Source: Sphingomonadales bacterium Ga0077559 (lineage in GTDB: Bacteria; Pseudomonadota; Alphaproteobacteria; Sphingomonadales; Sphingomonadaceae). From it: DNA of 46,139 nucleotides. Below, piece by piece: positions 1-46,139 of this stretch (within the stretch, counting starts at the first letter, position 1; each line of letters starts with the position of its first letter). The DNA lies in contig LNFK01000036.1 of assembly GCA_001464315.1 (NCBI GenBank), forward strand, positions 1 through 46,139, read 5' to 3'. Both the position numbers and the translations under genes were made by a program. A model generated the notes under the pieces. The model was given only the letters and a program-made list of their open reading frames with translations, was not told the DNA's origin and searched no databases.

Positions 1-344
1 AGGCAAATCCATCGCGTCATTTTTTGTGGCTGGCCTAATGGTCTGCATATACTGTCGCTAGCTGGGCACGCGAACGACTGCAACATTGTCGGAATCGGTC
101 ACATGACAGTAGGCTCCACTCACGCCTGCATCCGCCAACATTCCTGTCGTTCCCTGCGCCACGTGAATTCGTCGAAACCTGCCTTTCATTCAGCAGCGAC
201 AGCGCGGCAGCTTTCGATGTGTTGCCAAGACCGTCCGGTCTCAGACCGTCATCCCATAGACTGAACGTTGAATAAGCCTTTAGTTGCATCAACCGGCGAT
301 TTACCAATAGTTGATATTGTCTAGATGGGTTTTGGAGACAGGCA
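1..344. other. Intergenic stretch, no supportable gene
   Basis: I see no gene that can be supported here. The minus strand is open over most of it, but the conceptual protein is Arg/Ser/Cys-rich and has no recognisable motif, which fits translated non-coding DNA. The final 20 bases hold the ribosome binding site (GGAGACAGG) of the gene starting at 345. The left end of the window cuts whatever lies upstream. Confidence 0.5.
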
Positions 345-842
345 ATGGACATCGACTGGACCAGGCACATCGTGATAGCATTGATATCGACGGTGGCAGT
401 ATTTACGCTGACGACATGGGGCAGCAAAGGTTCGCCCGAAAAGCAGGGTTGGCGCAGCATAAGGCCCGGCGGAACTTACGCCGTCGCAATCATCGGCGGC
501 CTGCTATTCACGCTTTTCCTTGCCTATATGTGGCTGTTTGTAGGGTCGAACCGGCCCGATGCCGAGAGCCAGATGCGCATCCTTTTCTGGCTGATCATCG
601 CCTTTGGCGGCGGCACGCTGATCACGATCTTCCAATATGGGCAAGTCCGTCGCACGGGTATTCGTTGGCGCGGTGATGTGCTTTTCTGGCGCGGCAAGGG
701 CGGCACGGAGCTAAGTCGCAAGGTCAGCGAGGCGGTCGCGCTGCGCAAGGCATTCATGGGTCCGGTCTTTATCGTCTTCGGCGACGGCAATGAGACGGTG
801 TCCGACCGGCTCTATCCGGACGATGGCATCGACCAAAGCTAG
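345..842 (+). CDS. Hypothetical three-TM membrane protein
   Basis: This 165-residue protein is not recognised as a named family. Three hydrophobic segments are visible at about residues 9-27, 46-66 and 80-98. A soluble C-terminal part of about 65 residues is rich in charged residues and in short beta-like stretches (TGIRWRGD, VLFWRGK). The ATG at 345 follows GGAGACAGGCA at good spacing, so the start is well supported. The stop overlaps by four bases the stop of the convergent gene at 839-1246, which also has TM segments followed by a small beta-type domain. The two may be functionally related, but that is inference from position and architecture only. Confidence 0.75.
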   Translation: MDIDWTRHIVIALISTVAVFTLTTWGSKGSPEKQGWRSIRPGGTYAVAIIGGLLFTLFLAYMWLFVGSNRPDAESQMRILFWLIIAFGGGTLITIFQYGQVRRTGIRWRGDVLFWRGKGGTELSRKVSEAVALRKAFMGPVFIVFGDGNETVSDRLYPDDGIDQS

Positions 843-1246
843 GCCCGCCGGACACCCGCCTGCTGCAACACTTCGATAAAGCGGCGGTCAATGCTTTGCG
901 AAGGCAGGCAGACCTTCTCGCCGCTGTGCAGCTCCAGAATGATCTCGTCCGGCCCTTCGCTCCAGATGTGCTTTTTGACCGCGGCGATATTGGCCAGGGC
1001 AATCGTGCGATCCTGCTTCCCATGATAAAAGCGCAGGGCCGCGCGCGTCAGCACCGAGCCCGATTGCGGGTTACTGATCAGCAGCCAGCCCATCATGATC
1101 AGGGCCGCCCACATCGGCAGCATCGCATACCATGGCGCTTCCTTCCACAGCCCGAACCACACCATGGCTGCGCAGAAAAGCCCGGCAACGACGGTCAGCG
1201 GGCGTCGACCTGATTGGTGGCGGGTGTAGAGCGGAGGCTCGGCCAT
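839..1246 (-). CDS. Hypothetical membrane protein with small PH-like C-terminal domain
   Basis: A 135-residue protein with two hydrophobic segments at about residues 17-34 and 38-57. A C-terminal region of about 75 residues follows, with alternating beta-strand-like sequence (TRAALRFYHGKQDRTIALANI, then EIILELHSGEKVCLPS). The layout of two TM helices followed by a small beta domain resembles bacterial PH-domain (bPH) membrane proteins, but I do not see a diagnostic motif. It is convergent with the preceding gene, and the stops overlap by four bases. The function is unknown; a membrane-anchored sensor or assembly factor is possible. Confidence 0.65.
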   Translation of the reverse strand: MAEPPLYTRHQSGRRPLTVVAGLFCAAMVWFGLWKEAPWYAMLPMWAALIMMGWLLISNPQSGSVLTRAALRFYHGKQDRTIALANIAAVKKHIWSEGPDEIILELHSGEKVCLPSQSIDRRFIEVLQQAGVRRA

Positions 1247-1610
1247 AGATGGGGGTATAGCGGGTTTGGGCTGGGCGCTGAAGTCCCTTTAATGCCCAGA
1301 ACGTTAGCGCGAGGGGCGGTAGGGTTGTATCTTCGGCAAACGCTAACATTGCTGCTGTTCACTGCTCCAAACTTCGTTGTCAAAACCGGTCGTTCGTTCA
1401 GCTGTTTTGCGGAACCCATGAATGACCGGTTTCAGGGCTGTCGCACACCAGCCTGTTCGGCTGGAATGTTGAACCCAGCGGGTCAAAGCGGACATTCTCA
1501 AGACAACGCTCCGACTAACTTTTCTCGCTTATGTAAGTGCTAGTAAAGTGTCGACACAACAACTACTCGCGTGGGGGTGAGCATGAGCCACAATAACAGA
1601 GAGAGAAGCC
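1247..1610. other. Intergenic stretch with decayed repeat-like sequence
   Basis: No gene is supported. The sequence at 1418-1497 contains GAATGACCGG and AGCGGACATTC phrases, similar to ones at 2571-2604, 2646-2656 and 14201-14217, which suggests degenerate copies of a common intergenic sequence. A small perfect hairpin (CCAGCC / GGCTGG) sits at about 1448-1463. A weak promoter for the cupin gene may lie near 1535-1555, where TGCTAGTAA resembles an extended -10 element; this is a guess. AGAGAGAAG at 1600-1608 is the ribosome binding site of the next gene. Confidence 0.35.
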
Positions 1611-2165
1611 ATGGCCGATTTCAAAGCCGTGATGCGCCGCATCATCACCGGAGACGATGCCGATGGGCAGTCGGTCATCATCCTCGACGGTGGCCCTTCC
1701 GCCAGCGCGGGTGATCCGGATGTAGGCGGGCTGTTCGAGATATGGGAAGATATCGCTTCCGGCCCGCTCGACCCAAAGGACAACAGCGACCGCGGCAATA
1801 GCACTGCGGTCCTCGGCCCGCGCCCCGGTAATGTTCAGGTCCGCTGGTTTGTCATGCAACCGACCCCACCCGGCGTGGCCAAACCCGCGCTCGACGCCGC
1901 CACCCGCGCCGCCTTTGCCACGGTTGGCGGAGAAGGGCACATCATCGACCAGACGCGCCATTCGGGGATGCACGAGACCCATTCGCTCGACATCATCTGC
2001 CTGTTGCAGGGGGAGGTGTCGCTCATCCTCGAAGGCAGCGAAACGCGGATAAAGCCCGGCCAGGTCGTCATCCAGCGCGGCACCAACCACGCATGGGAAG
2101 CGCATAACGGCCCGGCCCTGCTCCTCGCCGTACTGATCGATCGCCCCCTGCTGCGACGCGACTAG
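1611..2165 (+). CDS. Cupin-domain protein
   Basis: A 184-residue soluble protein. The C-terminal half (about residues 100-180) is a cupin barrel. A metal-binding motif 1 with several histidines (HSGMHETHSLD) is followed by a glycine turn, and motif 2 reads PGQVVIQRGTNHAW. The N-terminal 95 residues form a lead-in seen in small single-cupin proteins related to dioxygenases and isomerases of aromatic or sugar metabolism. The substrate cannot be read from the sequence. The ATG follows AGAGAGAAGCC, a purine-rich ribosome binding site. Its 3' end overlaps, on the opposite strand, the ORF at 2068-2463. Family assignment is firm; the reaction is unknown. Confidence 0.82.
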   Translation: MADFKAVMRRIITGDDADGQSVIILDGGPSASAGDPDVGGLFEIWEDIASGPLDPKDNSDRGNSTAVLGPRPGNVQVRWFVMQPTPPGVAKPALDAATRAAFATVGGEGHIIDQTRHSGMHETHSLDIICLLQGEVSLILEGSETRIKPGQVVIQRGTNHAWEAHNGPALLLAVLIDRPLLRRD

Positions 2166-2463
2166 TCAAGCCCCACTTTTCCGTTAGCGAAAAGGGCCAT
2201 GCAAATTTCGGCTCCACTACGTCGCCACCCATGTGGTTTGTGAAAGAGACACTAAGAGCCGTTTTGTGGCGCTTATACTTCGCCAAGTTGGGATTGACGT
2301 CGTCTGCCAACAAAAGCCACTCGACAAGTTGGGCCGCATGAACGGGGCTTTCGGAGGGTACAAATTGAGCTACGTGAAGCTGCTTACCATGCTTGATACA
2401 ACCGCAGAAGCCCCAAACGACGCAGGCATCGTGCATTAGAGCATCAAATCCATCTTCTTTCAT
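2068..2463 (-). CDS. Small conserved hypothetical protein
   Basis: An open frame of 131 residues whose first 90 look like a real protein. They have balanced composition, helical stretches (AAQLVEWLLLAD, YKRHKTALSVSF) and an ending phrase NHMGGDVVEPK. This resembles small uncharacterised sphingomonad proteins of the pattern 'acidic start, CxxWGFCGxI, HMGG near the C-terminus', recalled from memory and not checked. The last 40 residues run antisense into the cupin gene (98-base overlap) and look like translated antisense (Arg/Gly-rich). The natural stop has therefore probably been lost or the 3' end replaced. No strong ribosome binding site precedes the ATG. Function unknown. Confidence 0.45.
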   Translation of the reverse strand: MKEDGFDALMHDACVVWGFCGCIKHGKQLHVAQFVPSESPVHAAQLVEWLLLADDVNPNLAKYKRHKTALSVSFTNHMGGDVVEPKFAWPFSLTEKWGLTSRVAAGGDRSVRRGAGPGRYALPMRGWCRAG

Positions 2464-2872
2464 AGTTCGGTATTAGCGCGACCGGGAATGTCTGCTTTGT
2501 TGTCGTGTCCTGACAGGCAGGTTTTGGAGAGCGAAAGGGGGAAAGCCGCCATTGCCCGAGTCGCGCTACTGATGACCGCTGTCGACGACAAAGCCGACGT
2601 TCATCTAAATTTTCTGAAATCCGGAATGGCTTGCCGCGCTAGCTGAGCGGTCATTCCCGAAGCCTGATGGTGGCATACCTTAATGGTCAGCGAAGGACTG
2701 CAAAGGGTTGTATGCGGACTGTCAGGTCTTAGAAACTCGGTTCGAATAGCTGCCGTTCACCGCTACACTCGCCACAAGCATATCCCATCAACCATGGCTG
2801 CACCTAGAGCGGCCGGGACGTTGAGGCCTTCTTCCACACCCCCCCCTTGGGAGTTCGCATCAAAATTGAAAC
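2464..2872. other. Intergenic stretch with degenerate repeat phrases
   Basis: No gene is supported across these 409 bases. Two GATGACCGCT/AGCGGTCATTC phrases in opposite orientation (2571-2580 and 2646-2656) match the pattern seen at 1418-1430 and 14201-14211. A run of eight C lies at 2839-2846. The stretch is downstream of the alcohol dehydrogenase on the minus strand, but I see no clear terminator hairpin. Confidence 0.35.
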
Positions 2873-3865
2873 TCAGGGCATAAGCACCGCCGCACCCTGC
2901 ACCAATCCATTGCGAAGTCGAGTAAGCGCATCATTGGCCTGTGCCAGTGGCATTGTCTCGACGCTTGGGCTGATTCCGGACTTGTCGGCTGCGGTGAGGA
3001 ACTCCAAGCCATCCTCCCTTGTCAGGTTCGCGACCGAACAGATGCTGCGCTCACCCCACAAATCGGCATAGTGAAAAGCGGGGATATCGCTCATGTGAAT
3101 TCCAGCGCAAACCACGCGCCCACCTTTTCTTACCGCCTTGAGTGCCGATGGAACTAGTGAACCGACTGGTGCGAACAAAATTGCACCGTCCAGTGGTTGA
3201 GGAGGCGGCACATCTGATCCGCCTGCCCAAACACAGCCGAGCTTGCGGGCAAATGCCTGTCCTGCAACGTCGCCCGGCTTGGTGAAGGCGTAAACGTAGC
3301 GGCCCTGCCAGACAGCAATCTGCGCCAATATATGCGCTGCCGCACCAAAACCGTAGAGACCAACGCGATCACCCTCTCCGGCTAGCCGAAAGGCTCGCCA
3401 GCCAATCAGTCCCGCACACAGCAAAGGTGCCGCTTCCGCGTCAGAGAAGCGATAGGGCAGTGAAAAGCAGTATCGCGAGTCCGCCACGACAAATTCCGCA
3501 TAGCCGCCATCGCGTGTGCAGCCTGTAAACTCCGGGACATCGCAGAGATTTTCCCTTCCTGACCGGCAGTAGTCGCATTCCCCGCATGTATGGCCGAGCC
3601 ACGGGACGCCAATGCGCTCGCCAAGCTCGAAGCCTTCAACTTTGCTGCCCAACTGCCGGATATGGCCTACAATCTCGTGACCGGGAACGATTGGATAATG
3701 CGCAGGAATATCGCCGTCTATGACGTGCAGATCGGTTCGGCAGACTCCGCAGGCGGCAACCTCGATCAGCATTTCTTTCGGACCTGGAACGGGCATTGCG
3801 CGATGGACGACGCGCAGCGGCTGCCCTGGGCCGTCGCACTGCATCGCCAGATAGTGACCAGTCAT
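2873..3865 (-). CDS. Zinc-dependent alcohol dehydrogenase
   Basis: A 330-residue medium-chain dehydrogenase/reductase, which oxidises alcohols or reduces aldehydes with NAD(P). Catalytic-zinc ligands are visible in CGVCRTDLHV (about residue 36) and GHEIVGH (about 62). The four structural-zinc cysteines lie in CGECDYCRSGRENLC (about 94-108). The nucleotide-binding glycine motif GFGAAA is near 170. The length is close to the usual 330-345. It starts five bases after the stop of the kinase gene at 3871-5403, so the two are probably one operon with this gene second. It resembles the AdhA-type enzymes (propanol-preferring class) common in stress clusters with universal stress proteins. The physiological substrate is not evident. 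Confidence 0.88.
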   Translation of the reverse strand: MTGHYLAMQCDGPGQPLRVVHRAMPVPGPKEMLIEVAACGVCRTDLHVIDGDIPAHYPIVPGHEIVGHIRQLGSKVEGFELGERIGVPWLGHTCGECDYCRSGRENLCDVPEFTGCTRDGGYAEFVVADSRYCFSLPYRFSDAEAAPLLCAGLIGWRAFRLAGEGDRVGLYGFGAAAHILAQIAVWQGRYVYAFTKPGDVAGQAFARKLGCVWAGGSDVPPPQPLDGAILFAPVGSLVPSALKAVRKGGRVVCAGIHMSDIPAFHYADLWGERSICSVANLTREDGLEFLTAADKSGISPSVETMPLAQANDALTRLRNGLVQGAAVLMP

Positions 3866-3870
3866 CTGGC

Positions 3871-5403
3871 CTAGGCCTTAATTGCCAAGCGGGCGCGTGC
3901 CAGCGTGCGCGCCGCATCTCCACCAGCGTCTATTGCGGACCAATCTGCAAGCGATCCGATCTGATAATCCAATTGCTGGCGAAGAATGGCAACCGTTGCG
4001 TCTGACGCGTCATTGTGTCGCTGCTCCAGCCGCGCTTCCAGCACAGGGATTGGTGCTGTTAGCCAAAGGCCAAGAAATTTCACACCGGCATTCAGCGCAA
4101 CCTCAGCGATTGCGTGGCGTTCTTCGGGGTCGGTGAAGACGGCATCCACCACAACGGCATATCCTGATGCCAGAGCAGCAACCGCGCGGTGCCCGAGCCC
4201 GCGGTAGATCCGCTCGCGCTCTTCCTTGGTGTAGACACTTTCTGGAAGGCGGGATTCCGGCGTCACATCTCTGATTCTCTTGCGGATAATGTCACTCCGC
4301 AATACGCGCGCACCCGGCGCAACCCCAAGTTCTGGCGCAAGCGCCATTGCCAGCGTCGATTTGCCGGTGCCACTCAGTCCACCGACGGCGATCAAACGAG
4401 GTTCGCCAGCAGACAAGAAACCGATCGCATGTAGCAAATAGTTCCGCGCATCAGCTTCCTTGCGCAGCCGCTCGTCGGCCGAAGGCTGGATTGTCGATGC
4501 CGCCGCGCTGACATGCGCACGCAATGCCGCCCGGGTCGATAGGAGCAGAGGAAAGGCCGCTATACCTAGACTGTCTCCCGCCATGTCGAGATAGCGGTTG
4601 AAAACCAGATTTGCTTCGGCCTTCAACTCGCGCCGCCACAGGTCCATGACGAGAAACGCCAGATCATAGAGGACGTCTGTACAGGCAATCTCGTCGCTAA
4701 ATTCTATGCAGTCGAACAATGTCGGCTCGCCCTTGTAAAGGCAGATATTCCCCAGATGCAGATCGCCGTGACAGCGCCGCACCTGCCCCGAGCTTCGCCG
4801 CGCGTCCAGAATTGGTCCTACCCGATCCAGTGTAGCAAGACTGATCACGGTGAGTCGGTTTGCCATATCCTCCGACAGGATCGTCTGGCTCAACGCCATG
4901 TTCTGCAGATTTCCGTCGATCACGGCGCGCATGGCTTGCGCGCCGCCAAAGTCCGGCGTGACTTCAGCTTCTGCGTGAAATTGCGCCACATGATCGGTCA
5001 GGTCGCGGAGAATATTTGGCGTAAGCCGTTGATGTAGAGCCATCGTATCGAAAAGATCATCCTGCGAAAACCGGCGCATCACCACTAACCAGTCGACGGG
5101 TTCACCCCCAGATTCGAACGTCAAATTGCCATCGGGCAATCTGTTGATCGAGCGAATCTCCAGATAAATTTCAGGCGCCGTGCGCCGGTTAAGCCGCAGT
5201 TCTGACGCGCAGGCCTGTTGGCGAAGCTCAGTTGTGCTGTAGTCAAGATACAGAAACTTCACCGCGCGTTTGAGTTTGTAGGCTCGCTCACCGATCAGGA
5301 AGACGACCGCGCAATGTGTGTCGATACGGTCGACAGTTCCGGTCTCACCAAAGCTGCCGGCTTCCAGCAAAAAAGCAATCGTCTGGTCTTGATTAGGGTC
5401 CAT
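3871..5403 (-). CDS. Two-domain phosphotransferase / AAA-type kinase
   Basis: A 510-residue fusion. The N-terminal 330 residues are an aminoglycoside phosphotransferase-like kinase fold: CHGDLHLGN is the catalytic-loop Brenner motif and LFDCIEF the metal-binding segment. The C-terminal 160 residues are a P-loop kinase with Walker A GLSGTGKST (about residue 345) and downstream helices like those of gluconate or adenylylsulfate kinases. The fusion is a known arrangement (COG2187 plus COG0645), often found with universal stress and dehydrogenase genes, but its substrate is unknown. Resistance to aminoglycosides should not be assumed. It is first in a minus-strand operon with the alcohol dehydrogenase and divergent from the acyl-CoA ligase operon across 129 bases. 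Confidence 0.85.
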   Translation of the reverse strand: MDPNQDQTIAFLLEAGSFGETGTVDRIDTHCAVVFLIGERAYKLKRAVKFLYLDYSTTELRQQACASELRLNRRTAPEIYLEIRSINRLPDGNLTFESGGEPVDWLVVMRRFSQDDLFDTMALHQRLTPNILRDLTDHVAQFHAEAEVTPDFGGAQAMRAVIDGNLQNMALSQTILSEDMANRLTVISLATLDRVGPILDARRSSGQVRRCHGDLHLGNICLYKGEPTLFDCIEFSDEIACTDVLYDLAFLVMDLWRRELKAEANLVFNRYLDMAGDSLGIAAFPLLLSTRAALRAHVSAAASTIQPSADERLRKEADARNYLLHAIGFLSAGEPRLIAVGGLSGTGKSTLAMALAPELGVAPGARVLRSDIIRKRIRDVTPESRLPESVYTKEERERIYRGLGHRAVAALASGYAVVVDAVFTDPEERHAIAEVALNAGVKFLGLWLTAPIPVLEARLEQRHNDASDATVAILRQQLDYQIGSLADWSAIDAGGDAARTLARARLAIKA

Positions 5404-5532
5404 TGGCGTTTTCCGATCGCCTTCAACAGACCAGCCCCTACAACTTTACAGGGCAAAGCTTGATAAGGAGGAATACCTATCTCGCGAACGGGGCAAGCCG
5501 GTATATTTACCGCGTACCGAGAGGCCGATGCA

Positions 5533-7284
5533 ATGGAAGTCAAACCGATCCGCAAGCCCGATGCGACCAAGGTGCGCGCCAATCTTCCAGATGATAGTGC
5601 TGAACGCCACAGGTTGGGGTGGGATGTTGCGCGAAGCTGGCTCGACGGTTTGACAGGTGGTGGACTCAACATTGGCTATGAGGCGGTGGACAGGCACGTC
5701 GTACACGGCCATGGCAACCGTGAAGCCATCCGCTGGATTGGCAAGAACGGCACGGTGCGGAGTTTCAGCTACGCCAATCTCAAGGAAGCAACCGACCGTT
5801 TCGCATCTCTTCTGGAAAAGCTTGGCCACACCAAGGGCGTGCACGTGTTCACTTTATTGGGCCGGACGCCCGAGCTTTACATTACCGCGCTGGGGACATT
5901 GAAGGCAGGTGGCATGTTCTGCCCGCTTTACTCGGCTTTTGGACCCGAACCTGTTCGAGCGCGTATGGAAATCGGTGCCGCCAACGTGCTTGTGACCACC
6001 GCTGCCGACTATGCGAAAAAGGTTCAGCCGTGGCGCGCAGAGATACCCAGCTTGCGCCATGTCATTCTGGTTGATTTACCGCCGCCAGATATTTCCGAAA
6101 CGCTGGATTTCGCCAAAGCCTGCGCTGATGTCAGTGGTGATTTCAAGATCGTTCGTACCAAACCTGACGATATGGCATTGCTGCACTTCACCAGTGGCAC
6201 TACAGGCAAACCCAAAGGCGCAATGCATGTCCACGAAGCTGTTGTCGCGCACAACGCCACCGGGCGATTGGTGCTCGATCTGCAACCGGATGACGTGTTC
6301 TGGTGCACTGCCGACCCGGGTTGGGTTACTGGCACATCCTACGGGATCATAGCCCCGCTCACCAATGGGGTGACGATGATCGTCGATGAGGCGGAGTTCG
6401 ACGCCGAACGCTGGTACGCGACGCTCGCGCGCGAGAAGGTATCGGTCTGGTACACTGCGCCCACCGCGATCCGGTTGCTGATGAAAGCGGGCGATGATCT
6501 GGCGCGCCGTCACGATCTTTCGCGCCTTCGGTTCATGGCAAGTGTCGGTGAGCCGCTGAATGCCGAAGCAGTGATTTGGAGCGCGCGTGTTTTCGGCAAG
6601 CCTTTCCATGACAATTGGTGGCAAACCGAGACCGGCGGGATCATGATTGCCAACACAGCGGCCATGGATGTGAAGCCCGGTTCGATGGGCAAACCGCTTC
6701 CTGGTGTCGAAGCGGCCATCGTCGACACAAGCTGCGACCACATTGTTCCAATAGAAGCGCCCATGAAGGTGGGCCATCTCGCACTGAAGGCGGGCTGGCC
6801 ATCGATGTTTCGCGGCTATCTGCACGAAGATGCACGTTATGCCGCCTGTTTCCGGGATGGCTGGTATTTGACCGGTGACCTCGCGATGCGCGACGAAGAT
6901 GGATATTTCTGGTTTGTCGGGCGCGCTGATGATGTGATCAAGTCGGCGGGGCATCTCATTGGGCCGTTCGAAGTCGAAAGCGCCCTGATGGAACATCCCG
7001 CGGTCGCCGAAGCCGCGGTGATTGGCCTGCCCGACGAGCGCGCGGGCGAAATCGTCAAAGCCTATGTGACGCTGAAACAGGGGCAAGAGCCATCAGAGGC
7101 ATTGCGCAAGGAATTGCTTGGGCACGCCCGCAAGCGACTTGGCGCGGCGATCGCCCCGCGGCAGATCGAAATTCGTACCGATTTGCCGCGGACGCGTTCG
7201 GGCAAGATCATGCGCAGACTGCTCAAGGCGCGCGAACTCGGACTGCCTGAGGGCGATCTTTCGACACTCGAGCAGGCCGCATGA
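5533..7284 (+). CDS. acsA: AMP-forming acyl-CoA (acetate-CoA) ligase
   Basis: A 583-residue adenylate-forming enzyme that activates a short carboxylate with ATP and loads it on CoA. The core motifs are in order: [11 protein letters not shown] (A3, about residue 220), [10 protein letters not shown] (A5, about 362), [23 protein letters not shown] (A7/A8, about 448-470) and TRSGKIMRR around Lys558, the conserved catalytic lysine that is also the usual acetylation site. The tryptophan-containing A5 motif favours acetate or propionate. The length is nearer to the Bacillus AcsA type (about 570) than to the 650-residue enterobacterial Acs. GAGAGG lies seven bases before the ATG. The ATGA at 7281 couples it to E1 alpha, so it is the first gene of a five-gene operon. 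The exact acyl substrate is inference. Confidence 0.88.
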
Positions 7285-8276
7285 CCATGGCCGCCACCGA
7301 AAAGGTTCATCTGGACCGCACCCACAGCCTGCATCTCTTGAAACAGATGATCCGGATCCGACGGTTCGAGGAAAAATGCGGCGAACTTTACCAACAGGAG
7401 AAGATTCGCGGATTTCTTCACCTCTATGTCGGAGAAGAAGCGGTCGCTGTCGGCATCATGCAAGCCCTTCAACCCGACGACGCTGTCGTTGCCACTTACC
7501 GCGAGCATGGTCACGCCCTCATGCACGGCGTTTCTGCCAATACGATCATGGCCGAAATGTATGGCAAGCAGGAAGGATGCAGCCGCGGCCGTGGCGGCTC
7601 CATGCACTTGTTCGATGCCGCGACGCGCTTCTACGGGGGCAATGCCATAGTCGGCGGCGGCTTGCCGATTGCGCTTGGCCTTGCCCTGGCAGACAAGATG
7701 CAGGGAAAGTCACGGGTCACCGTCTGCTTCTTTGGCGAAGGCGCGGTTGCAGAGGGAGAGTTCCACGAGACGCTCAATCTGGCGGCCCTGTGGCAGGTGC
7801 CGCTGTTGTTCGTGTGCGAGAATAATCTCTACGCCATGGGTACAGCGCTTAAGCTCTCCGAATCCCAGACCGACATTCATTTGAAGGCCGCGAGTTACAA
7901 TCTGCCTTCCGAAGCCGTCGACGGCATGAATGTCGTCGACGTGGAAGGTGCTGCCCGCCACGCAACAGCAGCAATACATTCAGGCGGCGGGCCCTATTTC
8001 CTCGAATGCCGTACATACCGATTTCGCGCCCATTCAATGTATGATCCGCAGCTGTATCGCGAAAAAGCCGAAGTCGAAGCCTGGACGGAGAAATGTCCAA
8101 TCAAACGCTTCGATGATTGGGCTCTTGCCGCAGGGCTGATCCACGACACGGACATTGTGAACCTGGAAGCAGAGGTTGCAGTCGAGGTCGAGGCGGCCAT
8201 TTCCTTTGCGGAAGCAGGCACATTGGAACCCGTCGAGCAATTGCTCCAGCATGTCGGTGCGGAGCTTCGGATATGA
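7281..8276 (+). CDS. pdhA: Pyruvate dehydrogenase-type E1 component, alpha subunit
   Basis: A 331-residue thiamine-diphosphate-dependent 2-oxoacid dehydrogenase alpha subunit. It decarboxylates the 2-oxoacid and passes the acyl group to lipoyl-E2. The ThDP motif runs from [12 protein letters not shown] (about residue 153) to CENN (about 181), with [15 protein letters not shown] before it; [14 protein letters not shown] near 260 is the phosphorylation-loop region typical of E1 alpha. The length and the separate beta gene place it in the heterotetrameric PDH/acetoin dehydrogenase group. The ATG overlaps the ligase stop (ATGA), and its own stop overlaps the E1 beta start (ATGA), implying translational coupling. 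Pyruvate is the likely substrate; acetoin or a branched 2-oxoacid cannot be excluded. Confidence 0.92.
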
Positions 8277-9247
8277 CCGAGATCAGCTACCGTGATGCCA
8301 TGGGCGCTGCCATCCGTGAGGCGATGATCGCGGATCCGCGCGTGTTCCTGATGGGTGAAGATGTCGGCCATTATGGCGGCTGCTATGCCGTCAGCAAGGG
8401 CTTGCTTGAAGAGTTCGGCCCCGAACGCATCCGCGATACACCGCTGTCGGAATCGGCTTTTACGGGTGCAGGGATCGGCGCGGCGTTGGGCGGTATGCGA
8501 CCGATTGTGGAGCTGATGACCTGCAATTTCTCGCTGCTCGCGCTCGACCAGATCATGAACAACGCTGCCACGCTTCGCCACATGTCGGGCGGGCAATTCA
8601 ACGTACCGCTCGTCATCCGCATGGCCACCGGCGGCGGGCGGCAATTGGCGGCCCAACATTCGCACAGTCTGGAAGGTTGGTACGCCCATATTCCGGGAAT
8701 TCGGGTCCTCGCACCCGCGACGGTTGAAGATGCAAGGGGCATGTTGGGAAAAGCACTCGACGACCCAGATCCGGTCCTGATCTTTGAAAATGCGCTGCTG
8801 TATAACCAGACCGCGGAGATCGTTGAGCCCGTGAGCGTGGATATCGATCATGCCGCGGTTCGCCGTGAAGCTAATCATGTCAGCCTTATCACTTATGGCG
8901 GTTCGCTGGGCAAAACAATGGAAGCCGCAGGCAAGCTCGAAAAAGACGGCATTGAAGCAGAGGTGATCGACCTGCGGGTTTTGCGACCCCTAGATGAAGC
9001 GACCATCCTCAAATCGGTTGCCAAGACAAGGCGCGCGGTGGTGATTGACGAGGGCTGGCGTTCGGGCGGGATTGCGGGCGAGATTATCGCGCGCATTGTT
9101 GAAGGGGCTTTTTGGGAGCTTGATGCCCCGCCTGCGCGGGTCTGCAGTGCGGAAGTACCCATCCCCTATGCCCGGCATCTCGAGCTTGCGGCCTTACCCA
9201 GCATTGAGCGGATCGTGAGTGCCGCACGCGCCGTCATGGGGCGCTAA
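8273..9247 (+). CDS. pdhB: Pyruvate dehydrogenase-type E1 component, beta subunit
   Basis: A 324-residue transketolase-like subunit that completes the E1 active site. The start at 8273 is chosen because [14 protein letters not shown] is the normal family N-terminus and its ATG overlaps the E1 alpha stop. The frame is open further upstream, but that part is antisense-like filler inside pdhA. Family landmarks are [16 protein letters not shown] (about residue 24), [14 protein letters not shown] (about 48) and EGWRSGG near 260 in the C-terminal transketolase domain. No E3 (dihydrolipoamide dehydrogenase) gene is nearby, so the complex presumably shares a housekeeping E3. Five bases separate it from E2. 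Confidence 0.92.
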
Positions 9248-9252
9248 GCAAC

Positions 9253-10404
9253 ATGGGCAGTTTCAAAATGCCCTCACTTGGCTCCGACATGGAGGACGGA
9301 ACACTTGTCGAGTGGCTCAAAAAGCCCGGGGATCAAGTCCATCGCGGCGATATCGTCGCCGTTGTCGAAACCGAAAAGGGCGCGATTGAAATCGAGATTT
9401 TCGAGGATGGCCAGCTTGACAAGCTGATCGTCGCGCCGGGGACCAAGGTGCCGGTGGGAACGGTTCTGGCGACGCTAGTCGGCGGTGAAACCCCAACTAT
9501 TGAAGAGCCAAAACCGGAAATCGCTCCCCAACTTGCGGCCGAACCGGTGCGGCCAATGCCGACCGAGATCATGCCAACCGCGGGCACGCGTCAACGCGTT
9601 TCTCCTGCCGCACGAAGGCTCGCGGAACAGGGCAATATTGATCTTGCCACGGTTCGCGGTTCTGGCCCGGACGGCGCAATTGTCGTGGCCGACCTGGCAA
9701 TCGAAGCCAAGCCAGTGAGTACGAAAACCCTGCCGGATCTTGAGCCGATGCGGCGCGCAATCGCCGCTGCGATGAGCCGGTCAAAGCGCGAAATCCCGCA
9801 TTATTATCTGTCGCACAGCATCGATGTTGAAAAGGCGCAAAACTGGATTAATCGCTACAACATGGAGCGCGAATCGGCAGACAGGCTGCTGTTCGCCGTG
9901 CTGCTGATCAAGGCGTCTGCGCTCGCACTGCGCGACTATCCGGAATTCAATGGTTTCCATGAAGAAGGAAATTTTGCGCCAAGTGCAGCCATCCATGTCG
10001 GCCTCGCCATCGCCATACGCGGCGGGGGCTTGGCGGCCCCTGCCATCCATGACAGCGACAAGCTTGGCTTGCCGGCGCTGATGGCAAAGATGCGTGACCT
10101 GATAGGTCGCGTACGGCGCGGCGGCTTTCGGTCGTCAGAGATCAGCGATCCGACGGTGACCATTTCCAGCCTTGGCGAACGGGGCGTCGAAGCCTTGCTT
10201 CCCGTCATCTATCCACCACAGGTTGCGATACTGGGCTTTGGCACGCCGTTGCCGAAGCCATGGTCGGTCAATGGGCGCATCGAGACGAGGTCGATCATGA
10301 CGGCCTCGCTCGCCGCCGACCACCGTGTGAGCGACGGCCATCGCGGCGCACTCTTGCTCAAGCGGATTGATGAACTCCTCAACACACCGGAGGCTTTGCA
10401 ATGA
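9253..10404 (+). CDS. pdhC: Dihydrolipoamide acetyltransferase (E2)
   Basis: A 383-residue E2 core protein. Residues 1-76 are one lipoyl domain with the lipoyl lysine at K42 in ETEKGAIEI. A Pro/Ala/Glu-rich linker follows, then a peripheral subunit-binding domain at about 115-150 (RVSPAARRLAEQ ... VRGSGPDGAIV). The catalytic acyltransferase domain runs from about 160 to the end with the active-site motif DHRVSDG (canonically DHRVVDG). It transfers the acyl group from E1 to CoA. It is shorter than housekeeping alphaproteobacterial E2 (about 420-440) and has a compact linker. Its ATGA junction at 10401 couples it to the acyl carrier protein. Confidence 0.92.
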   Translation: MGSFKMPSLGSDMEDGTLVEWLKKPGDQVHRGDIVAVVETEKGAIEIEIFEDGQLDKLIVAPGTKVPVGTVLATLVGGETPTIEEPKPEIAPQLAAEPVRPMPTEIMPTAGTRQRVSPAARRLAEQGNIDLATVRGSGPDGAIVVADLAIEAKPVSTKTLPDLEPMRRAIAAAMSRSKREIPHYYLSHSIDVEKAQNWINRYNMERESADRLLFAVLLIKASALALRDYPEFNGFHEEGNFAPSAAIHVGLAIAIRGGGLAAPAIHDSDKLGLPALMAKMRDLIGRVRRGGFRSSEISDPTVTISSLGERGVEALLPVIYPPQVAILGFGTPLPKPWSVNGRIETRSIMTASLAADHRVSDGHRGALLLKRIDELLNTPEALQ

Positions 10405-10661
10405 CACAAGCTGAACTGCGCGCGATCATTGTCGAAGAAATTAGCAATATCGCGCCCGAAACCGACGCGGCTGTGATCGGCGATGATGAGGATCTGCGGG
10501 AGGCGCTTGATCTTGATTCCATGGACATCTTCAACGTCGTCGTTGCGTTGAGCCAGCGGCTCCACATCAATATCCCCGATGCGGATGTTCCAAAGTTGGT
10601 GACACTCGGTGGCGGTGCGGCCTATCTTGAGGGCCGTCTCGCCTCCCAACTCCCGCGTTGA
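10401..10661 (+). CDS. Acyl carrier protein
   Basis: An 86-residue acidic four-helix carrier protein. The phosphopantetheine attachment serine is S40 in LDLDSMD, with the usual hydrophobic residue after Ser at the start of helix II and a conserved acidic residue after it. The ATG overlaps the E2 stop (ATGA), so it is translated with the PDH-type complex rather than with fatty-acid genes. It is not the housekeeping AcpP, whose motif is DSLD within a longer conserved context. It might carry an acyl group made by the ligase or by the complex, or serve lipoyl (octanoyl) loading; both ideas are inference. The family assignment is sound. Confidence 0.88.
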   Translation: MTQAELRAIIVEEISNIAPETDAAVIGDDEDLREALDLDSMDIFNVVVALSQRLHINIPDADVPKLVTLGGGAAYLEGRLASQLPR

Positions 10662-10662
10662 A

Positions 10663-10790
10663 CTACGGGCGGATAGCGACCTTCAACACGCCGTCGCGCT
10701 GGTTGGCGAACAGCTCATAAGCGCTCTCAATGTCATCAAGCCTGAAGTGGTGCGTCACCAAAGCCGATGTATCGACCCGTCCAAGGCTAT
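10663..10790 (-). pseudogene. Alcohol dehydrogenase remnant (C-terminus only)
   Basis: Reading the minus strand from about 10785 to the stop at 10663-10665 gives a peptide with GRVDTSALVTHH, LDDIESAYELFANQRDG and VLKVAIRP before the stop. This is nearly identical to the last 40 residues of the intact alcohol dehydrogenase at 19532-20608. Nothing upstream continues the gene: the match ends where plus-strand PEP synthase sequence begins. It is therefore the truncated tail of a second copy, left at a rearrangement junction. Its stop lies only two bases past the acyl carrier protein stop. Confidence 0.85.
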
Positions 10791-10968
10791 CCGCAAGGCG
10801 CATGCGGCTGGAATCAAAATCGGTATCTGCGGGCAGGCGCCCAGCAATTATGGGGACTTTGCGGAATTTCTGGTCCGCGAGGGGATAGATTCCATTTCGC
10901 TCAATCCGGACAGTTTCGTAAAGACCTCTTCGGTGATTGCTGGTGCCGAAGCAACAGCATCAGGCTAA
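10786..10968 (+). pseudogene. PEP synthase remnant (C-terminus only)
   Basis: The plus frame gives AIRKAHAAGIKIGICGQAPS, then EFLVREGIDSISLNPDS and a stop at 10968. This is the C-terminal end of phosphoenolpyruvate synthase, including the active-site cysteine region (GICGQAPS). It differs from the intact ppsA at 32552-34951, which has GRHCGICGQAPSDRPGFAKW there, so it derives from a different, more canonical copy and is not a recent duplicate. No start or N-terminal part is present. It abuts the oppositely oriented dehydrogenase tail. Confidence 0.85.
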
Positions 10969-11252
10969 AACCAGCAGCAGCCCGCCAGGGGCCACATAGC
11001 CAAGGCAGATGGGCAGCATGGATTTGAGGCGCTCACCCTGGTGAAGAGTTCGGGCAGGGATGTAGCTGTTGCGAGCAGGATGAGACCGATCCAGGAGCGC
11101 GACAGGCCTGTCAATTCGGCGATCCTGTCACCATTCCGGACTAGGGCAGGGACGGCCATGCCGATCAGCGCCGCTTCAAACGCGACCAAGAGGCGATCGA
11201 TCTGTTGCTGTTCGTCCAGTTCGATAAACCACCTTATCTCGGTGTTCGTCAA
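10965..11252 (-). pseudogene. Cation (Na+/Ca2+-type) antiporter remnant
   Basis: The minus-strand frame contains ALVRNGDRIAELTGLSRSW followed by IGLILLATATSLPELFT, the alpha-repeat signature of sodium/calcium-type exchangers. Only about 45 residues of antiporter sequence survive. After the SLPELFT motif, where a full protein would continue for more than 200 residues, the frame runs into an unrelated Cys/Pro-rich tail. The adjacent frame reads a hydrophobic ending (KSMLPICLGYVAPGG then LLLVLA and a stop) that may be the displaced C-terminus. An internal deletion with a frameshift explains this best. Confidence 0.7.
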
Positions 11253-11333
11253 ACTGGCAGAAGGCCAGAACGAACAAAACGGTAGCGTGACGAAGTTTGT
11301 CTTCGCGTAAATGACGAAATCACTTGCCTCCGT

Positions 11334-12227
11334 CTAATCAAGCCATCCCTGACCACGGATTGCATTGGCCAACACTCCTGACAGTGGGATCGAGGCAATC
11401 TGGCTTGAAGTTGAGTCCGTTGCCCTCAGGCGGGAGATACCCGTGTTGGCCAGCCTCTCCAGATCGGTGCCCGAAGCGAGCGAATGCGTTGCTACTGCCT
11501 CCACCCTGGTCGCACCCACTTCGTGCAGCAGGCTTGCGCAGGCCATCAGGGTCGTGCCGCTGGAGATGAGATCATCGACAAGTATGACAGGTCTTCCGCT
11601 CGCTCTGTCGATGTCCGGCACCGTAAGCATGACCTCGCGATCCCCTTTGCGGATTTTCTCTCCTACCAGAACATCAAGACCGAGCGGACGGGCGATGCTC
11701 TCTACCCAGGGACGGGATTCGCTATCAGGCCCCACCATGATGGTGCGAGGATCGAGATCAATGGCGATGACTTGCACGAGGGCAGGCGCTGCCGATACCG
11801 CCAAAGCGGGTATCCCGCTCATGATTGCATCCAGGCTCGCGATACGATGGAGATGCGGATCCACGGTGAGGAGGCCATCAAACCAGACAGCCAGGAGCTT
11901 GCCGATCACCCGCTGGCTTACGGCCTCGCCTTCATGGAACGGCACGTCTTGGCGCATGTAGGCAAGATAGGGAGCAACCAGGATCACCTTTTCTGCGCCG
12001 CAATCGCGCAAGGCCGAAGCGGCCAGAAGCACTTCGACCAGCTTGGCATTGGGATCGTCCAGGGAGCGAAAGAGCAGAGCCGTTTCCGCCGCCCCATGGA
12101 CACGGACGAGGCTTTCGCCATCGGGGAAGCGGTGCACATCGATCTGATTGACCGGGATTCCGCATTCGCTCGCCAGCCCGGCTGCTTGCCGGGCACCGTC
12201 GGTAAAGGTGAACAGCGCTGTTGTCAC
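11334..12227 (-). CDS. prs: Ribose-phosphate pyrophosphokinase (PRPP synthetase)
   Basis: A 297-residue enzyme of the PRPP synthetase family, which makes PRPP from ribose 5-phosphate and ATP. Visible motifs are HRFPDGES (about residue 27), the Mg/ATP segment TVDPHLHR (about 123), and the PRPP loop VILVDDLISSGTT (about 215), all in the expected order. The start is GTG at 12227 because it overlaps the stop of the upstream phosphorylase (GTGA) and gives the normal N-terminus; longer in-frame extensions lie inside the phosphorylase gene. It is somewhat shorter than housekeeping Prs (about 310). The pairing suggests it works on ribose phosphate released by the phosphorylase. Confidence 0.88.
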   Translation of the reverse strand: MTTALFTFTDGARQAAGLASECGIPVNQIDVHRFPDGESLVRVHGAAETALLFRSLDDPNAKLVEVLLAASALRDCGAEKVILVAPYLAYMRQDVPFHEGEAVSQRVIGKLLAVWFDGLLTVDPHLHRIASLDAIMSGIPALAVSAAPALVQVIAIDLDPRTIMVGPDSESRPWVESIARPLGLDVLVGEKIRKGDREVMLTVPDIDRASGRPVILVDDLISSGTTLMACASLLHEVGATRVEAVATHSLASGTDLERLANTGISRLRATDSTSSQIASIPLSGVLANAIRGQGWLD

Positions 12228-13708
12228 GGAGTCACCGTATAGCCGGACGCCGCCGTAGCCAGTTCGCGGGCAAAAATGAGCCCTGTCTCCGAATGCGCGT
12301 GGATTCGGTAAAGGGCCTCGCCTCTGCGGACCTCCTTGCCGACCTTGTGCAGCAGGTCGATACCGGCACCCTTGTCCATCGGCGCCCCCGCCAGACGGGC
12401 AATGCGCGCGATCAGGTGGCAATCGATTGCTGTGATCGTACCATCGCTCGGAGCGCAGATTTCATGGTGATGACGCCCAGGCTCGAGCACTTCTTTGCGT
12501 CGTCCCTGGGCGTCGATCAACCGCTCCATGGCAGCCAACGCCTCGCCCGAACCCAGCAGTTCCATCGCCCGCGCATAGCCGCGCCCACCCTCGAGCGCCG
12601 GATCGAATTCGAGCACCCGTCCGGCGAGCATTAGCGCCCGCTCGCGCAGGTCAGCAGGCGCATCGTCCTCATTGCGCAGCACGGCCATCACGTCACGCGC
12701 TTCCAGAACCGGACCGACACCCCGGCCAATCGGCTGCGAACCGTCGGTGAAGACCACATCGAGAACAAGGCCAAGCTTGTGCCCGACATATTCGAAGAGC
12801 TTGCGAAGCCGGATGGCTTCGCGTTGCGAACGTACCTTGGCGCTGGGTCCGATCGGAATATCGACCAACAGGTGGGTGGATCCCGCCGCCAGCTTCTTCG
12901 ACATGATCGACGCCACCATCTGTTCGAATGTGTCGATACGCAGCGGGCGCTCGACAGTGATCAGTATGTCGTCGGCAGGGGACAAGTTCATGCGCCCGCC
13001 CCAGGCGAGCACCGCGTGTTCCTGCTCGACTACAGCAACAAGCTTCTCCTCAATGAGGTCCACCGCAGCGAGGACTTCCATCGTATCCGCAGTTCCCGAT
13101 GGTGAAGTGATCGCGCGTGAGGACGTCTTCGGCATCGTCAGGCCGTGCGCGGCAATGATCGGCACCACGATCATCGATGTGCGATTGCCGGGTATTCCTC
13201 CGATGCAGTGCTTGTCGACGACGATCTCCGCGGGCCAGCGCATGCGTCGGCCTGCGTCAGCCATGGCGCGGGTGAGGGCCAGGGTTTCCTGGGTCGTCAT
13301 GAAACCGGCGCAAGCCACCAGAAAGGCGCCGATCTCCATTGGCGAATAGCGGTAGGCGGATATGTCCTGGATGATCTCGTGGATGTCGGCGTCATCGAGC
13401 GTGTCGCCGTCGATCTTGCGGCGAACGTGTTCCAAGCTGTGCGGGACTGGCGCCTGGCGGAAGCTGACCTCCGCGCCCTCTGGCAGGCCAAGCCGGCGAA
13501 ACGCCTGTTCGCCAAGTCCTATCATATCCGGCTCGAGCAGGGCCGCATCGTCGATGATTGCCAGCGTTGCGAGGATCGAGACGGTCCCGTTGCCGATCTC
13601 GATCTTGCGCAGCGCCTGAAATTGTTCGGGCGAGTAACCGTTCCCACCGCGCGAAAGGAAGGCCGTGTTTTCGGGGTGAGTATCGATGGCGATCCGCTTT
13701 ATCTTCAT
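12224..13708 (-). CDS. Thymidine phosphorylase family / AMP phosphorylase-like enzyme
   Basis: A 494-residue member of the archaeal-type pyrimidine/AMP phosphorylase family, which cleaves a nucleoside or nucleotide with phosphate to give a base and a (bis)phosphorylated ribose. The start MKIKRIAIDTH fits the family, and GAGGGAAAAGA precedes the ATG. The N-terminal 80 residues are the extra domain characteristic of the archaeal AMP phosphorylase group and absent from E. coli DeoA. The phosphate-binding signature lies at about residue 215-235 (KTSSRAITSPSGTADTMEV), with DKHCIGGIPGNRTS before it. It is coupled to PRPP synthetase by a GTGA overlap. Whether it acts on AMP or thymidine cannot be decided here. 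Confidence 0.85.
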   Translation of the reverse strand: MKIKRIAIDTHPENTAFLSRGGNGYSPEQFQALRKIEIGNGTVSILATLAIIDDAALLEPDMIGLGEQAFRRLGLPEGAEVSFRQAPVPHSLEHVRRKIDGDTLDDADIHEIIQDISAYRYSPMEIGAFLVACAGFMTTQETLALTRAMADAGRRMRWPAEIVVDKHCIGGIPGNRTSMIVVPIIAAHGLTMPKTSSRAITSPSGTADTMEVLAAVDLIEEKLVAVVEQEHAVLAWGGRMNLSPADDILITVERPLRIDTFEQMVASIMSKKLAAGSTHLLVDIPIGPSAKVRSQREAIRLRKLFEYVGHKLGLVLDVVFTDGSQPIGRGVGPVLEARDVMAVLRNEDDAPADLRERALMLAGRVLEFDPALEGGRGYARAMELLGSGEALAAMERLIDAQGRRKEVLEPGRHHHEICAPSDGTITAIDCHLIARIARLAGAPMDKGAGIDLLHKVGKEVRRGEALYRIHAHSETGLIFARELATAASGYTVTP

Positions 13709-14340
13709 TCTTTTCCCTCGCGCGCTTACCGAAGCACCGTTATAGACGGATTGATCGACCTGCGTCGACCACAGTGTTTCTTGGACCCGAACTGCACCTT
13801 GTGGGGCGATTTCCATTCGCATATCGCGCAAGACGGCAAGCTCCGCGAGAAGTCGATTTCAGGATGAACAGCGGCAAAGGCAACAAACCTGATCAAACGC
13901 TCCCGGTCGCTGGCCGCAGCAAATCTAAACCACTCGAATTCGATGTCGTCCCGCCCGGTCGCATTGAGCGGAGCGGGCGTCGGGGTCTGACACCAAGAGG
14001 TCTATGAATGCAGATATCTGACTTGATCTGCAACGATAACGGTGATCGAAATTGGATTGTTTTCCGCGCTATGGTGCCTTCTTCAATCGATTTCGGCAGC
14101 CTTGCTTAATCGGTTTTTTCGCACAACGCTGTAAGGCGGTAACGCATGACATTGCTCATCTGGCGACTCGACAAGTTTGTTGCTCCAGCGGTTGATGAAC
14201 GAATGACCGCTAACGCCCTTGCGACGTCAGAAGGAGACTGTCGGGAGTGTCCCACATCCTCGCCCGACGTTCAAACAGGCATCGGTACCGAAATTTCCCA
14301 ATGATTTGAGTGCCCATCTTTATCAGTTCGGGTGCACTAA
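13709..14340. other. Intergenic stretch, no supportable gene
   Basis: About 630 bases between the divergent-looking phosphorylase start and the lipoprotein terminator. Open frames exist, but they are Arg/Ser-rich with no motif. A GAATGACCGCT phrase at 14201-14211 resembles those at 1421, 2571 and 2646 and may be a decayed intergenic repeat. The phosphorylase promoter should lie between 13710 and about 13850; I cannot assign it. Confidence 0.35.
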
Positions 14341-14375
14341 ATAAAAGGCCCGCCGCTGCCGAAGCAGGGCGGGCC
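14341..14375 (-). terminator. Rho-independent terminator of the Ala-rich lipoprotein gene
   Basis: An eight-base-pair perfect stem GGCCCGCC (14347-14354) with GGCGGGCC (14368-14375) encloses a 13-base loop. On the minus strand it is followed by TTTTAT. It lies about 25 bases past the lipoprotein stop. Confidence 0.85.
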
Positions 14376-14397
14376 GCTTAATACGATGGCTTGCGAG

Positions 14398-14694
14398 TTA
14401 CTTTGCAGCTTCTTGCATGTCCTTGCCAGCTTCTTCAACCGCTGCGCCAGTGGCTGCGGTTGCGTCCTTGGCGGCATCAGCGGTTGCGTCGGCTGCTTCA
14501 CCAGCGGCTTCGGCGGTTGCATCGGCTGCGCCTTCGGCTTCGGTCATTGCGTTTTCTGCGCCAGCTTCAACGGCATCACCGGTTGCGTCGGCTGCTTCTG
14601 CGGTTTCTTCAGCTGCCTTTTCGCCTTCTTGGCCGCATGCGGCAAGCGATACGGTGAATGCGAGGGCGGCGACGGTTGCGACAAATTTCTTCAT
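14398..14694 (-). CDS. Small Ala/Glu/Asp/Thr-rich lipoprotein
   Basis: A 98-residue protein. Residues 1-21 are a lipoprotein signal peptide: basic start MKKF, a hydrophobic core and lipobox LAAC, with Cys20 the predicted lipidation site. The mature part is almost entirely Ala, Glu, Asp, Thr and Gly arranged as imperfect repeats (AEAAG/EAADAT). It should form extended helix with no globular core. AGGAG lies before the ATG, and the gene has its own terminator, so it is likely an abundant single-gene transcript. A possible sigma-70 promoter (TTGCAC about 75 bases upstream of the start, near 14763) is speculative. The envelope role is unknown; comparable sphingomonad proteins are usually left as hypothetical. 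Confidence 0.82.
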   Translation of the reverse strand: MKKFVATVAALAFTVSLAACGQEGEKAAEETAEAADATGDAVEAGAENAMTEAEGAADATAEAAGEAADATADAAKDATAATGAAVEEAGKDMQEAAK

Positions 14695-14787
14695 GATATT
14701 CTCCTAAATCCCATTAACCCCTAGCGGGAGCGCAACGCCTAAAGGAACAAGGCCGCCTTGTGCAACTATTTTTCGACGCCCCGAACC

Positions 14788-15180
14788 TTACCTCCATTGC
14801 CGCGCGGCGGTGTAGCCAAGATAGCCTGTTCCGAATAATGCGTAGAGCCGTTCGGGCAGCCCGTTGAGATAGGCATTCATTCCGCTTGCGATATTGGTGG
14901 CAGCCTCAGGGCGGACGGCAGAAAACCGACATATCGGGATCGCCCACAGGATGATTGCATACATGACATATAGAAAGCTTGGCCGCGCGCGGCTGGTCCA
15001 CGGGCCCGCCGACTGGGCTTCGGCCAGGATCGCCGACAATTGCGTGCGCAATGCCTCCATTTGCTGCCCGCCCTGCAATTTGACCAGCTCAAGCTTCGCC
15101 CCATCGCGGGCTTTGGGATCTGGGATGATCTTGTCGATCAGGTTGGTGATCGGGCCAATTAATGCACCAATAAATGGCAT
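14788..15180 (-). CDS. GTA-type three-TM holin family protein
   Basis: A 130-residue protein starting MPFIGALIGPITNLIDKIIP. It matches the holin family associated with gene-transfer-agent release (three-TM GTA holin, Pfam PF11351 from memory). A short amphipathic N-terminus and a charged middle (DGAKLELVKLQGGQQMEAL) precede two clear hydrophobic stretches (FLYVMYAIILWAIPI, and around LYALFGTGYLGY). GAGACAGAA before the ATG at 15180 supports this start over an in-frame TTG 15 bases upstream. It is followed, upstream on the same strand, by a GH108 lysozyme, so the pair is a holin/endolysin lysis cassette. No head or tail genes are nearby. Confidence 0.82.
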   Translation of the reverse strand: MPFIGALIGPITNLIDKIIPDPKARDGAKLELVKLQGGQQMEALRTQLSAILAEAQSAGPWTSRARPSFLYVMYAIILWAIPICRFSAVRPEAATNIASGMNAYLNGLPERLYALFGTGYLGYTAARQWR

Positions 15181-15264
15181 TTCTGTCTCAATCAAGATCG
15201 GAAGTTGGCACTAAGTTGGTACCTGGAGCGCCGAAAAAAATAACCAATACGGTTGGCAATCCAT

Positions 15265-15741
15265 TCATGTAAAGATGCCTCCTGTGATGGCCGCGTTTCG
15301 GCGAGCCGGGCATAATGCGTTGCCGCGTTTGCGAAGCAAGGCGTAGAGTGCGAGCAAGGTCCCCGGGCCGATGCGTCGATCAACCACAATGTCGCCATAG
15401 TCGCTACCGTTACGGTTAAGCGTATTGAGCGCGCGTTGCAGAAATCCCGTCGCGGTTCCGGTGCCCACATTGATGCCGGTATCAAACAGCTCTGCTGTAA
15501 GCTTCGGGGCAAGTTCTGCGACCTTGTCAAAGGCGGGAACAAGAGAGTATAGCCGCTTGTAGATCGCCGCCAAATTGCTTTGCGGCAGACGGCGCATATC
15601 ATCCATATAACCCTGCTGGAGCGCCACGGCTTGCGAAATTCCCCACCGCGTCGGCCCGCCCCGGTCAGCAGGATGGTCGACATAATCCCCCTCGCGCTCG
15701 ATCACACCCTCAATCAACCGGTCAATATCTGCATTCGTCAT
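15265..15741 (-). CDS. GH108-type lysozyme (endolysin), C-terminus frameshifted
   Basis: The first about 133 residues match the N-acetylmuramidase family GH108. The catalytic region is IEREGDYVDHPADRGGPTRWGIS (about residues 14-36). The helical middle contains LFDTGINVGTGTATGFLQRALN. The natural C-terminus, recognisable as ARLAETRPSQEASLHEWIANRIG, lies in the next frame and reads on to about 15192; in this frame the protein ends with 20 unrelated residues. Compared with the family, some residues between RKRGN and LAETRPSQEA are also missing, so a small deletion caused the frameshift. The catalytic glutamate remains, but the peptidoglycan-binding end is lost and activity is doubtful. Its partner is the holin at 14788-15180. 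Confidence 0.75.
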   Translation of the reverse strand: MTNADIDRLIEGVIEREGDYVDHPADRGGPTRWGISQAVALQQGYMDDMRRLPQSNLAAIYKRLYSLVPAFDKVAELAPKLTAELFDTGINVGTGTATGFLQRALNTLNRNGSDYGDIVVDRRIGPGTLLALYALLRKRGNALCPARRNAAITGGIFT

Positions 15742-15833
15742 CGCAAGCCTGCCTTTCGCGAATCAGAATAACCAATATGGATTGTTTTAGGAAAGTGATA
15801 ATTGACCAATCCTAAATTTCCTGCGTTGATAGG

Positions 15834-17024
15834 CTAAGGGTTAAGCAACCAACCTGCGGTGCCTGCCGCTAATATTATCGTGGGCATCACCCATTTCCCT
15901 TTGATCTGCCAGACAGCGACCAAGCAGAGAAGAAAAATGCCGATTGCCGCAGCATAGCTTGTGACACGCCCGCCCACTGACAACGCTAACTGCACCAATG
16001 TCGCGACAATGACGCCGACGACCGCCGAAGCGACGCCGCCTAAAAACTTGTGCAGTGCGGGATTTTCGACGACCGCTTCCAACCGTTCGTAAAATATAAT
16101 CGAAAACGCAAATGCCGGCAAAAACATGCCAGCGGTTATCGCCAGCGCGCCAAGCCAGCCTCCGGCGATATAGCCGGTAAATGTGGCAAAAATTACCAAC
16201 GGCGCAGGCAAAATGCCGGCCAACGCAACGCCATCGAGGAAAGTCGCATCGGATATCCATCCTTTCGCCACTGTGTCCTGCCGCACATAGGGTATCGCGG
16301 TATATGCTCCGCCGAAGGTCAGCAATCCGCCTTTCAGGCCAGCAATAAACAGCGCAAGCGTGGTCACCGATGCGACATTCTGCGTTTGTGGCGTCATATC
16401 GGCGGTCGCTTGGGACGTCAGCCAAGCCAATAGCGCCGCGCTCGCAACAATCGCCGTGATCATCCACAGCCTTTGGTGAAAGGCATAGATCAAACCGGCG
16501 GCACCAAGCGGAATCCAGAACGGAACGCCTGCCAAGGTCGCGCCAATACTTGCAATGGCAAGTGCCCATAGCAGCCGATCTTCCAATATATGGCTGCCGA
16601 TCCGCTGGATAGCGCGCAAGATGATTGCCAGCACCGCGATCTGAATGCCAAGCAATATCCCGCCAAAGCCTGCTCGCCCCATTACGAATCTTTCATAGGC
16701 CCAACCCGCCGCCAACATTAAAATCAGGCCTGGCAACATGAATCCCAACCCCGCCAGCAACCCGCCGATCCTGCCGCGAGCCGTTATGCCGAGATGGACA
16801 CACAACTCATGCGCCTCAGGCCCCGGTAAAATCTGCATTACTGCAAGCAGGCGGTTGAAACGCGCCGAGCTAATCCATTTTTCCTCGTCAACCAGAGCCT
16901 GCCTGACCATGGCGATCTGCGCGACGGGTCCGCCGAATGCAAGACATCCGAACCGGAGAAATTTCAAAAACAGGGATGGAAGGCTGATATGCGGCGGTTG
17001 CTGTTCTGCAATATCATTCGTCAT
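15834..17024 (-). CDS. chrA: Chromate transporter ChrA
   Basis: A 396-residue inner-membrane protein of the long-chain CHR family, which exports chromate. It has two homologous halves. The first carries FLRFGCLAFGGPVAQ (about residue 24) and MQILPGPEAHELCVHLG (about 64); the second carries GLKGGLLTFGGAYTAIPYV (about 225) and AGILPAPLVIFATFTG (about 265). About ten hydrophobic segments are visible. The start at 17024 (MTNDIAEQ) is preferred to the longer frame beginning six codons upstream. No chrB regulator is present. Some family members may transport other oxyanions, so chromate is the family's function and not proven here. Confidence 0.9.
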   Translation of the reverse strand: MTNDIAEQQPPHISLPSLFLKFLRFGCLAFGGPVAQIAMVRQALVDEEKWISSARFNRLLAVMQILPGPEAHELCVHLGITARGRIGGLLAGLGFMLPGLILMLAAGWAYERFVMGRAGFGGILLGIQIAVLAIILRAIQRIGSHILEDRLLWALAIASIGATLAGVPFWIPLGAAGLIYAFHQRLWMITAIVASAALLAWLTSQATADMTPQTQNVASVTTLALFIAGLKGGLLTFGGAYTAIPYVRQDTVAKGWISDATFLDGVALAGILPAPLVIFATFTGYIAGGWLGALAITAGMFLPAFAFSIIFYERLEAVVENPALHKFLGGVASAVVGVIVATLVQLALSVGGRVTSYAAAIGIFLLCLVAVWQIKGKWVMPTIILAAGTAGWLLNP

Positions 17025-17569
17025 AGGTCGCTCCAACCGCAAATGCGGGCCATGGAGCGGAACTTGGACAGCATCGTCTGAACGGGCGTCCGCATCGCCC
17101 GTTTGTCACCCATAACAAACTTTTTAGGCGACGCAAATGTCACGATATTTATTGGTATGTTGATTCTGTAAAATTGGTCGGGACGACAGGATTCCCAACC
17201 AAACAAATCAGGGTTCACCTAAACATTGAAAGCCCCAGAAATCGGTTGTTTTCACTGAGTATTCGCAGGTTTGCACGATGCGCAAGCCACAGTGAATGGC
17301 ACACTTCAGGACACAATTGTGACACAGTCAAATAGACGTCGTTTAGTAGTAATGACCATCGTAGGCGTCGGCACTGGCACGTGATGAAGGCGCCTGCGGA
17401 GAATTTGACTCAGATGGCCCGGGCTACGGGCACCTCATCAATTCGCGTCGTCCATGCAGGCGACTTCGTCTTTGCACGCAGCCTCCATTCGCGCTTGAAA
17501 ACCTGTGCGGTTGTCTTGCAAAGCATCGTGATTGCATGTCCCTTCATCGCTGACATCAGTATGAAGCGC
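17025..17569. other. Intergenic stretch, no supportable gene
   Basis: About 545 bases of lower GC than the flanks. It holds a perfect 10-base palindrome CACAATTGTG at 17312-17321 but no recognisable gene. Small open frames on both strands have no motif or credible ribosome binding site. The chrA promoter is presumably in the first 150 bases. Confidence 0.35.
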
Positions 17570-17896
17570 TCACTTTAGCGCGTCTTTGCTGCTCCGGGTA
17601 GCGGCAATCAGGCCCACCAAAGCCGCAACCGCAGTAAGGGCGGCAGCGAGCGACATGATCGGATGCTGCTGAACCTCATGGGTAGCCTGCCGAGCAACAT
17701 CCTTAGCTGCATCGAGCGCGTGCTTACTTAGCTTTTCGGCGACGCGAACCACATCTTCGGCAGCATTAGACAAGACTTCACTTGCCTCCTCTGAGAGATC
17801 CTGCGTGCGTTCAGAGGCTTCGCGTAACGATCGCGCAACAACATCAAGAGTATCCTCGACATTTGCCGCGATCTCGTTGGATATAGAATTAGACAT
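17570..17896 (-). CDS. YqjD/ElaB-like (DUF883-type) tail-anchored protein
   Basis: A 108-residue protein. Residues 1-75 form one long amphipathic, coiled-coil-like helix rich in Ala, Glu, Asp and Ser. A single hydrophobic segment follows (SLAAALTAVAALVGLIAA, about residues 83-100), then a short charged tail. HPIMSLAAA before the TM segment matches the pattern of ElaB/YqjD/YgaM inner-membrane proteins, which bind ribosomes in stationary phase in E. coli. The ATG is preceded by GAGGAATTATTT. It is adjacent to csbD, DUF3309 and glycine-zipper genes, all typical of stress-induced small envelope proteins. The molecular role here is unknown. Confidence 0.72.
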   Translation of the reverse strand: MSNSISNEIAANVEDTLDVVARSLREASERTQDLSEEASEVLSNAAEDVVRVAEKLSKHALDAAKDVARQATHEVQQHPIMSLAAALTAVAALVGLIAATRSSKDALK

Positions 17897-17944
17897 AAAT
17901 AATTCCTCGTGACGTTCTGCGATGCGTGGATAAAAATGCGATAC

Positions 17945-18132
17945 TTATACTTTGTCGCCGAGCATGCCCTTGACCGCGCCGACCACTTATTGCGACTTGC
18001 CCTTGCTCTGCTGCTCTGCGCCTTTGATAATCATGTCTGGATTGTCGGTTTTTTGGCCAGCAGTGACCTTGGCCTTGCCGATAGCCTCATTGGCCGCGCC
18101 CTTTGCCTTGTCTATAAATTCGCCCCAGACAT
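17945..18132 (-). pseudogene. CsbD-like stress protein, broken at both ends
   Basis: The central reading frame gives EFIDKAKGAANEAIGKAKVT and then DNPDMIIKGAEQQSKGKSQ, a clear CsbD-like sequence (small stress-response protein of unknown mechanism). It then hits an in-frame TAA, and the same frame continues VVGAVKGMLGDKV to a second stop at 17945-17947, the normal C-terminus. At the 5' end the only suitable ATG (18130-18132) is out of frame by one base. A run of four G (18123-18126) would need to be five to join ATG-Ser-Gly-Gly to EFIDKAK. Two independent lesions suggest decay rather than sequencing error. An in-frame protein of 87 residues from 18250 would have a non-CsbD N-terminus. Confidence 0.75.
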
Positions 18133-18212
18133 TGCGCGATGCATGCAGGAAATCAGTCCTGCGCTGTGTTGTTTTGTCTCCTGTGGATGCCAGCGTCAAA
18201 AAATCGCCGCGG

Positions 18213-18377
18213 CTACAGGCGTCCCATGAACAACAGAACCAAGACGACAATCAAAATGACACCAATGATGCCGACGCCGCCGTGACCAAAACCATAACCA
18301 TAGCCGCCAAACCGCCCGCTAAAGCCGCCAAGCAGAAAAATCACGAGGATGACGGCTAGAATAAGGCCAAGTGACAT
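18213..18377 (-). CDS. DUF3309-type small membrane protein
   Basis: A 54-residue protein too short for ordinary ORF cut-offs. It starts MSLGLILAVILVIFLLGGF, has a Gly/Tyr-rich turn (GGYGYGFGHGG), and ends with a second hydrophobic segment and LLFMGRL. Two TM helices around a glycine-rich loop and the final LLxMGR match the small DUF3309 family. AAAGGAAAG lies eight bases before the ATG, and the stop is TAG at 18213-18215. It sits in a row with YqjD-like, CsbD and glycine-zipper genes on the same strand. Function unknown. Confidence 0.8.
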   Translation of the reverse strand: MSLGLILAVILVIFLLGGFSGRFGGYGYGFGHGGVGIIGVILIVVLVLLFMGRL

Positions 18378-18458
18378 ATTCGCTTTCCTTTGATCAGAGA
18401 CATTTTTACTCGCTTGATTACCGATAGCCTTGGATTTTCATTGACTGGTCGGACAGCT

Positions 18459-18860
18459 CTAACGGCACTTTACATCACCGCGATCAATTTCGCGCCCGAC
18501 CACTCCGCCAGCGATGGCGCCAAGAACGGTTCCGAGCCTCTCCGATCCGCCCGGTGCAATCATGTTGCCGAGAACGCCGCCAGCGATTGCGCCAACAATC
18601 AGCCCCGTCGAGCCGTCTGAACGACGGCAGTAATAGCGTCCATCCTGGCCGCGGTAGATGCGGTCCCTTTCAGACAATCGGCGTTCGCGCTGCCTGGGCG
18701 TTTCGCGATAATACCGGCTGGCGTCGTAACCGCCATACGAAGGGTCCGGGCGGTTGTGATCATAGTTCCGCCACTGCCTTTCAGGCCGATCATAGCTGCT
18801 GTCCGTGGCACATCCGCCAAGGAGAATTGCCCCAACCAATACCGCTGTTCTGGTACGCAT
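18459..18860 (-). CDS. Glycine-zipper lipoprotein (17 kDa surface antigen-like)
   Basis: A 133-residue protein. It has a lipoprotein signal at residues 1-17 (MRTRTAVLVGAILLGGCA, lipobox LGGC) and a Tyr/Arg/Asp-rich middle (about 20-80, including RYYCRRSDGSTG). A glycine-zipper 2TM segment at about 82-125 contains GAIAGGVLGNMI and, repeated, GAIAGGVVGREID. Such proteins insert into the outer membrane or periplasm; the 17 kDa antigen/SlyB group is the nearest type. The start at 18860 is preferred because AGAGGAG lies directly upstream; the longer frame adds residues with no signal. It is likely a single-gene unit. Confidence 0.8.
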   Translation of the reverse strand: MRTRTAVLVGAILLGGCATDSSYDRPERQWRNYDHNRPDPSYGGYDASRYYRETPRQRERRLSERDRIYRGQDGRYYCRRSDGSTGLIVGAIAGGVLGNMIAPGGSERLGTVLGAIAGGVVGREIDRGDVKCR

Positions 18861-19022
18861 TGAAGCTTCTCCTCTTTTTCGACTAAGGAGAAATTGAACC
18901 CATGGCCCGGGAACGCCAATACGCAATTATACGGACGGTATATTCCACTAGAACCGATTTTCTGCATTACACCGGGCCACTGCCGACTGCCAAAATTTAA
19001 GGCATTATCGAAACAAGTTAAC

Positions 19023-19036
19023 AACTAACGTTAGTT
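19023..19036. promoter_or_regulatory. Perfect 14-base palindrome
   Basis: AACTAACGTTAGTT is perfectly self-complementary. It lies 163 bases upstream of the glycine-zipper lipoprotein start and at the edge of an LptB remnant. It has the size of a TetR-type operator, but no regulator gene is nearby, and the function is conjecture. Confidence 0.35.
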
Positions 19037-19214
19037 CGTTAAGTCCTGATTCAAGCCTAGGACTGCTTCAACATTTTGGGCTACGGTCATCCCGTGAAAG
19101 ATCGAGTGTTCTTCGGGCAGATAGCCCAAGCCTAACCGGGCTCAGTGGTCCCGCCGCAGGTTCGTCAGATCGCGGCCATCAAGCAGAATGCGACCTTCAT
19201 CAATGTCCGCAAAA
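19031..19214 (-). pseudogene. LptB-like ABC ATPase remnant
   Basis: On the minus strand one frame reads DEGRILLDGRDLTNLRRDH, a TGA stop, then ARLGLGYLPEEHSIFHGMTV and AQNVEAVL. This is the segment between Walker A and just past the Q-loop of LptB-type ATPases of LPS export. The TGA at 19142-19144 replaces the expected Arg codon (CGA). Neither Walker A nor the signature motif is present, so this is an internal fragment of a dead gene. A functional lptB is expected elsewhere because it is essential. Confidence 0.8.
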
Positions 19215-19531
19215 CCAAGAGGGCGCTGCCGACTGGTGCGTACGCGCCAATCTGCTGCCGGGGTTTCGGGATGTTGACGTGTTTCGCAATTCGCCTGCAA
19301 TCGGGAAGGGATGCGAACCTATTCGCGCCTGCCAGCACTCAACATCCGTGAGTGTACCTAGATCCTGAACCCTCCTGAATTGCATGTTCTGATCGCTCAG
19401 CGAAGCCTGCGGGCGAAGCACCAGCCTCGTTCCGTAGCAATACTTATCGCGCTAGCCGGGTTATACCAGCTATCTCAGCACCAGTCTGCTTCGCTGGACT
19501 CGTCAGCGAAACGTCAAAAGGAAAAGCAACC
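19215..19531. other. Intergenic stretch, no supportable gene
   Basis: I find no recognisable coding remnant beyond the LptB-like piece. The last 15 bases hold AAAAGGAAAAG, the ribosome binding site of the downstream dehydrogenase. A promoter for that gene is presumably within 19420-19510 but cannot be assigned. Confidence 0.35.
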
Positions 19532-20608
19532 ATGCCGATCAAGATGCGCGCCGCGATATTTATCGAGCCGGGACGGATTGTGTTGGGTGAAAAGCCGGTT
19601 CCAAAGCCAGGTCCGCTTGATGCTTTGATCAGGATCACCATGACGACCATCTGCGGGACTGACGTACATATCCTCAAGGGCGAATACCCCGTGCAGTCAG
19701 GGTTGACAATCGGGCATGAACCCGTCGGCGTAATCGAAAAGCTGGGGTCGGCGGTGGAGGGTTTCAAAGTTGGTCAGCGCGTCATTGCAGGAGCAATCAC
19801 CCCTTCAGGAACCTCAAACGCATCGCTCAGCGGCTTTCATTCGCAGTGCGGCGGTGCTCAAGGACATGGCTGGGCTGCGATTGGTGGTTGGCGTTTCGGC
19901 AATACCATTGATGGGGCCCAAGCCGACTATCTGCTTGTGCCGGATGCCATGGCGAACCTGGCCATAATTCCTGACGGGTTAACCGATGAACAGGTACTGA
20001 TGTGTCCTGACATCATGTCAACCGGCATCGGTGGCGCAGAGTCAGGTAAGATCAGAATAGGCGACACCGTCGCAATTTTTGCGCAGGGACCGATAGGATT
20101 ATGCGCAACGGCGGGTGCCAGACTGATGGGCGCAACCACAATCATCGCCGTTGACCGCGTTGCTGAACGGCTGGAGATGGCGAAGCGCCTTGGCGCGGAT
20201 TATGTCGTGGATTACTCCAAGTGCGATCCCGTGGCCGAGATCATGAAATATACCGGCGGGCGGGGCGTGGATGTCGCGATAGAGGCTCTTGGCAAGTCTT
20301 TGACTTTTGAATCTGCACTTCGGGTTCTGCGTCCCGGCGGGACATTGTCGTCGCTTGGTGTATATTCCGAGGACTTGAAGATTCCGCTCGATGCTTTCGC
20401 CGCAGGCCTGGGTGACCATCACATTGTCACAACCCTGTGCCCCGGCGGAAAAGAACGGATGCGCCGCCTGATGGATGTCGTGGCATCGGGCCGCGTCGAC
20501 ACATCGGCGCTGGTGACGCATCATTTTGGGCTGGACGATATTGAAAGCGCATATGAGCTATTTGCTAACCAGAGGGATGGTGTGCTGAAAGTCGCGATCC
20601 GCCCCTGA
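19532..20608 (+). CDS. NAD(P)-dependent secondary-type alcohol dehydrogenase
   Basis: A 358-residue medium-chain zinc dehydrogenase. Catalytic-zinc motifs are TICGTDVHILKG (Cys about 41) and GHEPVG (about 64), plus Asp in MCPDIMSTG (about 154). The four-cysteine structural-zinc loop is absent; in its place is AITPSGTSNAS ... HSQCGG, as in the isopropanol (Clostridium/Thermoanaerobacter) group. The Rossmann motif is QGPIGL, and AVDRV ends beta-2, its Asp suggesting NAD preference. RBS AAAAGGAAAAG. A second, truncated copy of its C-terminus is found at 10663-10790. It is likely transcribed alone. Substrate unknown; it probably acts on short secondary alcohols, or on aldehydes in reverse. Confidence 0.88.
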   Translation: MPIKMRAAIFIEPGRIVLGEKPVPKPGPLDALIRITMTTICGTDVHILKGEYPVQSGLTIGHEPVGVIEKLGSAVEGFKVGQRVIAGAITPSGTSNASLSGFHSQCGGAQGHGWAAIGGWRFGNTIDGAQADYLLVPDAMANLAIIPDGLTDEQVLMCPDIMSTGIGGAESGKIRIGDTVAIFAQGPIGLCATAGARLMGATTIIAVDRVAERLEMAKRLGADYVVDYSKCDPVAEIMKYTGGRGVDVAIEALGKSLTFESALRVLRPGGTLSSLGVYSEDLKIPLDAFAAGLGDHHIVTTLCPGGKERMRRLMDVVASGRVDTSALVTHHFGLDDIESAYELFANQRDGVLKVAIRP

Positions 20609-20621
20609 CGCCAAATGATCG

Positions 20622-20658
20622 AAAAAGAAAAGACCCGACCTTTTTGCAAGGCCGGGTC
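20622..20658 (-). terminator. Terminator acting on the minus strand
   Basis: An 11-base stem pairs GACCCGACCTT (20632-20642) with AAGGCCGGGTC (20648-20658), with one mismatch and a five-base loop. The run of A on its left side (20621-20631) becomes TTTTCTTTTT after the hairpin on the minus strand. It therefore terminates leftward transcription, although no annotated minus-strand gene precedes it except the small ORF at 20741-20800. Confidence 0.75.
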
Positions 20659-20740
20659 AAGAAGAGGACTCATATTTGAGCCCTCGGGTCGCATCTCCAC
20701 TGAGCAGACCTCCCACCGTGGCGCAAATCCGTAAAAACAC

Positions 20741-20800
20741 CTATTGGACCTCGGGCCGCTTGGCGAAATAGGTCAGGTGATTGCCATTCGGATGGGTCAT
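20741..20800 (-). CDS. Possible 19-residue small ORF or small RNA locus
   Basis: An ideal Shine-Dalgarno (AGGAGG, 5 bases before ATG) precedes a 19-codon frame, MTHPNGNHLTYFAKRPEVQ, ending in TAG at 20741-20743. A strong minus-strand terminator follows 83 bases later. The combination of a perfect ribosome binding site, a short frame and a terminator suggests an independent transcript about 150-250 bases long. It could encode a small protein, or a small RNA with a short ORF. I do not recognise the peptide or an RNA family. Confidence 0.45.
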   Translation of the reverse strand: MTHPNGNHLTYFAKRPEVQ

Positions 20801-21149
20801 GCGAGCCTCCTGAGAAGTGAGTAGCGTAACTAACCCGTCGCCCTCATCCTAATTGCATCGCGTTTCTTTCCGCTGCTGCTTCGTTTCCGCAATTGCTAAC
20901 ATATCCGAGTTTCTACCGGTAGATTTGCGAATCTTGATTGCTGCCATTCATTCACGTCAGAAGTTTGAAGCAACATCGACTGCAGCCCCGGCCTTTTCAT
21001 TGCCAGCCGAGGCTGTTGCTGGCCAATCAACCTATGCGCTGACTAACGTAACGCTACGTTGCTTTACGGATTTCGGAAAAATTGCTTGGCGACCAATGAT
21101 CAATCCTACTCTCGCGTAATTGTCGATGGAATTCAGGAAAGGCCAAACC
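20801..21149. other. Intergenic stretch, no further gene supported
   Basis: It contains the upstream part of the small minus-strand transcript proposed at 20741-20800 and the leader of the acetyltransferase gene. An inverted repeat AACGTAACGCTACGTT lies around 21045-21060. A plus-strand open frame here has no motif or ribosome binding site and is not accepted. AGGAAAGG at 21136-21143 is the ribosome binding site of the next gene. Confidence 0.35.
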
Positions 21150-21935
21150 ATGCCCACTTTACACCCCAGTTCAGCGGCGGAGATCAAAGATTTGTTCGTG
21201 ACGCAAACTGGACCGCAGTCTCGAACGGCTAATGATCGAACCGGTTTGACGACTCGCACCGGATTCGAATTCACAGTTCGTCCGGCGTCTCCGGAAGATC
21301 AAGCCGCTTTGGATGGCTTGTTCTCGCATTTGACGCCCGATGATTTACGCTATCGCTTCTTGTCGCCAGTAAAGCGGGTCGGGCCGGACGTTCTGGCGCT
21401 GATGACGCATGTTGATCATAAACAATCCGAAGATTTTCTGGGCTTCAATACTGCAAATGGGCGGCTTATCGCAAATGCGATGCTTGCTGCATCGCCCGGC
21501 GGCGAAACGGCTGAAGTCGCTTTGGCGATGGATCGTGATTACAAGCACAAAGGCATCAGTTGGACGTTGTTGCAGCATGTGATACAGGTGGCCAAAGCCA
21601 GGGGCATCAAGAAGCTCCAGTCCATCGAAGACCGTGGGCATAAGGATGCAATCGCGCTGGAACGCGAAATCGGGTTCAAGGCCGGAAGCTATCCGGGCGA
21701 CGCGACGCTGATGCTATTGGAAGCTGATCTTCAAGCACAGCAACGCCCCGACGAACATCCGGACAGCCCCCCGGCTCCGGTAGAATATCCATTTCGTCAT
21801 CCGAGTGAGCGCCCGGATCAATCCCCGACCGAGCAGCCGCTGATAGAACCTGATCGTTATCCGGACCGTCCGCCCGACGAGCAGCCATCAATAGATCCGG
21901 AACCCGAACCCCAAGAGCCGCTGAACCACCGTTGA
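21150..21935 (+). CDS. GNAT-family acetyltransferase with proline-rich tail
   Basis: A 261-residue protein. Residues about 40-195 are a GNAT fold: FTVRPASPEDQAALDGLF begins it, LRYRFLSPVKR follows, and the acetyl-CoA-binding region is DYKHKGISWTLLQHVIQVAKARG, where KGIS.T replaces the usual Q/RxxGxG/A. The last about 60 residues are a low-complexity tail with some 20 prolines plus Asp, Glu and Gln (repeating phrases such as PDQSP, PDRPPDEQP). The ATG at 21150 is chosen for AGGAAAGG upstream; an in-frame TTG 30 bases earlier is less likely. The domain resembles the acetyltransferase module of protein lysine acetyltransferases. If it acetylates proteins, the acyl-CoA ligase at 5533 would be a classical target, but that is speculation. 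Confidence 0.8.
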   Translation: MPTLHPSSAAEIKDLFVTQTGPQSRTANDRTGLTTRTGFEFTVRPASPEDQAALDGLFSHLTPDDLRYRFLSPVKRVGPDVLALMTHVDHKQSEDFLGFNTANGRLIANAMLAASPGGETAEVALAMDRDYKHKGISWTLLQHVIQVAKARGIKKLQSIEDRGHKDAIALEREIGFKAGSYPGDATLMLLEADLQAQQRPDEHPDSPPAPVEYPFRHPSERPDQSPTEQPLIEPDRYPDRPPDEQPSIDPEPEPQEPLNHR

Positions 21936-21937
21936 CC

Positions 21938-21965
21938 TTGAGGCATGCTGATCAGCGCGCCTCAA
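21938..21965. terminator. Convergent-junction hairpin
   Basis: TTGAGGC (21938-21944) pairs with GCCTCAA (21959-21965), and the intervening bases contain the palindrome GCTGATCAGC. It sits between the stops of the acetyltransferase and the membrane fusion protein genes and overlaps the end of the latter. There is no T run, so termination is possible but not certain. Confidence 0.4.
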
Positions 21966-23160
21966 CGCGCGCGTCGTCGGTGATTTTTTCGCTGGGGTGC
22001 AGGATGACGATGGCTTTGGGTTTGAGGCCGCCAAGCAGTTCTGCGCGTTCGTCGTTCATCCTGCCGATTTTGACCGGGACCAAACGCGCCCGTCCCGCTT
22101 CAACCACGAAAACCGCCCATTTTCCCTTGTCGCGGAACAGCGCGCTGACAGGCAGTTGCATGGTATCCCGGCTTTCCCATTCGACCGCACGGATAATCAC
22201 GCGGTAGCCATGACCGAGCTTGGCCCAGAGCGCGGACGGGTCGGTTATGTCGATGATCACATTGACGCGCTGCTCCTCCACGCCAAGCGCCGAAATCTTT
22301 GTGAAGCCATAAGGTTCGATGCGGCGGATGCGGCCATTAAGGGGTTTCTCTCCGCCCCAGTTTTCGATGAGCACAGGGGTTCCCGGCTTTAGCCGCACCG
22401 CGTCAGCGGACAGAAGGTCGGTCACAATCTCCAGATCGCGCGGGTCGCCGATTTCGATCAGCGGCGTTCCCGCGGCCACCGCCGACTCGCTCTCGCGCGG
22501 TAGGCGCATCACCGCGCCGCTGACAGGCGAGCGGACTTCGAGCGTTCGTCTGCCGCTCCGCTGGCTGTCGGGTGTCACCAGATTGGCACGGGCGGCATCG
22601 CGGTCGAACCTTGCCGCCTCGGTTGCCCGAACCGCCTCGGTAAAGGCGGCGCTGTTTGCCGACACCGACGCATTTGCGCGGTCCAATGCGGCGCGGGTGG
22701 CAAAGCCGCGGTTGAATAGCGTTTCCAAACGGCCCTGTTCCTGCATTGCCAGATCACGCGCAGCGCGTGCCTGCTTGATCCGCATCGACGACGACGCGAT
22801 CATGGCATCAAGCGCCTGGATCTGCGCACGGACGCGGGTTTCGCTACGCCGGTCGAGAAAATCGGGGTCGAGCGGGGTGATCCTCGCAACCACCGTGCGG
22901 CCAGCGATGACCGGATCGCCTGCCTCCAGCTCGATGCGCGTCAGCCGCCCGTTAATAGGCGCCGCCACCACATAGAGATCATGGACGCGGGTTTCACCCT
23001 CATCATTGATGGTCACGGTCATAGGGCCACGCGTGACCTCTGCTAGATCGACCGGATAAGGCGGCTTGCGAATGGCCAGATAGAGCGCGCCGAGTACAAC
23101 GACCGCGATCAGAATTCCGATCGCCATGGGGCCAGGGCGGAGATATTTGCTTTTGGTCAT
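21952..23160 (-). CDS. HlyD-type membrane fusion protein of an ABC exporter
   Basis: A 402-residue periplasmic adaptor. One N-terminal TM segment lies at about residues 12-30 (IGILIAVVVLGALYLAI). A biotinyl-lipoyl half follows (VVAAPINGRLTRIELEAGDPV, about 65-86), then an alpha-helical hairpin of about 100 residues (115-200). The second lipoyl half is at LEVRSPVSGAVMRL (about 210), and beta-barrel and membrane-proximal domains complete it. It starts four bases after the permease stop, so it is the third gene of an ATPase-permease-adaptor operon, like MacA in MacAB-type systems. The outer-membrane partner is not encoded here. The substrate is unknown. Confidence 0.87.
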   Translation of the reverse strand: MTKSKYLRPGPMAIGILIAVVVLGALYLAIRKPPYPVDLAEVTRGPMTVTINDEGETRVHDLYVVAAPINGRLTRIELEAGDPVIAGRTVVARITPLDPDFLDRRSETRVRAQIQALDAMIASSSMRIKQARAARDLAMQEQGRLETLFNRGFATRAALDRANASVSANSAAFTEAVRATEAARFDRDAARANLVTPDSQRSGRRTLEVRSPVSGAVMRLPRESESAVAAGTPLIEIGDPRDLEIVTDLLSADAVRLKPGTPVLIENWGGEKPLNGRIRRIEPYGFTKISALGVEEQRVNVIIDITDPSALWAKLGHGYRVIIRAVEWESRDTMQLPVSALFRDKGKWAVFVVEAGRARLVPVKIGRMNDERAELLGGLKPKAIVILHPSEKITDDARVEAR

Positions 23161-23164
23161 GCGG

Positions 23165-25540
23165 CTAATCCCATGTCTTTAGCACCGCGACGAGATCGAG
23201 GCTGTCGAGGCGGCGGCGGACGAACAGTGCGGTGAGCAGGGCCGCAAGCAGGACAATCAGAACTGCCCAGGCGACGGTGCTGGCCGAAAGGCCGAAGGGA
23301 ATGATAAACAGGTCCCCGCCTAGGCTGGCGCTCAGCCATTGCGAGAGATAATAGCCGAAAATGATGCCAAAAGGCAGTCCGGCCAGTGTCAGGATCGCGA
23401 GTTCACCCAGCAATATGTAGGATACTTCGGAGCGGCGATATCCAAGCACCCTGAGCGAGGCGAGATCGCGGGCCCGTTCGGCAAGGCTGATCCGCGCATT
23501 ATTGTAGATCACGCCGAACACGATCAGCGCCGAAAAGCCGGTGTTGAACAAAGTGACGATGCCCATCGTCTCGCCAATGGTTTCCTCGAGGCCCGTGCGC
23601 GATGCCGAGCGAAGAAAGACGCCCGCGATAATCGGCGTGGCTTTGAGATAGCGAAACAGATCGTCGATGCGCGCAGGGTCGACGCCGAGATAGGCGCCCG
23701 ATGCCAATGGCGCTTCGTTCATCCTGCGCGCAATCATGGCCATATCGACATAGGCCGGGCTGCCGACTGCGCTTTTTATTACACCAGCCACTGGCAGCTC
23801 GAAACGTCCGCGGCGGCCTTCGGTAATCTGAACATCGATAGGGTCGCCTGCCGACAGGTCGAGTTCGTTGGCAAGTCCATAGGACACCAGCACACCGCGC
23901 GCCGGTGGTTCGATGATTGCGCCGTCGATGCCGACAAGCCGGTTGAGGTCGCTGCCGGCGGTCGCGCCTGTCAGCCCGTCGGACTTTGATTTGCGCGCCC
24001 CGCTCAATTTCGCGCCCACCGCCCGCATCGGCTCGACCCGCCAGACGCCGGGTGCACGGGCCAATGCAAACAAGGCGCGTTCGTCGCGCGGCTCGGCAAA
24101 GGTTACCATGACATCGGCGCGGTTTGCCTGGTCAAACAATATGTCGATCATCTGCGCGACATTGTCGCTCGATCCTGCGGAAGTAATGTAGAGGCCGAGT
24201 GCTGCGGCGACGCCCAAAGAGCCGAGCGCCGAACGAAACGGGCGGCGCAGGATTCCGCGCAAGATGATCCGCGTTGGCTCGTCAAGCCAACGCAGGCGGC
24301 TGATCAGCTTTGCGACACCGCCCGCATAATTGGGTGGCAGCGGCGGGCGCATCGCTTCCACCGGGGTCATCCGCCGTACCCGCCGCACCGACTGGAAAAC
24401 GCCGAATAGCACGACGAACAGTGTGGCGAGGCTGGCCAGCGCGTAGATATCGGCACCCGCACGGTAGGTCAGAAAGGGGAAGACGAAAAATTCCTGATAC
24501 ATGCCTGCAAGCCCGCGCCCCATCCAAGAACCGAGCGCAATGCCAAGCGCAAGCCCGGGGATCGACAGCGCGACCGCGATCTTGGCATAATGGAGCATGA
24601 TCGCTTTGCCCCGATAGCCAAAGGCCATCAGCAGGCCGATCACATCATGTTCGGCATCGATCAGCCGCGACAGCACCATGTTGATCAGAAAGGCAGCGAC
24701 GCCGAGGAAGATCGGCGGCAATATGCCCGTCATCGTCCGCAGTTGCGCGAGTTCGTTGGTCACGAAACGGTCGGATATCTGTTCGGCTCGCGGATAGGCG
24801 CTGACGCCGCCATAGCGCGCCAACATATTGTCGAGCTTGGCGATCACATCGTCGGGAACCGCCGCACGGTCGAGTCGGATCAGCGCTTCGTTAAAGCTAT
24901 CGGTGAGGTCCAGCGCTGCCGCCAAATGCTCTTCACCCATCCAAAGAACACCGAAACGGCGATTGTCGGGGAAGAGCTGACCGGGCCCGATGGCGTAAAC
25001 ATATTCGGGCGACAGCGCAGTGCCGACCACACGGAGCTGCTGGCGCTTGCCATAGAGCAGCGCGTCGACACTATCGCCTAGGCTGATTCGCGCGGCGGTA
25101 GCGAATTTCTCGCTGGCCAGCACTTCTTCGGGCCGGTTTGGATCGGGCCAGCGCCCGCTGCGCAGCACCAAAGCATTGATGCGCGGCTCACCGCTTGCCG
25201 GGATCGAATGGATGCGGGTGGTGATCGGCTCGGATATTCCGGCGACGTCGAGTGTCGCGCCTGCGGTAATCCGCCCTTCGATCTGGCTCACGCCTGGTAT
25301 GTCGCCCATTTCGGCAAGCAGGCTCTTGCGCGCTCGTTTGGCGGGCGCGAATATATCGGCAAAGCGGTAGCGGTCATAATAGGCGTCGCGCGTGGCATCG
25401 AGCGAGCGCATCATGCCGAGCGACATCACCACCATCCCGACCCCCGCCGCGATCACCAGCGCAATCGCAAAGGCCTGGCTCCGCATCCGCCACAGATCGC
25501 GCAGCACCTTGCGGTCGAGCGGAGAGAGTGACATCACCAT
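23165..25540 (-). CDS. FtsX-type ABC transporter permease
   Basis: A 791-residue permease with two FtsX/MacB-like modules. A first TM helix (AFAIALVIAAGVGMVVMSLG, about residues 17-36) is followed by a large periplasmic domain (about 45-260). Three TM helices follow (about 275-390), ending in the cytoplasmic coupling phrase VRRMTPVEAMRPP. A second TM helix lies near 435-455, with a second periplasmic domain and a final three-TM block (about 665-780) ending LDLVAVLKTWD. The size and duplication match the large LolE/YbbP-type exporters. Its start overlaps the ATPase stop (ATGGTGATG). It probably moves a lipid-like or hydrophobic substrate out of the inner membrane, by family analogy. Confidence 0.88.
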   Translation of the reverse strand: MVMSLSPLDRKVLRDLWRMRSQAFAIALVIAAGVGMVVMSLGMMRSLDATRDAYYDRYRFADIFAPAKRARKSLLAEMGDIPGVSQIEGRITAGATLDVAGISEPITTRIHSIPASGEPRINALVLRSGRWPDPNRPEEVLASEKFATAARISLGDSVDALLYGKRQQLRVVGTALSPEYVYAIGPGQLFPDNRRFGVLWMGEEHLAAALDLTDSFNEALIRLDRAAVPDDVIAKLDNMLARYGGVSAYPRAEQISDRFVTNELAQLRTMTGILPPIFLGVAAFLINMVLSRLIDAEHDVIGLLMAFGYRGKAIMLHYAKIAVALSIPGLALGIALGSWMGRGLAGMYQEFFVFPFLTYRAGADIYALASLATLFVVLFGVFQSVRRVRRMTPVEAMRPPLPPNYAGGVAKLISRLRWLDEPTRIILRGILRRPFRSALGSLGVAAALGLYITSAGSSDNVAQMIDILFDQANRADVMVTFAEPRDERALFALARAPGVWRVEPMRAVGAKLSGARKSKSDGLTGATAGSDLNRLVGIDGAIIEPPARGVLVSYGLANELDLSAGDPIDVQITEGRRGRFELPVAGVIKSAVGSPAYVDMAMIARRMNEAPLASGAYLGVDPARIDDLFRYLKATPIIAGVFLRSASRTGLEETIGETMGIVTLFNTGFSALIVFGVIYNNARISLAERARDLASLRVLGYRRSEVSYILLGELAILTLAGLPFGIIFGYYLSQWLSASLGGDLFIIPFGLSASTVAWAVLIVLLAALLTALFVRRRLDSLDLVAVLKTWD

Positions 25541-26247
25541 TTCATGTCACCCGGCCTGCGGCGTTTTGGATTTGGGCGGCTGTCGGCAAGCTGGCCATCG
25601 GCGAAGCGCAGAACATGGTCGGCCATTTCGGCGATCACGGCATTGTGGGTGATCAGCAATGTAGTCGTACCCAGTTCGCGATTGACCTGATCAAGCGCCT
25701 CGAGCACGCGCACCCCGGTCTGGCTGTCGAGCGCGCCGGTGGGTTCGTCGCACAGCAGCACCTTGGGCCGCTTGGCGATGGCGCGGGCAATGGCAACACG
25801 CTGCTGCTCGCCACCCGATAGCTGGGTCGGGAAATGGTCGAGCCGGCTTTCGAGGCCAACCAGTGCCAGCGCTTCGGCGGGTTCCATGGGCTCATCGGCG
25901 ATCTCTGTAATCAGCGCAACATTCTCGCGCGCGGTCAGCGACGCGACGAGATTATAGAATTGAAACACGAACCCGACGTGATGGCGGCGATATTCGGTGA
26001 GGCCGTTGTCATCGAGGTTTGTCAGCTCGACATCCTCGAAATGGACATGCCCGCTGGTAGCCTGGTCGAGCCCGCCGACGATATTAAGGAAAGTGGATTT
26101 GCCCGACCCGCTCGGCCCCAAGAGAACGACCATCGCCGATTTCGGCACATCGAGATTGACCCCGCGCAGTGCTGCAATGGCGGTGTCACCTTCGCCGTAG
26201 ATTTTGGTCAAGCCCTCAATCCGGTAAAGCGGCGGGGCAGATGCCAT
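25534..26247 (-). CDS. ABC transporter ATP-binding protein (MacB/LolD type)
   Basis: A 237-residue ATPase. Walker [10 protein letters not shown] is at about residue 43, Q-loop VFQFYNLV about 93, the signature [14 protein letters not shown] about 143, Walker [13 protein letters not shown] about 163 and the H-loop ITHN about 200. The sequence and the [14 protein letters not shown] signature place it in the MacB/LolD/FtsE family that partners FtsX-type permeases. It is the first gene of the exporter operon and overlaps the permease start. The C-terminal phrase RRRPGDMKW is unusual but short. Confidence 0.92.
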
Positions 26248-26391
26248 CTGATCTTCCTCCTCGTCGCCTGTCCAGAACCAAGGACAAGAGTAGGGTGGTG
26301 GCCGATGGGGGCGCGATAGGTATTGTTACGGGTGTAGAGCCGCGTGGCCGCATGACACATTGCCAAGCATTAGCTGGAGGAGTCTGCGGAA

Positions 26392-27501
26392 ATGGTAATA
26401 ATCCTGACCTTTCTCATCGCTGTATCGGTGACTGCTGTCGGTCTGCTGCTTCTCGGTAGCTCTGGAAAGATAAGGCCGGTTCGGGATGCGCGTGGCAATC
26501 CACTTCCCAACAGCATCGCGGAAAAAATCTGGGTGAACATCAACGGCATTCGACAAGGAATGTTCGTGCGAAGCACCGATGCCGCGCATCCGGTTCTTCT
26601 CTTCCTTCACGGCGGACCAGCGATGCCAACCTATTCACTCGAAAAGCGATACCCGACAGGTCTGGAACAGGATTTCACGGTCATTTGGTGGGAACAGCGA
26701 GGCGCTGGCCTTTCCTTCAGTTCCGACATCCCGCCTGAGACGATGACGGTAGAGCAGAACATCGACGACACGGTCGCATTGGCAGACTATTTGCGCACCC
26801 GCTTTGGCAAAAGCAAAATCTACCTCATGGGCCATTCATGGGGCAGTTTCATCGGCATCCAGGCAGCGGCCAAGGCTCCGGATCGATTCCACGCTTATAT
26901 CGGTGTCGGACAGCTTACCAACCAGCTTACATCCGAGCAATTGGCCTATGCCTATATGCTGGACGAATACCGGGCGCGGGGGAACGCCGCCATGGTGCGC
27001 AAACTGGAGGCAGCTCGGTTCGAGGCGACCATTCCGCTGCCGCCATCATATATGGCAGTCCGTGACGCAGCCATGCACAGGCTCGGCGTCGGCACTACGC
27101 GGGATATGCGTTCCGTGATCAGCGGCATGTTCGTGCCGACATGGCTAAATGGGGAATATACGCTGCGAGAAAAACTCAACATCTGGCGAGGTAAATGGTC
27201 GGTTTGTTCATCGCAGCTTTGGAATGAGGTTTTGAGAACAGACATTACGGCCGTGGTCCCGAGACTCGAAATCCCGGTCTATTTCCTCCACGGTAAGTTC
27301 GACTACACAACTTCCTACGCGCTCATGAAACCCTATTTCGAAAAACTGCAAGCGCCCCTGAAGGCTTTCTACACCTTCGAGGACTCCGCACACAGTCCTG
27401 TTTTCGAAGACCCCGAGCGAACACGAATGATATTGAAGACCGATGTGCTCGCCGGAACCAATAGCCATAGTGATGCCGAGGAGCCGAGAATGTCTCGGTA
27501 A
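26392..27501 (+). CDS. Alpha/beta hydrolase (proline iminopeptidase-like)
   Basis: A 369-residue hydrolase anchored by an N-terminal hydrophobic segment (VIILTFLIAVSVTAVGLLLL, residues 2-21). The fold is clear: LFLHGGPAMP (oxyanion region, about 70), WWEQRGAGLS (about 99-108), nucleophile elbow GHSWGSF (about 145), a cap domain, then YFLHGKFDYTTS (acid, about 303) and DSAHSPVFEDP (His about 334). The HGGP and DQRGxGxS-like motifs are those of the proline iminopeptidase/S33 family. RBS GGAGGAG precedes the ATG. It is separated by 99 bases from a second hydrolase. The physiological substrate is unknown. Confidence 0.85.
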   Translation: MVIILTFLIAVSVTAVGLLLLGSSGKIRPVRDARGNPLPNSIAEKIWVNINGIRQGMFVRSTDAAHPVLLFLHGGPAMPTYSLEKRYPTGLEQDFTVIWWEQRGAGLSFSSDIPPETMTVEQNIDDTVALADYLRTRFGKSKIYLMGHSWGSFIGIQAAAKAPDRFHAYIGVGQLTNQLTSEQLAYAYMLDEYRARGNAAMVRKLEAARFEATIPLPPSYMAVRDAAMHRLGVGTTRDMRSVISGMFVPTWLNGEYTLREKLNIWRGKWSVCSSQLWNEVLRTDITAVVPRLEIPVYFLHGKFDYTTSYALMKPYFEKLQAPLKAFYTFEDSAHSPVFEDPERTRMILKTDVLAGTNSHSDAEEPRMSR

Positions 27502-27600
27502 CCCGATTGCGTTGTTCCGCCTTCGCGCCCTCCGGTTCATTACGGAACGAACTGGGACGGCGACTCCGCTAGGCTTCGGTCTTTGGACAGGAGAACTCCC

Positions 27601-28620
27601 ATGCAAAGCAAGAACTGGATCGGCATCGCATCGGCGGTTGGCGCAGCGGCTATCGCGGGTGGAACCTATTGGCGGTATCGCCACGACATGAGCGACCGGA
27701 CAAAGGCGCTCGAGGAAAACAGCAGCATCGCGCGAACCGAGAAAGGCGAGATCGAATATGCCCGCGAAGGCAGCGGTCCCGCCGCGCTGGTCATTCACGG
27801 CGCGGGTGGCGGCTATGATCAGGGGCTTTACCTCGCGCATGAAATGTTGGGCGGAAGCTTTGACGTCATCGCGCCGTCGCGCTTTGGCTATTTGCGCACG
27901 CCTGTCCCGCAAGACATCTCGCACACGGCGCAAGCAGATGCTCATGCGGCTTTGCTCGATAAACTGGGCGTAAAGGAGGCGATGATCATAGGTGTTTCCG
28001 CTGGCGCGCCGAGCGCGATTGAGTTTGCAATCCGCTTTCCCGAACGAACGACAGCGCTGATTCTGGTCGTCCCTCGCACTTATGATCCGGCCAACCGGGT
28101 CGGCGTTGAACAGACGCCGCAGAACAAGACTGTGATCCGACTGTTCGAAAACTCGGCCGATTTTCCCTATTGGACGGCGACCAAAATAGGGCGCAAGACG
28201 CTGGTCCGGTTCTTTGGTGTTAATCCCGAATTGGAAGCTAACGCGGAACCGCAAGAGCGCGAAAAGATTACCGGGCTAATCGCCGATATGCTGCCATTGT
28301 CTGCACGCGTCGATGGCATCCTGGTCGATACCAGCAATAATCTCGTCAAATCCGATCTTGAGGATATCGTCGCCCCGACGCTGATCATTTCGGCTGAGGA
28401 TGATCTGTACCACACGCTTCCCGGCGCGCGCTTCACTGCCGAGCATATTCCGGATGCCGAACTCAAGGTCTTCAAGACCGGCGGCCACCTGCTGATTTCT
28501 AAGGGCCAAGAGGTTCGCGAAGTGATTGCCGACTTCCTGAGCGAGCGCGTCAGTGCAGCTGCCCCGCATCCTAACGGGAAGACGTCAGCCAATCTGTCGG
28601 AGGCTGTGGTGGCGCACTGA
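27601..28620 (+). CDS. Alpha/beta hydrolase with N-terminal membrane anchor
   Basis: A 339-residue hydrolase. Residues 5-25 are hydrophobic (WIGIASAVGAAAIAGGTYW) and likely an anchor or uncleaved signal. The fold motifs are VIHGAGGGYDQG (about 64), the nucleophile elbow GVSAGAPSA (about 138), and a catalytic Asp in SAEDDLYHT (about 267) with His in GGHLLIS (about 296). The start at 27601 is chosen for GGAGAACTCCC before ATG. It is unrelated in detail to the previous hydrolase; perhaps it is an esterase or haloperoxidase-like enzyme. It is upstream of the lipoprotein gene, and a small CTCCG/CGGAG hairpin lies at about 28624-28641 between them. Confidence 0.82.
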   Translation: MQSKNWIGIASAVGAAAIAGGTYWRYRHDMSDRTKALEENSSIARTEKGEIEYAREGSGPAALVIHGAGGGYDQGLYLAHEMLGGSFDVIAPSRFGYLRTPVPQDISHTAQADAHAALLDKLGVKEAMIIGVSAGAPSAIEFAIRFPERTTALILVVPRTYDPANRVGVEQTPQNKTVIRLFENSADFPYWTATKIGRKTLVRFFGVNPELEANAEPQEREKITGLIADMLPLSARVDGILVDTSNNLVKSDLEDIVAPTLIISAEDDLYHTLPGARFTAEHIPDAELKVFKTGGHLLISKGQEVREVIADFLSERVSAAAPHPNGKTSANLSEAVVAH

Positions 28621-28702
28621 ATCGCTCCGCGACATTACGGAGTGCGGCGGCCCACGGGTCAGAGCAGATTGGGGTTTCGAAAACGTAGATGGAGTATCTG
28701 TC

Positions 28703-29293
28703 ATGAACCACAATCTGTCCCGCCGGCATGCGCTGTCATTCGCAGCGTCGCTCTCTGCAGCGATGCTTCTTTCGTCTTGCATGACCCCCACGCCTTATCA
28801 GCCCGAAGTCAGAGGCCAGCGTATCCATGGCGGCTATTCCGAAGAACAGCTCGGCGACAACCGCTACCGGGTCACCTTTGACGGCAACACACTGACATCA
28901 CGTGAGCGGGTCGAGGGATATCTGCTGTACCGGGCAGCTGAGTTGACAGTCCAAAATGGTTATGACTGGTTCCGAATCGTCGATCGCGAAACCGAACGCG
29001 ACCGGCGTACTTATGTCGAGCCGTCGCCCTATTACCGACCCTGGTATGGTTATGATTATTGGCGGCCCTATTGGCGCTACTACCGGCCGCGATATGGTTG
29101 GAGCGACTGGTATCCTTATGGCCGTGACCCGTTTTGGGCGGACGATATCGATGTCCGGACCGTCGAGGAGTATGAGGCCCATGCCGAAATCGTCATGGGC
29201 CGCGGTGCGGTGCTGAAAGACAAGACCGTGTTCGACGCGCGCCGAGTAATGGACGATTTGGGGCCATCGATTGAACGGCCCAGGGAGCGATGA
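28703..29293 (+). CDS. Tyr/Trp-rich lipoprotein (CC0125/CC1285-like)
   Basis: A 196-residue lipoprotein. The signal carries an Arg-Arg start (MNHNLSRRHALSF), a hydrophobic core and lipobox LLSSC at about 26. The mature part begins with PTPYQPEVRG, and RYRVTFDGNTLTSRERVEGYLLYRAAELTV matches the core of the CC0125/CC1285 lipoprotein family of alphaproteobacteria. About 35 residues in the middle are dominated by Tyr, Trp, Arg and Pro (around residues 112-148). GGAG precedes the ATG at 28703. The stop overlaps the start of the VOC gene (ATGA), so the two are co-translated. Envelope role; exact function unknown. Confidence 0.82.
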   Translation: MNHNLSRRHALSFAASLSAAMLLSSCMTPTPYQPEVRGQRIHGGYSEEQLGDNRYRVTFDGNTLTSRERVEGYLLYRAAELTVQNGYDWFRIVDRETERDRRTYVEPSPYYRPWYGYDYWRPYWRYYRPRYGWSDWYPYGRDPFWADDIDVRTVEEYEAHAEIVMGRGAVLKDKTVFDARRVMDDLGPSIERPRER

Positions 29294-29682
29294 TGAAACC
29301 TATATATTTCGACTTGTCGGTCAAAGATCTGCCCGCTGCCCGCAAATTCTTCGAACGGGCATTTGGCTGGAAATTTGAACGCTTTCCGATGCCGTTTGAG
29401 TATTACCGGATCACCGCCGGTCCACTCGACGAGGCAGGAATCGACGGGGGTATCGGGCAGATTACAGCGGAGGCTGGATCGCCCTTTGACCAGGCCGTGT
29501 CGCTCACCCTACCGGTGGCAAACCTCCAAGAAATGATCGCAAAGGTTAACGCATGCGGCGGTGCGATAGTGGGACCAGTTCTGCCGATACCTGGGGTCGG
29601 CCAACATGTGACATGTTCCGCACCGGGTGGCCTGACGTTCGGACTTTTGCAGTCTGATGAGGCAAATCTAGGTTCAGGCTGA
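29290..29682 (+). CDS. VOC-superfamily (glyoxalase-like) protein
   Basis: A 130-residue protein of the vicinal-oxygen-chelate fold, two beta-alpha-beta-beta-beta modules. The first half begins MKPIYFDLSVKDLPAARKF and FERAFGWKF, the standard VOC opening. The second begins SLTLPVANLQEMIAKVNACGG and ends with TFGLLQSD. The usual metal ligands are not all obvious, so it may not be a metal enzyme. Coupled by ATGA to the lipoprotein. Its stop overlaps by nine bases the convergent phosphoribosyltransferase gene. Confidence 0.85.
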   Translation: MMKPIYFDLSVKDLPAARKFFERAFGWKFERFPMPFEYYRITAGPLDEAGIDGGIGQITAEAGSPFDQAVSLTLPVANLQEMIAKVNACGGAIVGPVLPIPGVGQHVTCSAPGGLTFGLLQSDEANLGSG

Positions 29683-30363
29683 CGCCGGCCTGGCGGTGCG
29701 CAAACCGAAGCCATGCGCTTCGGTCAGCAGCGATATGACTTCGGCATCGCTGGTCTGGGTAAAATCACGGTAAAAAGTGCCGACCGCGCCAAAGGGTTCA
29801 TAGGTTTCGAGGCAGATCACCTCGTCGCATTCGGAACCAAGGTCAGCCACCACTGACGGCGGTGCAACGGGGACAGCGAGTACCAGCCATGCCGGATCAT
29901 TCTTGTTCGCACCGCGTAAAGCTGCCTTCATCGTGCCGCCGGTGGCGATGCCGTCGTCGACGACAATTACCGTGCGGCCGCGGATCGCGGCTGGTGGACG
30001 GTCGCCGCAATAGACTTTGCGTCGCCGCTCAATCTCCACAAGCTGGCGGCGCATTTCCTTGCGGATGTAATCGGGGCTGGGCGCAAGGTTGCGGATAATT
30101 TCCTCATTGAGGACAAGTTGCGGGCTCGCGCCGTCGACCACCGCGCCTATGCCCAGCTCTTCATATCCGGGCGCACCGATCTTGCGCACGAATAGCAGGT
30201 CGAGCGCTGCATCGAGTACCTTCGCCACCTCGAACGCGACGGGAACCCCGCCGCGCGGCAAGGCGAGGATGACTGGATGTTCGGTTGCAAATCGGGAAAG
30301 ACGGCTGGCCAGTTTTTGGCCAGCGTCGCGGCGGTCTTCAAACGGATAATCCCGGTCGAACAT
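29674..30363 (-). CDS. Phosphoribosyltransferase-family protein
   Basis: A 229-residue type I phosphoribosyltransferase. The PRPP-binding signature is VIVVDDGIATGGT (about residue 120). The N-terminal hood region contains LALPRGGVPVAFEVAK (about 37), where PRGG replaces the usual PPi loop. The start at 30363 is chosen because GAGGAAT lies before it within the end of the upstream gene; a longer frame has no such site. It is third in the operon after the erythromycin-esterase and dienelactone-hydrolase genes, a trio found as neighbours or fusions in stress/dormancy clusters (for example the Rv2030c fusion). It may not transfer a base; members lacking a clear base specificity are common. Confidence 0.87.
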   Translation of the reverse strand: MFDRDYPFEDRRDAGQKLASRLSRFATEHPVILALPRGGVPVAFEVAKVLDAALDLLFVRKIGAPGYEELGIGAVVDGASPQLVLNEEIIRNLAPSPDYIRKEMRRQLVEIERRRKVYCGDRPPAAIRGRTVIVVDDGIATGGTMKAALRGANKNDPAWLVLAVPVAPPSVVADLGSECDEVICLETYEPFGAVGTFYRDFTQTSDAEVISLLTEAHGFGLRTARPASA

Positions 30364-30365
30364 GG

Positions 30366-31028
30366 TTATTCCTCCCTTGCTGCATGTTGCGCGAAATGGA
30401 TTGCGAACCATTTTCTGGCATGCCCGATCACCTGATCAAGCGTTCCGGGTTCCTCGAACAAATGACCTGCACCCGGTACGATCAGGATTTTTTTCGGGCA
30501 GGTCAGAGCCATGAATGCCGCTTGATTGAGTGTAATTACCGGCCCATCGAGACTGCCGACCAGCAGCAATGTCGGCGCGCTCACCAGGCGCAGCGCTTCT
30601 CGCGCCAGATCGGGCCTACCGCCCCGCGAGACGATAGCCGCGATATTGGCGTCGTTGGAAGCAGCAACCAGCGCCGCCGCCGCACCGGTGCTCGCGCCGA
30701 AATAACCGATTGGAAGATCACGCAATTCCGGCTCTTCCCGTGCCCACGTCGCGGCAGATTTCAGGCGGCTGGCGAGCAAATTGATATCAAATACATTTCC
30801 GCGATCCTGCTCCTCCGCCGGTGTCAGTAGATCAAGCAATAAGGTTGCCTGCCCGTACGCCTGCAGGGCTTGGGCGACATGGTTGTTGCGCGGACTGAGC
30901 CGCCCGCTGCCGCTGCCATGGGCGAAGATCACGAGCCCGGCCGCATCGTGCGGCACGCTGAGCAGCGCCTGCAACTGGTGAGGCCCGACCAGAACCTCTC
31001 TTGGTGCAATGTCTGTCTGTGTTGCCAT
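30366..31028 (-). CDS. Dienelactone hydrolase-like alpha/beta hydrolase
   Basis: A 220-residue single-domain hydrolase. The start of the fold is LVIFAHGSGSGRLSPRN (about residue 29). The nucleophile elbow GYFGASTGAAAA (Ser about 114) is of GxSxG type, and TLLLVGSLDGP carries the acid (about 168). His lies in PGAGHLFEEPG (about 200). The start MATQTD (31028) comes four bases after the stop of the erythromycin esterase gene. It ends two bases before the start of the phosphoribosyltransferase. The fold is certain; the substrate is not. Confidence 0.85.
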   Translation of the reverse strand: MATQTDIAPREVLVGPHQLQALLSVPHDAAGLVIFAHGSGSGRLSPRNNHVAQALQAYGQATLLLDLLTPAEEQDRGNVFDINLLASRLKSAATWAREEPELRDLPIGYFGASTGAAAALVAASNDANIAAIVSRGGRPDLAREALRLVSAPTLLLVGSLDGPVITLNQAAFMALTCPKKILIVPGAGHLFEEPGTLDQVIGHARKWFAIHFAQHAAREE

Positions 31029-31032
31029 CGCG

Positions 31033-32376
31033 TCAAAGTCCGAACGGATAGGTTTCGGGGGCACCATGCGGCTTTTCATGGCCCAATGGCGTCACTGCCT
31101 TGGTGCGTTCAAACCAGACATAGGCATCGAACTGGTCGGCCATTACAGCCTCGAAATAATGGCTGAGCAGCTCGGTCTCGGGGCGATAGACGACGCCGAT
31201 CGCCCGTTCGAGCAGCGGCTCGCGCAGGATATGCGCCAGCGACTGCCGCGTGCGCCCACGCCAGTCGGTCAGCGTGCGGGCAAGGCCGGTCTGGCGGAAG
31301 GCGTGTTCGTAGCTATCGGGTCGCGCCGGGCGGACGGTCTTGACCTGCATATCCGCGCCCCAGTCGCTGGCGGCGGCAACCGTCCCGGTGTCGGTGCCAA
31401 AGCCGATCAGCACCGCGTCGTCGCCATAGGCCACACGGCACAGCTGGCCGATATTGAACTCGCCGTTCCAGCCCATCGCGGTAGCCGAGGCATCGCCGAT
31501 ATGCGAATTATGCGCCCAGACCACCGCCTTGGTGCCAACGCCGCGATGCGCGACAACCGACTGTAATGTGCTGAACATATGCCGGTCGCGCAAATTCCAC
31601 GATGTGGCCCCACCCTGATAGATGGCGCGATAATAGCGTTCGGCCTCGCGGACGATCCGGGCGTTTTGCGCGGCATCGAACCAGGCTTCGCCATCTTCGG
31701 CCAGATAGCCCAGACGCTTGTCGAGAAGCGTGTGGAGCTGCTCGACCGCTTTCTGTTCGCAGCCGGGTCGCTCGCCGCTCACGACAGCGCGGCCATATTT
31801 CGCTGGTTCATCCTGCCATGGCGTCAGGCAGCCATAGCGCCAGCGCGCCATTATGGCTTCCTCTGGATCGACCTTGTCGAGATAGGTCAGCACCGAATGA
31901 ATCGACTCGCTGAGGCTGTAGACATCGAGGCCGTGAAACGACGCCTTCTCGCGGTCGGGTCGATTTTCGTTATAGCGCCGCATCCAGTCGGCGAAGGCGA
32001 GCAGCTCGACATTACGCCACATCCATGTCGGAAACCGGACAAAGCCTTCGCCGCGCCGGGGTCGTTTTTCATGGTGGCGGACATAGCCGTCAATCCGCGC
32101 CGCATCGGGCCAATCGGCCTCAACTGCGACCACAGTAAAACCATGATGTTCGATCAGCCGCCGGGTTATAGCCGCCCGCGCATTGTAGAATTCGGATGTG
32201 CCGTGCGTTGCCTCGCCCAGCAACACGATCTGCGCATCGCCAAAACGGTCGAAAAACTGGCCGAACGCATCCTGCTGCTCGGGCGGCGGCAATGGCTCGG
32301 CATATTGGCGCAGGGCTTCGATCAGCCGGTCAGAGGCTACACGTTTTGGCCGCTCCTGCAATGAAATCTTGTCCAT
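31033..32376 (-). CDS. Erythromycin esterase family protein
   Basis: A 447-residue protein of the EreA/EreB-like superfamily. LGEATHGTSEFYNARA (about residue 54) and VAVEADWPDA (about 84-93) are the characteristic glutamate/histidine-containing motifs, and AVVWAHNSHIGDAS (about 281) carries the conserved histidine. AGGAG precedes the ATG at 32376. In stress clusters this family sits with phosphoribosyltransferase and dienelactone hydrolase as here. A role in antibiotic resistance is not implied; most family members have no known macrolide activity. It is divergent from ppsA across 175 bases. Confidence 0.88.
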   Translation of the reverse strand: MDKISLQERPKRVASDRLIEALRQYAEPLPPPEQQDAFGQFFDRFGDAQIVLLGEATHGTSEFYNARAAITRRLIEHHGFTVVAVEADWPDAARIDGYVRHHEKRPRRGEGFVRFPTWMWRNVELLAFADWMRRYNENRPDREKASFHGLDVYSLSESIHSVLTYLDKVDPEEAIMARWRYGCLTPWQDEPAKYGRAVVSGERPGCEQKAVEQLHTLLDKRLGYLAEDGEAWFDAAQNARIVREAERYYRAIYQGGATSWNLRDRHMFSTLQSVVAHRGVGTKAVVWAHNSHIGDASATAMGWNGEFNIGQLCRVAYGDDAVLIGFGTDTGTVAAASDWGADMQVKTVRPARPDSYEHAFRQTGLARTLTDWRGRTRQSLAHILREPLLERAIGVVYRPETELLSHYFEAVMADQFDAYVWFERTKAVTPLGHEKPHGAPETYPFGL

Positions 32377-32462
32377 GACTGGCTCCTGGCAACATCAATG
32401 ACCCTCATTCATACTGCTTTTGATTGGGTCGCGACATCCGGTTGATTGCGTATCGGGCGGCC

Positions 32463-32488
32463 ATACGTAGGCTTACTGAGTTACGTAT
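32463..32488. promoter_or_regulatory. Inverted repeat between divergent ereA-like and ppsA genes
   Basis: ATACGTA (32463-32469) is repeated as TACGTAT (32482-32488) with a 12-base spacer, a two-half-site geometry typical of dimeric regulators. It lies 87 bases upstream of the esterase gene and 64 bases upstream of ppsA, so it could control both. No regulator gene is nearby, and the protein that would bind is unknown. Confidence 0.4.
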
Positions 32489-32551
32489 TTGCCGCGCTGC
32501 ACTACATCATTGGCAAAGTCGCTTTTCGCTCTGTTAGCGGGAGATTGCATA

Positions 32552-34951
32552 TTGAAACCGCAGCAGCATTATGTCCGCTTCGTCCGTTGGTTTGACGAGA
32601 TAGGCCTTGATGACCTTGAACTGGTCGGTGGCAAAAATGCGTCACTGGGCGAACTGGTTACAGCTTTGGGCGATACACTTAAAGTGCCGGAAGGCTTTGC
32701 GATCACCGCCGACGCCTATCGGCGATTGGTCGACGCTGGCGGCCTTTGGCAGCGGATGATGTTGATCCTCGACCAGACCAACTGGAAAGACCCAAAGGCT
32801 ACCGGACCGGCTTCGGCCAAACTGCGCAAACTGATCTTGGATGCGCCGTTGCCCGATGGTCTCGCCACCGATATCCAAATTGCCTATCGCCGCCTAGAAC
32901 GCAAGTTCGGGCGCGGGGTCGCAATGGCGGTGCGCAGCAGTGCAACAGCGGAGGACTCTCCTTCCGCATCCTTTGCCGGGGTGCATGAAAGCTACCTCAA
33001 TGTGCGAAGTGCCAAGGCTTTGGTTAGCGCGGTGCGCGAATGCTTCGCCTCGTTGTTTAGCGAACGGGCAATCTCCTACCGGATCGACAAGGGCTTTGCC
33101 CATCACAGTGTGGCGCTGTCCGTTGGAGTGCAGCGGATGATCCGCGCGGATCGTGCGTCGTCCGGCGTGATCTTCACACTCGACACTGAAAGCGGCAGTC
33201 GCGATGTGGTGCTGGTCAGCGGCGTTTGGGGACTGGGCGAGTCTATCGTGCAGGGCATTGCCGATCCCGACGAGTTTCTGGTGCATAAACCGACGCTGAG
33301 GCTTGGACGAAATTATGTACTGCGGCGGCGGATTGGCGCGAAGGCCGTGAAGCTAGTCTATGCAAAGCGCAGCGATTCCGGACGTACCAAATGGCAGCCA
33401 GTGCCACGAAAAATGCAGGAAGCGGCCTGTATATCAGACCCCGAAATTCTCGATCTGGCGCGGCAAGCGGTGTTGATCGAGGAGCATTACACCAAACATT
33501 ACGGCGTCCCGACCCCGATGGATATCGAATGGGCCAAGGATGGACCCGACGGTGAACTGTACATCATTCAGGCTCGGCCCGAGACTGTACACGCCTCAAC
33601 CGGAGAGGCGGCGTTGAAGCTCTACCGGCTGACCGGCAATGCGCCGGTCATATTGTCAGGCCAGGCCGTGGGGCAGGGGATCGCCACCGGTGTCGTTCGC
33701 TTCGTCAAAAACAAGGAGGACTTGGCTGAGCTGAACGAAGGTGATGTGCTGGTTGCCGAAACGACGGCACCCGACTGGGAATCGGCAATGAAGCGCGCTG
33801 CGGCCATTGTCACCGAACATGGCGGGCGAACCTGCCACGCGGCAATCGTCGCACGCGAGCTTGGGATTCCGGCGATTGTTGGCGCAACCGGCGCGCGGAC
33901 ATTGCTGAAGGCCGGTCAAGAGATCACGATATCCTGCGCCGAGGGCGAACGCGGCAAGGTGCGCGGCGGCCATGTGCCATTTGCCATTGATACCGTAGAT
34001 ATCGGAAATATGCAGCCCGTCGGCGTCGAAATCATGGTCAATATCGGCAATCCTGACATTGCATTCCGAACAGCAGCTTTGCCGGTCGCGGGCGTCGGTT
34101 TGGCTCGGATCGAGTTCATCATCGCCGATGCCATAGGCGCGCATCCGATGGCATTGCTGTTCCCTGAGCGCGTCACCAACGAGAAAACCAAGCGCGCGCT
34201 TGCAGCCTTGACCAAAGGTTATCGCGACGGCGCAGACTATTACACTTCGCGCCTTGCCGAAGGGATCGGCGTAATCACGGCGGCATTCTATCCGCGACCC
34301 GTCATCGTGCGCACATCGGATTTCAAATCGAACGAATATGCCTCGCTTTTGGGCGGTGCGGATTTCGAGATGGCGGAAAACAATCCGATGCTCGGTTTTC
34401 GCGGTGCGTCGCGTTATATGCACCCATTCTTCCAGCCAGCATTTGAGCTGGAATGCGCGGCCATAAAGCGCGTTCGCGATGATATGGGGCTGACCAACCT
34501 GATTGTCATGATCCCCTTTTGCCGCAGCCTGAAAGAGGCAAATGAGGTGCTTAATATCATTGCACGATGCGGCCTCAACCGCGGCGAGAATGGGCTTCAA
34601 GTCTATGTTATGTGCGAAATCCCCAGCAATGTCATTCTGGTTGATGAATTTGCCAAATTGTTCGACGGCTTTTCTATCGGCTCAAACGATCTCACCCAAC
34701 TGACATTGGGCATAGACCGCGATGCCGACATATTGGCAGACAGTTTTGACGAGGAAGACCCGGCGGTGCTGGAGCTGATAGGGCAAGCCATTGCGGGCGC
34801 GCACCGGAGCGGTCGTCATTGCGGTATTTGCGGTCAGGCTCCGTCAGATCGGCCGGGCTTTGCAAAATGGCTGATCGACCGCCATATCGACAGCATCAGC
34901 CTCAATCCCGACAGCGTATTAGGCGTGATGCAGCGCCTGTCGAAGGCCTGA
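32552..34951 (+). CDS. ppsA: Phosphoenolpyruvate synthase
   Basis: A 799-residue enzyme converting pyruvate and ATP to PEP, AMP and phosphate. The N-terminal ATP-binding domain opens with YVRFVRWFDEIGLDDLELVGGKNASLGE. The swivelling phosphohistidine domain has GGRTCHAAI with catalytic His429. The C-terminal PEP/pyruvate domain ends with CGICGQAPSD, carrying the active-site Cys. The length matches the family (about 790-800). The start is a TTG at 32552, with GGGAGATT upstream. The in-frame extension upstream is not conserved-looking. The remnant at 10786-10968 comes from a different copy. It would feed gluconeogenesis from pyruvate or acetate and is consistent with the acetyl-CoA genes in this window. 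Confidence 0.92.
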   Translation: MKPQQHYVRFVRWFDEIGLDDLELVGGKNASLGELVTALGDTLKVPEGFAITADAYRRLVDAGGLWQRMMLILDQTNWKDPKATGPASAKLRKLILDAPLPDGLATDIQIAYRRLERKFGRGVAMAVRSSATAEDSPSASFAGVHESYLNVRSAKALVSAVRECFASLFSERAISYRIDKGFAHHSVALSVGVQRMIRADRASSGVIFTLDTESGSRDVVLVSGVWGLGESIVQGIADPDEFLVHKPTLRLGRNYVLRRRIGAKAVKLVYAKRSDSGRTKWQPVPRKMQEAACISDPEILDLARQAVLIEEHYTKHYGVPTPMDIEWAKDGPDGELYIIQARPETVHASTGEAALKLYRLTGNAPVILSGQAVGQGIATGVVRFVKNKEDLAELNEGDVLVAETTAPDWESAMKRAAAIVTEHGGRTCHAAIVARELGIPAIVGATGARTLLKAGQEITISCAEGERGKVRGGHVPFAIDTVDIGNMQPVGVEIMVNIGNPDIAFRTAALPVAGVGLARIEFIIADAIGAHPMALLFPERVTNEKTKRALAALTKGYRDGADYYTSRLAEGIGVITAAFYPRPVIVRTSDFKSNEYASLLGGADFEMAENNPMLGFRGASRYMHPFFQPAFELECAAIKRVRDDMGLTNLIVMIPFCRSLKEANEVLNIIARCGLNRGENGLQVYVMCEIPSNVILVDEFAKLFDGFSIGSNDLTQLTLGIDRDADILADSFDEEDPAVLELIGQAIAGAHRSGRHCGICGQAPSDRPGFAKWLIDRHIDSISLNPDSVLGVMQRLSKA

Positions 34952-35008
34952 ACGCCCTACGCAACATTGCGTATCCCGCCGGCATGAATTGATCGCCAAA
35001 ATGCTGCA

Positions 35009-35368
35009 ATGACCTGGAAAACCATTCGCCTTGAACTCGCCCGCACACCCGAATTCCCGGAAGGGTCGGCCGCTCACGCCTACGTCTTGCGACTGCCGAT
35101 CAACGATAATGGCTTTATTGAGCACGCCGCCATGAAGCATCCGAGCGAAAGCCCGGTCGTCCACCGCATCTGGCCCAATGAACACGACCGGGTCGGCGTG
35201 CTAATCAGCCAACGCGCAGGCTGGGCATTTTCCTATGAAGTCGGCGATGCCGATGATGAGGGGATATTCCACCTCGAACATCATCCGATCAAGCTCGGCG
35301 AATATCTGACAATCACCGAGCCCGACGGCGAGCGCCTACCGTTCAAGGTCGTGAGCTGTCGCGCGTAG
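35009..35368 (+). CDS. Conserved hypothetical protein
   Basis: A 119-residue soluble protein, start MTWKTIRLELARTPEFPEGS. The sequence has mixed beta-type strands (YVLRLPINDNG, GVLISQRAGWAFSYEVGDADDEG, YLTITEPDGE) and looks like one compact domain. I know no family for it. It is 57 bases after ppsA and probably in the same transcript, followed by a membrane protein and a peptidase gene. Ribosome binding site weak. Confidence 0.72.
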   Translation: MTWKTIRLELARTPEFPEGSAAHAYVLRLPINDNGFIEHAAMKHPSESPVVHRIWPNEHDRVGVLISQRAGWAFSYEVGDADDEGIFHLEHHPIKLGEYLTITEPDGERLPFKVVSCRA

Positions 35369-35384
35369 CTTTGGGAGACAAGGA

Positions 35385-35795
35385 GTGACGCGTCTGAAGG
35401 TCCCTTTCCTCTATTTCTTTCTGGTCTGTCTGGCAGGCTTTGCGCTCGGCATCGTGCGGGAATTTCTGGTCACCCCCGCGGTCGGCCTGACCAATGCATT
35501 ATTGATCGAAATACCTATCATGGCGGTGGTTTCTTTTTTTGCAGCGCGCTTTGTCCTGGACCGCACGCCTGAAGCCAAGACCCCCGGCGACCGCCTGTTC
35601 ATAAGCTGCACCGCTTTCATCCTGTTGCTGATTGCGGCGGAGGCCATGGCGCGCATCCTGCGCGGCATTTCCATTTTCACGCTGTGGGCGGACTTTGAGC
35701 TGCTCGCCGCCATCGCCAATATCGTCGGGCTTACCTTGTTCATGCTGATGCCCTTGTTCGTCGGGCGCAAGCAGATGCATGGGAAGTTCGGCTGA
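35385..35795 (+). CDS. Hypothetical four-TM membrane protein
   Basis: A 136-residue protein starting with GTG at 35385, with GGAGACAAGGA upstream. Four hydrophobic segments can be seen at about residues 7-24, 36-54, 70-87 and 103-125. FALGIVREFLVTP and DRTPEAKTPGDRLF are loops. No family is recognised. The stop overlaps the next start (TGATG), so it is coupled to the peptidase gene. Confidence 0.72.
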   Translation: MTRLKVPFLYFFLVCLAGFALGIVREFLVTPAVGLTNALLIEIPIMAVVSFFAARFVLDRTPEAKTPGDRLFISCTAFILLLIAAEAMARILRGISIFTLWADFELLAAIANIVGLTLFMLMPLFVGRKQMHGKFG

Positions 35796-36715
35796 TGCTG
35801 CTCGCTGTCATCCAGTTGGGTGTGCCTGTGCTGCTAACCGCTTGGCTGTGGTTCTGGCCAAGCCGCAATGGTTTCGTGCTGACGCTGCAATTCGCCTCCA
35901 TTGTCGCGGTTATGATCGCTTTATCGACGGCAGGCATCTGGACACTGGTTCCCCGATGGAGCCTGGCCGTCATTGCATTTTTCACGCTGGTCGCTGCCGT
36001 CAGAGGCGCGCGCCGCCCGTCGTCGCCTTTCGGCGCACTGATGTGGGTGCAAACATTCGTCAGCCTCGCTTTGTTGATGGTCGGCGGCTTCGCAATCGCC
36101 GAGGCCTGGCGCGCGCACCAACCGCCTTCGATTGCTTCCATCCGGCTCGCATCGCCGCTTGATCGAAACGATGCTGTCGTTGCCAATGGCGGCTCCAAGC
36201 TTCTCCTGAACGCGCATCAGGATACGCTTGATTTGTCGGTCCCGCGCCACCGGCTTTGGCATGGTCAAAGCTACGGTGTCGATCTGGTCGCCCTTACGCC
36301 GATCGGCATTACATCAGACGGGTTCAGGCCGACGGATCCCGCACGCTATGCGATTTTCGGGCGGGCGGTTCGTGCACCGTGCGCAGGACGCGTCATTGCA
36401 ATCACTGACGGGCGACCCGATCTCGAAATCCCCAAGGTCGACCCGAAGGTCATGGTAGGCAACCACATTCGCCTGCGCTGCGGCGACGTCGAGGTGGTGT
36501 TGGCACATCTGAAACGGGGCAGCCTCAAGGTACGCATTGGGGAGCAGGTGACCACGGGCCAAGCTCTCGCCGCCGTTGGCAATTCGGGGATGAGCGACGA
36601 GCCACATCTCCATATCCATGCACAAACCCCCGGCACGGCGCAGGCACCTTTTTCGGGAAAACCCGTCGCCATGTTCTTCAACGGCCGCTTTCTCGCCCGC
36701 AATGACAGGATTTGA
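35795..36715 (+). CDS. M23-type (LytM domain) peptidase-like membrane protein
   Basis: A 306-residue protein with four hydrophobic segments in the first 105 residues. A LytM-like domain follows at about 150-300: GRVIAITDG, GNHIRLRCGDVEVVLAHLKRGSL, GEQVTTGQALAAVGNSG and DEPHLHIHAQ are the typical order, with His (AHL) and HxH zinc ligands present. The usual first ligand HxGxD is replaced by SYGVD, so the zinc site may be incomplete. It starts TGATG-coupled to the preceding membrane protein. A role in peptidoglycan or peptide cleavage, or a non-catalytic scaffold, is possible. Confidence 0.78.
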   Translation: MLLAVIQLGVPVLLTAWLWFWPSRNGFVLTLQFASIVAVMIALSTAGIWTLVPRWSLAVIAFFTLVAAVRGARRPSSPFGALMWVQTFVSLALLMVGGFAIAEAWRAHQPPSIASIRLASPLDRNDAVVANGGSKLLLNAHQDTLDLSVPRHRLWHGQSYGVDLVALTPIGITSDGFRPTDPARYAIFGRAVRAPCAGRVIAITDGRPDLEIPKVDPKVMVGNHIRLRCGDVEVVLAHLKRGSLKVRIGEQVTTGQALAAVGNSGMSDEPHLHIHAQTPGTAQAPFSGKPVAMFFNGRFLARNDRI

Positions 36716-36719
36716 TGCC

Positions 36720-37310
36720 ATGACAAAAAAACCAAAGAAAATCGCCATACTCGATGCCCATCCCGACCCCGATCCCGCACGCTATCTTCATGCGCTGGCC
36801 GATGCCTATTGCGAAGGCGCGCGCGAGGCGGGGCACGAGGTGCGGCACATCATGCTCGGCGATATCAATATGCCGATCCTGCACAGCCGCGAAACCTGGA
36901 TGCACGAGGACACGCCCGAAGATGTGAAGGAGGGGCAGGAGGCGATGTTATGGGCCGACCATATTGTCTTTCTCTACCCGCTCTGGCTAGGCGATATGCC
37001 GGCCTTGCTCAAAGCTTTCCTCGAACAGGCGTTGCGGCCCGGTGTGGCACTGCAATATGGCGACAGCCCGGCACCCGAAAAGCTGATGAAAGGCAAATCG
37101 GCCCGGCTGGTGGTCACCATGGGTATGCCCGCCTTTTTCTACCGCGCCTATTACGGTGCGCACAGCGTCCGCAGTTTCAAGCGTAACATATTGGAGTTGG
37201 TAGGCATTGACCCGGTCACGACATCGCTGATCGGCAATGTCGAAGGCAGTGCAAAGCATCGGGAACGGTGGCTCACGCGCATGAAGGAATATGGCGCGGC
37301 AGGCGATTAA
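36720..37310 (+). CDS. NAD(P)H-dependent flavin oxidoreductase (quinone reductase-like)
   Basis: A 196-residue flavodoxin-like oxidoreductase of the NQO1/KefF/MdaB type. The phosphate-binding region KIAILDAHPDPDPARY (about residues 7-22) replaces the canonical HP(D/E). YPLWLGDMPALLKAFLEQAL (about 85-104) is the conserved FMN/FAD region, and TMGMPAFFYRAYYG (about 137) follows. The start MTKKPKK at 36720 is five bases after the peptidase stop. The longer frame contains the peptidase end. It probably reduces quinones or similar electrophiles. Confidence 0.87.
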   Translation: MTKKPKKIAILDAHPDPDPARYLHALADAYCEGAREAGHEVRHIMLGDINMPILHSRETWMHEDTPEDVKEGQEAMLWADHIVFLYPLWLGDMPALLKAFLEQALRPGVALQYGDSPAPEKLMKGKSARLVVTMGMPAFFYRAYYGAHSVRSFKRNILELVGIDPVTTSLIGNVEGSAKHRERWLTRMKEYGAAGD

Positions 37311-37313
37311 AGG

Positions 37314-38683
37314 TCAAATCACAAAAAAGCCGATTGCCACAACCCCCATCATGCCGGTTGCGAGCCAGCCACAGATAGCCAACCGGCCCGACACTGCCAG
37401 CTTGCCCACGATCTTGCTGTTGGTTGATATCAGCATCATGACCACCATCAACGGCGCCGCCAATATGCCGTTCACGACCGCCGCCCAGTAAAGCGCCTTG
37501 ATCGGATCGATACCGACATAATTTAGGGTCAGACCGGCAATGGTCGCCACAGCGATCGTTGCATAAAACGCCTTGGCTTCACGCGGCTTGCGGTCGAGTC
37601 CTTCGACCCAACCAAAACTTTCGCTGACCGGATAGGCAGCCGATCCAGCCAAAATTGGAACGGCCAGCATTCCCGTGCCAATGATCCCGAGCGAAAACAG
37701 AGCAAATGCAAAATCACCTGCAATCGGGCGTAACGCTTCGGCGGCTTGGGCGGAGGATTCGACGTTGGTTATGCCATGCGCGTTAAGTGTCGCAGCTGTC
37801 GCAATAACGATGAAAAGCGCGGTCAGATGGGAGAATCCCATCCCCAACAGCGTATCCATCCGGATACGCTTTAGTTCCGCCCCGGCGCGGCGTGGCGAAA
37901 CCTAAAGTGGTTTGACATGGCGGCGATGTTGTTCCTCAACCTCCTGACCTGCCTGCCAGAAAAACAGGTATGGGCTGATGGTTGTGCCCAATATTGCCAC
38001 CAACGCCATCGCGTGCGCGCTGTCGAATGTGAAATTCGGCACGAAGGTGCCGTAAGCTGCCTTGATCCAATCGACGCCAGCGACGAACACGACGGCAACA
38101 TAAGATAACAGAGCAAGTGTGCTCCATTTGAGGATACGGGAATAGCGCGCGTAGCTCATGAATATTTCCAGAAGCACACAGATGATCGCAAACACGCCGG
38201 CATAGATTATAACTGGGCCGCCAATCAGCAGGCCGAGCGCAGCGCCCATCGCGCCCAGATCGGCGCCTAGATTGATGATATCTGCAATGAGCAACAGATT
38301 GACCACGATTTGTAGCAACCAGCGCGGATAATGACGTCTCAGATTTTGTGCGACACCTGCACCGGTCACCGATCCAATTTCGGCGCTAATCGCCTGGATC
38401 GAGGCGAGCAACGGATAGCTGAACAGGATCGCCCAGCCCATTCCATTGCAAATTTCGCGCCAACCTGACTGTAGGTTGCGACGCCGCTGGGGTCATCATC
38501 CGCAGTTCCGGTGACAAGGCCGGGGCCCAATTTGCCAAACGCGGTACGTATCCTTTCCCGACCGGATTTTTTGCGTTGCGCGGTGGGATACTGATGGTTT
38601 GAATTTGCCTTATCGATAAGACCATCTGGCACGGCAGCGACCCCCGCCGCATCCGTATTTTCCCTGATATGGCGCGCCGCCAT
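37314..38683 (-). pseudogene. Nramp-family divalent metal transporter, frameshifted and interrupted
   Basis: Two conserved pieces in one frame and a third in another make one gene of about 455 codons. The N-terminal frame reads FGKLGPGLVTGTADDDPSGVATYSQVG and stops matching at about 38448. The next frame starts MGWAILFSYPLLASIQ and carries seven or so TM helices to an in-frame TAG at 37902-37904. The same frame then continues VSPRRAGAELKRIRM and on to the end at 37314. TADDDPSG resembles the Nramp-related group in place of DPGN. One frameshift and one stop mean no full-length protein. The start may be 38683 or a nearer downstream codon. Confidence 0.85.
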
Positions 38684-38699
38684 CGCTGATTACAGTCTG

Positions 38700-38738
38700 G
38701 ACCATGGAATGAACAACGGCACCGTTTGCGGCATGGTC
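38700..38738. repeat. Inverted repeat ahead of the universal stress protein gene
   Basis: GACCATG (38700-38706) and CATGGTC (38732-38738) form a perfect 7-base inverted repeat with 25 bases between. It lies just upstream of the ribosome binding site AAGGAG (about 38741-38746). It may be a regulatory site or leader hairpin, or coincidence. Confidence 0.3.
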
Positions 38739-38754
38739 TTAAGGAGAAACCATT

Positions 38755-39567
38755 ATGAAATCCCTATTGCTCCACGTCCAAGACGATCCCGGCATGGAAG
38801 CCCGCCTGCAGGCAGCACTTTCCATAGCCCGCGCGACTAGCGGCCATATCAATTGTTTGCATGTGACGCCGATCAGCCTCTACATTGCATCCGACGGTAT
38901 CACCGGCGCCTACATGATGCCAAATTTTGCTAAGGCGCTCGACGAGATGGAGGCAAAGATGCGCGCGCGCATCGAGGCGCACCTTAAGAACGAAGATGTG
39001 TCTTGGTACTATGAACATGTCGATGGCCACGCTGCGCAGGAACTTGTTAGCCGGTCTTCGCTCGCCGACCTGATTGTCATGGGCCGCTACCACCACCGAG
39101 AAACCCGCTACACACCAATCACACTGATTGGCGATGTCCTGCAAAGTACACGCGCGCCGCTTCTGGTGCAGCCGCAGGAGCTGAACAGTTTTGATGTCTT
39201 TGGTCCGGCGGTGGTCGGATGGAATGGCAGTTTTGAAGCGGCGAATGCCCTGCGCGCCGCCCTACCATTGCTGAAAATGGCGTCGGCGGTTCATATCGTG
39301 ACTGTGGAAGAGCCGAAGGAACATATGCTGCCGTCGCTAGCCGCGTCGACCTATTTGTCGCGGCATGGCATCGCATCCGAGCTGCATGCGCGTCCGGTTT
39401 CGGACACTCCGGTTGAAGAGGCCATTAAGTCGACAGCACAAGTGATGGGCGCAGGCTATATCGTCATGGGCGGCTATGGCCACAGCCGCGCGCGGGAATT
39501 CCTGTTTGGCGGGGTGACCCGCACACTTTTGAAGGAGTGCCCAATTCCGCTGATCATGGGACGCTAA
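38755..39567 (+). CDS. Tandem-domain universal stress protein
   Basis: A 270-residue protein of two UspA-like domains (about 1-145 and 150-270). The first ends with ASDLIVMG-like SSLADLIVMGRYHHR. The second has YIVMGGYGHSRAREFLFGGVTRTLL, in which G-x2-G-x9-G is the ATP-binding pattern, followed by CPIPLIMG, the usual C-terminus. AAGGAG before ATG. It is the first gene of a probable four-gene operon with the DUF4010, MBL/beta-CASP and BON genes, which is typical of stress islands. Confidence 0.9.
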   Translation: MKSLLLHVQDDPGMEARLQAALSIARATSGHINCLHVTPISLYIASDGITGAYMMPNFAKALDEMEAKMRARIEAHLKNEDVSWYYEHVDGHAAQELVSRSSLADLIVMGRYHHRETRYTPITLIGDVLQSTRAPLLVQPQELNSFDVFGPAVVGWNGSFEAANALRAALPLLKMASAVHIVTVEEPKEHMLPSLAASTYLSRHGIASELHARPVSDTPVEEAIKSTAQVMGAGYIVMGGYGHSRAREFLFGGVTRTLLKECPIPLIMGR

Positions 39568-39573
39568 AGCGCC

Positions 39574-40839
39574 GTGACGATTAGCGATCTCGCCTATCGT
39601 GATTTGGCGGTTGCGCTCGCTGCCGGGCTTCTTGTCGGGATCGAACGCGGTTGGCGACAGCGTGATGTTACAACTGGCGGTCGCGTTGCCGGGGTCAGGA
39701 CGTTTGCGCTGCTTGGCGGACTGGGTGGAATGGTCGGTCTGTTGGCGCGGGAATTTGGCATCGTCTTACCGTCAATATTGCTGGGCGCTGCGGTCATCAT
39801 GCTGATCATCGGTTACGCGCGCTCGATGGCCGGGCCGACGGATGTCAGCATCACCAGCCTGATTGCGGCGCTGCTGACACTCTGTTTTGGTATGCTTGCA
39901 ACCTCGGGAAATCCGGCACTGGCTATGGCCGCCGCTGCCATTGTCACGATGATATTGGCCTTGCGTAGCGCCTTGCACGGCCTGATCCAGAAAGTGGGCG
40001 AAGCGGACGTGATCGCGCTGGCGCGCTTTGCTATCATTGCAGGCGCAATCTGGCCGTTTCTGCCCAATCAGCGCTATGGACCCTATGACGCGTGGAACCC
40101 GCAGCAGCTCTGGCTGGTGGTCGTATTCGTCACGGGGCTATCCTTTGCCAGCTACGTCGCGAGCCGGATTTTCGGCGCGGAGAAAGGCATATTGGCGACA
40201 GCGGCCATTGGCGGTGCCTATTCTTCCACAGCGGTCACGGCATTGCTGTCGCACCGGTTGCGTAGTGACGAAGTTGGACATGGCACATTGTCAGCGGGAA
40301 TTGCGCTGGCAACATCGATCATGTTTGTCCGGGTGCTGCTGCTGACCGCGATCATTGCCGACTTTGCCTTCATGCCCGTTTTGCGACTGGCGGGTCCTGC
40401 GGTGCTGGTCGGGGTTGTCGCCGGATTGTTCCTGCTTCGCGACCGCGCACCGGTTGCGAAGCAGGAGCCGGCCCGATTGGAAAATCCGATAGCGATCGTT
40501 CCCGCACTCGGCTTTCTGGTGCTGGTCGCGATCATGGCAGTCGCCGCCCGCTGGTCGGAAGCCAGATTTGGCGGCGGCGGCGCACTGGCGCTGATTACTG
40601 CAATCGGTGTGTTCGATGTCGATGCGGCGATCATCACGCTCGGCGGGCTTGCCCCCGATAGTGTTGACCGCAACCTCGCCGGGTTGGCGCTCAGCGGCGC
40701 GGTTCTCGCCAATATGCTGGTCAAGATCGGCGTCGTCATCATTTACGCCGGTTTCAAACGCGGGCGGAGCGCGATCATCGCCTTGTCGGCAGGAGCAGCA
40801 ACTTTGGCTGGCGCATGTGCGCTGGCATTATTTTCTTAG
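39574..40839 (+). CDS. MgtC/SapB-like, DUF4010 membrane protein
   Basis: A 421-residue integral membrane protein with about 11-12 hydrophobic segments. The N-terminal 130 residues are MgtC-like (AAGLLVGIERGWRQRD, GGRVAGVRTFALLGGLGG), and the remainder is the DUF4010 domain (IGGAYSSTAVTALLSHR at about 210). The start is GTG at 39574, six bases after the universal stress protein stop. Family members are thought to act in magnesium or low-pH stress, but no function is established for this subgroup. Confidence 0.87.
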   Translation: MTISDLAYRDLAVALAAGLLVGIERGWRQRDVTTGGRVAGVRTFALLGGLGGMVGLLAREFGIVLPSILLGAAVIMLIIGYARSMAGPTDVSITSLIAALLTLCFGMLATSGNPALAMAAAAIVTMILALRSALHGLIQKVGEADVIALARFAIIAGAIWPFLPNQRYGPYDAWNPQQLWLVVVFVTGLSFASYVASRIFGAEKGILATAAIGGAYSSTAVTALLSHRLRSDEVGHGTLSAGIALATSIMFVRVLLLTAIIADFAFMPVLRLAGPAVLVGVVAGLFLLRDRAPVAKQEPARLENPIAIVPALGFLVLVAIMAVAARWSEARFGGGGALALITAIGVFDVDAAIITLGGLAPDSVDRNLAGLALSGAVLANMLVKIGVVIIYAGFKRGRSAIIALSAGAATLAGACALALFS

Positions 40840-40849
40840 ATAGGGGCAA

Positions 40850-42424
40850 ATGGAAGTGGAACCAGTCGAGATCATATTCCACGGCGCAGCCGGAACTGTG
40901 ACCGGATCATGCTTTGAAATCAGAGGTAACGGCAAATCAATCCTTGTCGACTGCGGCATGTTTCAGGGCACGCGGTCGCTGGAGGCGCTAAATCATGAAA
41001 AGCTGCCGTTTGACGTGCAAACCATCGACGCCGTTATCCTGACCCACGCGCATCTCGATCATAGCGGGCGGCTGCCTTATCTGGTCGCCAGCGGTTGCCG
41101 CGCACCGATCTGGATGACTGCGCCAACTGCAGATATTATCGAGCCGCTTCTGCTCGATTCCGCCAAGCTTCAGACCGCCGATGCGACACGGCGCAACCGC
41201 AGACCCGACCGCATGGCGCTGCCGCCTTTCATTCCGCTCTACACCGGGGATGATGTCACCTCATGCATCGGACAGATACGCGAAACGCATTATTGCGCAT
41301 GGAATGATTTGGGCGATGGCGACGGATTCCGGCTGTGGGATGCGCGCCACATCGTTGGGTCAGCATCGGCCGAGCTAAAGCTGGCTGGACAACGCATCCT
41401 CTTTTCGGGCGACATTGGCGGTGGCTCGGCGATTCACTGCACCGACGCCGAACTTGGCGGATATGATCATATCATTTGCGAGGCGACCTATGGCGATCGA
41501 GCGCGGGAGCCGGTGCTGATCAGCGAACGTCGCGAACAGCTGGCCGTGTATGTTGAGCAGACGCTCAGCAAGAATGGCAATTTGCTGATCCCGGCATTTG
41601 CCGTCGAACGGACGCAGATCGTGCTCGAAGATCTGGTCGCCTTGTTCGAAAGCAAGAGGCTCAGGCCATATAACGTCTTCGTCGATTCGCCGCTGGCCGA
41701 GCGCGTGACCCGCGCGACCCAGCGCCATCGGCATGCCGGTTATGATCTGCTGTCGGTCGCCAACATCCGTTTCACACATGATGTCGAGGAATCGAAGCAG
41801 ATCAACAGCATGACGGGCGTGATCATTATCGCAGGGTCGGGCATGTGCCAGGGCGGACGTATCCGCCATCATCTGCTGCACAATCTGCCGCACCCGCGTG
41901 CCCGCGTTCTGCTTGTCGGCTATCAGGTGGCAGGGACGCTTGGCTCGGTGCTTCGCGACGGCGCGCATCATGTCCGCATTTCGGGTCATGATGTGCCAGT
42001 CAGGGCCGACGTCAAGACGCTCGATTCCTATTCGACCCATGCGGATCGTCGTGCGCTGCTCGACTGGATCAAGATGCATGGTCCGGTTTCGGGTTCGGTG
42101 TTTCTCGTCCACGGCGAAGAGCATTCGCTGTCGGTGCTGGCCGAAGACATACGCAATGCCGGCATTGCGAAAGGTGTCGTTGTTCCGATGCTCGGCGAGA
42201 CGTGGGCGGCAACGGCGAAGCATGCATCTAAACGCATTGGCGAGCCACGCAGCGATTTGCACGCGCGCATAAAGCCGCGCGACTGGACCGCGAGCCTTGC
42301 TGCGCTTGAATCCGGCCTTGCCGACCGCTTGCGCGCGCTGCCATCCGACGCGGCACGAGAACGCGCATTGGCGTCGCTCACCCGCACGCTCGAACGCGCC
42401 GAGGGCATCAGGGAAACTACTTAG
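40850..42424 (+). CDS. MBL-fold, beta-CASP RNase-type protein
   Basis: A 524-residue metallo-beta-lactamase RNA-processing-type enzyme. Motif II HAHLDHSG is at about residue 66 and SGDIGGG at about 186; the beta-CASP region has ECATYGD-like ICEATYGD, then PAFAVERTQ and IAGSGMCQGGRIRHHL (about 325). The C-terminal RMMBL part has VDSYSTHADRR-like LDSYSTHADRRALLDW (about 392-407) and FLVHGEEHSL (about 420). It is a 'CPSF-like/YSH1-type exonuclease' by family. About 50 C-terminal residues are Arg/Ala-rich. Eleven bases after the DUF4010 gene. RNA target unknown. Confidence 0.88.
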   Translation: MEVEPVEIIFHGAAGTVTGSCFEIRGNGKSILVDCGMFQGTRSLEALNHEKLPFDVQTIDAVILTHAHLDHSGRLPYLVASGCRAPIWMTAPTADIIEPLLLDSAKLQTADATRRNRRPDRMALPPFIPLYTGDDVTSCIGQIRETHYCAWNDLGDGDGFRLWDARHIVGSASAELKLAGQRILFSGDIGGGSAIHCTDAELGGYDHIICEATYGDRAREPVLISERREQLAVYVEQTLSKNGNLLIPAFAVERTQIVLEDLVALFESKRLRPYNVFVDSPLAERVTRATQRHRHAGYDLLSVANIRFTHDVEESKQINSMTGVIIIAGSGMCQGGRIRHHLLHNLPHPRARVLLVGYQVAGTLGSVLRDGAHHVRISGHDVPVRADVKTLDSYSTHADRRALLDWIKMHGPVSGSVFLVHGEEHSLSVLAEDIRNAGIAKGVVVPMLGETWAATAKHASKRIGEPRSDLHARIKPRDWTASLAALESGLADRLRALPSDAARERALASLTRTLERAEGIRETT

Positions 42425-42511
42425 GTGGCATTCCCGATTTGCGTGGCATGGCTGCTTCATCAATATCGCGCGCAGGGGACACTGGTATCTTGCAGATTGA
42501 GGAGAATTCCG

Positions 42512-43162
42512 ATGAAAACCGACAGCCAATTGCAAAAGGACGTCATGGCTGAACTCGAGTGGGAACCGCGCGTCGATCATGCCAATATCGGCGTCACTGC
42601 GAAGGACGGCATTGTTACATTATCAGGCTTTGTCAGCAGCTATGCGTCCAAGCTCGCCGCCGAAAAGGCCACACGCAGGGTCAAGGGTGTGCGCGGGCTA
42701 GCCGAGGAAATTGAAGTGCGTTTCCCGAGCGATGCGAAGACCGCCGACCCCGAAATTGCCAAGCGCATTGCTGACATGTTCGACTGGAGCGTGACAATTC
42801 CCAAAGGGAAGATCAACGTTAAGGTAGAGCATGGCTGGGTAACGCTGAGCGGCGATGTGGGCTATCATTACCACCGCCAAGCCGCGCGTGATCTGGCATC
42901 ACGCATCACCGGTGTCAAAGGCGTGACCAATCTAATTGAGATCAAGAAAACACCGTCTCCGCTCGATATTCGCCAACGGATTATGGACGCGTTCAAGCGG
43001 TCTGCGGACTTGGATGCCAGTACCATCACCGTGGTCGCTGACGGCGATACCGTCAAACTCTCCGGCAAGGTGCATTCGGGCTATGAACGCCGGATTGCGG
43101 AGCGCGCTGCATGGGCAGCCCCCGGCGTCAACCGAGTTGAAGACAATATCATGGTGATTTGA
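42512..43162 (+). CDS. Triple BON-domain protein
   Basis: A 216-residue protein of three BON domains at about 4-70, 78-147 and 148-215. Each has the pattern VTV/VTLSGxV followed by an Ala-rich helix and a GV...V end: GIVTLSGFVSSYASKLAAE, GWVTLSGDVGYHYHRQAA and DTVKLSGKVHSGYERRIAE. There is no signal peptide, so it is probably cytoplasmic, unlike OsmY. GAGGAG precedes ATG at 42512; the earlier in-frame extension is not accepted. It closes the universal stress protein operon and is followed by a strong terminator. Confidence 0.9.
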   Translation: MKTDSQLQKDVMAELEWEPRVDHANIGVTAKDGIVTLSGFVSSYASKLAAEKATRRVKGVRGLAEEIEVRFPSDAKTADPEIAKRIADMFDWSVTIPKGKINVKVEHGWVTLSGDVGYHYHRQAARDLASRITGVKGVTNLIEIKKTPSPLDIRQRIMDAFKRSADLDASTITVVADGDTVKLSGKVHSGYERRIAERAAWAAPGVNRVEDNIMVI

Positions 43163-43206
43163 TGACCAGGTTTCCCCCTTGATTGCGACCCGGGGGGGCA
43201 GACTGG

Positions 43207-43247
43207 GCGGGCCTTGTTTCAATTGAAATCAAGGCCCGCTCTTATTT
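43207..43247 (+). terminator. Rho-independent terminator after the BON gene
   Basis: GCGGGCCTTG (43207-43216) pairs perfectly with CAAGGCCCGC (43230-43239). The inside (TTTCAATTGAAA, itself a palindrome) could extend the stem. TCTTATTT follows on the plus strand. The terminator also lies just beyond the convergent L,D-transpeptidase stop (43266) but has no T run on that strand. Confidence 0.88.
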
Positions 43248-43265
43248 GGGTGACAGGTTGCGCCG

Positions 43266-44414
43266 TCAGGCAGGGCAAATTGGCACGGGGTTTTTCGCAT
43301 CTCCCATGACCTTATCCCGGCCATAATGATCATCGTAGAAGATGATCGAACCGCTTTCCGAAACACCCGCGGTGAAATAGGTAACATAGACTGGAAATGA
43401 ACGTGTGAGCGGCACAAGCGTTGTCGCGTTTCCGGCAAGGATGGTTTTAATGCGCACTTGCTCCGTATCACCTGCCAGCAACGTGGCGGCAAAATTGAGC
43501 GCGTCACCGACGCGGATGCAGCCGTGGCTGAAGGATCGGGCCCGCTTTTCAAACAATGCCTTATTCGGCGTATCGTGCAGATACACGCTGAAGGGATTGG
43601 GCATCACCAATTTCATTCTGCCCAGCGCGTTGGTCGGTCCGGGTCTTTGTCGATAGGATCCGTTCCCCCATACGTAACCACGTCGCCTTGCTTCGGTTGG
43701 GTTGTTGCGCGTTAACGCGCTGACGCTTTCCGCGACGATGCTTTTTGGAACATCCCACCATGGATTATAGGTCACACCTGTCACCCGCGCCGCAAAAACG
43801 GGTGTGGGGGTTCTGGCCTTGCCAACAATGACTGGCCATGTCTGCACGAGTTTGTCATTTTCCCACAGGCCGACTTCGAACGCAGCGGTATTCACCAGAA
43901 GATATCGGTTGCCGAGTTCAAGCGGCATCCAGCGCCATCTTTCCATATTACGCGCGAGCGTCGCGCGGCGCGCGAAATCGGGTTCCACCCCAAATGCCTG
44001 CCGCAACGATTCATAATCTTGATGGCGCGGGCGAAGCAATTGGTAGAATTTATCAAGCTGGTTGCTCTCCAAAGCGTCTTTGAGCCATGCCGTAAGGTCG
44101 ATATCGGCATCGTCGCTTTCTATCTGCCACCCTGCGCGCTGGCGTAATTGCGTGCATCCAAACAAATAGGCGCGCGCAAGTTCAAGCGCCGCATCTGTGG
44201 CTGCTTTGTCGCGAGCCGCAATGTCGTGTGATTGAAGCGCAGCTGCCCATATGTCATTGCGCGGCAAGCTAAGCGCTTCCGCAGGCGCATTGTGTCTCCA
44301 CGAAGCCAGCTGGGCAAGCTGAGCCGATGTCCAATGAGGCGGCGAATCGACCTGCGCCCAGCTTGCCGGAGCCAGCAGGAGAACGGCGAGCGGGACGAAG
44401 ATTGATTTCATCAT
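43266..44414 (-). CDS. L,D-transpeptidase (YkuD-type, YcbB-like)
   Basis: A 382-residue secreted enzyme that makes 3-3 peptidoglycan cross-links or attaches proteins to it. It has a signal peptide, residues 1-21 (MMKSIFVPLAVLLLAPASWAQ, cleavage after WAQ or SWA). A long helical region follows (about 25-180). The YkuD catalytic domain (about 165-330) has NRYLLVNTAAFEVGLWEN and the active-site SHGCIRVGDAL with Cys299. The order and length resemble LdtD/YcbB without its inserted PG-binding domain in full. Its ATG lies one base after the stop of the Acg-like gene, so they are one operon. The true start may be 44411. Confidence 0.88.
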   Translation of the reverse strand: MMKSIFVPLAVLLLAPASWAQVDSPPHWTSAQLAQLASWRHNAPAEALSLPRNDIWAAALQSHDIAARDKAATDAALELARAYLFGCTQLRQRAGWQIESDDADIDLTAWLKDALESNQLDKFYQLLRPRHQDYESLRQAFGVEPDFARRATLARNMERWRWMPLELGNRYLLVNTAAFEVGLWENDKLVQTWPVIVGKARTPTPVFAARVTGVTYNPWWDVPKSIVAESVSALTRNNPTEARRRGYVWGNGSYRQRPGPTNALGRMKLVMPNPFSVYLHDTPNKALFEKRARSFSHGCIRVGDALNFAATLLAGDTEQVRIKTILAGNATTLVPLTRSFPVYVTYFTAGVSESGSIIFYDDHYGRDKVMGDAKNPVPICPA

Positions 44415-44415
44415 A

Positions 44416-45522
44416 TTAGCTGCTGATTTCCCATGGAATAAGGACGTCGGTGACGTTACGGCGAAGCGACATCGGAAGCGCGGGTGCATAGCCGAAGCGA
44501 ATGACCAGATCGGGCCGTACGCCCGGCATGCCGAGCCATCCGGCAAACTGGGTGCGGGCTTCCGGGACTTCGATGGGCTGGTTGATATGCGCATGCCGCA
44601 ACCCAAGCGCGGTTGCCTGCAGGGCGAAGCGCTGAAAACTGCGGCCGACCTTGACCCAATGATCCTTGTCCGCCTTGTCACCGATAAAGACCGCAATGCC
44701 CGGTGAGGAGCGGATGTGCTCGGCATATTTCTTGTTCTCCGCGTCGGCATCGAGAAACTGTGAAAACAAAGTCTGCCCAATAAATGTCGGGACGGTCGTA
44801 TTTCCTGAAGTCGGACCAAACAACCCGTCTCCTTTGGCCAGCGCTTGCGCGGGATTGAACCTGACCCATTGTTTCAATTCCTGGACAAAGGCTGGGTCGT
44901 CCATCTGCCTGGTGTTGGCCGCGATGACTTGCTCGAGCACAGCCTCGCGGCGCGGCTTGTCGGTGATGAGCAGAACCGAAACGCGGTCGACCTTTGATGC
45001 CGCTTCGAGCAGTTTTAGATTTTCGACGGGCATCGCACGTCCATCATAAGCCGACCGTGTCGATTGCCGCTTGGGGATTGCATCATATAGGGCGGTCGAG
45101 TCCGCTTTGCCGCGATCGAGGCCGAGGTCGATGCGCCCACCGTCATTGTTCAGAAAAAGCATCTGACCCGGCCGCCCGTGCGCGGCTCCGGCGATCAGGA
45201 GATTTTCAGCGGCGCAGCCCAGGCTGACAAACAGATGGTGATCGTCGGGGTCGACAACAGGCGTTCTGCGCGACAGGTCGGGAAGGATGCTGGCAAAGCC
45301 GCCGTTGATCGAAAACTGCCAAGGCTGGCTGTTGTGGCCATTGGGGGCGAGCGTCGCATAGCGTACCAAATCCAGCATGCCGGGATCGCGCGCCAGCGTT
45401 TCTCGCAGCTTGGCGGCGGCGGCATCATATTCGGCCATGTCGGCTTTGCCGCAAGCGGCAAGGGGCAGCATCGCGGCAGTCGCTGCCGAACCGACGATAA
45501 AGTCTCGGCGATTTTGAATCAT
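44416..45522 (-). CDS. Acg-family FMN nitroreductase-like protein with Tat-type lipoprotein signal
   Basis: A 368-residue protein. NRRDFIVGSAATAAMLPLAACG (residues 4-25) carries a twin-arginine motif and a lipobox, so it is likely exported folded with FMN and lipidated. The two-domain nitroreductase region begins YATLAPNGHNSQPWQF (about 54-69, the FMN-binding SxxNxQPW) and ends with RPDLVIRFGYAPALP. Acg (Rv2032) of the DosR regulon is the closest known type. The start at 45522 has AAGGGATGGC upstream. It lies between Hsp20 and the L,D-transpeptidase in an apparent operon. Role in redox stress is inferred from the family. Confidence 0.86.
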   Translation of the reverse strand: MIQNRRDFIVGSAATAAMLPLAACGKADMAEYDAAAAKLRETLARDPGMLDLVRYATLAPNGHNSQPWQFSINGGFASILPDLSRRTPVVDPDDHHLFVSLGCAAENLLIAGAAHGRPGQMLFLNNDGGRIDLGLDRGKADSTALYDAIPKRQSTRSAYDGRAMPVENLKLLEAASKVDRVSVLLITDKPRREAVLEQVIAANTRQMDDPAFVQELKQWVRFNPAQALAKGDGLFGPTSGNTTVPTFIGQTLFSQFLDADAENKKYAEHIRSSPGIAVFIGDKADKDHWVKVGRSFQRFALQATALGLRHAHINQPIEVPEARTQFAGWLGMPGVRPDLVIRFGYAPALPMSLRRNVTDVLIPWEISS

Positions 45523-45624
45523 GCCATCCCTTGTGAAAAAATTCGGCGGCAGAACCACTTCGGGGAGCGGGGTGAAATGAAGTCTGCCGCCTTGGATATT
45601 CGGCACCGGTTTACGGATCGATAC

Positions 45625-46116
45625 CTAGTTGTTGATCGGTATCTTGCGCGCCTGCTCTATCGCTGCTGCGCTTTTAGGCATGTGCACCGAAAGAATGCCG
45701 TCACGCATCGTGGCGCTTATTTTCTCATGATCGATACCCTGCGGCAATTCGATCGCGCGTTCGAACCGGCCATAACGGCGCTCGGAAAAAAGGAATGCTT
45801 CCTCCTTTTCCTCGTGCTCTTCGCGCTTTTCGCCGCTCAGGCGCAGAATGCCATCGGATACTTTTAATTCGACGTCCTCGGCCGTCATGCCAGGAATTTC
45901 GGCGACCAGTTCAAACCCGGTACCCTTGTCCTTGAGGTCCATCGCCGGGCCAGACAGCGCCTGTATCCGCCGGGTCAGATTGAGGCCCATGGGACGTGTC
46001 CAAAAATCGTTGAGCAGATGGTCGAATTCGCTGCGCACGCGGGTCAGCGGTTCCCAGTAATTTTCTGCACTCTGCTTGACCGGAACGCGAGTCGAGCTTT
46101 CTTCAAGTTGAGTCAT
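45625..46116 (-). CDS. Hsp20 / alpha-crystallin small heat-shock protein
   Basis: A 163-residue small heat-shock protein. The alpha-crystallin domain spans about 55-150 (GPAMDLKDKGTGFELVAEIPGM, LSGEKREEHEEKEE, RRYGRFERAIELPQGID, ATMRDGILSVHMPK), including the A-x-x-x-n-G-v-L-like signature (ATMRDGILSV). The C-terminal IPI-type motif is present as KIPINN. The N-terminal 55 residues are helical (WEPLTRVRSEFDHLLNDFW). AAGGAAG precedes the ATG. Only 23 bases of upstream sequence remain in the window, so its promoter is not seen. It prevents protein aggregation. Confidence 0.93.
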   Translation of the reverse strand: MTQLEESSTRVPVKQSAENYWEPLTRVRSEFDHLLNDFWTRPMGLNLTRRIQALSGPAMDLKDKGTGFELVAEIPGMTAEDVELKVSDGILRLSGEKREEHEEKEEAFLFSERRYGRFERAIELPQGIDHEKISATMRDGILSVHMPKSAAAIEQARKIPINN

Positions 46117-46139
46117 TGCATCTTCCTTTACGGCATTGG

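Follow-up and report, generated by a model that had tools for sequence, protein, structure and literature searches.

A scattered but conserved bacterial operon joining pyruvate dehydrogenase-type E1 and E2 genes to an acetate-CoA ligase and an acyl carrier protein

In textbook accounts, 2-oxo acid dehydrogenase complexes yield an acyl-CoA. What, then, could an acyl carrier protein (ACP) be doing in an operon for E1 and E2 subunits of the pyruvate dehydrogenase (PDH) type? The question is raised by five genes on contig LNFK01000036.1 of Sphingomonadales bacterium Ga0077559, where the order read from the sequence of the window (the whole stretch of DNA analysed, 46,139 nucleotides) is acetate-CoA ligase, E1 alpha, E1 beta, E2 and ACP. 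The genes and the sites discussed below are:

5533..7284, + strand: acsA, AMP-forming acetate--CoA ligase of the PRK04319 type, 583 aa (NF003313, 878.8 bits, cut-off 729)
7281..8276, + strand: E1 alpha (pdhA-type), 331 aa (TIGR03182, 440 bits, cut-off 394; PF00676)
8273..9247, + strand: E1 beta, 324 aa (NF006667, 395 bits, cut-off 321; PF02779 and PF02780)
9253..10404, + strand: E2 acyltransferase, 383 aa (PF00364, PF02817 and PF00198 above cut-offs)
9376..9378, + strand: codon of E2 K42, predicted lipoyl lysine (VETEKGAI), kept in 22 of 22 aligned E2s
10018..10020, + strand: codon of E2 R256, invariant Arg in the gatekeeper turn (RGGGL), 54 of 54 operon E2s
10387..10404, + strand: shortened C-terminus of E2 (PEALQ-stop), from a comparison of tail lengths
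10401..10661, + strand: dedicated ACP, 86 aa (PF00550, 30.7 bits, cut-off 20.8; modelled ACP fold)
10518..10520, + strand: codon of S40 of the ACP, in DSMD, where phosphopantetheine is predicted to attach (Ser in 66 of 66 aligned ACPs); helix 40-54 of the model begins here

Neighbouring genes meet at three ATGA overlaps (7281-7284, 8273-8276 and 10401-10404) and at a 5-base gap before E2 (9247 is the last base of the E1 beta gene and 9253 the first of E2), exactly where a preliminary description of this DNA had put them; E2 K42 and ACP S40 (DSMD) also lie at the residues that it named. The same description spoke of an acyl-CoA ligase, and the family score (NF003313) upholds the ligase and narrows it to the acetate type.

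The operon is scattered across bacteria yet conserved. When E2 was used as the query (E <= 1e-60), an ACP gene was found to adjoin all 17 copies recovered, the host's own included, in 16 of 385 alphaproteobacterial genomes, so that the comparison of gene order across alphaproteobacteria shows the ACP to be conserved with the operon. Conversely, searches with the ACP found an adjoining E2 at 59 of 62 loci and the full five-gene set at 47. Among the incomplete loci, a contig end truncates 12 of the 62, including L023, which starts at the ACP; L072 is a truncated locus with its ligase downstream; and at L063 and L071 the rest of the operon is absent, no upstream E2 being found there and the match at L071 being at chance level only (E 0.01). 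ACP-profile matches in 398 genomes of the phylum gave an adjoining E2 in 14 of 15 cases, and the ACP of the fifteenth, an apparent orphan, is preceded by the C-terminal remnant of an operon-type E2. The spacing between E2 and ACP, with the start codon taken as the one nearest the aligned start, falls between -20 and +30 bases in all 65 measurable loci and is exactly -4 in 35 of them. Together with the adjacency at all 17 E2 copies, this spacing rules out a chance linkage of the ACP. The gene order is common to alpha-, beta- and gammaproteobacteria, recurs in two records whose titles name Acidimicrobiales or Acidimicrobiaceae, and is kept in the five plasmid regions inspected. A system of this type was not found described in the literature searched, nor was it seen in the portions available of papers on Bradyrhizobium PhaR, B. 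cenocepacia and D. shibae FnrL.

The ACP forms a subfamily of its own. Ser40 is kept in all 66 sequences aligned from a set of 69 (the short fragments L063, L071 and L072 were excluded by a coverage limit), and Ser40 and the residues around it are among the best-conserved positions of the family. A structural model (mean pLDDT 88) has the helical ACP fold, with helix 40-54 starting at S40. PF00550 is the sole Pfam family matched, and its features are all present: a PP-binding domain, an invariant Ser at the start of helix II and a helical fold. The protein nevertheless misses the AcpP cut-offs, with 22-34 bits against the 66-106 of the PRK00982 and TIGR00517 models, and lies below the cut-off of every NCBIfam ACP model that it matched. 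A higher-scoring PF00550 protein (51.6 bits) is encoded elsewhere in the host genome.

The E2 has a lipoyl domain (carrying K42), an E3-binding domain and a catalytic domain, and its AlphaFold2 model (mean pLDDT 84) agrees with E2 cores of known structure, so the fold is ordinary. Operon E2s form a single clade (support 100/100) separate from the carriers' own E2s, in a tree that has long branches (oth_L162, oth_L156 and pdh_L154) and a bootstrap that is not fully settled. The DHR..DG catalytic site is kept in 70 of 72 operon E2s; in the other two, Leisingera plasmid copies, its Asp is replaced by Gly. A departure is found in the turn before the gatekeeper leucine, a residue placed beside the active site in the accessible text of PMC9681731. 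This turn, which can be aligned with that of human E2, has one extra residue and an invariant Arg in 54 of 54 operon E2s and in none of 30 others. The position of the extra residue, as assigned by alignment, is a gap in all 27 ordinary and all three divergent E2s, and the motif R.GG[LMVI] occurs away from the turn in two of the 27 ordinary ones.

The other end of the protein differs in length. Counted from the Gly of DHR..DG, the tail has 21 residues in 67 of 72 operon E2s (near-copies and duplicates such as L022 = L163 included) and 22 in three more, while the last two tails, of 23 and 27 residues, are both hydrophilic. In ordinary E2s, meaning 27 of the 32 non-operon PF00198 matches of the host and nine carriers, the tail always has 23-29 residues and the operon-type shortening is never seen. 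The remaining five matches comprise two short frames that were left out and three divergent E2s without an ACP, whose tails have 19, 19 and 25 residues. Because two of these three are even shorter than the operon type, the shortened C-terminus is not specific, and it counts for less as a sign of partnership with an ACP alone. The core-building C-terminal helix was compared only through this tail length. According to the sections available of the relevant papers, the hydrophobic C-terminal helix H7 is the knob that joins trimers (PMC9681731), CoA enters the E2 channel from the interior of the cube (PMC8421416), and the trimeric E2p (AceF) of actinobacteria has a C-terminal helix unfit to join trimers (PMC10415282, PMC10581250). 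In AceF a three-residue insertion is the cause, whereas the operon E2, whose helix would be similarly unfit, ends about two residues earlier and is predicted to be trimeric. Since CoA enters from the interior of the cube, a protein acceptor would reach an uncaged trimer more easily.

The lack of an E3 gene in the operon was borne out by blastp over 84 operon loci, in which no close lpd homologue was found and only two 31% matches, both to longer proteins, were returned. The host's lpd lies on another contig, directly after an E2 that is presumably of the sucB type, judging by its TISNGG motif. Because E3 is commonly shared between complexes, its absence leaves membership of the pyruvate dehydrogenases possible.

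In the ligase, two motifs, S-G-K with the catalytic lysine and WWQ.ETGG, are present in every one of 51 aligned relatives, and all 51 also keep the Arg equivalent to R584 of Salmonella Acs, which we take to be a CoA contact. Loss of the CoA site is thus unsupported, and a CoA route is possible for the ligase because this presumed contact is retained. No acetate kinase match was found in the host genome, and two other host proteins score above the acetate--CoA ligase cut-off of NF001208; AcsA, as a third and different ligase, therefore looks specialised.

The reading that we favour, tentatively and at somewhat less than an even chance, is that of an accessory PDH-type complex with its own holo-ACP as acetyl acceptor and carrier. 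E1 would take a 2-oxo acid (pyruvate is the likeliest), decarboxylate it and load the acetyl group onto the lipoyl arm of E2. From there E2, which would probably exist as free trimers rather than a 24- or 60-mer, would transfer it to the ACP phosphopantetheine, and the host's own E3 would reoxidise the arm. AcsA would connect acetyl-ACP (or acetyl-CoA) with free acetate, loading acetate at the cost of ATP in the forward direction and, when energy is short, running in reverse to convert AMP and PPi, with release of acetate, to ATP. The dedicated acyl relay suggested earlier gains some support from the change at the acceptor gate of E2. We infer acetyl transfer to the ACP, as we do the trimeric state of E2, the direction in which AcsA runs and a role when oxygen or energy is limiting. 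CoA may still be the acceptor of the operon E2, because the ordinary fold and the catalytic motif are kept. If the relay exists, acetyl groups would be handed to a dedicated protein besides free coenzyme A. We know of no earlier case of protein-bound pantetheine as a partner of E2, and a branch with an ACP and an acetate ligase would be the first; it bears on the acylation range of E2, the purpose of the core cage and the handling of acetyl groups without acetate kinase under energy shortage. A bolder and quite unlikely version is a CoA-independent module that would take pyruvate to acetate, with altered-gate E2 trimers charging the ACP and AcsA using AMP and PPi to yield acetate and ATP. Oxygen- or energy-starved cells without acetate kinase would then gain ATP straight from AMP.

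Several other roles for the ACP have to be weighed against a carrier of acetyl. AcpM and mitochondrial ACP have structural or regulatory roles in other complexes, and this ACP could similarly be a subunit that attaches to E2 or AcsA and governs assembly or activity while carrying no acetyl in turnover, a prospect that is unlikely but far from negligible. It would account for the constant presence of the ACP gene with that of E2 at a near-fixed distance; the matches of a fold search include ACPs whose structures were solved as parts of complex I, Nfs1-ISD11, EmbA-EmbB and MmpL5; and an E2 without the usual core-forming end might need another organiser. The high conservation around Ser40 fits use of the arm instead, although structural ACPs usually retain the Ser as well. 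It is also rather unlikely that an ordinary accessory PDH and an acetate ligase simply feed acetyl-CoA, from which a co-transcribed ACP independent of the complex pulls acetyl into fatty acid or PHB. The usual catalytic motifs of E2 and ligase would agree with this, as would a PhaC-type gene cluster (one member Pfam-checked) flanking eight loci, mostly in betaproteobacterial records. However, the unbroken linkage to E2, the sub-cut-off ACP and the clade-specific E2 turn favour a physical partnership, and no fatty-acid synthase enzyme was found among nine flank proteins scanned with Pfam, which stand for a minority of the flank clusters.

Action on another 2-oxo acid, with the ACP bearing the starter unit of some specialised product, is improbable. 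Pyruvate as the substrate of E1 is a prediction by family score, and some loci have, near the operon, a gene for an ANL protein that combines PP-binding and acyltransferase domains; but E1 alpha exceeds the score threshold of the pyruvate (acetyl-transferring) family, the ligase exceeds that of the acetate family with WWQ.ETGG invariant, and the nine scanned flank proteins include no ketosynthase. Octanoate supply for lipoylation, which the preliminary description had offered as a second role, is unlikely, and in the form of an ACP that carries octanoate for lipoylation of E2 on the spot it has very little chance of being right. Octanoyl-ACP is the substrate of LipB in E. coli, and the ACP and E2 genes do overlap. 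Yet other E2s are lipoylated without an ACP of their own, blastp with host proteins as queries (E 1e-4) found no lipB-type or acpS homologue in the 84 operon loci, and the host's one LipB/LplA-family protein and one AcpS are both encoded on other contigs.

The favoured arrangement, a complex paired with its own carrier, can be set beside known systems. Citrate lyase and malonate decarboxylase combine an ACP subunit and an AMP-forming acetate:ACP ligase in one operon and use a special prosthetic group; their enzymes are different, and the ACP studied here matches PF00550 only and is not of the CitD/MdcC type. The pyruvate dehydrogenase complex (alpha2beta2 E1, E2p, E3) is alike in its E1 families, E2 architecture, catalytic motif and lipoyl lysine, whereas the operon adds an ACP and an acetate ligase, lacks an E3 gene, and has an E2 of a separate clade with a longer, Arg-bearing turn and a shortened C-terminus. 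Acetoin dehydrogenase was rejected: the catalytic domain of the operon E2 is 2-oxoacid_dh, while the AcoC type has an alpha/beta hydrolase domain, and NF011457 matches residues 5-150 only (73 bits, cut-off 307). Acs1 of Syntrophus aciditrophicus is likewise an AMP-forming acetate ligase of an organism without acetate kinase, and provides a precedent for an AMP-forming Acs that makes ATP from acetyl-CoA, AMP and PPi; an ACP or PDH partner is not named in the abstract of that report (PMC4992975).

Control of the operon by FNR or CRP was not supported, a scan for FNR-like boxes giving seven against 4.3 expected, with seven reached in 14 of 100 shuffles. The wider window encodes universal stress and BON-domain proteins, as does the low-oxygen-activated (lxa) locus of Burkholderia cenocepacia (PMC6127331); the terms pyruvate dehydrogenase, dihydrolipoamide, acetyl-CoA synthetase and acyl carrier are absent from the main text of that paper. 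Counts of such neighbours are biased, because the marker genes were picked from the window itself: they accompany 4 of 16 loci against none of 20 random stretches of carrier genomes, and are only moderately frequent, at 25 of 62 loci.

The operon lies on one strand of the window:

5533-10661, + strand: genes acsA, E1 alpha, E1 beta, E2 and ACP

The gene overlaps and the 5-base gap reported for these genes in the preliminary description are borne out by the window sequence. The acsA gene encodes a PRK04319-type acetate--CoA ligase, both E1 subunits belong to acetyl-transferring PDH families, and all three domains are present in E2. The two E1 genes are fused in 5 of 55 loci (L058, L060, L074, L075 and L077); the fused protein is 665 amino acids long in three Rhodobacterales plasmids, and the open frames in L058 and L060 are somewhat longer.

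This is a conserved operon with its own ACP family and a distinct E2 clade. When the ACP was used as query against GTDB contigs, 62 loci were recovered, and E2 is directly 5' of the ACP gene in 59 of them. All five genes are present in 47, a contig end cuts 12, and two (L063 and L071) are without other operon genes. In one further cut locus, L072, on a contig titled Myxococcales, the ligase is 3' of the ACP. A search of 385 alphaproteobacterial genomes with E2 as query (E <= 1e-60) returned 17 copies in 16 genomes, every one with an adjoining ACP; the ACP gene thus passes the conservation check that the preliminary description had proposed. An ACP search of 398 genomes of the phylum gave 15 matches in 14 genomes, with 14 adjoining E2 and the remaining one 3' of an E2 remnant. 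This last match (L133, 1267-1740) is a second, decayed copy in genome G607, in which the C-terminal end of an operon E2 is followed by the ACP frame. The E2-ACP spacing falls between -20 and +30 bases in all 65 measured loci, and the linkage is not a matter of chance. The operon is patchy: the ACP was matched in 6 of 61 near genomes (E <= 0.001), strongly only in the host and one other, with the remaining four at E 3e-4 to 1e-3. The ACP also matched 18 PLSDB plasmid records, and the whole operon was present in all five of the plasmid regions examined.

The ACP is modeled as a helical ACP fold with a helix beginning at Ser40, and residues A18, P19, D39, S40, D42, P59 and D62 are invariant in 66 of 66 sequences. 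It scores below the cut-off of all 13 NCBIfam ACP models that it matched, and forms a family of its own.

Sequence comparison likewise establishes the operon E2 as a distinct clade, in which the chemistry is kept and the gatekeeper turn and C-terminal end are changed. A single branch with 100/100 support separates the operon E2s from 27 ordinary E2s (non-operon E2s of the host and carrier genomes), and an operon-E2 HMM gave scores of at least 486 bits for six further operon E2s but no more than 297 bits for the 27 ordinary ones. The Asp of the catalytic-site motif DHR..DG is kept in 70 of 72 operon E2s, with Gly in its place in both Leisingera plasmid copies. In 54/54 operon E2s, the turn leading into G-G-L has one additional residue and carries an invariant arginine; the extra position is a gap in 27/27 ordinary E2s and in three of three divergent E2s. 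Of 72 operon E2s searched for the motif R.GG[LMVI], 71 have it; the one without is a 70-residue fragment. The operon E2 turn aligns with human E2, and passages of one structural study place the gatekeeper leucine of this betaE-betaF turn next to the active site (PMC9681731). The longer turn with its arginine is the E2 change that is so far confined to ACP-linked copies.

Counted from the Gly of DHR..DG, the operon E2 tails are 21 residues long in 67 of 72 cases, 22 in three, 23 in one and 27 in one; ordinary E2 tails are 23-29 residues in 27/27. Sections of PMC9681731 describe the C-terminal helix H7 (five residues plus one in E2p, six plus two for E2o) as a hydrophobic knob through which trimers are joined, and report that cage formation is impossible in actinobacterial E2p, where H7 is displaced; a three-residue insertion likewise blocks the cage there, according to parts of PMC10415282 and PMC10581250. 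Whereas the actinobacterial E2p has a displaced H7 and a three-residue insertion, the operon E2 has a shortened C-terminal end. Given the role of H7 in joining trimers, the short tail therefore predicts free trimers. Portions of PMC8421416 have CoA reaching the channel from inside the cube, and E2 would be easier for a protein acceptor to reach if no cage were formed. The three divergent E2s have no adjoining ACP gene, and their tails are 19, 19 and 25 residues; a short end is therefore no proof of an ACP partner, and the link between the two is weakened. These divergent E2s belong to another E1 beta-E2 pair, of a different clade, in three carriers (L164, 71-2193; L165; L166). The E2 of this pair matches the window E2 at about 28% and has DHRAVTG instead of DHR..DG; the E2 end is very short in two of these pairs, and the pair is near the operon in L164.

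We propose that E2 would acetylate holo-ACP and that AcsA would connect the resulting acetyl-ACP pool with acetate. The ligase catalytic motif and one arginine, the equivalent of a CoA contact in Salmonella Acs, are kept in 51/51 relatives, which speaks against ACP having replaced CoA entirely. There is precedent in PMC4992975 for an AMP-forming Acs that makes ATP from acetyl-CoA, AMP and PPi.

Among four alternatives to acetyl transfer onto the ACP, the most probable is that the ACP is a structural partner, followed by a complex that is a plain acetyl-CoA supplier with the ACP as passenger, and then by a different acyl substrate. The least probable is that the ACP carries octanoate for lipoylating E2, as the preliminary description had suggested. 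Blastp with the lpd, LipB-type and AcpS proteins of the host found no LipB-type or AcpS protein in 84 loci, and only two lpd-like proteins, at 31% and of greater length. The host has one AcpS and one LipB/LplA-family protein, and its lpd adjoins another E2. A search for acetate kinase, whose control was positive in 9 of 14 genomes, gave no match in the host. Besides the operon ligase, two host proteins score above the NF001208 cut-off. Because of this inventory and the blastp results, neither lipoylation nor ordinary acetate use fits the operon well, and the octanoate proposal loses ground. A full-text literature search, mainly of openly available papers, found no report of an E2 with its own ACP, although an earlier description may exist. 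We rate the operon a new variant within the 2-oxo acid dehydrogenase complexes.

Neighbors in the window include universal stress, BON, erythromycin-esterase, phosphoribosyltransferase, RNase-type metallo-beta-lactamase and PEP synthase genes, along with PRPP-synthetase-like and nucleoside- or AMP-phosphorylase-like genes. Such stress-type neighbors occur in 25 of 62 loci of relatives. Among alphaproteobacterial operon loci 4 of 16 have them, compared with none of 20 stretches taken at random from carrier genomes; on these counts a link to low oxygen is at most suggestive, and a box scan showed no enrichment of FNR-like boxes. At 38755-43162, genes for a universal stress protein, MgtC/DUF4010, a beta-CASP metallo-beta-lactamase and a triple-BON protein are consecutive. 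The PRPP-synthetase-like and phosphorylase-like genes overlap (11334-13831), and in L032, L050 and L053 the pair is found 5' of the operon. With acsA and ppsA included, several of the encoded enzymes may convert ATP and AMP into one another.

The island around the operon seems to be rearranged. Just 3' of the ACP, 10640-11320 holds truncated gene pieces. One, on the - strand, is the end of a Zn-alcohol dehydrogenase that matches the copy at 19532-20608 at 87%. The others are the C-terminal part of a PEP synthase, which matches L067 (a locus with a ppsA-type gene 3' of its ACP) at 72%, and a partial sodium:calcium antiporter (44-51%). Two other loci (L035, 10006-12849; L076, 7046-9865) encode near the operon a protein of about 940 amino acids with PP-binding, AMP-binding and acyltransferase domains, whose ANL-protein cluster spans 8 loci.
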